In this document: in pieces, positions 1 through 64,000 of the stretch
How the letters are laid out: the number at the start of each line of letters is the position of its first letter
Position numbering within the stretch: the first letter of the stretch is position 1
DNA from: Desulfovirgula sp.
GTDB lineage: Bacteria > Bacillota > Desulfotomaculia > Desulfotomaculales > Nap2-2B
DNA length: 64,000 nucleotides
NCBI GenBank assembly: GCA_020725585.1
Contig: DYES01000007.1
Location: 1 to 64,000, forward strand
Direction of reading: 5' to 3'
Notes under the pieces: generated by a model
Database searches by the model: none
What the model was told of the DNA's origin: nothing
Seen by the model: the letters and a program-made list of their open reading frames with translations, nothing else
Made by a program: the position numbers and the translations under genes

Positions 1-473
1 CCACACTGCAATCCCCGCACTGCCCCGGCTCTCCCGGACAGCCTAGGAGTTTTCCTCCGCGGGTAGCCTTTTCCTAGCCTCTTTTGCAGTAACGGTTTCA
101 GTCGTTGCTTACCGGCCACGGGCCCATGGACCGGCAGCGCTTTTTTCGTAACATCCACCGTTACCACTCAAGGCAGGCTACACTGCACGCAGCTGCCCAC
201 CACATGCAGGTTCACGCCTCAAGCCATAGTCAGCCGCCAAAAAAACGCGGCAATCCCACGAACTTGAGTCTCCACGGGGGCGGGGTCAACGCCCGCATGC
301 CCTTGCAGGTCGCCCCACCCCCTTAACTCCCAGTACCAGCCCCCAACTGGGCGTTGGTAGCCAGCACCAGGAACTTCATCGATGTGCCCTTGACGGATTT
401 TTAGGCCCGTCTTCAGAAAAGGCATCCCCGACTAGGATACTGCATCACTTACCTGAATTTAAATTATTTTTAG
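1..473 (-). ncRNA. ole: Probable OLE (ornate large extremophilic) RNA, 5' portion; runs off the window start
   Basis: About 470 nt GC-rich region without a convincing ORF, immediately downstream of ispA on the same strand, preceded by a strong SigA-type promoter. OLE RNA genes are known to lie next to ispA in extremophilic/anaerobic Firmicutes. No covariance search was possible. Confidence 0.6.
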
Positions 474-479
474 AACGTA

Positions 480-508
480 ATTATAACACAACCCGGCAGT
501 TGAAGCAA
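480..508 (-). promoter_or_regulatory. SigA-type promoter: TTGCTT-17 bp-TATAAT
   Basis: Reverse complement reads TTGCTTCAACTGCCGGGTTGTGTTATAAT; perfect -10 with 17 bp spacer, upstream of the putative OLE RNA. Confidence 0.7.
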
Positions 509-646
509 ACAACTTCTATGCTTAAAAAAGCTGCTGTGGGCGGGCAGTTACTGATTATGAACATTTTAATAGTCAGGCATGTTTTAAGATTGGCGCCAGC
601 AGGTGAAAGCTCCTTTTCTTTTTTTTAAATCTTCCTGGTTAATACC

Positions 647-1537
647 TTAAAAATCTCTGGTAACCACGAAGGCGGCCAGCTCGCGTAAAAAGTTTGCCCG
701 GCGGTCGAAATTTGTAAGCGCCTGAACTGCCGCCGCCACCGCCTGGCCTGCTTTTTCTTTTGCTTTTTCCAGTCCAAAAAGAGCGGGGTAGGTGGCCTTT
801 TTATTCTTTTGATCACTGCCCACCGGCTTGCCCAGTTTGGACTGATCGCCTTCCACGTCCAGAATGTCGTCCTTGATCTGGAAAGCCAGGCCCAGGTATT
901 CGGCGTATTCGGTCAAGGAGGAAAGCGTATTTTCGTCTGCACCGGCCAGGATGGCGCCGGAACGCACTGCCGCCCGGTAGAGCGCCCCTGTTTTGCGGCG
1001 GTGGATATACTCCAGGGTGTTCCCGTCCAGGTCCTTGTCCGCGAAAAGAAGATCGGCAACCTGTCCTCCGATCAGTCCTGCCGTTCCGGCGGCATGAGCG
1101 ATTTCAGCAATCACGCGCAGTACGCGGTGGGGATCGGCCGCCCCCTCCTGTACGGTGCGGGTCATCAGCTCAAAGGCCAGGGTAAGCAAGGCGTCTCCCG
1201 CTAAAATAGCCATCGCTTCTCCGTATACCCGGTGGCTGGTTGGCCTGCCGCGACGAAAATCGTCGTTGTCCATGGCCGGCAAGTCATCATGGATTAAGGA
1301 ATAGGTGTGAATGAGTTCGATCGCACAGGCCACCGGCAGGACGCGGAGAGGGTCTTCCCCCACCGCTTCGGCTGCGGCCATGGTCAGGACGGGGCGCAGG
1401 CGCTTTCCGCCGGCAAACACACTGTAACGCATCGCTTCGTGGATAAGCGGAGGGTAATTACTTGCGGAAGGAAGGAAGCGTTCTAGGGCTTCGTCAACGA
1501 TTCCCGCCCGCTTTTTTAATTCGGTGAGGAAATCCAT
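647..1537 (-). CDS. ispA: Polyprenyl synthetase / farnesyl (geranyl) diphosphate synthase
   Basis: LIHDDLPAMDND and FQIKDDILD Asp-rich motifs; GGKRLRP. Confidence 0.95.
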   Translation of the reverse strand: MDFLTELKKRAGIVDEALERFLPSASNYPPLIHEAMRYSVFAGGKRLRPVLTMAAAEAVGEDPLRVLPVACAIELIHTYSLIHDDLPAMDNDDFRRGRPTSHRVYGEAMAILAGDALLTLAFELMTRTVQEGAADPHRVLRVIAEIAHAAGTAGLIGGQVADLLFADKDLDGNTLEYIHRRKTGALYRAAVRSGAILAGADENTLSSLTEYAEYLGLAFQIKDDILDVEGDQSKLGKPVGSDQKNKKATYPALFGLEKAKEKAGQAVAAAVQALTNFDRRANFLRELAAFVVTRDF

Positions 1538-1558
1538 CGCAATTCTCCTTTTTGTCCA

Positions 1559-1804
1559 TCAACTCTCTGGGTTTAAATCCGGCAGGGAGATTTCTTTACA
1601 GATCAAACCGCCCCCGGCGTCGGCCATTAAAACGGAGATTTTTTGTTCGGCCCTTTCCAGTTGCTGGTGGCAAAATTGCGCCAGGGAGATCCCCTCGCCA
1701 AAAAGTTCCAGGGCCTTATCTAAAGGGAGTTTTCCGTTTTCCAGTTCCCTGACCACCGCTTCCAGCCTGGACAATGCTTCCTCAAAAGTTCGGGTCTGTT
1801 CCAT
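1559..1804 (-). CDS. xseB: Exodeoxyribonuclease VII small subunit
   Basis: [35 protein letters not shown] family signature; 81 aa. Confidence 0.93.
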
Positions 1805-1825
1805 TTCGAGTTATTCCCTTCTTTT

Positions 1826-2815
1826 TTATAAAAATTTGTGCTTATTCGGACAAGAGTTGCCTGCAGTTGCCAGGGCCGCCCCGTTTAAATAATTAAACAG
1901 GCGCCCCTGGTAAGTGTCGAGCTCCTCTAAGCGCTGCTCAATTTTCTGTTTTACCAGCCACCAGCTGACGCCCCAGTTGGAAAAAAGCACTTTCTCGAAA
2001 GGCCCCCTGCCCACCAAACGCTGGATGACAATTCCGGGATCTAGATATTCCAGGAAAGTAACCGCCCGGTTCACATATTCCTCCAGGGGAATAACGGCAA
2101 ACTCCCCCCGCTGGTACATCTCTCCCAGCACCGTGCCCTTGACTATATAAAGAGAGTGCAGCTTTACATAATGTACTCCCAGGGCGGAAAGAACCTTCGC
2201 ATTTTCAATGACGTCGATTTCCTCGTCCCAAGGCAGGTTTAAAATCAGGTGTACGCAAATTTCAAAGCCCCTGGCCTTAATTCTGCTGACTGCATCGATG
2301 AACTCGGCCAGGGTATGGCCACGGTTGACCTTTAATAACGTCCGGTAATTAACCGTTTGCAGGCCCAATTCTATATTTATGTCCACCCCTTTTTGGCTCC
2401 TTGCCCCGGCTAAAAATTCCAGCTGCCGATCGTTTATGCAATCGGGCCGGGTGGAGATGGAGAGGCCCACAATGTCGTCGCCCCGCAGGGCGGCTAAAAC
2501 GTTCTCCCGGAACTGCTCAAAAGGAAGGTAGGTATTGGTAAAGGTCTGGAAATAGACGATAAACTTTCTGGCCTTATAACGCTTTTGGAAGTAGGCGCGG
2601 TTTTTCTCGATCTGCTCTTGAACGGACAGCGTTGCAGGCAGGCACTCAAAACCCGCCCCCGCTTCGTCGCAGTAAATACACCCCCCCGTCCCCAACCTGC
2701 CGTCCCGGTTAGGACACGTGCCCGGCAAATTTATAGGCAGCTTGTATACCTTTTCGCCAAATTTACGAATGAGGTGCTCAGAATAAACATTGTAGCGGGG
2801 GGCTTTTTTGGCCAT
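1826..2815 (-). CDS. TIGR01212-family (YhcC-like) radical SAM protein
   Basis: CPNRDGRLGTGGCIYC cysteine motif; YFQTFTNTY; SISTRPDC. Confidence 0.9.
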   Translation of the reverse strand: MAKKAPRYNVYSEHLIRKFGEKVYKLPINLPGTCPNRDGRLGTGGCIYCDEAGAGFECLPATLSVQEQIEKNRAYFQKRYKARKFIVYFQTFTNTYLPFEQFRENVLAALRGDDIVGLSISTRPDCINDRQLEFLAGARSQKGVDINIELGLQTVNYRTLLKVNRGHTLAEFIDAVSRIKARGFEICVHLILNLPWDEEIDVIENAKVLSALGVHYVKLHSLYIVKGTVLGEMYQRGEFAVIPLEEYVNRAVTFLEYLDPGIVIQRLVGRGPFEKVLFSNWGVSWWLVKQKIEQRLEELDTYQGRLFNYLNGAALATAGNSCPNKHKFL

Positions 2816-2891
2816 TGCTCCAACCTCAACAACCGTCCCAAAAACTTGTCGAAAAACTTCGTCGGGGAGGCCTGGCGTCTCTTTTGTCTTC

Positions 2892-4334
2892 TTAATCCTT
2901 CCCCTTGATTACGGCCAGCGGGCGCAGGCGCGCCACCTTTTTGGTAAAATCCAGGGCGACCAGAGTATTCACCACTTCCTCAATGTCCTTGTAGGCCAGG
3001 GGCGCTTCATCGACCAGTTCGCGGTAGTTGCGGCTGTTATAGAGGACCTCGCCCATGCTTTCCTCAAACTGCTCCCTGGTGATGGATTTGGAGGCGGCGC
3101 TCCTGGAAAGAGTCCTCCCCGCCCCGTGGTTTACCGAAAAGAAGGTTTCCTTTGCTTTGGAGGTGCCGACCAGGATGTATGAGGCCGTTCCCATGCTCCC
3201 CGGAATGAGCGCCGGGTGGCCCATCCGAGCATAAACCGGGGGGTTATCCGGGTGGCCGGCGGGCAAAGCCCTGGTGGCGCCCTTCCGGTGCACCAGCAGG
3301 CGCGCCCCGCGGTGTTTTTCCCACTTGGCAATATTATGGGCCACGTCGTAAACTATGCGCATGCCCAGAGAATCGGGCGGCTTCCCTAAAACTTCCGAAA
3401 AAGCCTGAATTAGATCATGCATGATAATCTGCCGGTTGGCAAAAGCAAAGTTGACCGCGCAGGCCATCGCCGCGTAGTACATTTTTCCTTCCCTGGAATC
3501 AACGGGAGCGCAGGCCAGGCCCTTGCTGGGCAAATTAATTTTGTATTTTTCCGCGGCGGCAACCAGGCTTTTGGAATAATCGGTACAGATCTGGTGGCCA
3601 AAGCCGCGGCTGCCGGTGTGGATCATGACCGTCAACTGCCCCTGAAAAAGGCCGAAGGCCGCCGCTAAAGTCTGGTCGTAAAGATCGGCAACCTCCTGGA
3701 GCTCAATAAAGTGATTGCCGCCGCCAAGCGTTCCCAGCTGAACCGAACCCCTGTTGATCGCCTCGCTGCTCACCGCCCCCAGGTCCGCCCCTTCTAAAAA
3801 GCCGCCTTCTTCTATGCACTCAAGATCCCTGAGGTCGCCAAACCCCTCTTCGATAATTCCCTTCGCTCCGGTATGCACTACCTTTTCGAAAATTTTCCGG
3901 GTAATTCCCTTATGCCGGCCTTTTTTGCCTACCCCCGTCGGTACGTCTTCCTCGATTTTCTTCATAATTTGCCGTAAAAGCGGTTTGTCGAAGTCGCGGG
4001 CCGATAAATCGCTCCTGATCAACCGGACGCCGCAGTTGATATCCATGCCTACCGCCCCGGCAGAGATCACCCCGTCCGCGGCGCAGGCCATTACGCCGCC
4101 GATGGGCAAGCCAAAACCCTCGTGGATGTCGGGCATGCCGATTACCGGATCGACTACGCCGGGCAGCTGGGCGGCGTGGGCAAGCTGCTCAAGCGCTTTG
4201 TCCTCGTACAGGTAACCGACCAGTGCCGGGCTGACAAAGACGACGGCATCCACCTTCATCCCGGGCTGCCGGGCGATCCGGTAACGGTTGGGACCTTCCG
4301 CAATTAACTTCATAATCCACCTCGTGGCCAACAA
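2892..4334 (-). CDS. rtcB: RtcB family RNA-splicing ligase (likely start at internal MKLIAEG)
   Basis: PDIHEGFGLPIGGV, GGGNHFIELQ, HTGSRGFGHQI and HGAGRTLSRS motifs. Confidence 0.95.
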   Translation of the reverse strand: MLATRWIMKLIAEGPNRYRIARQPGMKVDAVVFVSPALVGYLYEDKALEQLAHAAQLPGVVDPVIGMPDIHEGFGLPIGGVMACAADGVISAGAVGMDINCGVRLIRSDLSARDFDKPLLRQIMKKIEEDVPTGVGKKGRHKGITRKIFEKVVHTGAKGIIEEGFGDLRDLECIEEGGFLEGADLGAVSSEAINRGSVQLGTLGGGNHFIELQEVADLYDQTLAAAFGLFQGQLTVMIHTGSRGFGHQICTDYSKSLVAAAEKYKINLPSKGLACAPVDSREGKMYYAAMACAVNFAFANRQIIMHDLIQAFSEVLGKPPDSLGMRIVYDVAHNIAKWEKHRGARLLVHRKGATRALPAGHPDNPPVYARMGHPALIPGSMGTASYILVGTSKAKETFFSVNHGAGRTLSRSAASKSITREQFEESMGEVLYNSRNYRELVDEAPLAYKDIEEVVNTLVALDFTKKVARLRPLAVIKGKD

Positions 4335-4430
4335 ACAGTGCTTGATGGCGTTTTTAAAATTTTAACACGCGCCCGGGCGGAAAGTAAAGCAAAAGAACAG
4401 GCTCCTCCGAAAAGGCTTGGGTGGGAGCAT

Positions 4431-5378
4431 TCACAGAGAAAACGCGGGAGGTTCTTTGGGAACCTCCCGCCAGACGCGACAGACAGTGCAGACCGGCGCC
4501 GCTGCTGGAAAGCCGCATGCCCGGCAGGCGGCCAGCAGCGGGCGGGCAGTATTTTCACGGAAGCGGCGGGCGTTGCGAGTGTACCCCAGGTAAAAAGCCC
4601 GCTTCAGCCCGGGTGACCTTTCTTCAAGGGCGTTGAACACCTCCTTGTAACGCCTGAATTTTGCTTTCGTAGCGTAAGGACAAAGGGCCTCCACCGGGTT
4701 TATGCTGTGCAGCCTGGCAAAAGTACTAATCTCGTCTTCGCTTTGGAAAGCCAGCGGCTTTATCTTCCGGGCAAAGCCAGGTTCGGCGGGCAAAACGGGC
4801 AGCCCCTTGGCCAGGTAATGGAGGTCCCACCGCAAAAGATTGGCAAAAAGAGCCGCAACCAGGTCGTCCAAGGTGTGGCCGGTGGCCAGGGCGGCGGCGC
4901 CAGAGGACAGCGTGTATTCGTTCATGAGGCGCCTTTTGGTGACTCCGCAAATGGCACAGGGCCGGGGATAGCGGCGGGCGATATCCGGAAGGGTGCGCCC
5001 GAATTCCTCCTTCAGACCGATCACGCGAAGGGGAACGCCCTGGGCCGCGCAAAATTCTTCGCAGGCTCTTCGGGAAGCGGGCGAAAAGTCCCCTTCGCTG
5101 ATGCCGAGGTCAATGAAGAGCCCTTCTACCCGGTAACCGAGGCGGCGCAGCGCCAGGGCGGTTACCAGGGAATCTTTTCCTCCAGAAAGCGCGACCACTA
5201 CCCGCGCTTCCCCGGGCAGCATCTGGTATCTTTTTATGGTCTGGGCAATCTGGCGCAGAAAAAAGGCGTCGAAATGCTCTTTGCAAAACGCGGCATTGTG
5301 CGCAGGAAACTTGGCCAAAGCCGGAGCCTTGCAAACGCGGCACTTCATCCGCCCACCCTCCTTTTTGCCATTATACAA
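4431..5378 (-). CDS. PP-loop ATPase, TtuA/Ncs6/TtcA-like tRNA 2-thiolation protein
   Basis: N- and C-terminal CxxC pairs (CRVCKAPA, CRACGFP/CTVC) and ALSGGKDS PP-loop. Confidence 0.85.
   Translation of the reverse strand: MYNGKKEGGRMKCRVCKAPALAKFPAHNAAFCKEHFDAFFLRQIAQTIKRYQMLPGEARVVVALSGGKDSLVTALALRRLGYRVEGLFIDLGISEGDFSPASRRACEEFCAAQGVPLRVIGLKEEFGRTLPDIARRYPRPCAICGVTKRRLMNEYTLSSGAAALATGHTLDDLVAALFANLLRWDLHYLAKGLPVLPAEPGFARKIKPLAFQSEDEISTFARLHSINPVEALCPYATKAKFRRYKEVFNALEERSPGLKRAFYLGYTRNARRFRENTARPLLAACRACGFPAAAPVCTVCRVWREVPKEPPAFSL
4437..4470 (-). terminator. Intrinsic terminator overlapping the 3' end of the PP-loop gene
   Basis: Perfect 11-bp stem GCGGGAGGTTC/GAACCTCCCGC with 5-nt loop, followed on the minus strand by GTTTTCTC. 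Confidence 0.75.
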
Positions 5379-5523
5379 TATACTCTGCCAGAAACCAATA
5401 ATGTTTGCCCATGCTTACTTTTTGAATTAAAAAAACAAAATTCCCCGGCGACCTGGGCGGCGTTTCCAACGGCCAGAAAGAAGTAAGAAGTGGTCGAAAG
5501 GCGTCGGTGATTGGTTAAAAACT

Positions 5524-5558
5524 AAACCCCTGCAGTTAATTCGACTGCAGGGGTTTTT
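5524..5558 (-). terminator. Intrinsic terminator downstream of hpf
   Basis: 13-bp perfect stem AAACCCCTGCAGT/ACTGCAGGGGTTT with T tracts. Confidence 0.85.
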
Positions 5559-5634
5559 GCGACCAGGAGGAACCTTGGGCTCCTTCCGAAATGAATTCCT
5601 AAAACGGCTGTATTGTCCTTCGATAAATGAGACA

Positions 5635-6168
5635 TTAACCTTCCGGCTCAATCAACCCGTAATTGCCGTCTTTACGCCTGTACAGCACGTTAACCTGCTC
5701 CGTTTCTGCGTTGGTAAAGACAAAAAAGCTGTGACCCAGCAGGTTCATTTGCAGGATGGCTTCGTCCAACGACATCGGTTTAATGGTAAAACGCTTGGTA
5801 CGTACAACTTGCGGGCTATCTTCCTGATTTAAATTAACCGCCGGCGCCGCGTCCCCCGCTGCCTCCCCAGCGGCTTTGCCCAGCCGTTTAAAAAGCTTGC
5901 CTTTATATTTGCGAATCTGTTTTTCCAGTTTGTCCACGACCAGGTCTATAGATGCGTACATGTCCTGGGTTGCTTCTTCCCCGCGCACAAGCATGCTGTT
6001 GATGGGGATGGTTACCTCCACCCGATGGGATCCTTTTTCTACGGTCAGCGTCACCTGCGCCTCCGTGATTCCATCCAGGTATTTACCCAGCTTGCCTACC
6101 CGCTTCTCCACGTACTCCTTCAAAGCGTTGGTCACTTCCATGTTTCTGCCCCGCACCTGTACTTGCAA
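5635..6168 (-). CDS. hpf: Ribosome hibernation promoting factor, long form
   Basis: MQVQVRGRNMEVTNALKEYVEKRVGKL and C-terminal RTKRFTIKPMSLDEAILQMNLLGHSFFVFTNAET. Confidence 0.95.
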   Translation of the reverse strand: MQVQVRGRNMEVTNALKEYVEKRVGKLGKYLDGITEAQVTLTVEKGSHRVEVTIPINSMLVRGEEATQDMYASIDLVVDKLEKQIRKYKGKLFKRLGKAAGEAAGDAAPAVNLNQEDSPQVVRTKRFTIKPMSLDEAILQMNLLGHSFFVFTNAETEQVNVLYRRKDGNYGLIEPEG

Positions 6169-6205
6169 ACAACAACACTCCTTTCCGTTTGCGCATCCTT
6201 GAAGA

Positions 6206-6246
6206 CAAAAACCCCAGCCCGGGCTTTTCGGCTTTTCGGACTGGGG
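6206..6246 (-). terminator. Intrinsic terminator downstream of csp
   Basis: CCCCAG...CTGGGG stem followed by TTTTTG on the minus strand. Confidence 0.7.
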
Positions 6247-6253
6247 AGGTTTG

Positions 6254-6451
6254 CTATAGTTTTATTACATTTGCTGCTTGCGGCCCGCGGGCTCCTTCCA
6301 CGATTTCAAATTCCACCAGCTCTCCCTGCTTTAAACTCTTAAATCCGTCTCCCTTAATGGCCGAGTAGTGTACAAAAACATCGCTGCCATCCTCTGTTTC
6401 AATGAAGCCGTACCCTTTTTCTGCGCTAAACCACTTGACTTTCCCTTGCAA
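6254..6451 (-). CDS. csp: Cold shock protein, CspA family
   Basis: [32 protein letters not shown] (RNP1/RNP2). Confidence 0.97.
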
Positions 6452-6511
6452 CTTCTTCTTCCTCCTAAAAAAATAAAATCTCGTAACTTTTATAAAAAGT
6501 TACATGGGTGT

Positions 6512-6540
6512 ATGTTAACACACCGCAAAGACAATGTCAA
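6512..6540 (-). promoter_or_regulatory. SigA-type promoter of csp: TTGACA-17 bp-TAACAT
   Basis: Exact -35 consensus, 17-bp spacer, near-consensus -10 upstream of csp. Confidence 0.75.
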
Positions 6541-6585
6541 GTTCCCCGGTCAAAACATATATTAGGTTTAAGGGGTAATGTCGCT

Positions 6586-7623
6586 ATGTCGCTAGAAATA
6601 ACAACTGTCCGGTCACACCAGGATCTTTTCGATTTCCTGAACCTCCCCAAAGCTATTTACCATTGCCTGAAATATTGTCCGGAGCCAGCTACGCCGGCAA
6701 TGCTAAACCCCTTTTCGCTCCCGCCGGGACGCTTTCTTTACCAGTATTTTCTGGCCTTTGAAAACGGCCGGCCGGTAGGCAGGGTGGCGGCGATTATCGA
6801 CCTTCAATACAGGGAGCCGGATACGGGCTTTTTTGGAGCTTTCGAAACAATTGAACAACCGGTTGTCGCCCGGGAATTACTCAACAGGGCAGAAAACTGG
6901 CTGAGGGCGCACAGAAGAAAAAGAATGGTCGGACCAGCCACCCTGAACACAAATCAGCAGGTAGGCCTTTTAATCGAAGGTTTTGAAGAACCCCCGGCCC
7001 CCTTCATTCCCTACAACCCTCCCTATTACCAGCGGCTCATTGAGGAATGCAATTTTTCTAAATTAATCGATCTCCTTTCCTTTGCCGGTTCGTTAAAGCA
7101 GGCAATCCCTTCTCCTTTAAGCAAAATAGCCGGGCGGGCCGCCCAAAAAAAGGGGCTCGCCATGCGCGCCGTTAACCCTTTTCAATTAAGACAGGACGTT
7201 TTTTTAATCACGTGCATTTTAAACGAAGCCATGGCCGATAACTGGGGTTATATTCCTCTTACTCCTGGTGAAATCCTGAACCTCTTAAATTACTGTTTTG
7301 CTAAAGGCGATCCTTCCCTCGCGCTAATCATAATGATTGAAAAAAAGCCCGCCGCCTTTTCCCTCTCTTTGCCGGCAGACAAAGAAAATCATGAAAATCA
7401 CCGCGCCCGGCTGGCCCTTTTGGCCGTTGTTCCCAAATTTAGAACGCTCGGTCTGGAATCCCTGCTGGTAACAACAACCGTGCAGGTTCTTCAAGAGCGC
7501 AATTATTCCACGTTAGAAATGTCCCAGGTAGATGAAAACAATTCTGCCATGATCAAAATTATCAAGAAATTTCCCTGCCGGTTGATTAAACGTCACCGCG
7601 TCTACCAAAAAAATATAGAGTGA
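6586..7623 (+). CDS. GNAT-like N-acetyltransferase domain protein (ORF track start is 6508; 6586 ATG preferred)
   Basis: RPVGRVAAIID and VVPKFRTLGLESLLVTTTVQVLQE resemble the GNAT fold and acyl-CoA loop. Confidence 0.7.
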   Translation: MSLEITTVRSHQDLFDFLNLPKAIYHCLKYCPEPATPAMLNPFSLPPGRFLYQYFLAFENGRPVGRVAAIIDLQYREPDTGFFGAFETIEQPVVARELLNRAENWLRAHRRKRMVGPATLNTNQQVGLLIEGFEEPPAPFIPYNPPYYQRLIEECNFSKLIDLLSFAGSLKQAIPSPLSKIAGRAAQKKGLAMRAVNPFQLRQDVFLITCILNEAMADNWGYIPLTPGEILNLLNYCFAKGDPSLALIIMIEKKPAAFSLSLPADKENHENHRARLALLAVVPKFRTLGLESLLVTTTVQVLQERNYSTLEMSQVDENNSAMIKIIKKFPCRLIKRHRVYQKNIE

Positions 7624-7665
7624 TCTAAACCGCCAATTCATTCCATAAAATAAGGCTCGAAGCTA

Positions 7666-9816
7666 TTAAGGCCCGGAGTTGCTTTCACCCGCTCCCACAT
7701 ATTTATCGGCAAACTCCAGAGTTACCACCGTTCCCCTTTTCACCTTCGTCCCCGGCGGCGGTTCCTGTTTCACCACCAGGCCGCCGCCTCTGATCTGAGG
7801 CCGCAGCCCCAACGCCTCGCAAACTTCTCCCGCCCTTTTTACGGAAAGACCGCTTAAATCCGGCATGGTTAAATATTCAGGAGTGACATTTTCGGAGCGC
7901 AAAGGAGTCACCCGCAAAACAACCGCACTCCCCCGTGAAACCTGACTTCCTCCCGCCGGGTTTTGTTCCTGAACAATTCCCTCCTCTGCCGAAGGCCGGG
8001 GAACTAGCCCCCGGCTTTCCAAAAGCCAGCGCGCGTCCGCCACAGGAAACCCCGTAACGTCCGGCACAGGGGTCATCTCCGCCAAAGAAGGGGGCGGATT
8101 GACCTCTCTTTCTTTCTGGTGAAGACCCTCCTCTTCGGGAATTCCTAAGTATCCCAGGGTCTTTCTGATTACGTTCTGAAAAGCGGGCGCCGCCACTTCC
8201 CCCCCGTGATATTCTTTCCCCTTTGGGTCCACAACGACCACCAGGACGGCGATGCGGGGATTATCCAAAGGAGCAAAACCGGCAAAAGAAGCCACGTACT
8301 TTCCTTCGAGATAACCGCCCGGCCCCGGAATCTGAGCCGTTCCGGTTTTACCCGCAATCCGGTAGCCAGGGACCTGCGCTTTTTTGCCGGTTCCCTCGAG
8401 AACCACTTTTTCCAGCATTTGCGACAGCTCTAAAGCGCTTTCTTTTGAAATCACCCTCCGGATAACTTCCGGTTCCCTCTTCCTGGTCACTTTTCCCTCG
8501 TTATCAACGATTGTCTTCACCACGTAGGGCTTCATCAGGCTGCCGCCGTTGGCCACCGCGCATACCGCATTAAGCAACTGGATCGGCGTGACGGAAATGG
8601 ACTGGCCTATGCTCATGGCAGCCAGATCCAGATCGGTTGCGCGCTCTAAAGGCCTCAAAATACCCGTTTCCTCTCCCGGCAGGTCAATCCCCGTCGGGGC
8701 GCCAAAACCAAAACCGTTTAAATATTTATATAAACGTTCCTTTCCTAATTTCAGGCCAATCTGGATAAATACCGGGTTGCAAGAATTCTCTACAGCCTGG
8801 ACAAAGGTTTGCTCGCGATGTCCTTTCTTGTCCCAGCAATATATCTTTCGTCCATTCACGACAATATACCCGGGGTCATAAAACACGTCCTGCGGCCGGA
8901 CAATTTTTTCTTCCAAAGCAGCGGCCGCAACGAACATCTTCAAAGTGGAACCTGGTTCGTAATTATATAAAGTCGCCGTATTTTTATCCCATACTTCCTG
9001 CTCTACCTCCTGCCAGCGTTCAGGATCAAAGGAAGGCCGGCTGCCCATGGCCAGAATTTCACCGGTGTTAGGATCCATGACAATGATGTTCGCCCGGGCC
9101 GGCTGGTGGTCCGCCATGATTTCATCCAGTTCCTTTTCTACAAAGTATTGAACGGTCTGGTCGATGGTCAAAACAAGATTATTTCCCGGAGCAGAAGGAG
9201 AAACCCGCCGAAAATTTTGCGGTACCGGCTGCCCGGCGGCGTCGCTTTCCACCAAGAGGTAGCCGGGAGACCCCCGCAGCTCCCGGTCGTAACTCTTTTC
9301 CAATCCGGCTATTCCCTGGTGGTCGTCTCCGACAAAGCCCAGCAAATGAGCAGCAATACTCCCTTGTTTATACGCACGCTTGCTTCCTTCCACCAGGCCG
9401 ATCCCCTCAATATTAAGGCTCCTGATCAAATTTGCCGTTTCCGGGTCAACCTGGTGTTTGAGCCATACATACGGCCTGTCCACGTTAAGCTTTTGATAAA
9501 CCTCATTCTCCTTCATTCCCAAAACGGGCGCTATTTCGCGGGCCAGTTCGGCGGGCTCTGTAATTGTTTTTGGCCGCGCGTAAACGGAAAAAGCAGGGAT
9601 GCTGGTGACCAATTCATTATGGTGGCGGTCATAGATGTTCCCCCGCGCAGGATTAAGAACCAGTTGCCTGGTCCGAAACTCTTCTGCCTGTTGACGCAAT
9701 TCGCCGCCCCAAACCACCTGCACCCAAAAAAGGCGCCCCACCCAGGCCAGCAAAGTCAACAAGGAAAAGAACAGGATGAAATTGATCCGCCTGGCAAAAA
9801 CTATTTTCCCGGCCAT
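7666..9816 (-). CDS. Class B penicillin-binding protein with two PASTA domains, SpoVD/PBP2-like
   Basis: YEPGSTLK (SxxK), SCN (SxN) and GKTGTAQ (KTG) motifs; C-terminal PASTA repeats. Confidence 0.92.
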   Translation of the reverse strand: MAGKIVFARRINFILFFSLLTLLAWVGRLFWVQVVWGGELRQQAEEFRTRQLVLNPARGNIYDRHHNELVTSIPAFSVYARPKTITEPAELAREIAPVLGMKENEVYQKLNVDRPYVWLKHQVDPETANLIRSLNIEGIGLVEGSKRAYKQGSIAAHLLGFVGDDHQGIAGLEKSYDRELRGSPGYLLVESDAAGQPVPQNFRRVSPSAPGNNLVLTIDQTVQYFVEKELDEIMADHQPARANIIVMDPNTGEILAMGSRPSFDPERWQEVEQEVWDKNTATLYNYEPGSTLKMFVAAAALEEKIVRPQDVFYDPGYIVVNGRKIYCWDKKGHREQTFVQAVENSCNPVFIQIGLKLGKERLYKYLNGFGFGAPTGIDLPGEETGILRPLERATDLDLAAMSIGQSISVTPIQLLNAVCAVANGGSLMKPYVVKTIVDNEGKVTRKREPEVIRRVISKESALELSQMLEKVVLEGTGKKAQVPGYRIAGKTGTAQIPGPGGYLEGKYVASFAGFAPLDNPRIAVLVVVVDPKGKEYHGGEVAAPAFQNVIRKTLGYLGIPEEEGLHQKEREVNPPPSLAEMTPVPDVTGFPVADARWLLESRGLVPRPSAEEGIVQEQNPAGGSQVSRGSAVVLRVTPLRSENVTPEYLTMPDLSGLSVKRAGEVCEALGLRPQIRGGGLVVKQEPPPGTKVKRGTVVTLEFADKYVGAGESNSGP

Positions 9817-10487
9817 CTCCGTAAGCCTCCAGGGATCAGTTCCTTCTCCAGATGGCTGCGGTCGTTAAGCAAAACCAGAACGGCCTTGTTAAAGTCCCGG
9901 AAGTCTATTATATTTAAACAGGCGTTGTCGAGCCGCAATCGCCAGTAAAAGTTCAGGTCCATGCCCAGCACGGTAGCAATAACGACGCGGATGGGACCCC
10001 CGTGGGACACCACCACGACTTCCTGCCCGTCCCGGTAGCGTTGAGTTATCCAGCCAACCGCTTCGTTCACCCGCCGGGCCAGGTCCCTTAAATTCTCCCC
10101 ATCCGGCACGCAGGTATTTAAGGGGTCGTTCCACCAGCACTCGACCAGCTCCCCGCACTTTTCCTTGATTTCATGGAAAGTCAGCCCTTCCCACGCGCCA
10201 AAATTCATTTCCCGTAAAGCGCTTAGAGGTTCCACCGCCAGGCCGTGCGGTTCGGCCAGAATGCTGGCCGTTTCATAAGCACGCTGAAGGTCGCTGGCGT
10301 AAAAGGCGGCAATTTTATTTTTAGAAAGCCGCTTCGCCAATAGCCGGGCCTGCTCCCTGCCCCGATCCGAAAGAGGCACGTTGCTGTGCCCCTGAAACTT
10401 CATTTCTGCATTCCAGGCCGTTTCCCCATGCCTTACCAGATACAACCGGCAGCCCAAGGAACTCAAGAAAAGCTCCTCCTTCATCAT
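9801..10487 (-). CDS. Histidine phosphatase family protein (phosphoglycerate mutase-like)
   Basis: LYLVRHGETAWN RHG motif; second His in VVVSHGGPIR. Confidence 0.92.
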   Translation of the reverse strand: MMKEELFLSSLGCRLYLVRHGETAWNAEMKFQGHSNVPLSDRGREQARLLAKRLSKNKIAAFYASDLQRAYETASILAEPHGLAVEPLSALREMNFGAWEGLTFHEIKEKCGELVECWWNDPLNTCVPDGENLRDLARRVNEAVGWITQRYRDGQEVVVVSHGGPIRVVIATVLGMDLNFYWRLRLDNACLNIIDFRDFNKAVLVLLNDRSHLEKELIPGGLRRWPGK

Positions 10488-10546
10488 TCAAACCGTTTAT
10501 TTTCCTTAATAACCAGTTAAAGAATAAAAAGGATTACCACCTTTTC

Positions 10547-10993
10547 TTAAACTTTTCTTTCCGGCAAAACCAGTTCCTTCACCCGCTGGACCAGTTCACT
10601 AATTAAATGAGGCAGGGGTTCACTGCGTAAACCGATTATTTCAATGCCGCTGCGGGTTAAAGGCAAAAGTATTTTTTTTGCCGGGCTGGCCGAAAGAGCG
10701 GCGGCCATCCCGGTCGTCAACTCACCAAGCATGGCGTTCGGAATTAAAATACTTACCGGACCGATAATCAAATCCACCCGGCCTGCATTGTAAACGATTG
10801 CGCTTTCCCCCGTCGCTCCTTCGTTGGCTCCCGCCCGCAGCATTACCGAAGTAGCCAGGGCGTTGGTCCCTAAAGCAAGAATCTCCAGGTCTTCCGGAAA
10901 CTCACGGCGCAATTTTTCCACGATATGTTTCCCAATGCCTCCGCCTTGACCGTCCACTACCGCAACCCGCATTAAAAAATCGCCCCTGTGCAC
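10547..10993 (-). CDS. DUF3842 family protein
   Basis: MRVAVVDGQGGGIGKHIVEKLR...IIGPVSILIPNAMLGELTTGMA. Confidence 0.85.
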   Translation of the reverse strand: MHRGDFLMRVAVVDGQGGGIGKHIVEKLRREFPEDLEILALGTNALATSVMLRAGANEGATGESAIVYNAGRVDLIIGPVSILIPNAMLGELTTGMAAALSASPAKKILLPLTRSGIEIIGLRSEPLPHLISELVQRVKELVLPERKV

Positions 10994-11030
10994 TTATTTG
11001 TGGCCATTATAGCACACCGGCAAAAGAAAA

Positions 11031-11057
11031 AAAAGACCGTCTCCTAGACGGTCTTTT
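11031..11057 (-). terminator. Intrinsic terminator
   Basis: 11-bp perfect stem AAAAGACCGTC/GACGGTCTTTT. Confidence 0.85.
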
Positions 11058-11078
11058 CCCCCAAAGAGAGCTTGCTTT

Positions 11079-11354
11079 TTAGGTAGCGCAGTCCTTCCGG
11101 AAAAAATCCTGAAGTTTAGATTCCAGCTCTCTTATTTGTATGTTTTTTTGGAATAAGGAACGGGCATAACGGTGATTTAAAGAATGGAGCCGGCGGTTTT
11201 CTTTTTCCAGGCGCGTAAGGGAATCATACCGTTCTCTCTCTAGCTTTTCGATCAGGTTCATCAATACCCGGCGACTCAACCGCAACTGCTCAATTTTCTC
11301 TTCCAGCTCTTGAACTCGCCTTTGCCAGTAACGGGAGTCTTCGTAACCGCTCAC
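11079..11354 (-). CDS. Coiled-coil hypothetical protein
   Basis: 91 aa, heptad-rich ORF filling the gap between a terminator and the PHP gene. Confidence 0.65.
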   Translation of the reverse strand: MSGYEDSRYWQRRVQELEEKIEQLRLSRRVLMNLIEKLERERYDSLTRLEKENRRLHSLNHRYARSLFQKNIQIRELESKLQDFFRKDCAT

Positions 11355-11373
11355 CTTACCACCTCTTTAAAGC

Positions 11374-12240
11374 TCACTCGTTTTTAATATATGACGAAAG
11401 GCCCGCTTCTAGACATGAGGCAGCTCCTTTTAGCCGGCGTACAACCGCATCAGGAACGGTAGCCGCAGCCAGCTGCCCGTGCGTCTTGTGTTCAGCGCCG
11501 TGGTAATCAGAACCGCCGGTAGGAATAAGCTTATACCTGGCGCAAAGGCGAAGATAATGTTCAACTTGCCGTCTGGAGTGAAGGGGGTAATACACTTCCA
11601 GTCCCTTTAAGCCCGCGCGGATCAGCTCCGGAATAATCCCGTCGCAGCCGGCCAGCCCGGGATGGGCCAGCACGGGAACCCCTTTACTCTGAATGATCAG
11701 CTGCACAGCCTCGCTAGGAGAATATTTAAAACGAGGAACATAAGCGGGGCAATCCGGACCAAGATACCGGTCGAAGGCTTCCTTTAAGGAACTTACGACA
11801 CCAGTCTGGACTAAAACTCTGGCAATGTGGGGGCGGCCCACCGCCGCTTTCCCGGCAACAGCTAAAACCTGTTCAAAGGTAACCGGCACACCCATCCCGC
11901 GGAGCTTTTGCACCATTTCATAGGCCCGTTCCCTCCTGTTCTCGCGCAGTCCGTGCAGGCGTTCAAGAAAATCCGGGCAGTACGGATCAACCAGATAGCC
12001 CAGAACGTGAATTTCAAAGCCGTGCTTTTCGGTGCTCAGCTCCACTCCCGGGATCAGCTCCAAAGAAAGCTGTCGGGCGGCGCGCATCGCCGGTTCAATG
12101 CCCTCTGTGGTATCGTGATCGGTGATGCCGATAGCCTTAAGACCAATCTTTTTGGCCAGCAAAACAACCTGTTCAGGTGTATCCGTACCATCAGAGGCAT
12201 TCGTGTGGACGTGGAGATCCGCCGCCATATCAACTTTCAC
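11374..12240 (-). CDS. PHP domain phosphoesterase (YciV/RnaAM-like)
   Basis: DLHVHTNASDGT, ITDHDT and GGSDYHG motifs. Confidence 0.92.
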   Translation of the reverse strand: MKVDMAADLHVHTNASDGTDTPEQVVLLAKKIGLKAIGITDHDTTEGIEPAMRAARQLSLELIPGVELSTEKHGFEIHVLGYLVDPYCPDFLERLHGLRENRRERAYEMVQKLRGMGVPVTFEQVLAVAGKAAVGRPHIARVLVQTGVVSSLKEAFDRYLGPDCPAYVPRFKYSPSEAVQLIIQSKGVPVLAHPGLAGCDGIIPELIRAGLKGLEVYYPLHSRRQVEHYLRLCARYKLIPTGGSDYHGAEHKTHGQLAAATVPDAVVRRLKGAASCLEAGLSSYIKNE

Positions 12241-12269
12241 CTAATCCTTAAAATTAACAATTAAAAAAG

Positions 12270-13232
12270 TTATATATCCCGGAGTAAACGCAGAAAATTT
12301 TCCCCTAATATTTTTTTCACTTCATCCTCGCCGTAACCGCGTTGCAATAAACCTTCCGTCAGCGCCGGGAGACGGCGGACGTCTTCCAGGCCAAAAAGCG
12401 CCCCCGCAAAACCGTCAAAATCCGAGCCAAGACCCACACAGTTTATCCCGGCTATTTCCACAACATGATCAATATGGTCGAGTACTTTACTTAAAGAAGG
12501 TTCCCGGTCGTGGACAAATTCCGGATAAAAACAAAGACCCATTACTCCTCCGGCACTGGCCAGGGATTTAATCTGCTCATCCGTCAGGTTGCGCGGATGT
12601 CCGCAGAGCCTTCGGCAATTAGAATGAGAAGCAATCACCGGTTTGCTGCTGACTTCCAGCACATCCCAAAAGCCGGCCTCAGACAGGTGGGAAACATCAA
12701 CCAGCATGTTAAGCCGGTTCATCTCCCGGACAACCTCCACGCCAAACCTGGTCAGCCCGCCCCTCGTGCGCTCTTCCAAAACGCCGTCCCCTATTTCGTT
12801 GCGATGGTTCCAGGTAAGTGTTAAGCACCTTACCCCCAAATGATATAATATGCGAAGCACCTCGAGGCTGCCATGCAAGGCCTCCCCACCCTCAACCGCC
12901 AACACGGCGGCAATTTTTCCCCGGGCCAGGGCGTCTTGAATATCGGCAAAGCTCTTTACCAGCATGATCTCTCTGGAATTTTCTCCAAGTTCGGTATAAA
13001 AGCGGTCGATAAGCGCAAGCGCCCGGGTTAATGCCCTCGGTATGTACGGGGGTGATATATAAGCGGCAAAAAACTGAATGTCTACCCCACCTTCCTTTAA
13101 ACGGGGCAAATCCACGTGCCCGGCGCCGCTTTGCTCCCCCAAACGGCGTTTTTCGCGCTCAAGAGCCGTCAAAACGTCGCAATGAGCGTCCACCACAATA
13201 CTGCCGTGGTGCAATTGTTCGCTCTTCTGCAA
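12270..13232 (-). CDS. Membrane (renal-type) dipeptidase
   Basis: VDAHCDVL, DVSHLSEAGFWDV, VIASHSNCR and GLGSDFDG. Confidence 0.93.
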   Translation of the reverse strand: MQKSEQLHHGSIVVDAHCDVLTALEREKRRLGEQSGAGHVDLPRLKEGGVDIQFFAAYISPPYIPRALTRALALIDRFYTELGENSREIMLVKSFADIQDALARGKIAAVLAVEGGEALHGSLEVLRILYHLGVRCLTLTWNHRNEIGDGVLEERTRGGLTRFGVEVVREMNRLNMLVDVSHLSEAGFWDVLEVSSKPVIASHSNCRRLCGHPRNLTDEQIKSLASAGGVMGLCFYPEFVHDREPSLSKVLDHIDHVVEIAGINCVGLGSDFDGFAGALFGLEDVRRLPALTEGLLQRGYGEDEVKKILGENFLRLLRDI

Positions 13233-13260
13233 GCCAATTCCTCCCCTTAGGTTGAAATTA

Positions 13261-13294
13261 AAAACCTGTTTATCGGTGATGATAAACAGGTTTT
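13261..13294 (-). terminator. Intrinsic terminator downstream of spoVS
   Basis: 14-bp perfect stem AAAACCTGTTTATC/GATAAACAGGTTTT. Confidence 0.88.
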
Positions 13295-13322
13295 GCCAAA
13301 AAGGTTTGTTTTCCTGGCAAAT

Positions 13323-13583
13323 TTACCGCGGTTCAACAATCAACTTGATAGCCGTCCTCTCTTCACCATCAATAATAATGTCCGTAAATGCCGGTATGCA
13401 GATCAAATCAATTCCGCTAGGCGCTACAAATCCTCGTGCAATAGCTACCGCCTTCACTGCCTGGTTCAGGGCGCCAGCCCCAATTGCCTGGATTTCCGCG
13501 CAACCCCGCTCCCTGAGCACCCCTGCTAAAGCTCCGGCTACAGAATTTGGCTTAGACTTTGCTGAAACCTTTAATACTTCCAT
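13323..13583 (-). CDS. spoVS: Stage V sporulation protein S
   Basis: MEVLKVSAKSKPNSVAGALAGVLRERGCAEIQAIGAGALNQAVKA. Confidence 0.97.
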   Translation of the reverse strand: MEVLKVSAKSKPNSVAGALAGVLRERGCAEIQAIGAGALNQAVKAVAIARGFVAPSGIDLICIPAFTDIIIDGEERTAIKLIVEPR

Positions 13584-13638
13584 AGATGAAACCTCCTTCT
13601 TAATAGAAAGACTGGCTACAGGTATATCTTAAAAATAA

Positions 13639-13667
13639 GTATTCTCCATACCGTAAAAAATTCCTTC
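13639..13667 (-). promoter_or_regulatory. Putative SigH promoter of spoVS
   Basis: GAAGGAATT-11 bp-GGAGAATAC matches the SigH consensus RNAGGAWWW-N11/12-RNNGAATWW except the final base; about 55 bp upstream of spoVS. Confidence 0.75.
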
Positions 13668-13812
13668 CGGATAATGAAAATTTATATAATTTATTCTGAT
13701 TATTCACTATTATATTTTTGATTAAAATTTTTCTTGGTGCCCGTTTGCTTTAAGGGAAAACCAGGGATGAATTAGCTTGCCATCATCTTGTCCATTAATA
13801 CTGGCTATTTTA

Positions 13813-14331
13813 CTATTTATTAAAGACCAGAACCCGATCCTCCTCCCTAAACGCAAATAAATACCTGTTCTCGTCCGCGTCTTTGACGCTTTCCAGCAAG
13901 TGTTTGATGATTTCTTCCTGGATAAGCAAATCATCTTCGTAGTAAGATTCATTTGTTTCGGTAACCAAATGTTCACCAAAAAACTCCCGAAGTAACTGCA
14001 CAATCAGGGCAATCTCCTCCGAGGCAAGGGTATCAATATCCCTGCGCACTTCTAAAATAGTTAACTGATCACATTGCTGGTAAAAAATAGCACTCACTTT
14101 GGTCTTTTTCTTTTCAAGGAAATTAAAGATGTCAATACTGTCCAGCACCTTCTCCTTGATTGCGGAAAACTCCTCCGGCGAAAGAATCCGGGAAGATATA
14201 AATGTAAATTTCAAAACCCTGCCGGCGGGATCAAAATTAATGGTGGCGACCTCCGGGTAACGGGCCAGAATGGAAATCAGTAGACCGGCGCTATTGGTAA
14301 CGTCATCTTTGGCTTTGGGCTGGACAGACAA
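13813..14331 (-). CDS. Conserved hypothetical protein
   Basis: 172 aa ORF with good composition between rny and spoVS; no recognised domain. Confidence 0.7.
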   Translation of the reverse strand: MSVQPKAKDDVTNSAGLLISILARYPEVATINFDPAGRVLKFTFISSRILSPEEFSAIKEKVLDSIDIFNFLEKKKTKVSAIFYQQCDQLTILEVRRDIDTLASEEIALIVQLLREFFGEHLVTETNESYYEDDLLIQEEIIKHLLESVKDADENRYLFAFREEDRVLVFNK

Positions 14332-14466
14332 AAACGCTCACCTTCCTTTTCAAGTTCCCAACCGGACAACGCTTTCTCTTAAGAGTTCGGTTTCATTTTC
14401 TATAATCCTGCCGGGAATAATTTTTTCTTTAAGAAAAACTTTCAATAAATTAATTCCAAAAAAGGA

Positions 14467-14500
14467 AAAACGGCCCCTGGTTTAAGTTTGGAGCCGTTTT
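14467..14500 (-). terminator. Intrinsic terminator downstream of rny
   Basis: AAAACGGC...GCCGTTTT stem just after the rny stop. Confidence 0.75.
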
Positions 14501-14506
14501 ATAAAA

Positions 14507-16045
14507 TTACTTGGCGTAATCCACCACGCGCACCTCACGCAAGATGGTGACTTTGATCTGGCCTGGATACTCCAGCTCGCTTTCGATTTTTCTGGCTATA
14601 TCGCGGGCCAGGCGAATCGCGCCCAGATCGTCCACCTTCTCTGGCTTCACCATGATCCGGACTTCTCTGCCTGCCTGGATCGCGTAAGCTTTTTCCACAC
14701 CTTCAAAGGAATTGGCAACTTCTTCTAACTTCTGCAACCGCTTCAGATAAGCCTCCAAAGTCTCCCGCCGGGCTCCTGGCCGCGCCGCCGAAATGGCGTC
14801 TGCCGCTTGAACCAGCACCGCAATGATCGTTTTCGGATCTTCATCGCCGTGGTGGGAGGCAATGGCATGGATAACTTCCGGGTGTTCTTTGTATTTCTTG
14901 GCCAGCTCGATGCCAATCGAAACATGCGGGCCTTCTATCTGGTGGTCCACAGCCTTGCCAATGTCGTGCAGAAGGCCCGCCCGCTTCGCCAGCTGCACGT
15001 CCACACCCAGTTCGGAGGCCATTAACCCGGCCAGGTGGGCAACCTCAATAGAATGTTTCAACACGTTCTGACCGTAACTGGTACGGTATTTTAAACGCCC
15101 CAGCAGGTTCACCAGTTCCGGGTGCAGGCCGTGCACACCGGTTTGGAACATGGCCTGCTCTCCGGCTTCACGGATCTGGACCTCAATTTCTTTTTGGGCC
15201 TTTTCCACCATCTCCTCGATCCGTGCGGGGTGGATGCGCCCGTCAACAATCAGCTTTTCCAGGGCAATTTTGGCCATCTCGCGCCTGATCGGGTCGAAAC
15301 CCGACAGGATCACCGCTTCCGGAGTGTCGTCGATAATCAAATCAATGCCCGTCAAAGTTTCAAAAGCCCTTATGTTCCGGCCTTCCCGACCGATGATGCG
15401 CCCCTTCATCTCGTCGTTAGGCAGGGGAATCACAGCCACCGTGGTTTCCGCCGAATGGTCGGCGGCGCACCTTTGAATAGCCAGCGAGATAATTTCCCGC
15501 GCCCTTCTTTCCCCTTCTTCCCTGGCTTTAGCCTCCATCTCCCGGATCATCATGGCCGCTTCATGTTGAATTTCCTTTTCAATATTTGACAGGAGCAGCT
15601 GGCGCGCTTCCTCACAGGTCAGCCCGGAAATGCGCTCCAATTCGGCAATTTGCCGCTGGTGAAGCTCCTGCAACCGGTTTTTAATTTCTTCAATTTCATG
15701 CTCTTTCCGGCTTAAAATCTCTTCCTTCTTTTCGATTCCTTCGATCTTCCGATCTAAAGTTTCTTCCTTCTGCAACAGCCTCCTCTCCAGGCGCTGCAGT
15801 TCGGAGCGCCGCTCCCTGTTTTCTCTCTCAGCTTCGTTGCGCAGCTTTAAAACTTCTTCTTTAACCTCTAAAATGGCTTCCCGCTTTCTGGCCTCGGCAA
15901 GCCTTTCGGCATCTTCGCGAATTTTTCTGGCTTCTGCCTCCGCGGAGGCAATTTTGGCTTCGGCAATGTACTTTCTGATTAGATATCCGATTGCCAGGGC
16001 AATTAATACTGCCGCAACCAGTACCCCGATAAATTGGGGTTGCAA
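14507..16045 (-). CDS. rny: Ribonuclease Y
   Basis: N-terminal TM plus coiled coil, KH domain ([15 protein letters not shown]), HD domain (GLLHDIGKA). Confidence 0.97.
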
Positions 16046-16080
16046 ACAAATACACCTCCTTACCTGTTCAGCTTACCCAT

Positions 16081-16108
16081 AAAAAAAACCGAGTACAACT
16101 CGGTAGAA
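16081..16108 (-). terminator. Intrinsic terminator in the rny leader / recA-rny spacer
   Basis: ACCGAGT-TGT-ACTCGGT followed by TTTTTTTT on the minus strand, 36 nt upstream of the rny ORF. Confidence 0.8.
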
Positions 16109-16286
16109 AAAAGAATCGGCACTACCTTCCCTGTTTCTTTTGGCCGCTAAAACAGATAGCTTGACCCAGTTAAAAACAGCATGCTTAATTTTTCACGCGT
16201 GCCGGCCTGCAGGATCCTGGCTATTGATAAATAAAGAGAACCCTGCTAAAAACCTCCCACCATGGCGCGGCCCACCTGAGCCAGCG

Positions 16287-16329
16287 TACAAATATTTAAT
16301 ATTAAGAAGCTTAATATTAAAAATTTGTA
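16287..16329. repeat. Large AT-rich inverted repeat (20-nt arms, 1 mismatch, 3-nt loop)
   Basis: TACAAATATTTAATATTAAG-AAG-CTTAATATTAAAAATTTGTA read directly from the sequence. Confidence 0.9.
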
Positions 16330-16475
16330 TATTATAAATTAAAATCTTAAGAACAGGGAATTCAGCTTGAAAAATCTATTTATAACTGCTTGTAGTAACC
16401 AATTCTATTTTCTCCCACGATCATAATTGTACCGGCTTATTTGTTGCTTGTCAAGCAACATCTTCCGTTTTCAAA

Positions 16476-17519
16476 TTACTCCCCTTCCGCTGCCGGGGAG
16501 GGCTTGAAGCCGCCCAGATTAAGGACCTGCCTGATCTGATTTTCAATTTCCCGGGCTATTTCGGGGTGTTCCTTAAGGAATTCTTTCACGTTCTCCCGCC
16601 CCTGGCCCAGGCGTTCTTCATGATAAGAATACCAGGCGCCGCTTTTATTGATAATGTTTAATTCCGTAGCCATGTCCACCAGAATTCCTTCCCGGGAAAT
16701 GCCCGTTCCGTACATAATATCAAAATCGGCCTGTTTAAAAGGCGGGGCAATCTTATTTTTAACCACCTTGACCCGCGTGCGGTTGCCGACGAGCTCCGTT
16801 CCCTGCTTCAACGTGTCGATTTTCCGGACGTCCAGCCTCACCGAAGCATAAAACTTTAGCGCCCTGCCCCCCGGGGTTACTTCCGGGTTGCCAAAAGTAA
16901 CGCCCACCTTTTCTCTTAGCTGATTGATAAAGATGGCCACCGTGCGCGATTTGCTGATGACGCCGGTTAACTTGCGCAGGGCCTGAGACATCAGTCGGGC
17001 CTGCAGGCCGACAAAAGGCTCACCCATCTCACCTTCTATTTCCGCCCTGGGCACCAGCGCAGCCACCGAATCCACCACCACCACGTCAACAGCGCCGCTT
17101 CTCACCAGCGCCTCACAAATCTCCAGCGCCTGCTCTCCGGTGTCCGGCTGGGAAACCAAAAGATTATCAATGTCCACGCCTAAATTTCTTGCATAAACAG
17201 GGTCTAAGGCGTGCTCGGCATCGATAAAGGCGGCTATCCCCCCCATCTTTTGGGCTTCCGCCACCACGTGAAGAGCAACGGTAGTCTTTCCCGAAGATTC
17301 GGGGCCAAATATTTCGACTACCCGTCCGCGCGGCAGGCCCCCGATACCCAGGGCAAGATCTAAGGAGAGGGCTCCGGTGGGGATGACCTCCACATTTAGT
17401 TTTGCCGTGGCTTCTCCCAGGCGCATGATGGAGCCTTTTCCGAACTGCCGCTCAATTTGCAGCAGCGCCCCTTCCAGGGCCTTGTATTTATCGTTCAACA
17501 AAACCGCCCCCCTTTTCAA
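16476..17519 (-). CDS. recA: Recombinase A
   Basis: GPESSGKTT Walker [43 protein letters not shown]. Confidence 0.98.
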
Positions 17520-17670
17520 AAAGTTCCCCGTCGAAAAAGCACAAATTTTTTTAGGGTAAACAACATAACACTATTTTATTTAGTCGCAGCAATAGGATCA
17601 ACAACAAATTACCATAAAAATGTTCGTCAGGAGGTTTTTCGACAATTTCTCTTCGTGCCCTTGTGCCTCT

Positions 17671-18945
17671 TCACAGCTTCTGGCAGTAATCCTTAACTAT
17701 CTTCAAGCAGGCGTTAGAAGCCCCCCAGCGCACACCGTAACGCTCTCCCGGGAAAAGAAAGCGGTGGGAAGAAACGCCGCCGGGGGTGGCCAGGGCAATA
17801 AAAACCAGGCCGACCGGCTTTTTCTCGGTTCCCCCCGCGGGTCCGGCAATCCCCGTCACCCCTATTCCCAGATCGGTCTTGAACAGGTCGCGCGCCCCTT
17901 GGGCCATGGCGATGGCTGTATTTGCGCTGACCGCACCGTAAGCGGTGAGAATATCCCTCGCCACCCCCAAAACTCTTTCCTTTACCCGATTATCGTAGGC
18001 CACGACGGCGCCCATAAAATAGGCAGAACTTCCCGGCACATTGGTCAGCCTGGCGGCAATTAAACCGCCGGTGCATGATTCAGCCAGGCTGATGGTCAGC
18101 CGGTTGGCCAAAAGCAGCTGGCCGACCACCTTTTCCAGTTCTTCTTCGTCGCTGCCGAAAATAAAATCGGCCAGCCTTTCGTGGACTTGCGCGGCCAACC
18201 CGGAAACCATTTTTTCGGCTGTCGCCCGTTCAGGAGCCCTGGCGGTAATCCTGATGTGGACTTCGCCCGGTTTGGCCAGGTAGGCAAGGCCGGGATTTCC
18301 CTGGCCGCCCAGGTCCTTTAAACGACTCTGCACCATTGCTTCGGAAATACCGCAGGCCTTGAGGATTTTCGTCCTGCTCACCATTCCTGCCGGAGCCCGC
18401 CCGGATAAAAAAGGCTTCACCGAATCTTCAAAAATAGCCCGCAACTCACCTGGCGGGCCGGGCAAAAGCACTAAAATCCGGTTGTTTAGCTGCAAGAGAG
18501 CGCCCGGAGCAGTCCCTCGAGGGTTGGGCAAGATCCTGGAACCGGCGGGAAAATAGGCCTGCCTGACCATTATTTCCGGCATTTCCGTTCCCCGCCGCCG
18601 GAAAAAGTCTTTAATCCTGTCCAGCGACGGCTGGTCCAAAACCATGGGCAAACCCAAAACATCCGCCACGGTATCTTTCGTCAAATCATCTGTGGTCGGC
18701 CCCAACCCGCCGGTAACGATAATAAGATCGGAACGGTCCAGCGCCTGCCTGATGACGCTGGCCAGCATATCCCACTGGTCTCCTACGGTGGTGTGCAAAA
18801 CCGGCTCGATGCCCAGAGCGGTAAGCTGCTGGCCCAGATACTGGGCGTGGGTGTTTAAAATTTCCCCGTACAGAAGCTCCGTGCCGGTAAAAATTAATTC
18901 GGCCCGCATATGGCTCACCCGAAAGAGTTCGTGATTAAAACCCAA
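17671..18945 (-). CDS. cinA: CinA family competence/damage-inducible protein with nicotinamide-nucleotide amidohydrolase domain (likely start about 18909)
   Basis: IFTGTELLYGEILNTHAQYL, ITGGLGPTTDDLT, SLAESCTGGLIAARLTNVPGSS. Confidence 0.96.
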   Translation of the reverse strand: MGFNHELFRVSHMRAELIFTGTELLYGEILNTHAQYLGQQLTALGIEPVLHTTVGDQWDMLASVIRQALDRSDLIIVTGGLGPTTDDLTKDTVADVLGLPMVLDQPSLDRIKDFFRRRGTEMPEIMVRQAYFPAGSRILPNPRGTAPGALLQLNNRILVLLPGPPGELRAIFEDSVKPFLSGRAPAGMVSRTKILKACGISEAMVQSRLKDLGGQGNPGLAYLAKPGEVHIRITARAPERATAEKMVSGLAAQVHERLADFIFGSDEEELEKVVGQLLLANRLTISLAESCTGGLIAARLTNVPGSSAYFMGAVVAYDNRVKERVLGVARDILTAYGAVSANTAIAMAQGARDLFKTDLGIGVTGIAGPAGGTEKKPVGLVFIALATPGGVSSHRFLFPGERYGVRWGASNACLKIVKDYCQKL

Positions 18946-19060
18946 AAAAGGTTAAGCTCGCCTGCCTGGCAGTTGAAGCCTGTCTTCCCCGTCTTTGCCG
19001 ATTCCGGAGTTATTTTACACAGAAGAAGCAAAGAATGTCAATTGCACCGGCCGCGGACTT

Positions 19061-20557
19061 TCAGCTGGCCGCTTTTTCCCTTTGCAAGACTCCCTGCAGA
19101 ATTTCCCGCAGCTTTTCCCCGGTAATTTTTTCCTGCTCTAAAAGAAATTCAGCAACGGAGCACAAGGCAGCTTCCACCCGGGCCAGGCTTGCCTTCACGC
19201 GTTCTTCCTGTTTTCTCAAAATTTCAGTCAACACCCGATAGCGCAAACCCTTCGGCAAGACCTCCAGATTGATTACCCCCAGCCTGGACATCCCGCTTTC
19301 CATAATTTTTTCCGCCAAACGGGCAGCCTGCTGAAAATCACTGGTGGCTCCGGTGCTGCGCTCCCCTAAAATCTGCTCTTCTGCCACCGCCCCGGCCAGC
19401 ATAACGGCAATCTGATCCTCTAAATATTCCTTCGTGTACATATAAGTGTCGTCTTCCGGGCTCTGGCGCATGTAACCCAGAGCCTGCCCGCGCGGCGTAA
19501 CGGTCAAAGCAGAAACGGAACCCGGCTTGACCAGCTCGCTCATTAAAGCGTGGCCGGTTTCGTGAATGGCCACCCGGCGCAGCTCGTGAGCAGATGGGCG
19601 GCGATCCAGGCGCTCACCCATCATTACCTTATCCACTGCTTCGTGCAGGTGCCGCTGGTGAATTTCCTGGCAGCCCTCGCGCATGGCCAGGATTGCGGCC
19701 TCGTTAGTGAGGCTCTCCAAATGCGCCCCGCTGAAACCAAAAGTTTCCTTGGCCACCGCTTCTAAATTAACATCCGCAGCTAAGGGCTTATTCCGCGTAT
19801 GGAGCTTTAAAATCTCCAGCCTTCCCTCTTTGTCCGGCAGCTCCACGCGCACCTGGCGATCGAAACGGCCTGGCCTGAGCAGGGCCGGATCGAGCATATC
19901 AACCCGGTTGGTGGCGGCCATCACCAAAATGCGCACTCGGTCGTCCACTTTTAAGCCGTCCATTTCCACCAGGAGTTGATTGAGAGTTTGATCGTATTCC
20001 AGGTGACTGGTCGTTTGTCCGCGCCGGCTGCCTAAAATTTCTATTTCGTCAATAAAAATTAAAGCATTGGCCCTGCCCTGCTTAAGGGCCTTTTCTCGAG
20101 CCGTTTGAAAGAGCCGGCGCACCCTTTGCGCCCCTACCCCGGCATACATTTCAATAAATTCCGAACCGCTGGCGGCCACGAAGACGGCATCGGTATAACC
20201 GGCCGCCGCCCTGGCCAGCATTGTTTTGCCCGTTCCTGAAGGTCCGGTAAGTAAAATGCCCTTTAAGGGACGGATGCCTAGTTTTTGGATCTGCTGGGCG
20301 TTTTTAATAAAATCAAGAGCTTCTCTTAACTCCTGAATAGCCGTAGCTTGTCCACCCACGTCCTCAAAAGAAATTTGCTGGCCAGGCGCCGCCCGGTGCT
20401 CGCTAAAATTCTTCGCAATTAAACCCCGGGAATGGGCAAAGTAATACAACCCCAGGCCGACGGCGCCCAAAAAGAGCAAAGGGGTAATATCATAGCCCGC
20501 CGCGGCCAGGAAGATAACTCCGGCCAGAGCAAAGCCCAGACAAATTTCTTTGAGCAT
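19061..20557 (-). CDS. FtsH-like AAA+ zinc metalloprotease
   Basis: FEDVGG, GPSGTGKTML Walker A, FIDEIE Walker B, HETGH zinc motif. Confidence 0.9.
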   Translation of the reverse strand: MLKEICLGFALAGVIFLAAAGYDITPLLFLGAVGLGLYYFAHSRGLIAKNFSEHRAAPGQQISFEDVGGQATAIQELREALDFIKNAQQIQKLGIRPLKGILLTGPSGTGKTMLARAAAGYTDAVFVAASGSEFIEMYAGVGAQRVRRLFQTAREKALKQGRANALIFIDEIEILGSRRGQTTSHLEYDQTLNQLLVEMDGLKVDDRVRILVMAATNRVDMLDPALLRPGRFDRQVRVELPDKEGRLEILKLHTRNKPLAADVNLEAVAKETFGFSGAHLESLTNEAAILAMREGCQEIHQRHLHEAVDKVMMGERLDRRPSAHELRRVAIHETGHALMSELVKPGSVSALTVTPRGQALGYMRQSPEDDTYMYTKEYLEDQIAVMLAGAVAEEQILGERSTGATSDFQQAARLAEKIMESGMSRLGVINLEVLPKGLRYRVLTEILRKQEERVKASLARVEAALCSVAEFLLEQEKITGEKLREILQGVLQREKAAS

Positions 20558-20618
20558 TAAAAACCGCCTTCCTCCAAAGACTTTCCTAGATTGCTTCGAA
20601 AAAGCAAATTATGATTAA

Positions 20619-20936
20619 ATGCTAACTAATTATAACACATTTCCCAGGGTAATTCTAGAATCCTCGAAAGGCAGGAAATATCCCGACCATTTATTAGGGT
20701 TGTCGGGTTTATTTATTCGTCCCGCCCGGGATATTTTCCTGCCGTTAGCTTTTTCCAAACCAGTTCGTGATTACCAGGATACGCCCTCCGGCAGCTTTAT
20801 CCTCCTTTATCCAGAAACGCCTGATCCACTCGACAGCCGGGCCAAGGTCAACTTTCTCTGCGATCGAGATAAGCTGGGGAATTTTCTTGTAGTCGTCGAG
20901 GGCAACCGGAGCGTTGCCGTATTTAGGACGGAATAG
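20619..20936 (+). CDS. Orphan hypothetical ORF (105 aa)
   Basis: Only sizeable ORF in a ~490-bp gap; plausible codon usage but no recognised family. Confidence 0.25.
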   Translation: MLTNYNTFPRVILESSKGRKYPDHLLGLSGLFIRPARDIFLPLAFSKPVRDYQDTPSGSFILLYPETPDPLDSRAKVNFLCDRDKLGNFLVVVEGNRSVAVFRTE

Positions 20937-21044
20937 GCCGAGAAATTCCGGAGTGAATTCTTGTAGCTCCTTAATAGCATATGTTTGGAGATAACACGGT
21001 GTGTATTGGGAGGCAGTTAAACAAAAGGGAGGCTTATGTCGCTC

Positions 21045-21602
21045 TTAAGCGGGCAGTTTTGCCGGCGGGGAAAGCAAGCCGGGTTCCCGGCGGGGAATAA
21101 TTTCATACAGATAGTGCCCGTTATATTCCAACTGTACATAAATGTTTTCCTGATCCAGGTAAACCGTGGCTGCCGCGCCAATTTTGGCCGCCTCGTCTTC
21201 GATAAATTTAATCATCTCCCGGTAATTACCGCGTTTGATTGCCTCGTAGATCGCAAACTGGCTGTAGTAAAACGCCCGGGCCAGCTTCTCATCCCGGCGA
21301 TCAATTAACTTTATTTCAAACTGCTGATTCCCCAAAACCGACTGGACCTGCCGGGAGAGTTCCTGGTATGTTTCTTTTAAGTTGTTGGTCGGGGCCAGCG
21401 CAATAACAATTCGCGTCACCGGCCGGGCCCTTTCAATTTCGAATGACTGGACGGCGCTGTTTGCTTTCAGGACATTGGCGAGGGGTTCTTCCAGGCTAAA
21501 TTTATTATACAGCCAGCGCACCCCGAAGAAAACGCCCAGGCCCGCCAAAAGGGCCAGCAAAATTACCGAGATGCGCAATCCGTACCACCGCATGATTTTC
21601 AA
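21045..21602 (-). CDS. Hypothetical membrane-anchored protein
   Basis: N-terminal TM; start overlaps the pgsA stop by 4 bp, consistent with translational coupling. Confidence 0.75.
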   Translation of the reverse strand: MKIMRWYGLRISVILLALLAGLGVFFGVRWLYNKFSLEEPLANVLKANSAVQSFEIERARPVTRIVIALAPTNNLKETYQELSRQVQSVLGNQQFEIKLIDRRDEKLARAFYYSQFAIYEAIKRGNYREMIKFIEDEAAKIGAAATVYLDQENIYVQLEYNGHYLYEIIPRREPGLLSPPAKLPA

Positions 21603-22144
21603 TAGCCACCTTGTTTAATTTGTGCCCACCAGCGGTTAAAATAATCAACACCCGACCAGATGGTAAAAACGATGGCCGCCGTCATGGCCAGGTTGCCAGG
21701 GGTGACGACCTTCGGGTTATACGGCGGCGCCTGCAAAAAAAGGGCCACAATAGCGATAATCTGGGTGACGGTTTTTAATTTACCCAAAAAGCTCGCCGGA
21801 ATTACCGTTCCTTCCGCAGCAATAAATGTGCGCAGCCCGGTAACGGCCAGCTCCCGGCCGATAATGATCATGGCCGCCCACCCGGGCATGCGCTGAAGTT
21901 CAACTAAGGAAATGAGCGCCGCCGAGACCAGCAATTTATCGGCCAGGGGGTCCATCAACTTGCCCCAGCCGGTCACCATTTTATGCCGCCGGGCCAGGTA
22001 GCCGTCCAAAGCGTCGGTGCCGGCCCCAAGCAAAAAAAGGGCCATCGCTATATAATTGCCGTAAGGGACCTGCAGGGTTACCACGGTAAGAAAGACAGGG
22101 ATTAGAAAGATCCGCGCCAGTGTTAACCGGTTAGGCAGGTTCAT
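21599..22144 (-). CDS. pgsA: CDP-diacylglycerol-glycerol-3-phosphate 3-phosphatidyltransferase
   Basis: NLPNRLTLARI and DALDGYLARRHKMVTGWGKLMDPLADKLL CDP-alcohol transferase motif. Confidence 0.96.
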   Translation of the reverse strand: MNLPNRLTLARIFLIPVFLTVVTLQVPYGNYIAMALFLLGAGTDALDGYLARRHKMVTGWGKLMDPLADKLLVSAALISLVELQRMPGWAAMIIIGRELAVTGLRTFIAAEGTVIPASFLGKLKTVTQIIAIVALFLQAPPYNPKVVTPGNLAMTAAIVFTIWSGVDYFNRWWAQIKQGGY

Positions 22145-23504
22145 GGGCCAATTCCCCTATTAAGTCATACTCTTTCGCCTCTTTAATCAGCACAGGAACA
22201 AATTCCCCCGGCGCCAGATACCCGTTCGCCGGGAAGTAAACTTTCCCGTCAATCTCCGGTGCATCCCCCTCGGTACGCCCGTAGAAAAAAGCGCCGGCCT
22301 TGCCTTCAACCAAAACCGTCAGCTTTTTACCCACTTTCCGCTGGTGGTGGCGGAAAGATATTATCCTCTGCAAGGCCATTGCCCGGTGATAGCGCTCCTC
22401 TTTTACTTCTTCCGGCACCTGGCCGGGTAAACTGGCGGCAGGCGTTCCTTCCTCGGGGTAAAACTTAAATACCCCGGCGCGTTCAAAGGACATCTCGCGC
22501 ATAAAATCCAGGAGTTCTTCAAAGTGGGTTTCCTGCTCGCCAGGAAATCCGACTAAAAGAGTAGTGCGCAGAACAAGCCCTGGAATGCGCTCGCGCAGCT
22601 GAACAAGGAGCCTGCGGATCTCGTTTATCCCCTTCCGCCGGTTCATTTTTTTTAATATTTCGTTACTGGCATGCTGGACCGGGATATCCAGGTAGCGGCA
22701 GCATTTTTTTGCTTCCGCCAGAACTTCCACCAGCTCTTCAGGAAAGTGATCAGGTGAGCAGTAGAGCAGCCGCAGCCAGACCAGGCCGGGAACGGCATCT
22801 AAGCGCCGGATGAGTTCCGGCAGCATGTAGCGGCCGTATAAATCCAGCCCGTAGCGGGTCGTTTCCTGGGCAACGAGAATGATTTCCTTTCTGCCGCTTT
22901 GCACCAGGGAGCTTACCTCTTTTTCAATGGATTCCATTGTCCTGCTGCGGTAACGCCCCCTGATTGCCGGAATGACGCAAAAAGCACACCGGTTGCTGCA
23001 CCCTTCGGCAATTTTCACATAAGCAGTGGGAGGCGGGGTAGCCAAAAGACGTGGTGAATCAGCGGAATGTTCGTAAAACGGCTCGCCGACGGCGTAAACC
23101 TTTTCTCCGGCCAGGGCCCTTTTCACCAGCTCCGCCACATAAGGCACGGCACCGGTGCCGAGAAAACCGTCAACCTCAGGCAATTCCTTCCGCAGCTGCT
23201 CACCGTAACGCTGGGCAAGGCAGCCGGCCACCAGCAGCAGGCGGCATTTCCCTTTTTCTTTTAACCGGGCCAACTCGAAAATATTTTGAAGAGACTCCTT
23301 CACCGCCGGTAGGATAAAAGCGCAGGTGTTCACAATCAAGATATCGGCTTCTTTTTCCCGGCCGGTAATGGAGAAACCCGCCTTTTGCAATTGTCCCAGC
23401 ATAATCTCGCTATCCACCAGGTTTTTGGGGCACCCTAAACTAACCAGGCCAATCTGGTAGGGCAGCAAGGGACGCTCTTCCTTTCTAAGAATAAAATAGG
23501 GCAC
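22131..23504 (-). CDS. rimO: Ribosomal protein S12 methylthiotransferase
   Basis: LGCPKNLVDSE, EGCSNRCAFCVIPAIRGRYRSR, C-terminal TRAM. Confidence 0.96.
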   Translation of the reverse strand: MPYFILRKEERPLLPYQIGLVSLGCPKNLVDSEIMLGQLQKAGFSITGREKEADILIVNTCAFILPAVKESLQNIFELARLKEKGKCRLLLVAGCLAQRYGEQLRKELPEVDGFLGTGAVPYVAELVKRALAGEKVYAVGEPFYEHSADSPRLLATPPPTAYVKIAEGCSNRCAFCVIPAIRGRYRSRTMESIEKEVSSLVQSGRKEIILVAQETTRYGLDLYGRYMLPELIRRLDAVPGLVWLRLLYCSPDHFPEELVEVLAEAKKCCRYLDIPVQHASNEILKKMNRRKGINEIRRLLVQLRERIPGLVLRTTLLVGFPGEQETHFEELLDFMREMSFERAGVFKFYPEEGTPAASLPGQVPEEVKEERYHRAMALQRIISFRHHQRKVGKKLTVLVEGKAGAFFYGRTEGDAPEIDGKVYFPANGYLAPGEFVPVLIKEAKEYDLIGELAHEPA

Positions 23505-23533
23505 GTAATCCCGCCGCCCCCAAAGAACAAATG

Positions 23534-23860
23534 TTATTCCCCCACCAATGCCGTTAACCTTTCGTTTATGTAAATGCTCAAATTATTCATAATGTCCTTT
23601 AAGCGCTCAAAATCTTTTATGCTGAAGCCTCTTATCCACCAGGAAAGGAGATCCTGCACAAAGGCCAGATAACCGTTAAAAGAGGTAAGCTTATATAAAT
23701 CCTGCCGTTCGTTATTCCCGGAAACCTCGCAATTCCTTTGCCCCCCGTTGCGGTGGGTAATCAGGAAATTGCTTATCTTTCCTTCTTCCCTTAACCAGGA
23801 CAGAACACCTTCATAAATTTTCACATCCTGCCCACAGGTATCGCAAATAAAGCACTCCAT
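23534..23860 (-). CDS. Hypothetical protein with N-terminal CxxC
   Basis: 108 aa, MECFICDTCGQDVKIYEG; in line with flanking minus-strand genes. Confidence 0.65.
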   Translation of the reverse strand: MECFICDTCGQDVKIYEGVLSWLREEGKISNFLITHRNGGQRNCEVSGNNERQDLYKLTSFNGYLAFVQDLLSWWIRGFSIKDFERLKDIMNNLSIYINERLTALVGE

Positions 23861-23923
23861 CTCCCTTCCTCCTTAAAAACAGGGATCAGGAACCGCCAAA
23901 ACCCCCGCTCTGAATTAACCCCA

Positions 23924-24688
23924 TCAACCTTCGTCAACGGCAATAAACTCTCTTTTAATTACTTCTCCTTTACTCCCCAGGTAGCCGAGGTCGCGCCCAT
24001 TGACCTGCACCTGCACGGCCCCCGCGTTGCCCAGTTTTAACTCAATTCTTTCTTTGGCATGAAAGCTTCGCGACTGATTGGCCGTTAATTCCCCGGTAAA
24101 CTTTGTTTCCCCGTCAACGACTACCCTCATCCAGCAGCTATCCTGAACTACATTCAGCACCAGGCTTACCCCTTTTTGGGCAGGCGCCTTTTGGGGCGGC
24201 GGCGATACCCGGGGTTCGGCGGACTGATCGGGCGGGGAAAGGTTTTGCCCGGAATCATTTTGCAGGCCGAAATCGAAAGGAGCGGCAAAATCATCTTGCG
24301 CCTGTTGAGGCGGCGCGCTTTGCTGCATAAAAGCGTAGATCCCGCCAAAAGCCAGCAAAAACAGAACGGCGGCAACGAAAACAAACGCAAGCGATTTTCG
24401 GCGCAAACGACTATTTCTTTCTTCCTGAACCTGGATAGTTTCCGGAACAGGCTGTTCCTGGGCATGCCGTTCGGTAAATAAAGCAACTAAAGGTTCCGGC
24501 CTTAAACCTAAAAATCTGGCGTAATTACGAATAAAACCCTTCACGTAAACATTGCCAGGCATGATCTCAAAGTTTTCCTTTTCGATGGCTTCCAGGTATC
24601 GGTGACGTATTTTTGTTTTCTCGGCAACTTCTTCCAGGGTCAACCCGCGCTCCTCGCGGGCTTTCTTCAAGGTTTCGCCAATCCCCAT
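23924..24688 (-). CDS. RodZ-like helix-turn-helix membrane protein (DUF4115 C-terminus)
   Basis: MGIGETLKKAREERGLTLEEVAEKTKIRHRYLEAIE; TM; VQDSCWMRVVVDGE. Confidence 0.9.
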   Translation of the reverse strand: MGIGETLKKAREERGLTLEEVAEKTKIRHRYLEAIEKENFEIMPGNVYVKGFIRNYARFLGLRPEPLVALFTERHAQEQPVPETIQVQEERNSRLRRKSLAFVFVAAVLFLLAFGGIYAFMQQSAPPQQAQDDFAAPFDFGLQNDSGQNLSPPDQSAEPRVSPPPQKAPAQKGVSLVLNVVQDSCWMRVVVDGETKFTGELTANQSRSFHAKERIELKLGNAGAVQVQVNGRDLGYLGSKGEVIKREFIAVDEG

Positions 24689-24833
24689 CTGCTCGCCTCC
24701 TCTCTAAACCTGCATATGCTTTTTTCAACGTTCCATAACCCAAAAAGCTTTTTAGATAAATGTAATATCTTAAATGTAATTAGTCAAATATTTTTCGCTA
24801 ATTTTTAATTTAAATAAACGTATATCTTTCACC

Positions 24834-24881
24834 TATAAATATATCGTTATTTTCAAATATAAATATATCATTATTTTCAAA
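24834..24881. repeat. Tandem duplication of a 24-bp AT-rich unit
   Basis: tataaatatatcgttattttcaaa followed directly by tataaatatatcattattttcaaa (one mismatch). Confidence 0.9.
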
Positions 24882-24883
24882 AG

Positions 24884-27097
24884 TTATCCTTTTTTAAAGG
24901 TCTGCTGGTATTGGTCCAGGGTCATCAAGACCGCCCGCGGCTTGCTCCCTTCGTAAGCGCCGACAATTCCCTTCTTTTCCATGATGTCAACCAGCCGGGC
25001 CGCCCGCGCGTAACCAATGCGTAAACGTCTCTGCAGCAAAGAAACAGAGGCGTGGCCCGTTTCAATAAATATTTCCACGGCACGGGGCAAAAGCTCATCT
25101 TCTGTCTCCAGCGAACCTGTTTCCTTTTTTGTATCTCCCAGCAGGCGCTGTTCATAACTGGGACAGGACTGTTTTTTTAAGAAGGAGACAAGCGCTTCCA
25201 CTTCCCGGTCGGATAAGTAGGCTCCCTGGATCCGGATTGGCTTAGGGGCCCCCACCGGATAAAAAAGCATGTCTCCCCTCCCTAAAAGCTTTTCTGCTCC
25301 CGCCATGTCCAAAATGGTCCGGGAATCAATTTGGGAGGAAACGGCAAAGGAAATGCGTGAAGGGATATTCGCCTTGATCAATCCCGTAATTACGTCTACA
25401 GATGGGCGCTGGGTGGCCACCACCAGGTGAATGCCGGCGGCGCGGGCCATTTGGGCCAGGCGGCAAACGGCGTCTTCCACGTCAGCCGGGGCCACCATCA
25501 TTAAATCGGATAATTCGTCGATAATAATGACCAGCAGGGGAAGGGGAGACTTGGAGGCATTTTCCTGGCGGCATAAGTTGTTGTAGCGGCTGATGTCCCG
25601 CACTCCTTCCGCGGCGAACAATTCGTAACGGTGCTCCATCTCTTTTACTGCCCAGCGCAGCGAAGTTGCCGCCTTTTTGGGGTCGGTTACCACCGGGGAA
25701 ACTAAATGGGGGATCCCGCTATAATTGCTTAATTCCACCATTTTAGGGTCGATGATCAAAAACTTTACTTCCTCCGGCGTAGCCTTAAATAAAATGCTGG
25801 CAATCAAGGTATTTAAGCAAACGCTTTTCCCCGAACCGGTAGCCCCGGCGATCAGCAAATGGGGCATTTGGGCCAGGTCGGCGACCACCGGGTTGCCGGC
25901 GATGTCCTTGCCGAGAGCGACGGTCAAACGCGAAGCGGCCCGTTGAAACTCTTCTGTTTCCAAAAGCTCCCTCAGGTGGACCGTGGAAATCTCCCGGTTG
26001 GGTACTTCGATGCCCACGGCCGCCTTTCCCGGAATGGGCGCCTCGATGCGCACGTCAGGAGCAGCCATGCACAGGGCGATGTCGTCGGCAAGACTGACGA
26101 TTCGGCTGACCTTCACCCCCGGAGGAGGCTGGATCTCGTAGCGGGTAATGGTCGGGCCGCGGGAAACCTGGGTTACTTTTGCCTTTACGCCGAAGCTCTG
26201 CAGAGTTTCCTCCAAAATGCGGATATTTTCAGCAATATCCTTATTTCCCCGGACGGCCCGCGGGCGGCCGGGTTTGGCCAGAATAGTGAGCGGCGGCAAT
26301 TGAAAACCCGGTGCTTCGGCGGCGGCCACGCATTCCATTTTCCCCAGCAGAATCTCTTCTGGCTCCTGCTTTTTTCCCGGCTTCACCACCATGATGTGGC
26401 CGCGCTGCGTAATTTTTGGCCCGCCAAATATTTCTTCTTTTTCTGGAGGAGCGGCTTCCTCATCTGCATTTTCAGGTCCGCTGCGATCGATAATAACCGG
26501 CTGAACGGGGGGCTCCTCCGCTTCCTCTTCCAGAAAAAGAAAGGAGTGCAGGGACTTTTTCAAAAAACCCCAAAGATCTTTCGATTTTTGAAATATTTTC
26601 TCCCCCAGCACTTTTAGCGACAGGCTGGTGCTCAACAAAATTCCGACCAGGATAAGGGTAAACAAAACCACGTACATGCCCGTCAAACCAAAGGAGCGCT
26701 CCAAAAGGTAGCCGCAAACCGCTCCGATCAGACCGCCCCCTTCCCCCTGCCATCCGGCCTGCAGGGCATAGGGCCGGGGAACGAGGAGGTGAAGCAAAGT
26801 TAAAGCAACGACAAAAAGGAGAACTCCTCCCAAAAAACGCGGCGCCCCCCGGACCTGCCCTTTGAGCATAATCATGCGGACACCTGCGTAACTTAAAAGC
26901 AATGGAAACAAATAGCGTCCTTCGCCTGTTGCGCTTTTCAGAACGCGCTCGATCAGCCTGCTTACCAGCCCCGCTTCGGGGGCAACCAGACTAAGCAGGC
27001 AAAGGACGGCCATAGTGAAAAAAACCACGCCCGTTATTTCATGCTTTTTCTGGTTCCTGGCCTGTTTGGGAATACCCATCGCGATAACCCCCGGCAT
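24884..27097 (-). CDS. ftsK: FtsK/SpoIIIE DNA translocase
   Basis: TM N-terminus, GATGSGKSVCLN Walker A, C-terminal gamma winged-helix (GYARAARLVDIMEKKGIVG). Confidence 0.96.
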   Translation of the reverse strand: MPGVIAMGIPKQARNQKKHEITGVVFFTMAVLCLLSLVAPEAGLVSRLIERVLKSATGEGRYLFPLLLSYAGVRMIMLKGQVRGAPRFLGGVLLFVVALTLLHLLVPRPYALQAGWQGEGGGLIGAVCGYLLERSFGLTGMYVVLFTLILVGILLSTSLSLKVLGEKIFQKSKDLWGFLKKSLHSFLFLEEEAEEPPVQPVIIDRSGPENADEEAAPPEKEEIFGGPKITQRGHIMVVKPGKKQEPEEILLGKMECVAAAEAPGFQLPPLTILAKPGRPRAVRGNKDIAENIRILEETLQSFGVKAKVTQVSRGPTITRYEIQPPPGVKVSRIVSLADDIALCMAAPDVRIEAPIPGKAAVGIEVPNREISTVHLRELLETEEFQRAASRLTVALGKDIAGNPVVADLAQMPHLLIAGATGSGKSVCLNTLIASILFKATPEEVKFLIIDPKMVELSNYSGIPHLVSPVVTDPKKAATSLRWAVKEMEHRYELFAAEGVRDISRYNNLCRQENASKSPLPLLVIIIDELSDLMMVAPADVEDAVCRLAQMARAAGIHLVVATQRPSVDVITGLIKANIPSRISFAVSSQIDSRTILDMAGAEKLLGRGDMLFYPVGAPKPIRIQGAYLSDREVEALVSFLKKQSCPSYEQRLLGDTKKETGSLETEDELLPRAVEIFIETGHASVSLLQRRLRIGYARAARLVDIMEKKGIVGAYEGSKPRAVLMTLDQYQQTFKKG

Positions 27098-27187
27098 TTT
27101 ATATATACGATAAATTCCTGGGATATTCCTTCAATATTACTATATATTCCCATGACAAATTCTATACCGGCCGGGAGTTGTTGAAAA

Positions 27188-27979
27188 CTACCTAAACAGG
27201 GCGATAATGATTACGCCTGTTCCCAAGATCAAACGATACCACACAAAGAGGACAAAACTGTACCTGGTCAGGTACCGCAATAAAAAACCGATGGAGAGAA
27301 AACCTACCACCGCGGAGACAGTTACCCCCGTAAGAAAAGCGGCATCGATCTGGGAAGGCGTGATTTTTCCTAACTGCATCAAGCCCGCCCCAAAAATGAT
27401 GGGTGCCGACAGCAAGAAAGAAAAGCGGGCCGCCGCCTCCCTCTCCAGTCCCAGGAAGCGACCGGCGGTCATCGTGATGCCTGCCCTGGAGATGCCGGGA
27501 ATAATGGCCAGCGCCTGGGAAACACCGATCAGGACGCTGTCGCTCAGGCCGATTTGCGCAAGCTTCCTTGCTTTCGGTGCCCTGCTGTCGACCAGGTAAA
27601 GCACAATGCCCATGGTCACTAACATGATCCCGATCAAAAGAGGTTCTCGAAAAACTGTTTCCGCCTGCTCCTCAAGGAAATAACCAAAAAGAGCGCCCGG
27701 AATGGTAGCCGCTACAATATACCAGAAAAGACGCCCCTCCACCGTGGGGGCGCGCCGCAAACCGGCAGAAAGCAAAGCCAGCCAGTCTCTCCAAAAATAA
27801 CAGACTACGGCCAGCAAGGTTCCGACGTGCAGCGCCACATCAAAAGTCAGCCCGGCATAGCGCCAACCCATCAGCCAGGGAACTAAAACCAGATGGGCAG
27901 AACTGGAAATAGGCAAGAATTCACCTACCCCCTGGACAATGCCCAAAACAGCCGCTTCCAAAATAGGCAAAAAAACCAC
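27188..27979 (-). CDS. uppP: Undecaprenyl-diphosphatase
   Basis: GEFLPISSSAHL and PGISRAGITMTAGRFLGL motifs. Confidence 0.96.
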   Translation of the reverse strand: MVFLPILEAAVLGIVQGVGEFLPISSSAHLVLVPWLMGWRYAGLTFDVALHVGTLLAVVCYFWRDWLALLSAGLRRAPTVEGRLFWYIVAATIPGALFGYFLEEQAETVFREPLLIGIMLVTMGIVLYLVDSRAPKARKLAQIGLSDSVLIGVSQALAIIPGISRAGITMTAGRFLGLEREAAARFSFLLSAPIIFGAGLMQLGKITPSQIDAAFLTGVTVSAVVGFLSIGFLLRYLTRYSFVLFVWYRLILGTGVIIIALFR

Positions 27980-28015
27980 CTTCCTGGCAGTTGCTTTTTC
28001 TTTTTGATGCCCCTC

Positions 28016-29119
28016 CTACCCGCGCTTCACTACCTGGATGCCGGCCCGGCGAAGCGTTCCTACGGCCGCCTCCTGTTCTTGCTCGGTGGCAAAACCCAGC
28101 CGGACACTGCCGCCCTCGCCTTCCCTGACCCGCAAAATTTCAATATCGGCGATGTTGATCCCTTCCCGGGCCAGAATACCCGCCACATTGGCAATCGCAC
28201 CGGGCCGGTCGGGAATGGCGATCAGGATTTCAAATAAAGCGGGGAGGTAGCCCTTCGTTTTCGCCGGGACGCTTTCCCGCACCGCCTTTGCCCTATGCAA
28301 AACGGCCAGGATCTCCTCCTCGTCAGCGCGCTGCACGGCACTTTCCAGCAATTTAAGCTCACGTTTAAAAGAGTCCAGCACGGCCAGCAGCGCTTCCCGG
28401 TTAGCCATGAAAATATCCCGCCACATTTCCGGGCTGCTCAAAGCGATGCGCGTCGTATCCCGAAAGCCTCCCGCTGCCAGCGGAAGAAACCTTTCCCCTT
28501 GAGGAAGAGCAGAAAGAGAGTTAACCAAAGTATAGGCAACCAGGTGGGGCAAATGGGATAAAGCAGCTACGGCGAGGTCGTGCTCCTCTGCCGTCATTTC
28601 GATTACCCGCGCTCCCGTGCCCTGCACCATGGTCCTGATTTTTTCCAAAGCCCATTTGGGCAAATCGGGAGAGGGAGTTAAAATATAAAAGGCGTTTTCA
28701 AAAAGATAGGGATCGGCCCCAGCAATTCCCTGTCTTTCAGAACCGGCCATGGGGTGGCCGCCGATAAAAAATGACCCGGGAGGGATTAACCGGCGGGCGC
28801 TCCGGACTATATCCCCCTTCACGCTCCCCACGTCGGTTACCACCGTACCGGGAGACAAAAAGGGTGATATTCCCGCAAGCAGTTCCTGATTGGCTTTCAG
28901 GTGTGCGGCCAGGATAACAATTTCAGCTCCGGCCACGGCCCGGTGGAAGTCTTTCGTCGCCTCGTGAACGGCGCCGCACTGGAGGGCCTGAGATAAATTT
29001 TCCTCGCTCCGGCCGACCCCGACCACAGTCTCAGCCAGGCGCCTGTTACACAAAGCCATGCCCAAAGATCCGCCGATCAGGCCGAGGCCAATAATCGCTA
29101 CTTTTTTAAAAAAAGCCAC
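28016..29119 (-). CDS. tyrA: Prephenate dehydrogenase with ACT domain
   Basis: IGLGLIGGSLGMAL Rossmann motif, GGHPMAGSERQGI, C-terminal ACT domain. Confidence 0.94.
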   Translation of the reverse strand: MAFFKKVAIIGLGLIGGSLGMALCNRRLAETVVGVGRSEENLSQALQCGAVHEATKDFHRAVAGAEIVILAAHLKANQELLAGISPFLSPGTVVTDVGSVKGDIVRSARRLIPPGSFFIGGHPMAGSERQGIAGADPYLFENAFYILTPSPDLPKWALEKIRTMVQGTGARVIEMTAEEHDLAVAALSHLPHLVAYTLVNSLSALPQGERFLPLAAGGFRDTTRIALSSPEMWRDIFMANREALLAVLDSFKRELKLLESAVQRADEEEILAVLHRAKAVRESVPAKTKGYLPALFEILIAIPDRPGAIANVAGILAREGINIADIEILRVREGEGGSVRLGFATEQEQEAAVGTLRRAGIQVVKRG

Positions 29120-29164
29120 CGTTTGCCCCCTTAAAAACAGATTTTTGCCGGCACTGCCCCCGCT

Positions 29165-29326
29165 TCACTTGCGGCCCGTCCGGGCGGCCTTGGCCGTCTT
29201 TCCTGACGGCTCTGCAGCTGCTTCCTTGGCCAGTTTATCTTTGGGGGCGCCGCAGGTTTTGCATTTGCCCGGCTTGCAGCGGGCTTCCACTACGTTGCCG
29301 CACTCCGCGCATTTCCAGACCGCCAC
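29165..29326 (-). CDS. Small rubredoxin-like (RCKP-type) protein, 53 aa, GTG start; not in ORF track
   Basis: VAVWKCAECGNVVEARCKPGKCKTCGAPKDKLAKEAAAEPSGKTAKAARTGRK; GGAGGGAGG ribosome-binding site upstream. Confidence 0.8.
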   Translation of the reverse strand: MAVWKCAECGNVVEARCKPGKCKTCGAPKDKLAKEAAAEPSGKTAKAARTGRK

Positions 29327-29329
29327 TTT

Positions 29330-30013
29330 TTACCCACCTCCCTCCACAGACCTTTTTATTTTGGCAATGGCTTTTGCCGGGTCACCAGTGCCAAAAATTG
29401 CCGACCCGGCAACCAGCACCGTCGCCCCCGCTCTTGCCGCCAAAGGGGCCGTCCGCGCGTCGATGCCCCCATCCACCTCAATCTCGGCAGGGCAGCCGGC
29501 CTCCGCCAGCATCTTCTTGACGGCAGCTATTTTCGCCAGCATCTCGTGAATAAAGGCCTGTCCGCCAAAACCGGGGTTCACGGTCATGATGAGCACGAGG
29601 TCAAGCAGGGGAAAGAGATATTTCAAAACTTCCGGAGGGGTGGCGGGATTAAGGGCCGCCCCTGCCCTCGCCCCGCCTTTTTTGATCAAGGTCAACGTTC
29701 TGTGCAGATGAACGTCGGCTTCAGCATGTACAGTTACGATATCCGCGCCCGCTTTAAGGAAATGCTCAACATATTGATCCGGCCTGGCAATCATTAAATG
29801 CACGTCAAAAATCAGCCGGCTCCGGGGGCGCAGGGAAGCCACCACCGGGGGGCCGACGGTGATGTTGGGAACGAAATGGCCGTCCATAACGTCGATGTGG
29901 AGGTAGTCGGCACCGTTTTTTTCTACCTTTTCGACCTCCTCCGCCAGGCGGGAAAAGTCGGCCGATAATATGGAGGGCGCTATTTTAATCATACTTTCTT
30001 TTCTCCTGTTCAA
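29330..30013 (-). CDS. rpe: Ribulose-phosphate 3-epimerase
   Basis: KIAPSILSADFSRL, HIDVMDGHFVPNITVGP, MTVNPGFGGQ. Confidence 0.97.
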   Translation of the reverse strand: MNRRKESMIKIAPSILSADFSRLAEEVEKVEKNGADYLHIDVMDGHFVPNITVGPPVVASLRPRSRLIFDVHLMIARPDQYVEHFLKAGADIVTVHAEADVHLHRTLTLIKKGGARAGAALNPATPPEVLKYLFPLLDLVLIMTVNPGFGGQAFIHEMLAKIAAVKKMLAEAGCPAEIEVDGGIDARTAPLAARAGATVLVAGSAIFGTGDPAKAIAKIKRSVEGGG

Positions 30014-30863
30014 TTACTTCCTGCAGAAACTCTAAATAATTATTGTAGCGCAGCGGGCTTATTTTAAGTTCTTCGACGGCCTTTTTGACCGCGCATCCCG
30101 GCTCTTTATGGTGAAGGCAGCCGGGAAACTGGCAATCCGGCATAAACTTTCCAAACTCAGGAAAGAAATAGGCCAGTTCGGAACGTTCCAGAGGCGGCAA
30201 ATAAATGCTGGAGAAGCCGGGCGTGTCGGCCACCAGCCCGCCCCCGGCCAAAGACAACAATTCCACGTGCCGCGTAGTGTGCCTGCCCCGCCCGATTTTA
30301 GCGCTGACTTCCTTTGTTTTCAAGGACAATCCCGGCTCCAGTGCATTTAATAAGCTGCTTTTCCCCACCCCGGAAGGGCCGGCCAAGACGCTCACCCCCG
30401 TGCGGAAAACTTCCCGCAAGCGAGAAAGACCAGTTCCGTCTTTGGCGCTTGTGACCAGCACCTGGTAACCTGCCTTCCGGTACAGCGGGATCAGCTCCGC
30501 CGCCTCTTGTCCGCCCAAATCAGCCTTATTAAAGCAAATGACGGGAACCACCCCGGCCGCTTGCGCCTGAATAAGGATGCGGTCCAGCAGCAGGGGGCTG
30601 GGATGCGGTTCGCGCATGGCAAAAACAACAACAGCCTGATCAACGTTGGCCACGGGCGGCCGCATCAGCACGGTCCGCCGCGGAAGTACATTCTCGATAA
30701 CGCCGCTTTTTCTTCCCGTGATCTTAAATTCTACCCGATCGCCCACCAGCACCTGCTGCTGCTTGAGGCGTAAGCGCCCGCGCAAAACGCACTCGCAGAC
30801 TTGTGCTTCGCTTTGCACGTAATAGAAACCGCCGTACGCTTTAATTACTATACCTTCGCGCAC
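29985..30863 (-). CDS. rsgA: Ribosome small subunit-dependent GTPase A
   Basis: Permuted GTPase motifs NKAD, GPSGVGKSSLLN, DTPGFSS; CxxxxCxHxxEPGC zinc motif. Confidence 0.97.
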   Translation of the reverse strand: MREGIVIKAYGGFYYVQSEAQVCECVLRGRLRLKQQQVLVGDRVEFKITGRKSGVIENVLPRRTVLMRPPVANVDQAVVVFAMREPHPSPLLLDRILIQAQAAGVVPVICFNKADLGGQEAAELIPLYRKAGYQVLVTSAKDGTGLSRLREVFRTGVSVLAGPSGVGKSSLLNALEPGLSLKTKEVSAKIGRGRHTTRHVELLSLAGGGLVADTPGFSSIYLPPLERSELAYFFPEFGKFMPDCQFPGCLHHKEPGCAVKKAVEELKISPLRYNNYLEFLQEVIEQEKRKYD

Positions 30864-30884
30864 AAAATCACCCGCCGTAAATTT

Positions 30885-32735
30885 TTACCCGTCGTAAGTC
30901 CTCGTTTTGACCAATGCCTGATCAAGGTAAACCCTGATCGTTGTTTTGCCGTAAAACTCCACTATCTCGGTAAATTCATCTCCTGGCGGATGACTTTTTA
31001 TATAAACATCCCGCGATCCCCTGACGTCCGTGACGTTTATTCTGACCTGGTGCTTTTTCCCGTCGTCGGGCACGGCAACCTTCACTTCCGCTTTCCTCGG
31101 CAGGGGTCCCGGGCCCTTGCTGACCACAACTTTGACCGCCGTATTTTCCTGCACCGGCGCATTGGGCGCCGGCTGCTGGGAAACGACCTGGCCGGACAGG
31201 TATTGCGTACTTTCGGCCCACTCTATATTTTCATCAAGTTTTAACTTGCTCTCCTTTAACTTATCCCTCGCCTGCTCAATTGTCAACCCGATCAATTCGG
31301 GCACCCGGGATTCGGCAGGCCGGCTGCCCTTCGAAACAAAGACGGTTACCGCGGCGCCTTCGGGCTGCTTGCTATAGGCCCGGGGTTCCTGGCGAAATAT
31401 ATAACCCTGCGGAACCTGGTCGTGATAATCTTCCTGGATTTGTTCGGCCATTTGCAACCCGGCCTCGGCCAGCCTCACCCTGGCATCAGGCACGCTGAGC
31501 TGATAAAGGTCGGGCACCTCCCGCAGATCCGGGCCTAAACTCACGGTAAGGGCAATTTCCCTCCCCGGTTTCACCTTGGGGTCCCCCGGTCCAATGTCCT
31601 GATCAATCACGTACCCTTCCGGAACCTGCGGGTGGTGCTTCTTGCTCACCGCCACCCGCAGCCCCAAACCGGACAGCATCTCTTCAGCCTCCGGAAGGCT
31701 TTTATTAACCACATCCGGGACCTGAATTTCCGGAACATTCAAGTAATATCTGGAAAACAAAAACGCGCCGGCGGCCAGGCAGGCCACCATGAAGATACCC
31801 AGCAGAATCCATCCCAGCGGGCGCAGTTTGCGCCTTGGGCTCAGCTCTCTTAGATCTTCTTCCTCCTCAAAATCAAAATCGTTCACAGGCTCCCGCCTCC
31901 CGGCAGCCAGATAATTTTCTTCCCTGACTGCCCCCTGCAAACAACGTCCCATTTCCCTGGCAGACGAAAAACGCAGGGCGGGATCTTTGCTCATGGCCTT
32001 TAAAATTACTTTTTCCAGCCGGGGAGCAATGCCCGGGTTTACCTTCGAGGGCAGTTCCGGCTGTTCCTGGATGTGTTTAATGGCGATGGCGATCGGGCTG
32101 TCTCCCCGGTACGGTACGACGCCGGTCAACATTTCATAAAGAACAACGCCCAGCGAATACAAATCCGACTTCGGACCAACCGCCTGGCCTCTTGCCTGTT
32201 CGGGGGAAAGGTAATGAACGGAACCCATGATTGTATCGGTATAGGTGAGGGTGGCCGTGGTGATTTCCCGCGCCATGCCAAAATCGGTCAGCTTTGCCCA
32301 CCCGCCGTAAGTGATCAGGATATTGTGCGGCTTAACGTCCCGGTGCACGATGTTATTTTCATGGGCGTGCTGGAGCGCCTCGCAAATCTGCCCGGCAATG
32401 CGCACGGCCCTTTCCGGAGGGAGCGGTCCTTCTTTTTTAATGATCGTCTTTAAATTATCACCGTGGACGTATTCCATGACCAGGTAATAGATGTTTTCCT
32501 CCTGGCCCACATCGTAAATGCCGACGATGTTGGGGTGGGAAAGACGGGCGACGGCCCGGGCCTCTTGCTGAAAGCGGCTGACAAAATCTTTATCCACGGT
32601 AAATTCGGGGCGCAAAATTTTAATGGTGACCAGCCGGTTGAGAAAGTTGTCCCGCCCTTTATAAACAACGGCCATCCCTCCGCCGCCCAGTTCCTCAATT
32701 ATTTCATAACGGTTGCCAAGTATTTTACCGACCAT
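30885..32735 (-). CDS. prkC: Ser/Thr protein kinase with PASTA repeats (PrkC/PknB type)
   Basis: GGGGMAVVYKG, HRDVKPHNIL, DFGMARE, TM, three PASTA domains. Confidence 0.96.
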   Translation of the reverse strand: MVGKILGNRYEIIEELGGGGMAVVYKGRDNFLNRLVTIKILRPEFTVDKDFVSRFQQEARAVARLSHPNIVGIYDVGQEENIYYLVMEYVHGDNLKTIIKKEGPLPPERAVRIAGQICEALQHAHENNIVHRDVKPHNILITYGGWAKLTDFGMAREITTATLTYTDTIMGSVHYLSPEQARGQAVGPKSDLYSLGVVLYEMLTGVVPYRGDSPIAIAIKHIQEQPELPSKVNPGIAPRLEKVILKAMSKDPALRFSSAREMGRCLQGAVREENYLAAGRREPVNDFDFEEEEDLRELSPRRKLRPLGWILLGIFMVACLAAGAFLFSRYYLNVPEIQVPDVVNKSLPEAEEMLSGLGLRVAVSKKHHPQVPEGYVIDQDIGPGDPKVKPGREIALTVSLGPDLREVPDLYQLSVPDARVRLAEAGLQMAEQIQEDYHDQVPQGYIFRQEPRAYSKQPEGAAVTVFVSKGSRPAESRVPELIGLTIEQARDKLKESKLKLDENIEWAESTQYLSGQVVSQQPAPNAPVQENTAVKVVVSKGPGPLPRKAEVKVAVPDDGKKHQVRINVTDVRGSRDVYIKSHPPGDEFTEIVEFYGKTTIRVYLDQALVKTRTYDG

Positions 32736-32741
32736 TAGTTT

Positions 32742-33458
32742 TCACTCCACCGCCACCAGGATCACGGAAATATTATCCGTGCCGCCCCTTGCCAGCGCCG
32801 ACTCCACCAGAGTGCGGACCGCCTGGTCCAGGTTAGGATTACTGTAGACAATCCTGGAAAGTTCACTCTCGTCCAGCAAACCCGACAGGCCGTCAGTGCA
32901 TAAAAGAACCACGTCCTTTTGCTTGAGCGTCAACCGGAGGGTATCCACCTCCACCACGGGCTCTACGCCCAAAGCGCGGGTGAGGACGTGCCGGTACGGG
33001 TGCTGTTTCGCCTGCTCTTCAGTAATCTTCCCATTTCTAATCATTTCCTGAACCACGGAATGATCCTCGGTTAACTGAACAATGCTCCCTTGGCTTAGCA
33101 AATATACCCGGCTGTCACCCACGTGGGCCAGGTAAAGGCGCCTGCCCCGAATAACCACGCTGCTTAAGGTTGTCCCCATGCCCTGACAACCGGGATGACT
33201 GGCCGACATTTGGTAAACCAAACGATTTGCTTCCTGCACCCCCTGGGCCAAAAGCACCCCGATATCTACACAGCCGCTTAAAGATGCGCGCAGAAAGCGC
33301 TTCAACGCCTGGAGGGCAAGTTTACTGGCCACCTCCCCCGCCCGGTGACCGCCCATGCCGTCGGCGACGGCAAAAAAGCCGAGATCGGGGCAGGCGACCA
33401 GATAATCTTCGTTGCTCTGCCGTGTCCTGCCTACATCAGTGGCCTGGCTCCACCGCAT
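32742..33458 (-). CDS. prpC: PP2C-type Ser/Thr phosphatase (PrpC/Stp)
   Basis: VADGMGGHRAGEVAS, HVGDSRVYLL, LLCTDGLSG, GGTDNISVILV. Confidence 0.96.
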   Translation of the reverse strand: MRWSQATDVGRTRQSNEDYLVACPDLGFFAVADGMGGHRAGEVASKLALQALKRFLRASLSGCVDIGVLLAQGVQEANRLVYQMSASHPGCQGMGTTLSSVVIRGRRLYLAHVGDSRVYLLSQGSIVQLTEDHSVVQEMIRNGKITEEQAKQHPYRHVLTRALGVEPVVEVDTLRLTLKQKDVVLLCTDGLSGLLDESELSRIVYSNPNLDQAVRTLVESALARGGTDNISVILVAVE

Positions 33459-33673
33459 GTGCCCACCTCGCCAATTGTGGGTTCGCTTGATCGTTCGCCA
33501 TGATCATTAAAAAATCCTCTCGGATCCAAAAATAAACAAAAGACACCACGGAGATAACAAAAGATGAGCAAGTGCCGTTGTTTAGGAGATCTGTTCCGGC
33601 ACGAGGTTTTCATGTTATAATTACTTGATGTTTAAACTAATCCTTATATTTAAGTTAAACAGGGGAACTGGGC

Positions 33674-34705
33674 ATGTTCAAGCTTTTAATCATCGACGAT
33701 CAGACAATTACCATCCGCGCCCTGGAGAAAGCACTTTTTCAGGAGCTTCCTCCAGATCAGGTTGATATTACCACGATCAAGATCCAAAAAACATCCTCGC
33801 TGACCGCTTCTTCCTCTTCCGTCAGAGAATTTTACGGGAAAAGCTCCGATTTTTCGTTCCAGATCACGGGGGCGGACATTCTGGTGGTGCACAAGGCACC
33901 CGTCACGGAAGATGTTTTCGACAAGGCACCAAACCTCAAACTGATCGCCTGCGCCAGAAACAACCCGGTCAATGTGGACCTGTCCGCCGCCACCAGCCGG
34001 GGAATTCCGGTGATCAACGCTCCGGGCCGAGCGAGCGAAGCGACCGCTGAACTAACCATCGGCTTGATGCTGGCCCTGGCCAGGAACATCATCCACGCGG
34101 ACGCCCTGACCAGGAGTGTCGGCCCGGCCGCCTGGGAGTACAGCGCCCGCACCAGCCTGGAAGGAAGCGAGCTAAAAGGGAAGACGGCCGGGATCGTCGG
34201 TTTCGGGCGGGTAGGCAGGGAGGTGGCCGCCAGGCTAAAAGCCTTCGGCATGCACCTGCTGGTTTACAGCGTTTATGCCCGGCCGGAGGAAATCTACCGC
34301 CTGGGCGCCCAACCGGCTACCCTGGAAGAACTACTCAAAGAAGCTGATTTCGTGACCCTCCACCAGCGGCTTACGGAAAAAAATGTTAAGCTGATCGGAG
34401 AAAAACAATTAAACATGATGAAAAAAAGCGCCTATTTAATTAATACGGCCCGGGGAAAGCTGGTAGACGAAAAGGCTCTTTATCAAGCCCTGGCGGAAAA
34501 AAAGATCCGGGGAGCGGCCCTGGACGTTTTAGAAGAAGAACCGCCGGCTCCCACCAACCCCTTGCTGGGCTTAAAAAATGTCCTGATTACTCCCCATTTG
34601 GGCGGCAAAACCCGCGAGACGCCGGTCCGCGCCGCCAGGCTCATCACCGAAGACATCAAAAAATTTTTAAGCGGAGAAAGGCCGGAAAATATAGTCAGTA
34701 TTTAG
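33674..34705 (+). CDS. D-isomer-specific 2-hydroxyacid dehydrogenase (phosphoglycerate dehydrogenase-like)
   Basis: GIVGFGRVGREVAARL NAD motif, INTARGKLVDEKALYQAL, ITPHLGGKTRE. Confidence 0.92.
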   Translation: MFKLLIIDDQTITIRALEKALFQELPPDQVDITTIKIQKTSSLTASSSSVREFYGKSSDFSFQITGADILVVHKAPVTEDVFDKAPNLKLIACARNNPVNVDLSAATSRGIPVINAPGRASEATAELTIGLMLALARNIIHADALTRSVGPAAWEYSARTSLEGSELKGKTAGIVGFGRVGREVAARLKAFGMHLLVYSVYARPEEIYRLGAQPATLEELLKEADFVTLHQRLTEKNVKLIGEKQLNMMKKSAYLINTARGKLVDEKALYQALAEKKIRGAALDVLEEEPPAPTNPLLGLKNVLITPHLGGKTRETPVRAARLITEDIKKFLSGERPENIVSI

Positions 34706-36690
34706 GACTTTCCAAACTCCTTTATTTTTTCGAGGTACTTTTTCACCGTCAGCACGAAGGTAGCGTGCGACCAGGCTAAAGGAGCTACCGAAAGCTGCTC
34801 CCCCGTAAAAGGATGCAACTGCTCGGCCATGATTCCGCTTTTGCTGCACCTTTTTGCCGCCCACTCCAAAAGATTTCGCGCCCGTTGCAATTCCTCCCGG
34901 GTGCGGGCCGCTTCGATATACCACTCGGCAAGCCACAGCGTGCAGATAAACCAGGGGTTGCCCGGTACCTTTTGTACATCCGGTGACCGCCGGAAATAAT
35001 AATCTCCCGGGTAGCGTGCGATGCCCCCTATATCCGTATTGACCCATAAAAACTTTTCCACAGCCTGCATTGTGCGCCTGACCCGCGGGTGGCCGGCCGG
35101 CAAAAGGCCAAAGGCAAAAACGCCGTACAGGCTGCTCTCCAGAGTAAAATCCTTTTCCAGTTCCCCCTTTTCATTAAAGCTGGCGCCGCGGATAAAGCGG
35201 TCCAGGTCATTACTGTAAAGGTATTTTAAAGTCGCCGCCCTGATTTGCCGGGCCGCCGTTTCCCACCGCCGGGCGCTTTGCTCGTCTCCAAAAAGCCTGG
35301 CAAAATAAGTTCCCGCCCGCAACCCTCCGTAGACGGCAGCCGCCGTAAATGTAAAAACCCCCCTTCGTTCCTCCCACAGGTCGTAGCTCTGAAGCGGCAG
35401 ACCCGTGCGCAAATCCCGGTACCTTTCTAAAAAATCAGCCGCCGGAATAACCAACGAAGAATAAAGTAATTTTACAAACTCAAAGCTTTTGTAAAGCTCA
35501 TAATTACGGCCCAAAGCCCAAAGCACCAGGGCGGTTTCGTCTTCTTGAATGGGCAGATAGCCGTACTCATCCTTTGTCCAGGGATGCCAGCTCGATCCGA
35601 TAGAACCGTCCGGGTTGTACTTGGGCCAAAAAAAACCTTCCTCGCTTAAGATCCGGCTGCAGAAGAGGTAAAAAGGCCTGGTTACCCCCGGATAGCCGGC
35701 CCGGTCCATGGCGTGGGCCACCAGTGCCCCGTCCCGCGGCCACAGGTAGGAGTAATGATCCCGGTTGGTAATCATTATATCTGTGTCGTTGGCGGCCAGG
35801 ATGGCGCCGCGGCTGTCAATCTGGGTCCGCAAGATGAGCAGGCTGGTATAATATAATTTTTCAATTTCAGGGGAGAGGCTGGCAAAATCATGTTTATCCT
35901 TATGCGCCCAATTATACCAGTATTTTTCTGTTGCCTTCAGCAGCGCTTCCGGTCCGTACGTTATGACGTAATGGTTGTTTTCCCGCACCTCTTTCAAGCT
36001 GCCGCCAGCGATAATCCAGTAATATACCACCTCCTGACCATACGGGGGAAGCTCGAGGCGAAAGCAGGCTGTGCTGTCTACCGAACCCTGGGCCACGGGA
36101 TTATTGGCCAGCCAGCCGTCTTCCGCATCACGCCAGGTGCCTTCCCGGTGTCCAAATCTTTTAATGCCCGTGGTGAACTGGAAAAACCCCTGCCCTCCCC
36201 AGCGCCCGTTAAATAAAAAATAATAATGACGTTTATAATGCAAAAGCGTGCCTGTATTTGGATCGTAGAGCGCCGTATCGCCTACGTCCGATCCGCCCAA
36301 ACTAAAGTCATTATGAAAAAACAGGCGCAAATCCCGCGGGCAGTGATAAAGGTTGCAAACATTTATTTTTCTTATGTAAATATTTCTTTCGTAGTGAACA
36401 ACGTCCAAAACGTTTAATTCTAACCCCGCGTCGTTGCGCCGGGCGGACGACTCGCCAACCAGGGTGCAAGGGCGGTAGCCGGCACAAATCTCCCAGCTGC
36501 CCTCGCTGACCCAGGAAAAATCACCGTCAATCCAAACACCCAAAGCGCATTTATGGCCCATAACATGATTTTCCATGCCGACAAAAGGATAATAAAAATC
36601 TCTGATATTCAACGACTTATCTATATTCACCAAAATATTACCGTTACCTAGCACTATTTCCCTGGGCAAACCAACCCCTCCAGAAAACAA
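34702..36690 (-). CDS. Glycoside hydrolase family 15 (glucoamylase/glucodextranase-like)
   Basis: SYLWPRDGALVAHAMDRAGY, YNPDGSIGSSWHPW, DLWEERRGVFTFTAAAVYGGLRAG. Confidence 0.92.
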   Translation of the reverse strand: MFSGGVGLPREIVLGNGNILVNIDKSLNIRDFYYPFVGMENHVMGHKCALGVWIDGDFSWVSEGSWEICAGYRPCTLVGESSARRNDAGLELNVLDVVHYERNIYIRKINVCNLYHCPRDLRLFFHNDFSLGGSDVGDTALYDPNTGTLLHYKRHYYFLFNGRWGGQGFFQFTTGIKRFGHREGTWRDAEDGWLANNPVAQGSVDSTACFRLELPPYGQEVVYYWIIAGGSLKEVRENNHYVITYGPEALLKATEKYWYNWAHKDKHDFASLSPEIEKLYYTSLLILRTQIDSRGAILAANDTDIMITNRDHYSYLWPRDGALVAHAMDRAGYPGVTRPFYLFCSRILSEEGFFWPKYNPDGSIGSSWHPWTKDEYGYLPIQEDETALVLWALGRNYELYKSFEFVKLLYSSLVIPAADFLERYRDLRTGLPLQSYDLWEERRGVFTFTAAAVYGGLRAGTYFARLFGDEQSARRWETAARQIRAATLKYLYSNDLDRFIRGASFNEKGELEKDFTLESSLYGVFAFGLLPAGHPRVRRTMQAVEKFLWVNTDIGGIARYPGDYYFRRSPDVQKVPGNPWFICTLWLAEWYIEAARTREELQRARNLLEWAAKRCSKSGIMAEQLHPFTGEQLSVAPLAWSHATFVLTVKKYLEKIKEFGKS

Positions 36691-36812
36691 ATATTATTTC
36701 CGGTCATAAACCCAAAGAGCAATGGCAATAATAAAAAAAATCAAGATAATTCCATTATTCCACCTGGCTCTGAAAATTATTTTGATCCATCTTACAAAGG
36801 GAGGTTACAGCA

Positions 36813-37532
36813 TTGCTTCTTCTCTTCTGGGTCCTCGGGGCCTTGTTATTGCTTGCCTTCATTTTTTTATGGGCAGGCAAAAAGGGTCGGCAACCCGAAA
36901 AAAAACCTGTTTTCACCAGGCCAGATTTAACAATACCGGAATTCAAAGAAGAATTTTCCACAGAACTGAGCCTGCCGGTTGACATGCCGGCGCCCCCCGT
37001 CGAACCACAATTGCCGACTTCTTACGGAGTCGACCGCCTGGTACTGCTGGCGAGGGATCCTTACTGGCTTTATGCCTACTGGGAAATTACCGCCACCAAA
37101 CAGGAAGAATTCAGCGCCGCATACGGACCGGCAGCCTGGGCTAATTCGCAGCCGGTGCTCAGAGTTTACGATGTTACCGGGGTAAATCCCGGAGAGCAAA
37201 AAATTTCCTCTTATGTAGATATTGGCATTAATGAAGAGGCCGACAACTGGCACATTAACGTGGGGGAACCGGACCATACCTTTTACGTCGACCTTGGCCG
37301 CAGGTTTCCTGATGGCAGATTTGTCACCTTGCTTCGTTCGAACGTGGTTACCACGCCAAGAGCCTCCATATCCGAATGTATAGATGAAGAATGGATGTGG
37401 ATCGAAGGAATCTACCGCTCTTATCGTTACCAGTTTGGACATGGTTCGCCAATGCTTGCCGAGGAAATGGCGCAAAGAGCAGGAGCTCTGCCCCTGGGTG
37501 TAGGCTCTCCTGGACAGTGGCAAAAAACATAA
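36813..37532 (+). CDS. DUF4912 domain-containing membrane-anchored protein
   Basis: N-terminal TM; YGVDRLVLLARDPYWLYAYWEIT hallmark of DUF4912. Confidence 0.85.
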   Translation: MLLLFWVLGALLLLAFIFLWAGKKGRQPEKKPVFTRPDLTIPEFKEEFSTELSLPVDMPAPPVEPQLPTSYGVDRLVLLARDPYWLYAYWEITATKQEEFSAAYGPAAWANSQPVLRVYDVTGVNPGEQKISSYVDIGINEEADNWHINVGEPDHTFYVDLGRRFPDGRFVTLLRSNVVTTPRASISECIDEEWMWIEGIYRSYRYQFGHGSPMLAEEMAQRAGALPLGVGSPGQWQKT

Positions 37533-37645
37533 AGAAGTATAAAAAGTATAAAAGCCACAAGAACAAAGAAGGAATCAAAGACAAAAAGTAAATCGTGAAG
37601 AAGTATCCTGCAGCCAGGAAATGAAAAGAGGGAGAAGAATAGATT

Positions 37646-39250
37646 ATGGGTAAAAAAGGCTATTTAGCACTGGTTTTACACGCTCATCTTCCCTATGTGC
37701 GCCACCCCGAGCAGGAATATTTTTTAGAGGAAAGATGGCTGTACGAGGCCATCACCGAAACCTACATCCCTTTGTTGAAAGTATTTGAACGCCTGACCGG
37801 GGAGGGGATCCCTTTTCGGATCACCATCTCTTTATCCCCCACGCTCCTTTCTATGTTGGTGGATCCCCTGCTGCAAGAACGTTATTTGCGCCACCTGGAC
37901 AGGTTAATTGAACTTGCCGACAAGGAAGTGGGCAGGACATACCACACCCCTTTTCACGAAATGGCGCTGATCTACCAGGAGCAGTTCCGAGACGTCAGGC
38001 GCCTTTACCAGCAGGAATACCAGGGCAACCTGATTAACGCCTTCCGAAAATTTCAGGACGCTGGCCGGCTGGAAATAATAACCTGCGCTGCCACGCACGG
38101 TTATTTACCCTTGATGATGACCCAGCCGGAAGCCGTCCAGGCGCAAATTGCGGTTGCCGTAAACCAGTATAAAAAATTTTTCGGCCGGGAACCAACAGGC
38201 ATCTGGCTGCCGGAATGCGGGTACGTGCCGGGGATTGACGACATTTTGAAAAAGTTTGACATTCGTTATTTTTTTACTGACACCCACGGCGTTTTGTTTG
38301 CTTCCCACCGCCCCCGTTACGGTGTTTTTGCGCCCATTTACTGCCCGTCGGGAGTCGCCGCCTTCGGCCGCGATCCGGAATCGTCAAAACAGGTTTGGAG
38401 CGCTAAGGAAGGATATCCCGGAGATTTCGATTACCGCGAATATTACCGGGACATTGGTTTTGATCTGGACTTTGAATACATCAAGCCGTACATCCACCCG
38501 GATGGGATCAGGGTAAGCACGGGGATCAAGTATTACCGGATCACCGGCCGAACCAACCATAAGGAACCTTACGTACCTGCCTGGGCAAAGGAAAAAGCGG
38601 CGGTCCACGCCGGCAATTTTATGTTTAACCGGGAGTTGCAAATCAAGTATCTGAACACGCTCATGGACCGGCCGCCCATGATCGTAGCTCCCTACGATGC
38701 CGAACTTTTCGGCCACTGGTGGTACGAGGGCCCCCAGTGGCTGGAGTACCTCATTCGGAAAATAACTTATGATCAGGATACCATCGAATTAATCACTCCG
38801 GGCGACTACCTGCAGCGCTTTCCCTGTAATCAGGTGGCCCGGCCCTGCACCTCCAGCTGGGGCAACAAAGGATACCACGAAGTGTGGCTCTGCCAGGCCA
38901 ACGACTGGATCTACCGCCACCTCCATATGGCCGCGGCCAGAATGATCGAACTGGCCCATAACCATCCTGACGCCGGGGGACTACTCAGGCGGGCGCTCAA
39001 CCAGGCAGCAAGAGAACTGATGCTGGCTCAGAGCAGCGACTGGGCCTTTATTATGAGTACGGGGACGATGGTTAAATACGCGGTTAGCCGGACCAAGACC
39101 CACTTGTTAAATTTTTTTCGGCTCTATGACGAGATCAAGTACCGTTACCTGGACGAAGGCTGGTTAAAATGGCTGGAGGAAAAAAACAATCTTTTCCCGG
39201 AGATGGATTATCGGGTTTATCGCCGCGAGGATGTTCACAAGCAAAATTGA
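37646..39250 (+). CDS. GH57 1,4-alpha-glucan branching enzyme (DUF1957 C-terminus)
   Basis: LHAHLPYVRHPE, TGIWLPECGYVPG and APYDAELFGHWWYEGPQWLEYL GH57 motifs. Confidence 0.93.
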   Translation: MGKKGYLALVLHAHLPYVRHPEQEYFLEERWLYEAITETYIPLLKVFERLTGEGIPFRITISLSPTLLSMLVDPLLQERYLRHLDRLIELADKEVGRTYHTPFHEMALIYQEQFRDVRRLYQQEYQGNLINAFRKFQDAGRLEIITCAATHGYLPLMMTQPEAVQAQIAVAVNQYKKFFGREPTGIWLPECGYVPGIDDILKKFDIRYFFTDTHGVLFASHRPRYGVFAPIYCPSGVAAFGRDPESSKQVWSAKEGYPGDFDYREYYRDIGFDLDFEYIKPYIHPDGIRVSTGIKYYRITGRTNHKEPYVPAWAKEKAAVHAGNFMFNRELQIKYLNTLMDRPPMIVAPYDAELFGHWWYEGPQWLEYLIRKITYDQDTIELITPGDYLQRFPCNQVARPCTSSWGNKGYHEVWLCQANDWIYRHLHMAAARMIELAHNHPDAGGLLRRALNQAARELMLAQSSDWAFIMSTGTMVKYAVSRTKTHLLNFFRLYDEIKYRYLDEGWLKWLEEKNNLFPEMDYRVYRREDVHKQN

Positions 39251-39271
39251 TGCGAGCTCCAGCTTCCAAGA

Positions 39272-41761
39272 TCAGTTCGTACTTAAAAGCCGCTGTATTT
39301 TTTCTGTATAAAAATCTGCCAGCGACTCGGCGATTTCCATGGAAACCCCTTCGCTAAACACCCGGCAAACGGGCTCCTCCGGGTCGGGCAAGACAAGCGC
39401 CCACCCGTTCGGATGGAATACTTTTACGCCGTCTAAGAGCTCCATTTCTTCTTCCGGCGGCTGCTCAATCAGACTGCGAATAACCCGCCCCTTAGCCTCC
39501 CAGGAAACGGGCACCTCCTTTTGGGACATGTAAAAAGAGGGAACCTCGTCAACCAGGTCACCCAGGGAAACGCGGTTTTGAGCCGCAAAACTTAAAATCC
39601 CTGTCAAGGCGCCCAGAGCATCAAAATTCAGCAAAAACTGGCCCGGCATCCCGGAGTTATCCTGGTGATTTTCACCCTGCCCCAGAACCTTCTCCAGGAA
39701 ATCCGGCAAGGCGGTTTTGGTGCGCACCACCCGGCCGCCGTACCGCTGGGCCAGTTTTTCCACCGCCCGGGGGGCGGTGACGGGGACAATTACGGGCTCC
39801 CGGTGCGCTTTTAAAGTGATGAGCGCAAGCAAAACCGTGAGCAGGCTGTCCCGAATTATCCTCCCCCGTTCATCCACCAGCACCAGACGGTCAGCATTGG
39901 GATCGATGATGGCACCGGCGTTGGCGCCGCCGGTGTATACCTTCTCGGCCAGGTAGGACAGGTTTTCCAGGTAATTTTCCCAGCTCAACGGAAAATCCTC
40001 GGAACCGCTTAAATCAAGGTTTTCTATTTCCACCTGCAGCGCCTGGCCGAGAGCTTCTACAAAAGTACCCAAGTTGCGGGGATCGTAGGCCAAAATCAAA
40101 CGCATTCGCGCCTTGCGCAAAGACGCAAGCTCAATTTTCCCGAGCAATCCGTTCAGATAGCTTTCCGTTATCCCGGAGACAAATTCCCTGGGCTTAAGCC
40201 TGCTCACGTCAACACGCGGAAAGTCTTCCCGGGAAAAAAGAGTCTCCACCTTTCTTTCCATGCTCCGGGAAATATTCCCGCCCTTCCCGTTTAAAAAGAC
40301 CAGCGTAACCTGATCCGGGCGGCGGTGAGAAATTTTCACGTGCACCCCCCCGGCAAGCTTTAGGCAGCGTACGGCAAAACGGTGCATGGGAGTAATCACC
40401 ATGCCCAGATCGTATACTTTGGCTCCTGTCGACTGGAGCCCCGCAGCAAGGGCTTCCTTGATTATCTGGGAAGACGGATAGCTGTCGGCGCTTACCGCGA
40501 GCTCGGAACCGCCGCCCAGCGCGGCGCCAAAGGCGGCGCCCAAACGCGTGGCGTAGTCCGGCGTAATCTCCACGTTAAAAAGACCCGTTACGCCTTCCAG
40601 GCCGAAAATTTTCTTGGGCCAGCGGGTCCCCCATACAAGGCTGCTGTTGACCACGCCCCCGGCTTCCACCAGCTTATTCGGCCAGAGCTTCACGTCTGGC
40701 TTGATCACGCTGCGCTCCTGGAGGACGGAATCGCTGCCAATCACCGCACCTTCGTAGACTTCCGCCCCGGCATGCACCTGCACGCGGCTGCAGACTACGG
40801 CGCCGCTCAAGCGCGCGCCCGTCCCCACGTAGACGTTATTCCAGAGCACGGCTCTTTTCAGCAAAGCTTTTTCCTGAAGCAAGCAGCCGTTGCCAATTAC
40901 CGTATAAGGTTCGATCCCCGCTTCTTTGCCAATGTAGCTGTTGTCCCCGATTAGAACCGGGCCCTTGATGCGCGCCTGCGGATGGATTTCTACCCCTTGC
41001 CCTGCCCAGATGCCGGGGGCCAGCTCTTGAGCCGGAAGGAGCGTCTGCACCCGCCCCGCCAAAACGTCCTGATGGGCCTGGACGTACTGGGCGAGGTTGC
41101 CTACATCGCACCAGTATCCGGGCAGCACGACGCCGAACAAAGGTTTTTTCTCCCGAAGCAAAAGAGGAAACAAATCCTTGCTGAAGTCGAACATTTCACC
41201 CGGCGGTATATAATCCAGCACTTCTGGCTCTAAGACATATATCCCCGTATTAACCGTGTCACTGAAAACTTCTCCCCAGGCCGGTTTTTCCAGGAAGCGG
41301 GTGATCGCTCCACCAGAGTCAATGATCACAACCCCGTACTCTAAAGGGCAATTGACGCGCGTCAAGACCAGCGTAGCCAGAGCACCTTTTTTGCGGTGAA
41401 ATTCCACTGCGCGAGAAAGATCGATGTCGGTAAGAGCGTCCCCGCTGATCACTAAAAAAGTCTGGTCAAGAAAAGACTGGGCGTTTTTTACACTCCCCGC
41501 CGTGCCCAGCGGCACTTCTTCGACGAAGTACCGCATGTTGACCTGGAATTCCGCTCCGTTGCCGAAGTAGCTGCGGATATATTCCGGCTTGTACTGCAGG
41601 GTGACGCCGATTTCCGTAAATCCGTGTTTTCTCAGCAGGTCGACAATATGCGCCATCATCGGCCTGTTGGCCACCGGCACCATTGGTTTCGGACGGCCGC
41701 AGGTAATCGGACGCAGGCGCGATCCTTCGCCGCCGGCCATGATGATCGTTTTCAAAATCAA
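39272..41761 (-). CDS. Sugar-phosphate nucleotidyltransferase fused to phosphomannomutase-like domain
   Basis: MAGGEGSRLRPITCGRPKPMVPVANRPM; left-handed beta-helix; PMM-like C-terminal half with DPNADRLVLVDERG. Confidence 0.92.
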   Translation of the reverse strand: MILKTIIMAGGEGSRLRPITCGRPKPMVPVANRPMMAHIVDLLRKHGFTEIGVTLQYKPEYIRSYFGNGAEFQVNMRYFVEEVPLGTAGSVKNAQSFLDQTFLVISGDALTDIDLSRAVEFHRKKGALATLVLTRVNCPLEYGVVIIDSGGAITRFLEKPAWGEVFSDTVNTGIYVLEPEVLDYIPPGEMFDFSKDLFPLLLREKKPLFGVVLPGYWCDVGNLAQYVQAHQDVLAGRVQTLLPAQELAPGIWAGQGVEIHPQARIKGPVLIGDNSYIGKEAGIEPYTVIGNGCLLQEKALLKRAVLWNNVYVGTGARLSGAVVCSRVQVHAGAEVYEGAVIGSDSVLQERSVIKPDVKLWPNKLVEAGGVVNSSLVWGTRWPKKIFGLEGVTGLFNVEITPDYATRLGAAFGAALGGGSELAVSADSYPSSQIIKEALAAGLQSTGAKVYDLGMVITPMHRFAVRCLKLAGGVHVKISHRRPDQVTLVFLNGKGGNISRSMERKVETLFSREDFPRVDVSRLKPREFVSGITESYLNGLLGKIELASLRKARMRLILAYDPRNLGTFVEALGQALQVEIENLDLSGSEDFPLSWENYLENLSYLAEKVYTGGANAGAIIDPNADRLVLVDERGRIIRDSLLTVLLALITLKAHREPVIVPVTAPRAVEKLAQRYGGRVVRTKTALPDFLEKVLGQGENHQDNSGMPGQFLLNFDALGALTGILSFAAQNRVSLGDLVDEVPSFYMSQKEVPVSWEAKGRVIRSLIEQPPEEEMELLDGVKVFHPNGWALVLPDPEEPVCRVFSEGVSMEIAESLADFYTEKIQRLLSTN

Positions 41762-41789
41762 CCACTCTCCTCAATAATTTCCCGGATTT

Positions 41790-43037
41790 TCACGCCCGGG
41801 CTAAAAGACGCGCGAAGCGGTTAAACAGCCTCTGGCGCTGCCAGGGAGCCGCATACCAGGGGGAATGGCGGTATTCGTTCCACACCTCCCGGTATACTTC
41901 CCGGGTCTGCCAGGCAATTTGCCGCCAGTTAAACTTTTTTTGGATATTCCGAAAAGCGTTGGCGCGCAACCTCTCCCTCAATAAAGAGTCCTTTAAAAGC
42001 CAGATGATCATATCGGCCAGCGAGTTGCTGTTGCCGGGATAGGCCTTTAAGCCGTCCACGCCGTGTTCCACAATCTCGCCCAAGCCGCCCGTGTCGGAAA
42101 CAACCACCGGCGTTTGGGCGGCCATCGCTTCTAAGGCAACGATGCCAAATGGCTCGTAAAGGCTGGGGAAAACGGCTGCATCGGCCCAGCCGTACAAAGA
42201 ATTGCGCTCCCCGTCGTCAATGTAGCCGGTAAAATAAACCCTTTGGGCGATCCCCAGCCGGTTGGCCTGCTGGCGCAGCTCTCCTTCGTAAGGACCCTTT
42301 CCGGCGATAATAAATTTGGTTTTCGGACAGTGGGCAAGAATTTTAGGGACCGCGTCCAACAGCACCTGTACACCTTTTTCCCGCACCAGCCGACCGACAT
42401 AAAAAACGATTTGCTCGTCGGCGGCGGCGTAAAAATCCCTGCTCACTCCCTGCTTCCGGAAGGCAAACCTACCCGGATCCACGCCGTTGGGGATCACCCT
42501 GATTTTATCCTCGGGGACCTGAAAAACGTAACGCACCTCATTCTTCATGTAACGGCTGCAGCAAATTATCCGCCACGACTCGTAACAAAGCCACCATTCC
42601 ACGTCGCTGATATGCCTTTGGGTGTTGTTATGTAAACCATAGTTGCGGCCGTATTCGGTAGCGTGAATGGTGGCAATTAATGGCAAACGGTAGGCGTGCT
42701 TTAGGGCCCTCGCCGCATAGGCCACCAGCCAGTCGTGGGCATGAATGAGGTGCGCGCCTTCTAATTCGTTCAAAAGGGGAACGGCCCTTTCCAGCATGGC
42801 CACATTTAACTGCGCAACCCAGGTAACGAAGTCGGGGGAAGAAACCTGGTAGGGGTTCACCCGGTGCACTTCCACCCCGTTTACCCGCTCGTATTCAGGA
42901 ATCCCGGGTTCGCCGCAGGTAATCAAATATACTTCCTCCCCGAGGGAAGCCAGAGAGGAAGTTAAATCATAAACATGGGGAGCAATTCCTCCTACTGTCT
43001 TTGGCGGGTACTCCCAGGAAAGCATGATTATCCGCAT
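41790..43037 (-). CDS. GT4 glycosyltransferase, glycogen/starch synthase-like
   Basis: MLSWEYPPKTVGGIAPHVYDL, IHAHDWLVAY, FPSLYEPFGIVALEAMA. Confidence 0.92.
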   Translation of the reverse strand: MRIIMLSWEYPPKTVGGIAPHVYDLTSSLASLGEEVYLITCGEPGIPEYERVNGVEVHRVNPYQVSSPDFVTWVAQLNVAMLERAVPLLNELEGAHLIHAHDWLVAYAARALKHAYRLPLIATIHATEYGRNYGLHNNTQRHISDVEWWLCYESWRIICCSRYMKNEVRYVFQVPEDKIRVIPNGVDPGRFAFRKQGVSRDFYAAADEQIVFYVGRLVREKGVQVLLDAVPKILAHCPKTKFIIAGKGPYEGELRQQANRLGIAQRVYFTGYIDDGERNSLYGWADAAVFPSLYEPFGIVALEAMAAQTPVVVSDTGGLGEIVEHGVDGLKAYPGNSNSLADMIIWLLKDSLLRERLRANAFRNIQKKFNWRQIAWQTREVYREVWNEYRHSPWYAAPWQRQRLFNRFARLLARA

Positions 43038-43058
43038 CCAAAACCCACCTAAAAAAGG

Positions 43059-43451
43059 TTATTTGCGCCCTTTTTCAAATTCCGGCAGCCGCCCGTCGTG
43101 AATTTCAAAACTCCAATTCAGCCCGTTGTTGTTATCCCAGTTGTGGGCACTGTCCCGAAAACAAAAGTTAAAGCGGCTCTGGGCAGGCATTTCAATAGTC
43201 TTCACCCACCCCCAGCCGGTGCGCGACATCTTCAGGTCGGTGACGTTTTTCCAGTTCCGGCTGTCGCCAAAGCCAATGTGGAGGTAGACCTGGTCGGCGC
43301 CGTTTTTTGCCAGCAATCCGTTGTAGAGAATAGTAATTTCCTCGCCCGCTGTAATGGGAGTGGGATCGACCACTACCCCTCCCGGGTAATCTGCGTCGTG
43401 CATTGCTTTAAGTCTCCCCTGCCAGTCTCCAAAATTGCTTGGATAAGCCAT
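43059..43451 (-). CDS. Stand-alone carbohydrate-binding module protein (CBM25/CBM53-like)
   Basis: ITILYNGLLAKNGADQVYLHIGFGDSRNWKN...FNFCFRDSAHNWDNNNGLNWSFEIHDGR; no signal peptide. Confidence 0.85.
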   Translation of the reverse strand: MAYPSNFGDWQGRLKAMHDADYPGGVVVDPTPITAGEEITILYNGLLAKNGADQVYLHIGFGDSRNWKNVTDLKMSRTGWGWVKTIEMPAQSRFNFCFRDSAHNWDNNNGLNWSFEIHDGRLPEFEKGRK

Positions 43452-43526
43452 TTTTTTCTCCCCCTTCCGATAAAAAGTAAAAAGACTACAGGGTTATTAT
43501 TATTAAACAAAAGTTTTTTTATGCAT

Positions 43527-43578
43527 AAAAAAGCGCCTTTGAACCCGCCAAAACATTCGGGTCCCGGCGCCCTTTGAA
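43527..43578 (-). terminator. Second (interrupted-stem) terminator-like hairpin
   Basis: GGCGCC...ACCCG / CGGGT...GGCGC with TTTTTT on the minus strand. Confidence 0.5.
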
Positions 43579-43581
43579 CGA

Positions 43582-43612
43582 AAAAAGGGGGGTTTTTTCA
43601 ACCCCCCTTTTT
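43582..43612 (-). terminator. Intrinsic terminator downstream of the homocitrate synthase gene
   Basis: 13-bp perfect stem AAAAAGGGGGGTT/AACCCCCCTTTTT. Confidence 0.88.
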
Positions 43613-43647
43613 GCCTTTAAAAATCCTGCCGGCGTTAGCGGCTATGG

Positions 43648-44778
43648 TTATTCTCCGAAGTAATCCTCATAGATATACATTAATTCTTTATCAAACAGCG
43701 GGCGTTTTAAGGAAACACAATAAGAGCGCACTTTCGCCAGCAGTTCCTGTGCCTTGAATTCGCTTAAGTGAATCCCGTATTCGGCAAATTTGGCCTTTAG
43801 GGCCGCCGTGCCGGAGTGCTTGCCGATGACAATCTGGCGCTCCAGGCCGACCTCCTCCGGGTGGAATGCTTCGTAAGTCTTGGGGTTCTTTAACGCCCCG
43901 TCGGCGTGGATGCCTGATTCGTGGGCGAACATGTTCGAGCCGACAATTGCCTTCCAGGCAGGCAGTTCTCTTCCCGACGCCCGGGAAACGTATTCGGCCA
44001 CTTCCCGGAACATCTCCGTTTTAAATCCCAGGTCAATCCCGGCCAGGTGCTTTAAAGCCATGACCACTTCTTCCAACGCGGCGTTGCCCGCTCGCTCGCC
44101 CAGGCCAATCACGGTTACGCCCACCCAATTGGCGCCTGCCCGCACACCCGCCAGGGCGTTAGCCGTAGCCATGCCGAAATCGTTGTGAGTGTGCATTTCA
44201 ACGTCAATGTCTACGTTGTCGATAATCGTTTTAATCCGCTCATAAGTGGTAAAGGGATCCAGGATGCCCACGGTATCACAGTAACGAAGCCTGTCCGCCC
44301 CCGCCTCCTTGGCCGCCCTGGCGAACTGGAGGAGAAAGTCCATATCTGTTCGGGAAGCGTCTTCTGCGTTCGCCGAAACGTACAGCCCGTGTCTTTTGGC
44401 AAATTCAACCGCCTTTACGATTTGCTCCAGTACCCACTCCCGACTGGTCTGCAGTTTATATTTAATGTGGATATCGGAAGTAGAGATGGAAATGGCGACG
44501 GCATCCACACCGCATTCCAAAGAGGCTTCGATGTCTTGAATAACCGGACGGTTCCAGCCCATAATGCTGGCCTTCAAGCCCAGCTTGCAGATCTCGGTAA
44601 TGGCTTCTTTCTCGTCGCCGCCCATCACCGGAATGCCCGCTTCAATTTGATGCACGCCCAGCTCGTCGAGGAACCTGGCGATCCGTATTTTTTCCCGGTT
44701 GGCAAAAACCACGCCGGCGGTCTGCTCCCCATCCCTTAAGGTGGTATCCACAATGTAAATCTTCCGCTCCTTCATCAC
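43648..44778 (-). CDS. nifV: Homocitrate synthase (NifV/AksA-like)
   Basis: VDTTLRDGEQTAGVVF, EMHTHNDFGMATANA, FAHESGIHADG. Confidence 0.85.
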   Translation of the reverse strand: MMKERKIYIVDTTLRDGEQTAGVVFANREKIRIARFLDELGVHQIEAGIPVMGGDEKEAITEICKLGLKASIMGWNRPVIQDIEASLECGVDAVAISISTSDIHIKYKLQTSREWVLEQIVKAVEFAKRHGLYVSANAEDASRTDMDFLLQFARAAKEAGADRLRYCDTVGILDPFTTYERIKTIIDNVDIDVEMHTHNDFGMATANALAGVRAGANWVGVTVIGLGERAGNAALEEVVMALKHLAGIDLGFKTEMFREVAEYVSRASGRELPAWKAIVGSNMFAHESGIHADGALKNPKTYEAFHPEEVGLERQIVIGKHSGTAALKAKFAEYGIHLSEFKAQELLAKVRSYCVSLKRPLFDKELMYIYEDYFGE

Positions 44779-44918
44779 CCTGCCATCCTTTCCACAAAGC
44801 TAGAATCCATCATTATGTTACCACGAAATTAATTAATTGAAAATATGGAGTGAATGTATACATGAATATAAAGGTGCCCGACGTTGCCGGCAAGTGAAAA
44901 AAGCGTATTCACGAACCG

Positions 44919-46964
44919 TCAGCCGGCAGATGCTTCGATCCCGGATTTAGGTTCTTTGGCCAGTTCCGGAGCAAGGGCCTTGTTGTTAATTTCTCTTTTG
45001 GCCAGCTCGATAAATCTGTCCAAAGCCACGCTGCCCAGGTCGCCCCCCTGACGGTGGCGCACAGAAACAGAGCCGCCGGCTGCTTCCCGGTCGCCGACCA
45101 CCAGCATGTAAGGAATTTTTTGCAGCTGCGCCTCGCGGATTTTGTAATTTACCTTTTCGCTGCGCTCGTCAAGTTCCACCCGGAACCCCTCCTTCAGGAG
45201 CCGCCCGTACACCTCCTGAGCGTAAGCCAAATGGCGGTGGGTAATGGGCAGCACCTTCACCTGCACGGGCGCCAGCCAGAGCGGAAAAGCGCCGGCAAAG
45301 TGCTCCGTCAGGATGCCGATAAACCGCTCGATGCTCCCGAAAATCACCCTGTGGATCATCACCGGCCGGTGCTTTTGCCCGTCCTCGCCGATGTAAACAA
45401 GGTTAAACTTTTCGGGCATCAAGAAGTCCAGTTGAATGGTTCCGCACTGCCAGGTGCGGCCCAGGCAATCCTCCAGGTGAAAGTCAATTTTGGGGCCGTA
45501 AAAGGCGCCGTCCCCTTCGTTTATCTTGTACTCCATCCCTTTCTCGTGCAGGGCGTCTTTTAAAGCGTTCGTGGCCAGCTCCCAGATTTCCTCGGAGCCC
45601 ATGGCGTTTTCGGGCTTGGTGGAAAGCTCCACTTTGTAGGGAAAGCCAAATATTTTGTAAAAATAATCCACCAGGTTGATGACCCCGATAATTTCGTCTT
45701 TCACCTGGGTGGGCAGCATAAAAATATGCGCGTCGTCCTGAGTGAAGCAGCGCACCCGCAAAAGGCCATGCAGCACACCGGAAAGCTCGTGGCGGTGCAC
45801 GAGGCCCAGCTCGGCCATCCTGATCGGCAGTTCCCGGTAGCTATGCAGGCGGCTGCGGTAAACCAGGATGCAGCCCGGGCAATTCATCGGCTTGATGGCG
45901 TAATCCTGATCGTCAATTTTCGTAAAGTACATATTTTCCCGGTAGTGATCCCAGTGGCCCGATCTCTCCCACAGGGAGCGGCTCAAAATGATCGGCGTGC
46001 GAATCTCCTGGTAGCCATGCCTGTAATGTTCCTGGCGCCAGAACTGTTCCAGCTCGTTCCGGATGATCATCCCCTTCGGGTGGAAAAAGGGGAATCCCGG
46101 CCCCTCTTCCTGGATGCTGAACAAATCCAGTTCCGCCCCTAAACGGCGGTGATCGCGGCGCTTGGCCTCTTCAATCCGGTACAGGTATTCTTCCAGCTGG
46201 GATTTTTTCGGAAAGGACGTGCCGTAAATGCGCTGCAGCATCTTGTTTCTTTCGTCGCCGCGCCAGTAAGCCCCGGCAACGCTGGTAAGCTTGATTGCCT
46301 TTAACCTGCCCGTGGAAGGAACGTGGGGGCCCGCGCACAGGTCCGTAAATTCACCCTGCGTATAACAGGAAATCACCGCCTCGTCGCCAAGCTCTTTAAT
46401 CAGTTCCACCTTGTAGGTTTCCCCGGCCTGGGCAAATTTTTTGAGGGCCTCCTCCCGGCTCAGCTCCACCCGCTGAAAGGGGAAATCAGCCCGGACAATG
46501 GCCTGCATCTCTTTTTCAATTTTTTCGAGATCTTCAGCGGAAAACGGCCGGGGCGGATCAAAGTCGTAATAAAAACCGTCGGTGATGGCTGGCCCAATGG
46601 CCAGCCGGGTGCCTGGAAAGAGCCTTTGCACGGCCTGCGCCAGAACGTGCGCCGTGCTGTGGCGGAACGCCTGCCTGCCCTCCTCGTCCTCAAAAGTAAA
46701 AAACTGCACGGCAGCGTCGCCGGTAAGCTCATAAGCCAAATCCACCAGCCTGCCGTTGACCGAGGCGACCAAGGCTTCCTTCCCCAAACGTGGGCTGATC
46801 TCGCCGGCCACCTGGGCAAGGGTGATGCGCAAAGGATATTCCCGCACGGTGCCGTCTTTTAGCGTAACCTTTACCATGAACAAAACCCCTTCGTTAAAAT
46901 CCCTTGGATAATCAATTTTGTTTTCAAGAGTATAACCTATATGAGCAAACAGTGTCAATTTCAA
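44919..46964 (-). CDS. thrS: Threonyl-tRNA synthetase (likely start 46877)
   Basis: TGS and tRNA-SAD domains, FSFFHPKG-like motif 1 region (FFHPKGMIIRNELE), RVRCFTQDDAHIF, C-terminal anticodon-binding domain. Confidence 0.98.
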   Translation of the reverse strand: MKLTLFAHIGYTLENKIDYPRDFNEGVLFMVKVTLKDGTVREYPLRITLAQVAGEISPRLGKEALVASVNGRLVDLAYELTGDAAVQFFTFEDEEGRQAFRHSTAHVLAQAVQRLFPGTRLAIGPAITDGFYYDFDPPRPFSAEDLEKIEKEMQAIVRADFPFQRVELSREEALKKFAQAGETYKVELIKELGDEAVISCYTQGEFTDLCAGPHVPSTGRLKAIKLTSVAGAYWRGDERNKMLQRIYGTSFPKKSQLEEYLYRIEEAKRRDHRRLGAELDLFSIQEEGPGFPFFHPKGMIIRNELEQFWRQEHYRHGYQEIRTPIILSRSLWERSGHWDHYRENMYFTKIDDQDYAIKPMNCPGCILVYRSRLHSYRELPIRMAELGLVHRHELSGVLHGLLRVRCFTQDDAHIFMLPTQVKDEIIGVINLVDYFYKIFGFPYKVELSTKPENAMGSEEIWELATNALKDALHEKGMEYKINEGDGAFYGPKIDFHLEDCLGRTWQCGTIQLDFLMPEKFNLVYIGEDGQKHRPVMIHRVIFGSIERFIGILTEHFAGAFPLWLAPVQVKVLPITHRHLAYAQEVYGRLLKEGFRVELDERSEKVNYKIREAQLQKIPYMLVVGDREAAGGSVSVRHRQGGDLGSVALDRFIELAKREINNKALAPELAKEPKSGIEASAG

Positions 46965-47002
46965 TTAGAGATCAGGATTTTCGGACGTCTTGAATAAGAT
47001 TT

Positions 47003-47692
47003 TCATAGACCATTAACATTAAATAAAAGAATCAGGCCGGCCTGCAGCAACCCAATTAAAAATCCAATTATTCCGCCCAGGATTTCGATGTAGCGCAGCT
47101 CCCTTCCGGCCACCTGATAAACAATATTTTCTAATTGCGGCAATTCAAGCGCGCTGAGCTTCTCCTCGATTATCTGCGCCAGTTCAAATTCTTCTTTTAT
47201 CTTCTGGCCCGAGCGTATAAAGAGTTCATTGAGCAGCGCCGGTAATTCTTTATGCACTTGCTCGGCGATCAAATCGCCTATTAATCTTTTAATGGATAAA
47301 GGTAAAAAAGGAGGGAGCCTGTCCAAAACCCGGCCGCGAACCACCATTTCGGCTAAATGAGTCAGTTCTTTGCGCACTTCTTCGGAATGCAGCTTATCCA
47401 GAAGGCTGTCGATGGGCACGAGCTCGCTTTGCATTAAATGGCCAACTTTTTTGGCCAGCTCAAAGCGGTACTTGGGGAGCATCCCCTGAAAGCGGTAACC
47501 CAACAGCGGCAAGCGAACCGGCCGGTAAGGCCGGAACAGGAGGCGCACGGCGAGCAAATTGGTTGTCCAGCCGATCAAAGCGCCGATTACCGGCAACAAC
47601 GCTATTCCTATCCAAAACAAGCCGCTTTCACCCGCTTTCCTCCCTGCATAACGCGCAGCCCGAACATTCCTGAACCCGGCCGTGGAAAACAC
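47003..47692 (-). CDS. DUF445 family membrane protein (start probably downstream of the ORF start)
   Basis: GALIGWTTNLLAVRLLFRPYRPVRL and C-terminal IEILGGIIGFLIGLLQ. Confidence 0.85.
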   Translation of the reverse strand: MFSTAGFRNVRAARYAGRKAGESGLFWIGIALLPVIGALIGWTTNLLAVRLLFRPYRPVRLPLLGYRFQGMLPKYRFELAKKVGHLMQSELVPIDSLLDKLHSEEVRKELTHLAEMVVRGRVLDRLPPFLPLSIKRLIGDLIAEQVHKELPALLNELFIRSGQKIKEEFELAQIIEEKLSALELPQLENIVYQVAGRELRYIEILGGIIGFLIGLLQAGLILLFNVNGL

Positions 47693-48590
47693 TTTTCATG
47701 GTTTTCAGCAAGAGGGACGCTTCCTGCCTTTCTTTCGCATGAAAGATCACCTGCCGGGGGGCCAGAGAAACCAACACGCTAAACAACAGGTCTTCGTAAT
47801 TAATCTCGCACGGCACAAGGTTCCCGAATATATTTTCTAAAGTATCGCTTTTCATCAGCTGCTTTTGCTCGTTATAAAGTTTAAAAACCCCGCCGGAATA
47901 AAGCACTATGTGGACAAGGTCAACGCGCGGCGTTTGGATTTCCACAAAATATTGAAGCAGGGAAATAAACTCCCTGTACTCCTTTTCCAGCAAATAATCA
48001 TCTACGGCCTTTTCCACGGCTTCTTCCAAATCCCTTATATATTCTTTGAGGCGGAACCGGATAAATCCTTCAATGACAATTTGATTGTGGTGGCGCAAAA
48101 AGTCCAGCAGACTTTTTAAGATTTTACTTTTCCGGCGCAAATGGTCAAGGGAGTCGGGATCGTGATTTTTCCCCTTATTTATATGCTGCCGGGCCAGGTC
48201 GTAAATAATTTCCTGCTCTTCCGGCTCGAAATAATAATAATTTTCGCGGACAATCTGGCGCAACAAAAGGCGCTTCCAGGTGCCCAGGATTAAATCGGAA
48301 AGGGCGCTGGCAAGGTATTGTCTAAAGATTACCGGAACGTCCTCTTGATTATACGGACAGCCGGCAAAATCAGTAAGCCGGCAAAAGAAAAAGGTTAATT
48401 TGCCTGTCGGGCTTTCCTCCAGTTTTACTTTGATGCCTTCTCCTTCTAATATTTTAAATTCCCGCTTTAATCTCTCTTTAACCAGGTCGGCGTTATTGAT
48501 GGCGCCGACGGCAATAAACGGAAACAATTGCCGCTCACCTCCTTTTTGCAGTACTAGTATATGTGATCCCGGGTTTAAACAATCTGTCAC
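47628..48590 (-). CDS. ytxC: Putative sporulation protein YtxC
   Basis: YRQ-like YLLEKEYREFISLLQYFVEIQTPRVDLVHI; position upstream of thrS. Confidence 0.82.
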   Translation of the reverse strand: MTDCLNPGSHILVLQKGGERQLFPFIAVGAINNADLVKERLKREFKILEGEGIKVKLEESPTGKLTFFFCRLTDFAGCPYNQEDVPVIFRQYLASALSDLILGTWKRLLLRQIVRENYYYFEPEEQEIIYDLARQHINKGKNHDPDSLDHLRRKSKILKSLLDFLRHHNQIVIEGFIRFRLKEYIRDLEEAVEKAVDDYLLEKEYREFISLLQYFVEIQTPRVDLVHIVLYSGGVFKLYNEQKQLMKSDTLENIFGNLVPCEINYEDLLFSVLVSLAPRQVIFHAKERQEASLLLKTMKSVFHGRVQECSGCALCREESG

Positions 48591-48689
48591 AAAACAACCG
48601 GGACGAAATTATTTTTCGGCATTGCCAGGGACTAATGGATTTTAAAAACAAGAAAAACAAAAATATAGTATTCCCGGAACGGAAAAATT

Positions 48690-48715
48690 AAGACGCCCCC
48701 ACGAGGGGCGCCCCA
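48690..48715 (-). terminator. Intrinsic terminator downstream of the aminotransferase
   Basis: GGGCGCCCC-TCG-TGGGGGCGTC stem followed by TTAATTTTT on the minus strand. Confidence 0.65.
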
Positions 48716-48818
48716 GATTTTTGTTCTCTTTTAGTTTTTTTAAACATTTTTCAACACCCGGCCACATTTACAAAGCCCGCCCTAAGAGACGGCGCTGCCT
48801 TTGTCTAGTCTGTCTGCT

Positions 48819-49991
48819 TTATGCCTTTTTTTGAGCCAAAAAGCGCTCCAGGCGGTCGAGTCCTTCTTTTATATTTTCCAGTGAATTAGCATAAGAAAGA
48901 CGCAGGTATCCCGCGCAGTTGCTTCCGAAGTCAATTCCGGGAGTCACGGCCACCTTTGCTTTCTCCAGGATTTCAAAAGCAAAAGCATAAGAATCGCCGG
49001 TATACTTTTTCACATTGGCCAGGGCGTAAAAAGCGCCCGTGGGATCGACAAGGGTGGCGATGTCCATTTTTTTCAGCCTTGCTAAAAGGTAGCGGCGGCG
49101 CTGGTCGTATAATTTAACCATTTCCGCCACGTGCCCGGCGCAATCCCGCAAAGCGGCAATTCCTCCCGCCTGGACAAAAGACGGCGCACAGATAAAAAGA
49201 TTTTGCTGGATCTTCTGCATGGGGCGAATAAACTCCGGGGGAGCAATCACGTAGCCCAAACGCCAGCCGGTCATGGCGTACAGTTTCGAGAAGCCGTTAA
49301 TGACAAAAGCACGGTCGGTGAATTCTAAAATGGTGTGCTCTTCACCCTCGTAGACCAAACCGTGGTAAATTTCGTCCGAAACGATAAACCGTCCTACTTC
49401 CGTCAAAGCCCTTAGCTCTTCGGCGTTAAAAACGGCGCCGGTGGGGTTGGCCGGGGAATTGACCAGCACCGCTTTAGTCAATGGGCTAATCTGCTTTCTA
49501 ATTTCCTCCACCCTGTACTTAAAGCCGTCTTCTTCGTGCACCGGCACAAAAACAGGCCTGCCGCCCAGGTAGCGGATAAAGTTTGGATAGCAGGCGTAAT
49601 GTGGATCGGGAAGGATAACCTCCTCACCCTTTTCTACAAGCACGGAAAAAACCAGCAGCATTCCTGGCGAAGTGCCGGAGGTGACGATAATTTGGTCGGG
49701 AGAAACACGTACTTTGTACTTTTTCCAGTAATAAGCCGCAATTTCCTCCCGCAGGGCAAGCTTCCCCAGGCTGGAAGTATAATGCGTGTCGCCGTCGGTT
49801 AAGGCGCGTATGGCTGCCTCCTTTATGGGTTGGGGAGTATCGAAATCCGGTTCGCCGATCTCCAGGTGGATAATGTGCTCCCCTTGCGCCTCCATATCCT
49901 GCGCTTTCTCCAGCACGTCCATAACAATAAAAGGCGATATTTCCTGTGCCCGGGAGGCCAATTTCCGGTTCACGCTGGCCAAAACAACCAC
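48819..49991 (-). CDS. Class I/II PLP-dependent aminotransferase
   Basis: EIGEPDFDTP, NSPANPTGAVF, SDEIYHGLVYEG, NGFSKLYAMTGWRLGYV. Confidence 0.94.
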   Translation of the reverse strand: MVVLASVNRKLASRAQEISPFIVMDVLEKAQDMEAQGEHIIHLEIGEPDFDTPQPIKEAAIRALTDGDTHYTSSLGKLALREEIAAYYWKKYKVRVSPDQIIVTSGTSPGMLLVFSVLVEKGEEVILPDPHYACYPNFIRYLGGRPVFVPVHEEDGFKYRVEEIRKQISPLTKAVLVNSPANPTGAVFNAEELRALTEVGRFIVSDEIYHGLVYEGEEHTILEFTDRAFVINGFSKLYAMTGWRLGYVIAPPEFIRPMQKIQQNLFICAPSFVQAGGIAALRDCAGHVAEMVKLYDQRRRYLLARLKKMDIATLVDPTGAFYALANVKKYTGDSYAFAFEILEKAKVAVTPGIDFGSNCAGYLRLSYANSLENIKEGLDRLERFLAQKKA

Positions 49992-50109
49992 CCGCTTTCA
50001 AGCAAAATTCCCGATCACAACTTCGCTGCCGACCGGGTATTTCCTTCTTAAGAACTTAGAACTTAGCATCAATAAAACCAAAAACCAACGCCACCATCAA
50101 CAGCTATTT

Positions 50110-51450
50110 TTATTTTTGCAAACTCTCCCGCAGCAAGGAAACCGCTATGACGGCCAGGCAGCCAAAAAGAAAACAGGACCCGAAGGCAAACTGAAAGTCC
50201 TGCTGGGAATACAATTTTACCCCTCCGGACACCGCCCCGTCCCAGTTCATGTCCAGCAGGAAGCCAAAGAAGGGCTGCATAAAGGCCGAACCGACAAAAC
50301 CCCCGACATTGCCAATGCCTGAAGCCAGGCCGGCAACATTGAGAGGGTAGTACTCCTTGACTATCACCGGGGTGAGCATGCAGGCATTGCCGCAAAAACC
50401 CACCATAAAGTAAAGGAAATACAGGCTTTTGAGCGGAGGCATGCCTTGGTTCCACCAAACCAGGGCCGCCCAGACCAAAACGTTGGCCAGGGCAAAGGCC
50501 AGATAAACCTTCTTTCTGGAGCCAACCCGGTCCGAGATAAAACCCACGCCAAAAGTACCCAGCATCACCCCCAGGGAAGCCATGAGGATAACCGTAGCTG
50601 CCTCGGTCCGCCCCAGGCTGTAGACCTGCATCAGGTAAGGCACACCCCAAACGCCAACCAGAGCCATGAAGGGGCCGTAAATGCAAAAAGAAGCGGCAAG
50701 CGCCAGCCAGACGTGCCGGTTGCGGACAATCACAGCGATATTTTTCAGCGTTAAAATCCAGGATGCGGCCTGGCAGGTCGCCCGTGCAGACGCCCCGGAG
50801 TCGGCGGGGAAAACTTCGCGCGGTCCGTTGCGCACCACGAACCAGGAAAGGGCAGCCACAAACAGGGAAAATAGCCCTACCGTTAGAAAGGCATGGCGCC
50901 AGCCAATAAGGTCGACTAGCCCAGCCAGGGGTGAGGCGGCGAGAATTCCTCCCAGGTTGCCTACCGATACGGTAAGGCCCAGCACTGTGCCCAGTTCGGA
51001 CGGACGAAACCAGGCTGAATAGGCCTTAATCAGGGAAACAAAGATTACCGAAACGCCCAGCCCCACGAGGAGCCTTCCCGCGAACAAGCCGGTCACGGAA
51101 CCGGCGGCGCCAAACCAGACCGACCCCGCAGTCGCCGTGAGAACACCCGCAGTGACGACCTTCCGGGGGCCAAGTGTATCATTTAATATGCCGGCAGGAA
51201 TTTGCATCAAAAAATATGCATAAAAATAAATTGCTGCCAGGCTGCCGACCGTAGCCGCCGCTTCAATCTGAAATTCCACAAAAAGCTTGTCGACAATTAC
51301 TGCCGGGGAAACACGTTGAAAGTAGACAATCAGATAGGCAAGGCTCAAAACCAGCCAGATCGCCCACTTTCTGGTCTTCAGGGCGTGTTCGTCACTGTTC
51401 CCGGCTTTCGGTTCTCCATTTACGAAGAACCGCTCGGACGTTTTACCCAC
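50110..51450 (-). CDS. MFS transporter
   Basis: 12-TM pattern; GPRKVVTAGVL and SDRVGSRKKVYLAF loop motifs. Confidence 0.9.
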   Translation of the reverse strand: MGKTSERFFVNGEPKAGNSDEHALKTRKWAIWLVLSLAYLIVYFQRVSPAVIVDKLFVEFQIEAAATVGSLAAIYFYAYFLMQIPAGILNDTLGPRKVVTAGVLTATAGSVWFGAAGSVTGLFAGRLLVGLGVSVIFVSLIKAYSAWFRPSELGTVLGLTVSVGNLGGILAASPLAGLVDLIGWRHAFLTVGLFSLFVAALSWFVVRNGPREVFPADSGASARATCQAASWILTLKNIAVIVRNRHVWLALAASFCIYGPFMALVGVWGVPYLMQVYSLGRTEAATVILMASLGVMLGTFGVGFISDRVGSRKKVYLAFALANVLVWAALVWWNQGMPPLKSLYFLYFMVGFCGNACMLTPVIVKEYYPLNVAGLASGIGNVGGFVGSAFMQPFFGFLLDMNWDGAVSGGVKLYSQQDFQFAFGSCFLFGCLAVIAVSLLRESLQK

Positions 51451-51706
51451 TTTTCCAAGGTCTCCTTGAATGCTTTTACGGGAGCTGCAGCATCGCTATT
51501 TTTAACTTTCTAAAGGGTAGTTCGCCAGATCCATGTCATCTCCTTCCAAAAGATGCAATGAATATTTACACATAAGAAAAGCGGCGGCAAAAAAGCAAAA
51601 ATATCTCGAAAAGTAAATCAGCCCGGCTTAAAAACCGGGCACATTCAGGAATAGGAGGCGAAGCGGGAGCATTATCTACCCCGCCGCTATCTCGCCCTTG
51701 ATTTTC

Positions 51707-51781
51707 TGGTGGGCGGGAGAGGAATTGAACCTCCGACCTCTTGCGTGTCAAGCAAGCGTTCTCCCACTGAACTACCCGCCC
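51707..51781 (-). tRNA. tRNA-Val(GAC), CCA encoded
   Basis: Reverse complement GGGCGGGTAGTTCAGTGGGAGAACGCTTGCTTGACACGCAAGAGGTCGGAGGTTCAATTCCTCTCCCGCCCACCA folds as a cloverleaf; anticodon loop TTGACAC. Confidence 0.95.
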
Positions 51782-51818
51782 AGCTCCAATCTTATTATCT
51801 CTAAAAGCGGGCGAATTG

Positions 51819-52985
51819 TCAAGAAAAAGTTAAGGAAGACGGCTGAGCCGAAAACTTTTCCCGCAGGCGGGTCACCAACCCTTTGCGCGGCACCGCCTGG
51901 GCGGCAATGAGTTCAACCCGCCCCAGTTCCTCTTCGCCCAGGTAAAAAACGGCTTCGCCCAGCCTTTGTCCAGCCTGCACAGGAGCCGGGCAAGAATCCG
52001 GAAGAATCACTTTCCTTTTCAGGTTACGGAGCTCCTCATGAAGAACGTCCACCACAAGACCCTGTTTGGCAGCCGCCAAAACCTCGGGAAATCTTCCTTC
52101 CCGGACAGGGCAGCGCCTGACCACCTCTCCCTTTTTACACAATGCCACCGCTTCAATCTGGCTAAAACCGTAATCCAACAGTTTAATGGTGTCCAGGTAG
52201 CGGTTCTGGCTGTGCAAAACTACCGTAATCAGCCGCCTGCCCCCCCGCCTGGCGGAGGCAATCAGGCAATTGCCGGCGCTGGCTGTAGAGCCCGTCTTGA
52301 CGCCGTCGACGCCAGGGTAGCCGCCGTGCAGCAAACGGTTGGTGTTGTGTACAGTTTCCTTTCTGGGCTGCCCGTACCATTCCACCACGTCATCCCTGGT
52401 GCTGACAAACTTTCTAAACTGGGGGTTTTTCAGGGCATACCTGGTAATTAAAGCCAGGTCGTAAGCGGTGGAATAATGGTTGGGGTGCGTGTATCCGTTG
52501 GTATTTGCGTAACGCGTGTGGAAAGCCCCTAAAAGGGCGGCTTTCGCGTTCATCATCTGAATAAACCTTTGTTCGGAGCCCCCGATGTGCTCGGCAATGG
52601 CTACCGTGCTGTCGTTGGCCGACATAATTAAAGCCGCTTTTACCAAATTGCGCAAAGTGATTTTATCGCCCGGATGGAGATCGATCACGGAGCCTTCAAA
52701 AACGGAAGCCGCCCGGGAGCTGACGGTCACCACATCATCCAAATTCCCATATTCCAACGCCAAAAGAGCAGTCATAATCTTGGTCAGGCTGGCGGGGGAG
52801 CGCTGCTTATGGAGGTTTTTTGCATAAAAAACCCGCCCGGTAGTCGCATCCATCAAAACTGCCGCATCGGCGGTAACTTGCGGGGGCTCGGCGGCAGCCA
52901 CGGCGGGGAGAAGAAAGAAAAATAAAGCAGCCAGCAATACCCTCTGCATAAATAGATCCTTCCTTTCCAGAATTATTTTCAGCAC
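51819..52985 (-). CDS. D-alanyl-D-alanine carboxypeptidase (DacF/S11 family)
   Basis: SPASLTKIMTALLALE, MSANDSTVAIAEHIGG, GVKTGSTASAGNCL. Confidence 0.95.
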   Translation of the reverse strand: MLKIILERKDLFMQRVLLAALFFFLLPAVAAAEPPQVTADAAVLMDATTGRVFYAKNLHKQRSPASLTKIMTALLALEYGNLDDVVTVSSRAASVFEGSVIDLHPGDKITLRNLVKAALIMSANDSTVAIAEHIGGSEQRFIQMMNAKAALLGAFHTRYANTNGYTHPNHYSTAYDLALITRYALKNPQFRKFVSTRDDVVEWYGQPRKETVHNTNRLLHGGYPGVDGVKTGSTASAGNCLIASARRGGRRLITVVLHSQNRYLDTIKLLDYGFSQIEAVALCKKGEVVRRCPVREGRFPEVLAAAKQGLVVDVLHEELRNLKRKVILPDSCPAPVQAGQRLGEAVFYLGEEELGRVELIAAQAVPRKGLVTRLREKFSAQPSSLTFS

Positions 52986-53035
52986 TTCCGGTTTGTTTTA
53001 TGAAAGGAAGGATCTGCCTTAAACGCAGCGGTATC

Positions 53036-53650
53036 CTAACGGGCCTTTTTTTTCCACCAGAAATAAATTGCCGCAATTGACACAGCCAAAATAATAAATA
53101 CATCCAGGCGGTGGAACCAGTATTTTAAATCCTCCCAGTGCTGACCCATCTTCAAACCTAAATAGGTCAAGAAAAAACACCACGGGAGCGAACCCAAAAA
53201 GGTGTAAATCACAAACCGCACAAAATTCATGCGGGAAATTCCGGCGGGAAGGGAAATAAAGGTGCGGATCACGGGCATCAGGCGGGTAAAAAAGACGGTT
53301 GCCTCCCCATAGCGCGCAAACCAGTCTTCGGCCAGCGCAAGGTGTTTGGGGGAAATGCCGAAGTAGCGCCCGTAGCGCAGTAAGAAAGGGCGGCCGCCCC
53401 ACAGGCCAAGAAAATATGAAAAGACAGAACCAAACGTCCCCCCGGCAGCGCCGGCCAAAGCAGCCCAGAAAAACTCGAGCCTCCCGGTAGATACCAGATA
53501 GCCCCCAAAAGGAAGAATAACCTCGCTGGGCAAAGGCACATTGGCGCTCTCGATGGCCATTCCAACCGCAATACCCCAGTATCCCAACGATGATATAAAA
53601 GCTACCGTTTTTTCGATAACCAGCTCAAACAGGCGGACAAAAAATTCCAA
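53036..53650 (-). CDS. DedA family membrane protein
   Basis: AIESANVPLPSEVILPFGGYL; FFTRLMPVIRTFISLPAGISRM. Confidence 0.94.
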   Translation of the reverse strand: MEFFVRLFELVIEKTVAFISSLGYWGIAVGMAIESANVPLPSEVILPFGGYLVSTGRLEFFWAALAGAAGGTFGSVFSYFLGLWGGRPFLLRYGRYFGISPKHLALAEDWFARYGEATVFFTRLMPVIRTFISLPAGISRMNFVRFVIYTFLGSLPWCFFLTYLGLKMGQHWEDLKYWFHRLDVFIILAVSIAAIYFWWKKKAR

Positions 53651-53660
53651 CCTTATCCCC

Positions 53661-54929
53661 CTAAACTTTGATACCTTTCAGGGCCCTTGAATCAAGGGGG
53701 TAGTTTGCAAAAAGACTTGCCAAAACCGTGCGGCGCGTTGAATACCGGCGGTCAAAGGCGACCAGCTCTAAAGTCCGGCACAGGTTGCGGAAGTTGGCTG
53801 AAATGGTCGAGGCGGCAATGCCGTATTTTTGTGCCAAATCATGCTGGTTTATTTTTTTATCGAATTCCAGGCGGGCCATCGTATAAACAACCGAAGCCAC
53901 CCAAACGGCGGCCTTGCGAAAAGAAGGATGGGCCAGAATGCAATAATCGTACCACAAGCGCATGGCGGAGTTGATTTGCAGGCGGTTATAGCCGCGCTCT
54001 TTCAGATCTTGGGCAACCTGGTCGGCAACTTTCGCACACCCGGGAGACGGCCAGGGAAAATCCTGACCGGCAGGCAAGGAACGCCCAAAATGCTCTTGAG
54101 GACGATCGTCTAAAAAAGCGCCAATAATTTCCCGGGCAATCTGCCCCACGCCCTCATGGCCATCACTATGCTCATGATTATTAATCAGGCGGGGAGAAAG
54201 GTAGTTTACTCCTAGTTCGATGACCAGCGCGTTTAATAAGCAGGCATTTTCTTTTAAAAACAAATCTACGCCTTCCCTGGGCGAGAGCTTTCTTTTCCGG
54301 CAAAAAACTTTTAAATCCTCATTTATCCTGGCCAGCAAAAATTCTTTAAAAACTGCGGGCAGAGCGAGGCCGCTGGTGGAAAACTCGTACCCCTCCCCCA
54401 CTTTTAATACCCGCATGAATAAAATCATCCCCGGATATATTTCCTGGGCTACACTGGCGTCGTGAACCGTAACCACGCGCCCGCAAAGAAGGTCTTGCAA
54501 AACAACCCCCTTGCCCGGTAAAACCTTCTGTACTTCGTAGAAGTTAAGGCGGGCCTGCGCCCATTGTTTTAAAAGCTCTCTTTCCTCCCCGGACAAATCG
54601 GGATTTTCGGAAAAGAGTTCAAAAACCGTTCTTCCGGAGGATAACCGGTAATCAAAAATAAACCATTCAAAAAAACGCTCGGTAATAAACTCATCGTATT
54701 CATCAACAAGGGAGGGATCGATGCTCCGGACGTAAATTTGCCGGGCCCGGCCCGCCTCCTGCGCGAAAAACGGCTGGTCGGCAAATTCACCTAATTTATA
54801 GCGCAGCATCTGGCCTGCGCGGCGCCACTTAAACTGCATCAGGGAAACTACTTTGGACCTTTCCTCAGAACATTGCGGCGCAGGTTTTTTTCTGTTTTTC
54901 ATTGCGTCACCCCTTTTTAAGCCAATCAC
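53661..54929 (-). CDS. Uncharacterised two-part protein: N-terminal SEC-C-associated-like helical region plus C-terminal cyclin/TFIIB-like or HTH region
   Basis: FFEWFIFDYRLSSGRTVFELF and PGKGVVLQDLLCGRVVTVHDASVAQEIYPGMILFMRVL; C-terminal AAVWVASVVYTMARLEFDKKINQHDLAQKYGIAASTISANFRNL. Confidence 0.7.
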   Translation of the reverse strand: MIGLKRGDAMKNRKKPAPQCSEERSKVVSLMQFKWRRAGQMLRYKLGEFADQPFFAQEAGRARQIYVRSIDPSLVDEYDEFITERFFEWFIFDYRLSSGRTVFELFSENPDLSGEERELLKQWAQARLNFYEVQKVLPGKGVVLQDLLCGRVVTVHDASVAQEIYPGMILFMRVLKVGEGYEFSTSGLALPAVFKEFLLARINEDLKVFCRKRKLSPREGVDLFLKENACLLNALVIELGVNYLSPRLINNHEHSDGHEGVGQIAREIIGAFLDDRPQEHFGRSLPAGQDFPWPSPGCAKVADQVAQDLKERGYNRLQINSAMRLWYDYCILAHPSFRKAAVWVASVVYTMARLEFDKKINQHDLAQKYGIAASTISANFRNLCRTLELVAFDRRYSTRRTVLASLFANYPLDSRALKGIKV

Positions 54930-54981
54930 CAGCTAGGCAAAAATATTCAACATCAGGCCGGACTATTCCTGCTGCCTAAAT

Positions 54982-56460
54982 TTATGTTTCCAGGACAAGA
55001 TAATTTCCTTTTTGGTATATATTGACATGCATTAGCCTGAAAAAGTCAGTTTTGAGGTAAGAGACCCCATTTTTTATTGCCAAATTGTTTTCTTTCAACG
55101 AAAAGGAAAATTCCTGTCCTTTGCCTCTTGCCGTGATCACCGCTGCTGACTCTTGCCAATCGACTTCATAACCAATTGCCTCCAGAGTAAAACGCAAGGG
55201 CAGGTAAAATTCGTTTCCCAACTGCAAAGGAGGAAAATTTCCGCCGATTTTTTCCCCGTCCAAAAAAACATCGCTCCCATCCAGGGCAAACATAACTTGC
55301 CTGGTGGTTGCGGAGCCAAGCAGCTGACGGGCAATGATCATCTGCAGCTCGGGCGTACAAACCATTCTGTCCGGCCTTAAACCGTTTTTATCAATGGAAA
55401 CACCGCGCGGGGTCAAATAACGGGCAATGGTCATTTTCAGCGCGCCGCCCGACTGCAAAGAGATTACTGCCTGCACGACCCCTTTTCCGTAGGAGCGCGT
55501 TCCCACCAGCGTAGCCACTTGATGGTCGGCAAGCGCCCCGGCGAGCACTTCGGCGGCGCTGGCGCTGTATTTGTTAATTAAAATCACGAGGGGTAAATTG
55601 TATGGAGCCCCATTACCGGCACCGGCGGTAATATATTCTTCCCGCTCGCCGTCGCGGTCGATGGTGGTCACCACCAGCTTTCCGGGAGGCAAAAAACAAC
55701 CGGCAATATCCACGGCGGCCTGGAGGTAGCCGCCCGGATCGTTCCGGAGGTCCAAAATCAAGCCTTTCATCCCTGCTCTCCACAGTTCCTCCAGGGCTTC
55801 TTTAAATTCCCGGGAAGTGCGGGCGCCGAAGGTATGAATATAAATATATCCGGTGCCGGGAGAAATCATCCGCCATTCACAGGTTGGGCTGATGATTGCC
55901 GCCCGCGTTATTTCTACGTTAAATTCCCCTTTTCCGGCGCGCTTGATTGTTAATTTCACAGTTGTCCCTTGCGGCCCGCGAATCTTTTCGACAATTCCGG
56001 AAAGGGGTTGCCCCGCAACGTCTTCCCCGTTGACCTTAAGAATTTGATCGCCGGCGCGCAAACCCGCCTTTGCCGCCGGCGAATCTGCCAGCACTTTCGT
56101 CACCACCGGGTAAAGTTCCCCTGCTGCCAGCTCGGCACCAATTCCCGAGAATTCTCCGTCTAAAGCACCGACAAACTTACTTAAGTCTTCCGGGCTGAGG
56201 TATTCTGTGTAGGGATCGTTTAACGTTTCCAGCATTCCCCTGATTGCCCCTTCGGTCAATACATCCACGTCGGGGCGGCTAATATGGTGGTTATAAATAT
56301 ATTCCATGATTTCGTAGGCTGCTTCTATCCCCTGCTCGACGCTTTCGAAAGACAGCACCGGCGCAGGAAAAGAAAAACCAATAACAACAAGAAAAAGAGC
56401 TAAGGAAAAGACAAACAATATTTTCCTCATGACTACATCAGCCACCTCAAAAATTTCCAT
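54982..56460 (-). CDS. S41 C-terminal processing peptidase with PDZ and C-terminal copper-amine-oxidase-N-like domain
   Basis: GIGAEL PDZ, KYSASAAEVLAGALADH Ser active site, SYGKGVVQ Lys; YLPLRFTLEAIGYEVDW. Confidence 0.93.
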   Translation of the reverse strand: MEIFEVADVVMRKILFVFSLALFLVVIGFSFPAPVLSFESVEQGIEAAYEIMEYIYNHHISRPDVDVLTEGAIRGMLETLNDPYTEYLSPEDLSKFVGALDGEFSGIGAELAAGELYPVVTKVLADSPAAKAGLRAGDQILKVNGEDVAGQPLSGIVEKIRGPQGTTVKLTIKRAGKGEFNVEITRAAIISPTCEWRMISPGTGYIYIHTFGARTSREFKEALEELWRAGMKGLILDLRNDPGGYLQAAVDIAGCFLPPGKLVVTTIDRDGEREEYITAGAGNGAPYNLPLVILINKYSASAAEVLAGALADHQVATLVGTRSYGKGVVQAVISLQSGGALKMTIARYLTPRGVSIDKNGLRPDRMVCTPELQMIIARQLLGSATTRQVMFALDGSDVFLDGEKIGGNFPPLQLGNEFYLPLRFTLEAIGYEVDWQESAAVITARGKGQEFSFSLKENNLAIKNGVSYLKTDFFRLMHVNIYQKGNYLVLET

Positions 56461-56612
56461 AAGTAGTTCGCTTCAGAAGGGCCTATTTCCTTCTCGAAGT
56501 TACTTCCCGCAATCAGATTTTAAATCTTCAAAATTAATTAATAAGCAGGTATTCCGGTTATTTGCGGTGAAATACTTACTTTAGAGCTAACCTTAAAAGG
56601 CGGTGTTTTTCT

Positions 56613-59318
56613 TTGGCGACCGACACTCTGTTAGTTATTGACGGCAACAGCCTGGCCCACCGGGCTTTTCACGCCATCCCCCTTCTTTCTACCACCCAAG
56701 GAATTATTACCAACGCTGTGTATGGGTTCACCAATATGCTTTTAAAAGTGCTGGCCGAGCATCCTGCCCAGCTGGTGGCGGTTTGTTTTGACAAGGGTAA
56801 AGTTACTTTCCGTCACGATGCTTACGGGGAATACAAGGCTCACCGCAAAGCTACCCCAGACGAGCTGCGCGGGCAATTTCCTTTAATCAAAGAATTCCTC
56901 TGCGCTATGCGCATTCCCGTGCTGGAATGCGAGGGCTACGAGGCCGATGATTTAATTGGAACGCTAATTAAGGAAGCCCAAACGGCGAAAATCAGAAGCA
57001 TCATTTTGACCGGGGACCAGGATGCCCTGCAGCTTGTTTCTCCGTTAACAAAAGTACTGCTGACCAAAAAAGGGATTACAGAATTAGAGGAATATACCGA
57101 GGGAAAGGTCTGGGAGCGCTTTGGCGTAACTCCCGCCCAATTTACAGATTTTAAAGGGCTGGTCGGGGACCAATCGGATAACATTCCGGGCGTTCCGGGC
57201 ATCGGGGCGAAAACAGCCGCCGCTCTCCTCAAAAAATACGGCTCCCTGGAAAACCTGATCAATCATGCTTACCAACTGCCCGAACGCCACCGGGGAAAAA
57301 TCCAGGAATTTGCGGAGCAGGCAGTATTGTCTAAAAAACTGGCCACGATCACGCAAGACGCACCTTTAACCGTCGATTTGCAGGAGTGCCGGTGGGAGGG
57401 ACCGGATTACCAGAAGGTTTTGAGCTTCTTCAACAAATTAGAGTTTAAAAGCCTGCTCCGTTCGCTTACCCAATCAGATAAAACGGAGAAGAAAAAAGAC
57501 AGGTCCGGGAGGGAAAAAGCGGCAAGCATCTTTGAGGCCAACGACGTAGACACTTACCGGGTGGGTTTTTCTCAAATAACGCAATGTGGACAGTGGGAAC
57601 AGTTCCTGGCCGCGGCGCGGCGTGCGCGCCGCGCGGCCCTGGCTATAGAGGGCAGCCGGGACGAAGGAGCCCGAGCAGCAGCCCTGGCGGTGCTGGACTT
57701 TTCCCGGGAAAGCCGGCAAGAACTGCAAATCGCTTATCTGCCGCTTACAACCGAAAAACAACTGGCTGCGCTGCGGGAGATTTGTGAAGATCCGGACGTG
57801 GAGAAAATCGTTCACGACGGCAAAAACGCCCTCTGGCTCTTGAAGCCAAACAATATTGAGCTGCGCAATCTGGCCTTTGACACGATGGTGGCGGCTTATC
57901 TGATCAATCCCGGTTCGCCTAACCTGGATTTGCCGGACCTGGCGCTGGAAAATTTAAATGTGGTCCTGCCGGCAAGCGGGCCGGGGGCCTTGCCCGCCCG
58001 GGCCGACGCCGTTTACCGCTTAACTGATATTCTGCGGGCTAAATTGCATTTGATGGAAGTTGACCGGCTCTTCTACGAGGTAGAAATGCCTTTAATATAC
58101 GTCCTGGCCGACATGGAGATGGCCGGCGTGGCTCTGGACATAGGCCGCCTGGCCGCCATGTCTGAAGAACTGGGACAAAGAATCCAGGAACTTGCTGTCG
58201 AGATATACCGGCTGGCCGGGGAAGAGTTCAACATCAACTCCACCAGGCAGTTGGCCCACATTCTTTTTGAAAAACTCCGGCTGCCGGTAATCAAGCGCAC
58301 CAAGACGGGATACTCCACAGACGTGGAGGTACTGGAAGAGCTGGCCGGCGCGCACCCCGTCATCAGTAAGATTTTAGAGCACCGGCAGCTCATGAAGCTA
58401 AAATCCACGTACGTGGACGGCCTGGCGGCGCTCATCAACCCGCGGACCGGCCGGGTGCACACTACTTTTCACCAGACGGTCACGGCCACCGGGCGCTTGA
58501 GCAGTTCCGACCCGAACCTGCAAAACATCCCCATCCGCCTGGAAGAAGGGCGAAAAATCAGGCAGGTCTTTATTCCCCGTCAGAAAGGCAACCTAATCCT
58601 GGCCGCCGATTATTCCCAAATCGAGCTGCGCATCCTGGCCCACATGACGGGCGACCCGAATCTGGTGGAAGCCTTTGTGACCGGACAGGACATTCACACC
58701 CGCACCGCCGCCGAAGTGTTCGGCGTGGCCGCAGCGGAGGTAACTGTCGACATGCGCGCCCGGGCGAAGGCCGTCAATTTTGGGATTGTCTACGGCTTGA
58801 GCGACTACGGCCTGTCCCGGGACATCAACGTCTCCCGCCAGGAGGCGAAACAGTACATCGAAAACTACTTTCAGCGCTACAAGGGCGTAAAGGAATACGT
58901 GGAGCGCATTAAAACGGAAGCACGGGAGAAGGGGTACGTCACTACCATCCTGAACAGGCGCCGCTACCTGCCCGACCTTTTCAGCCCCAACCGGACGGTA
59001 CGCAGTTTTGCCGAACGGGCGGCAATCAACACCCCCATCCAGGGCAGCGCCGCCGATATCATCAAACTGGCCATGCTCCGGATTCATGAAGAATTAAATA
59101 AACGCCAGCTGGAAACGAAGATGATTCTCCAGGTGCACGACGAGCTGATTTTCGACGCACCCGCCCGGGAACTGGAGGAAGTGGCCCAGCTTGTGCGGAA
59201 CCGCATGGAAAACGCCGTTACCCTAAGCGTGCCGCTGGTTGTAGAGCTCAAAGCAGGGCCGAACTGGTACGAAACCAGGCCGCTTGAGCTGAAAAATTCC
59301 GCCAAGCCCAGGGCGTAA
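56613..59318 (+). CDS. polA: DNA polymerase I (TTG start)
   Basis: 5'-3' exonuclease domain (LVIDGNSLAHRAFHA), polymerase motifs A (AADYSQIELRILAH), B (RARAKAVNFGIVYG), C (LQVHDELIFD). Confidence 0.98.
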   Translation: MATDTLLVIDGNSLAHRAFHAIPLLSTTQGIITNAVYGFTNMLLKVLAEHPAQLVAVCFDKGKVTFRHDAYGEYKAHRKATPDELRGQFPLIKEFLCAMRIPVLECEGYEADDLIGTLIKEAQTAKIRSIILTGDQDALQLVSPLTKVLLTKKGITELEEYTEGKVWERFGVTPAQFTDFKGLVGDQSDNIPGVPGIGAKTAAALLKKYGSLENLINHAYQLPERHRGKIQEFAEQAVLSKKLATITQDAPLTVDLQECRWEGPDYQKVLSFFNKLEFKSLLRSLTQSDKTEKKKDRSGREKAASIFEANDVDTYRVGFSQITQCGQWEQFLAAARRARRAALAIEGSRDEGARAAALAVLDFSRESRQELQIAYLPLTTEKQLAALREICEDPDVEKIVHDGKNALWLLKPNNIELRNLAFDTMVAAYLINPGSPNLDLPDLALENLNVVLPASGPGALPARADAVYRLTDILRAKLHLMEVDRLFYEVEMPLIYVLADMEMAGVALDIGRLAAMSEELGQRIQELAVEIYRLAGEEFNINSTRQLAHILFEKLRLPVIKRTKTGYSTDVEVLEELAGAHPVISKILEHRQLMKLKSTYVDGLAALINPRTGRVHTTFHQTVTATGRLSSSDPNLQNIPIRLEEGRKIRQVFIPRQKGNLILAADYSQIELRILAHMTGDPNLVEAFVTGQDIHTRTAAEVFGVAAAEVTVDMRARAKAVNFGIVYGLSDYGLSRDINVSRQEAKQYIENYFQRYKGVKEYVERIKTEAREKGYVTTILNRRRYLPDLFSPNRTVRSFAERAAINTPIQGSAADIIKLAMLRIHEELNKRQLETKMILQVHDELIFDAPARELEEVAQLVRNRMENAVTLSVPLVVELKAGPNWYETRPLELKNSAKPRA

Positions 59319-59383
59319 ATGTTTTGTTCTCAGGTAACATATTTTAAGGTAACAGATAACATAAGACATAAGGAGATGACAGC

Positions 59384-60211
59384 ATGCCCGAACTGCCGGA
59401 AGTGGAAACGATCAAGCGCACCCTGGAAACCAAAATACCGGGGCTGTCTTTTACGGGGGTGGAAATATTTTTACCGAAGATAATTAAAAACCCCGCTCCC
59501 CAAGAATTTTCGGCCCGCCTCCCCGGCAAGGAGATTAAAAAGCTGGAACGCAAAGGCAAATACCTGCTTATCCGCCTCTCCGAAAACCTTGTCCTGATTA
59601 TCCACCTGCGCATGACGGGCAGGCTCGTGTACTCCCTGCCGGATACCCCTGTTGCCCCGCATACGCACGTAATTTTTCACTTAAACAACGGCTGTCAGCT
59701 TCGCTACGGGGACCTGCGCCAGTTCGGGCAGATCTCCCTTGTGCCGGCAAGCGATTTGGCCAGTTTTCCTGGCTTAAGCAGTCTGGGGCCTGATCCCTTC
59801 GATCCTCATTTCACGCGTGAATTTTTTAAAAGAGAGCTTAAAAAAAGGCGCACCATGCTCAAACCCCTGCTCCTGGACCAAAGCTTTGTGTCCGGCTTGG
59901 GCAATATCTACGCAGATGAGGTTCTTTACCGGGCACGGCTTCACCCGCGGCGGCAGTCGCACACCCTAACCCCCCGGGAAGCCAGCTGCCTCTACCGTGC
60001 CATCCGGGAAGTCTTGCAGGAAGCCATTGCAAACCGGGGAACAAGCATTAGGGATTACGTCGACGGGAACGGCAATGAAGGTAATTACCAGAATTTACTT
60101 AAAGTACACGACCGGGAAGGAGAGCCCTGTTTAAAATGCGGCAGGCCCATTGTGAGGGCCCGCCTCGGAGGACGGGGAACCTACCTTTGCCCGCACTGCC
60201 AAAAATCTTAA
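59384..60211 (+). CDS. mutM: Formamidopyrimidine-DNA glycosylase
   Basis: MPELPEVETIKRTL and C-terminal CLKCGRPIVRARLGGRGTYLCPHCQ zinc finger. Confidence 0.98.
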   Translation: MPELPEVETIKRTLETKIPGLSFTGVEIFLPKIIKNPAPQEFSARLPGKEIKKLERKGKYLLIRLSENLVLIIHLRMTGRLVYSLPDTPVAPHTHVIFHLNNGCQLRYGDLRQFGQISLVPASDLASFPGLSSLGPDPFDPHFTREFFKRELKKRRTMLKPLLLDQSFVSGLGNIYADEVLYRARLHPRRQSHTLTPREASCLYRAIREVLQEAIANRGTSIRDYVDGNGNEGNYQNLLKVHDREGEPCLKCGRPIVRARLGGRGTYLCPHCQKS

Positions 60212-60293
60212 GGACTGACGGCCAGGCACAATACCGCCTCTCCCCCCATAAAATTAAAGTTAGGTAAAAAAACAGCGGGGGGACTAAAAAGAG

Positions 60294-60947
60294 GTGGAGT
60301 TTTTTACGCTTGTTCTTTTTGCTCTGGCTTTAAATATGGATGCTTTCGCCACCGGCGTTGCCTACGGTATGCGCAAGATCAAACTCCCCTTCTCCTCTCT
60401 TTTGATCATCAGCGGTCTTTCGGTTTTGGCCATTACACTTTCCATGCTGGCCGGAAGCCTGCTGGCCGGCTTGGTCTCCGAAACTTTTGCCCGTCGCCTG
60501 GGAGGCCTTATCTTGCTTCTTATCGGCAGCTGGTTCGCCGGGCAAAGCCTGCTTAAAAACAGCAGCCACAATGCCTACAGCGTCCCCGGCGAAACCCAGG
60601 TAGCGAAAACGCTGCTCCAGATTCGCATCTGCGCCCTGGGGCTGGTTATTCACGTCTTAAGGGAGCCCCAGCGCGCCGACCTGGATCTTTCCGGTGAAAT
60701 TTCCACGGGCGAAGCCTTTCTATTGGGCGCTGCCCTGGCCATGGACTCTTTTGGAGCCGGCTTTGCCGCCTGCCTGCTCGGTTTTGACCTCACCCGCACC
60801 GCCGCCATGGTGGGCATTGGTCACATCCTTCTCACCTACCTGGGCCTGCTGGCCGGCCGGAGCTTCAGTGCCACCTGGTTTGGAAAGCAGTTTTCCGTCC
60901 TTCCAGGATGCATCTTGATTGTGCTGGGATTATTAAAGATGTGGTGA
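60294..60947 (+). CDS. ytaF: Sporulation membrane protein YtaF (MntP-like)
   Basis: ALALNMDAFATGVAYGMRKIKLP and ALAMDSFGAGFAA repeats; GTG start. Confidence 0.88.
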   Translation: MEFFTLVLFALALNMDAFATGVAYGMRKIKLPFSSLLIISGLSVLAITLSMLAGSLLAGLVSETFARRLGGLILLLIGSWFAGQSLLKNSSHNAYSVPGETQVAKTLLQIRICALGLVIHVLREPQRADLDLSGEISTGEAFLLGAALAMDSFGAGFAACLLGFDLTRTAAMVGIGHILLTYLGLLAGRSFSATWFGKQFSVLPGCILIVLGLLKMW

Positions 60948-60984
60948 TGCAGCAGGAAAAAGTTTTTCCCCGGCGAATAAAAAT

Positions 60985-61560
60985 ATGAGGTGGTTTTTTG
61001 TGTTTTTTCGCCGCAGAAATAGAATTGCCTGGGTGCGAATTCTATTTCTGCTGCTCATTTTATTTCTAGTTTTCAATGCCGGCCGCATCGCCAAAGCTTT
61101 TTACCCCTTTTTATACCGGGATATAATTTTCCATTATGCGCGAGAGTATAATATCGACCCCTATCTGATTGCGGCCATTATAAAAACAGAAAGCAATTTT
61201 AACCCCCGGGCCGTTTCCCCCAAAGGCGCCCTGGGGTTAATGCAGGTTATGCCGCAAACGGGAAAATGGGCGGCCGAAGCAATTGGACAGGCTGATTTCA
61301 ACCCTGAGCAGCTTTTTAACCCGGAAGTCAACATCCGGATCGGGACGTGGTACCTGGCCGATCTTTACCGGGAGTTTCAAGGCAATCTCGTTTTAGCGCT
61401 AGCGGCCTACAACGGCGGCCGCGGCAACGTCAGGAAATGGCTCTTGCAAGAAGGCTGGAGCCGGCTAAACAATGTGGACCAAGTGCCTTTTCCGGAAACC
61501 AGGCAGTTTATTCGCAAGGTTATCTGGAACTATAAAGTATATAAAAGCCTATATGATTAA
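60985..61560 (+). CDS. Soluble lytic murein transglycosylase-like protein
   Basis: IIKTESNFNPRAVSPKGALGLMQVMPQT and ALAAYNGG motifs. Confidence 0.95.
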   Translation: MRWFFVFFRRRNRIAWVRILFLLLILFLVFNAGRIAKAFYPFLYRDIIFHYAREYNIDPYLIAAIIKTESNFNPRAVSPKGALGLMQVMPQTGKWAAEAIGQADFNPEQLFNPEVNIRIGTWYLADLYREFQGNLVLALAAYNGGRGNVRKWLLQEGWSRLNNVDQVPFPETRQFIRKVIWNYKVYKSLYD

Positions 61561-61610
61561 AAATATTTCCTGGCTAAAATTACGTATAATTGTTGTTGGA
61601 GGAAATAACG

Positions 61611-62546
61611 ATGAGAGAAATAATTAAAGGGGCCTTTTACGGCGCCGCCGTAGGCGATGCCCTGGGCGGTCCGGCGGAATTGCTCAGCGCTGAAGAAATC
61701 CGGGAAAAATACGGGGTTTTAAATGAAATGGTCGGCGGCGGCTGGCTCAAACTGGAACCGGGCGAATATACAGACGACACCCAAATGATTATCGCCGTGG
61801 CAAAAGGGATCCTGGCCAACCCTTATTCTCCCGTGGAGGAAATCGGCCGGGCCTTTATTCGCTGGTATCAATCCGGCCCTAAAGACATCGGCAACACTAC
61901 CTTAATGTCCTTTCGCAACTACCTGCGTTTGGGCAACTGGGAGGAAGCCGCCCGGCTAACCGCCCAAACCTTAAACAAACTGGACAGCAACGGCGGGCTG
62001 ATGCGGACGCTGCCGGTAACCTTTGGCTACTGGGGCAACCTCCCCGCAATGGCCAAGTGGTCGGCGCGAATCTGTACAATGACGCACTACAGCCAGGAAG
62101 GAATGGCCTGCTGTATATTTTACAACCTTTTAGTTTACCTCGCCGGGCAGAAAAAAACCTCCAAAAGGGAAATGGTTACGGAGGCCCTCCACGAAACAGA
62201 CAAATTCTGCAAAACCCTGGACATTCACCCGACAAAGTTTTTCTGGCACGTTATCCACAACGTCCAGAAAGGAACGCCCAGCGTAATACCGCGCGGGAAT
62301 GCCCTCGATACTCTGGCCGCCTCCCTTCAGGCCTTTCTGAACACGGATAGTTTCGAGGAGGCCCTGGTTGAAGTGGTTAACCGCGGCGATGATACCGATA
62401 CCGCCGGCACGGTCACTGGCGGCCTGGCCGGGGCTTATTACGGTTACTCCTCCATCCCCGCGCGATGGCTTTCTGCCTTAAAAAACACCGCCGAGCTCGA
62501 AGAAATAACCGAGGAGTTTTGCCGGCTGCTCAAAACCCAAGCCTGA
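61611..62546 (+). CDS. ADP-ribosylglycohydrolase family protein
   Basis: GAAVGDALGGPAE, YTDDTQM, NRGDDTDTAGTVTGGLAGAYYG; ORF track start 61590, ATG at 61611 follows GGAGG. Confidence 0.94.
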   Translation: MREIIKGAFYGAAVGDALGGPAELLSAEEIREKYGVLNEMVGGGWLKLEPGEYTDDTQMIIAVAKGILANPYSPVEEIGRAFIRWYQSGPKDIGNTTLMSFRNYLRLGNWEEAARLTAQTLNKLDSNGGLMRTLPVTFGYWGNLPAMAKWSARICTMTHYSQEGMACCIFYNLLVYLAGQKKTSKREMVTEALHETDKFCKTLDIHPTKFFWHVIHNVQKGTPSVIPRGNALDTLAASLQAFLNTDSFEEALVEVVNRGDDTDTAGTVTGGLAGAYYGYSSIPARWLSALKNTAELEEITEEFCRLLKTQA

Positions 62547-62569
62547 CTGATCAAAGGCTGAAAAAAGAT

Positions 62570-62591
62570 ACCCGCCTGCTTACAGGCGGGT
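62570..62591. repeat. GC-rich hairpin ACCCGCCTG-CTTA-CAGGCGGGT
   Basis: 9-bp perfect stem; T-run only on the minus-strand side. Confidence 0.8.
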
Positions 62592-62837
62592 GATTCATAA
62601 GAGGGGGTATAAGCACAACAAGCCATTCGCAAGCAAAATACATACCATATGTTCATAACCATTATAAACTAATAATATTCGTATGTCAATAATAAGTTAG
62701 ACCCTCTTTCCCCGTTTCCAGGATATTGCTCTGAACACCTCTTCACCGCCGGAACATAAACGGAAGAAAAGAAGGCAGGAACATGTTTGTTAACTGTGGA
62801 AGTATTTACTTAGGCAATTAAGAAAGGAGAAGGCAAT

Positions 62838-64000
62838 GTGTACTGGGACCGCGAGAACGAGACCTTACCCCGGGAAAAACTGCAAATACTCCAACTGGAA
62901 AAACTGCAATTGACCATCGAGCGGGTTTACCGGAACGTGCCCTACTACCGGGCAAAATTTACGGAAATGGGTATTAAACCCTCCTCCATCCGTTCTTTGG
63001 AAGACATGCGCCGCCTGCCCTTCACGACCAAGCAGGACCTGCGGGATAATTATCCCTTTGGCTTGTTTGCCGTGCCCATGAGCGATGTGGTGCGCGTCCA
63101 CGCTTCTTCGGGAACTACAGGCAAACCCACCGTGGTGGGATATACTAAAAACGATATCAACATCTGGGCAGAGCTAATTGCCCGGTCCCTGGTCTGTGCC
63201 GGGGGCACCAAATTCGACGTGGTGCAAAACGCCTACGGCTACGGTTTATTTACCGGCGGGCTGGGCCTGCACTACGGCGCCGAGCGGCTGGGCGCGGCGG
63301 TGGTTCCCATTTCCGGGGGCAACACCCAGCGGCAGCTCATGCTGATGCAGGATTTCGGCGCCACCATTCTCACCTGTACCCCTTCTTACGCCCTTTATCT
63401 GGCAGAGGAAGGGCAAAAAATGGGCCTGGATTTTAAAAAGCTGCCGTTGAAGGCCGGCATTTTCGGCGCCGAACCCTGGTCGGAGCGGATGCGCCGCCAA
63501 CTGGAGGAAAAACTGGACTTAACGGCACTGGATATTTACGGCCTGTCGGAGATCATGGGCCCCGGCGTGGCCATGGAGTGCCCGGCCAAGGAGGGCATGC
63601 ACATCTTCGAGGACCATTTTATACCGGAAATCATCGATCCGGACACGGGAGAAGTGCTGCCGCCCGGGGAAGAGGGTGAGCTGGTGATCACCACCATAAC
63701 CAAGGAAGCTTTTCCCCTCATTCGCTACCGCACCCGGGACATCACCCGGCTTAATCCGGAGCCCTGCCCCTGCGGCCGGACCCATGTGCGCATCAGGCGC
63801 ATTACCGGCCGCAGCGACGACATGCTGATCATCCGCGGCGTAAACGTGTTCCCCTCCCAGGTGGAAAGCGTGCTCCTGGAATTTGGCGAGACCGAGCCCC
63901 ACTACCTTCTGGTGGTGGACCGCAAAGGCAGTCTGGACCAGCTGGAAATCTGGGTAGAAGTGGCCGAACAATTCTTTAGCGACAAAGTGCGCCAGCTGGA
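62838..64000 (+). CDS. paaK: Phenylacetate-CoA ligase, 3' truncated by window end; not in ORF track
   Basis: GTG start after AAAGGAG; translation [38 protein letters not shown]..., [31 protein letters not shown]. Confidence 0.93.

Follow-up and report, generated by a model that had tools for sequence, protein, structure and literature searches.

We analysed a window of 64,000 nucleotides at the start of a 64,802-base contig (C91; DYES01000007.1) from a 2.37 Mb Desulfovirgula sp. genome that is assembled in 92 contigs and was judged 83% complete. Near the contig start, on the minus strand, the window contains xseB, a usual neighbour encoding the exonuclease VII small subunit (1559..1804; PF02609, E 5.6e-21), followed by ispA, which encodes a polyprenyl (farnesyl) diphosphate synthase (647..1537; PF00348 polyprenyl_synt, E 1.4e-65). 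Genes upstream of these include radical-SAM and rtcB, an arrangement shared with G001, a relative of the same genus. Downstream of ispA, on the same strand and after a gap of 183 nt, a noncoding stretch of ∼460 nt reaches window base 1, which is also the first base of the contig. This agrees with the GC-rich non-ORF region of ∼470 nt, continuing beyond the window start, that had been described in the original prediction. The Rfam OLE model (RF01071, gathering score 50 bits) matches positions 464..1 of the minus strand with 355.2 bits (E = 1e-100); the match covers positions 1-459 of the 616 in the model and stops where the contig ends. These 464 nt make up the 5' three quarters of the gene. 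The OLE region has no convincing protein-coding frame; the only open reading frames in it are two short ones that overlap on opposite strands. Besides OLE, the Rfam scan of the whole window, including a permissive search, recovered one tRNA, and a search of a plasmid collection returned short weak similarities, none of which spans the OLE region. One OLE RNA was counted in the source genome and none in 14 control genomes.

The missing part of the gene was found on another contig of the same genome, C68, by querying the genome with the 3' part of the G001 OLE and the G001 OapA. Rfam assigns C68:1-162 to model positions 454-616 (144.3 bits), and this part is 87% identical to the G001 OLE. In reverse complement, C91 ends with the six nucleotides GTGTGG with which C68 begins, and the remainder of ole corresponds to C68:7-162. 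The OLE identity, previously deduced from position and size, is decisively borne out for both halves of the gene by the Rfam model that had been proposed as its test. The joined sequence across the two contigs, GCAGTGTGGACTAAGTGG, is also present in G001, where the ispA-ole-oapA-dxs cluster is intact. The adjacency of C91 and C68 is therefore very likely, as judged from the six-base overlap and from synteny and agreement with G001 rather than from reads. The oapA gene (C68:179-766; 196 residues, TTG start; product 84% identical to G001 OapA) begins 17-28 bases beyond the RNA 3' end and is followed by dxs. The gene for the partner protein had been expected outside the window or elsewhere, and its absence from the window results from the assembly break. 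The gene order is very likely the standard ispA-ole-oapA-dxs, divided by the assembly.

Taken by itself, the window ends at model position 459, as it would if the locus were a decayed or truncated OLE pseudogene whose 3' part, along with oapA, had really been lost at the contig end. We consider this highly improbable: C68 starts with the exact 3' remainder, carrying the partner strand of the P1 helix, followed by oapA and dxs; the P1 pairing spans both contigs; and the conserved core is intact. The apparent absence of OapA from this locus is an assembly artefact, which calls for caution in co-occurrence surveys that use metagenome assemblies. Four of the assemblies (G000, G003, G009 and G013) are broken inside the OLE gene; G003 has OapA and carries an OLE 3' end at a contig start. 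These breaks may perhaps arise from a conserved core common to co-occurring strains, which the four cases hint at.

The joined RNA contains the structural elements of a full-length OLE. In the minimum-energy fold, the P1 5' arm GGUAAGUGAU (444..453, minus strand) pairs with GUCACUUACC at C68:142-151, and the distance from P1 arm to P1 arm is ∼598 nt. Among 58 distinct OLE sequences, many two-sided changes keep the arms paired (for example AAGUGA/UCACUU versus AAAAGGU/ACCUUUU or CGGUGGU/ACCACCG), with the degree of pairing somewhat inflated because the 3' arm was picked from a short stretch as the one that pairs best. P1 was considered as a new feature, Rfam leaving the ends unpaired, and was dropped because the published model already has it (PMC12265935). 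The kink-turn 5' strand (370..383, minus strand) corresponds to nt 83-96 of the H. halodurans RNA, the region of the kink-turn bound by OapC (PMC9723947). The closing strand is disputed between J5/6 (2022 proposal) and J6/7 (2025 cryo-EM model); the 3' strand of the 2022 proposal lies at 319..330 on the minus strand (H. halodurans nt 136-147). Both strands are identical to the RF01071 model. The palindromic GGCC of loop L9.3 is present at 121..124 (minus strand) and corresponds to the RNA-RNA kissing contact of the OLE dimer (PMC12286853). A variable hairpin (window ∼210-262) keeps its pairing in this RNA and in G001 despite altered sequence.

Compared with full-length RF01071 OLE RNAs, the locus falls in the same score class and shares the length of ∼600 nt, P1, the core, the kink-turn bases, L9.3 and the ispA and oapA neighbours. 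Nothing essential differs; the sequence of one variable hairpin is its own, as in other members. The loci of related genomes such as Desulfofundulus, Desulforamulus and G001 have the same gene order and promoter type, with OapA proteins of 53-85% identity, whereas the copy described here is divided by the assembly. Shortened OLE variants have been described (PMC11332333), and the conserved core is common to both types; as the full-length model is matched without large deletions, this RNA is not such a variant. The locus is a further member of the known OLE class, of the ordinary full-length type. The closest relative, JAIMBK010000027.1, which agrees in sequence with the G001 contig, is deposited as an Armatimonadetes bacterium despite an OLE and an OapA of the Desulfotomaculum type of Bacillota.

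The ole gene is preceded by a probable promoter at 480..508 on the minus strand, composed of TTGCTT (508-503), a 17-nt spacer and TATAAT (485-480), with a TG at 488-487 that makes an extended -10 element, TGTTATAAT. The original prediction labelled 1-508 as the gene; the RNA starts near 464, and positions 480-508 belong to the promoter. The TTGCTT-17-TATAAT string given in the original prediction is exact and its extended -10 is conserved in relatives, but the term "strong" overstates the -35 element, which is weak and matches three of six positions. A generic promoter scan does not list the site because it demands four of six at -35. We counted extended -10 elements (TGnTATAAT or three one-letter variants) in 60 distinct ole upstream regions of ∼116 nt from related genomes. 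They occur in 53 of the 60, whereas 200 first-order shuffles gave 1.1 on average and 4 at most, a comparison in which the relatedness of the sequences overstates their independence, while the flanks are otherwise largely diverged. TATAAT alone is found in 48 of the 60 regions versus 7.2 in the shuffles.

In H. halodurans, a single polycistronic RNA reportedly covers the cluster (PMC12265935), and the gene studied here follows ispA on the same strand at a distance of just 183 nt. The ole gene could accordingly be merely a part of the ispA polycistron, with the upstream TATAAT a chance match. The recurrence of the extended -10 in 53 of 60 upstream regions, against about one in shuffled sequence, makes this unlikely, and the element is sometimes present even at ole genes that no longer lie beside ispA. 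Polycistronic transcription and an own promoter can coexist: judging by the conserved element, transcription of ole probably starts at its own extended -10, with read-through from ispA perhaps contributing as well. A literature search of limited coverage found no paper combining OLE RNA, a promoter and ispA.

A genome search for OapA and OapB, suggested with the original prediction, showed that both are encoded. In a hydropathy scan of OapA, residues 7-68 contain strongly hydrophobic stretches, and a weaker one lies near 104-126; at the thresholds used, no OapA family was found in Pfam or NCBIfam. OapB is a 97-residue KOW-type protein encoded between map and infA, and among PDB structures it is closest to OLE-associated protein B (7k9b, E 1.2e-8). 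OapC, of the L7Ae family, was not found in the 83%-complete assembly, and a 4-kb segment of G001 containing the end of rpoC, the L7Ae gene, rpsL, rpsG and part of fusA is likewise unmatched. Since the whole rpoC-fusA neighbourhood is absent as well, and an L7Ae protein is present in 58 of 60 relatives, we read the absence of OapC as an assembly gap. Weak sub-threshold matches to PF01595 (CNNM) fall on the oapA genes of G011, G016, G026, G028, G030, G036, G045, G053 and G057; these similarities lend support to the published kinship of OapA and MpfA.

To our knowledge, OLE is among the largest of the conserved bacterial RNAs to which no biochemical activity has been assigned. The membrane localisation and stress phenotype of OLE are known from papers on H. 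halodurans. The RNA of ∼600 nt is closed by the P1 helix joining its ends. By analogy with this and other published work in other species, it would dimerise through its conserved loops, and OapA, the product of the next gene downstream, would hold it at the membrane. OapB, which is present, and OapC, which is expected in the unassembled segment, would complete the particle, and the particle may help the cell to withstand stresses such as cold, alcohols, Mg2+ and poor carbon sources. A membrane-associated OLE-OapA/B/C complex acting in stress responses is thus the likely role. We are nearly certain of the reading as a whole, namely a full-length OLE RNA gene of an uncultured Bacillota bacterium allied to species of the Desulfotomaculum type, lying across two contigs with an adjacent oapA, probably transcribed from its own promoter and likely to form an OLE-OapA/B/C stress particle.

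Among 60 relatives, OLE was detected in 53 and OapA in 52. Four genomes of a sister genus in the same family (g4: G004, G006, G008 and G010; 92-96% complete) are without ole and oapA, and have only a more distant prenyl synthase instead of a close ispA. G048 is also without ole and oapA, its ispA and dxs lying ∼185 nt apart, whereas its congener G030 has both genes; this arrangement points to a clean joint loss of the two genes in G048. An anticorrelation between OLE and MpfA has been published for Bacillota as a whole. No CNNM/MpfA-type domain was found in the four g4 genomes or in G048 at E <= 0.001, and OLE is present in each of the 17 genomes whose CNNM match passes the cut-off. MpfA therefore does not explain the losses within this order. 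The joint loss of the two genes from one genome, and the families whose ole no longer sits beside oapA, offer clean natural experiments. It is an evenly balanced proposition that throughout the order ole may behave as an autonomous unit with a conserved extended -10, expressible apart from the isoprenoid operon, mobile and duplicable, and prone to disappear jointly with oapA without MpfA taking its place.

Separately, ole is located away from oapA in G014, G039, G047 and G020, and in G039 ispA and oapA are directly adjacent with no ole between them. G029 has two ole genes (C13:45699-46312 and C26:6893-7488): the usual one adjoins oapA, and the second, opposite in strand, lies between rpmA and an obg-side gene.
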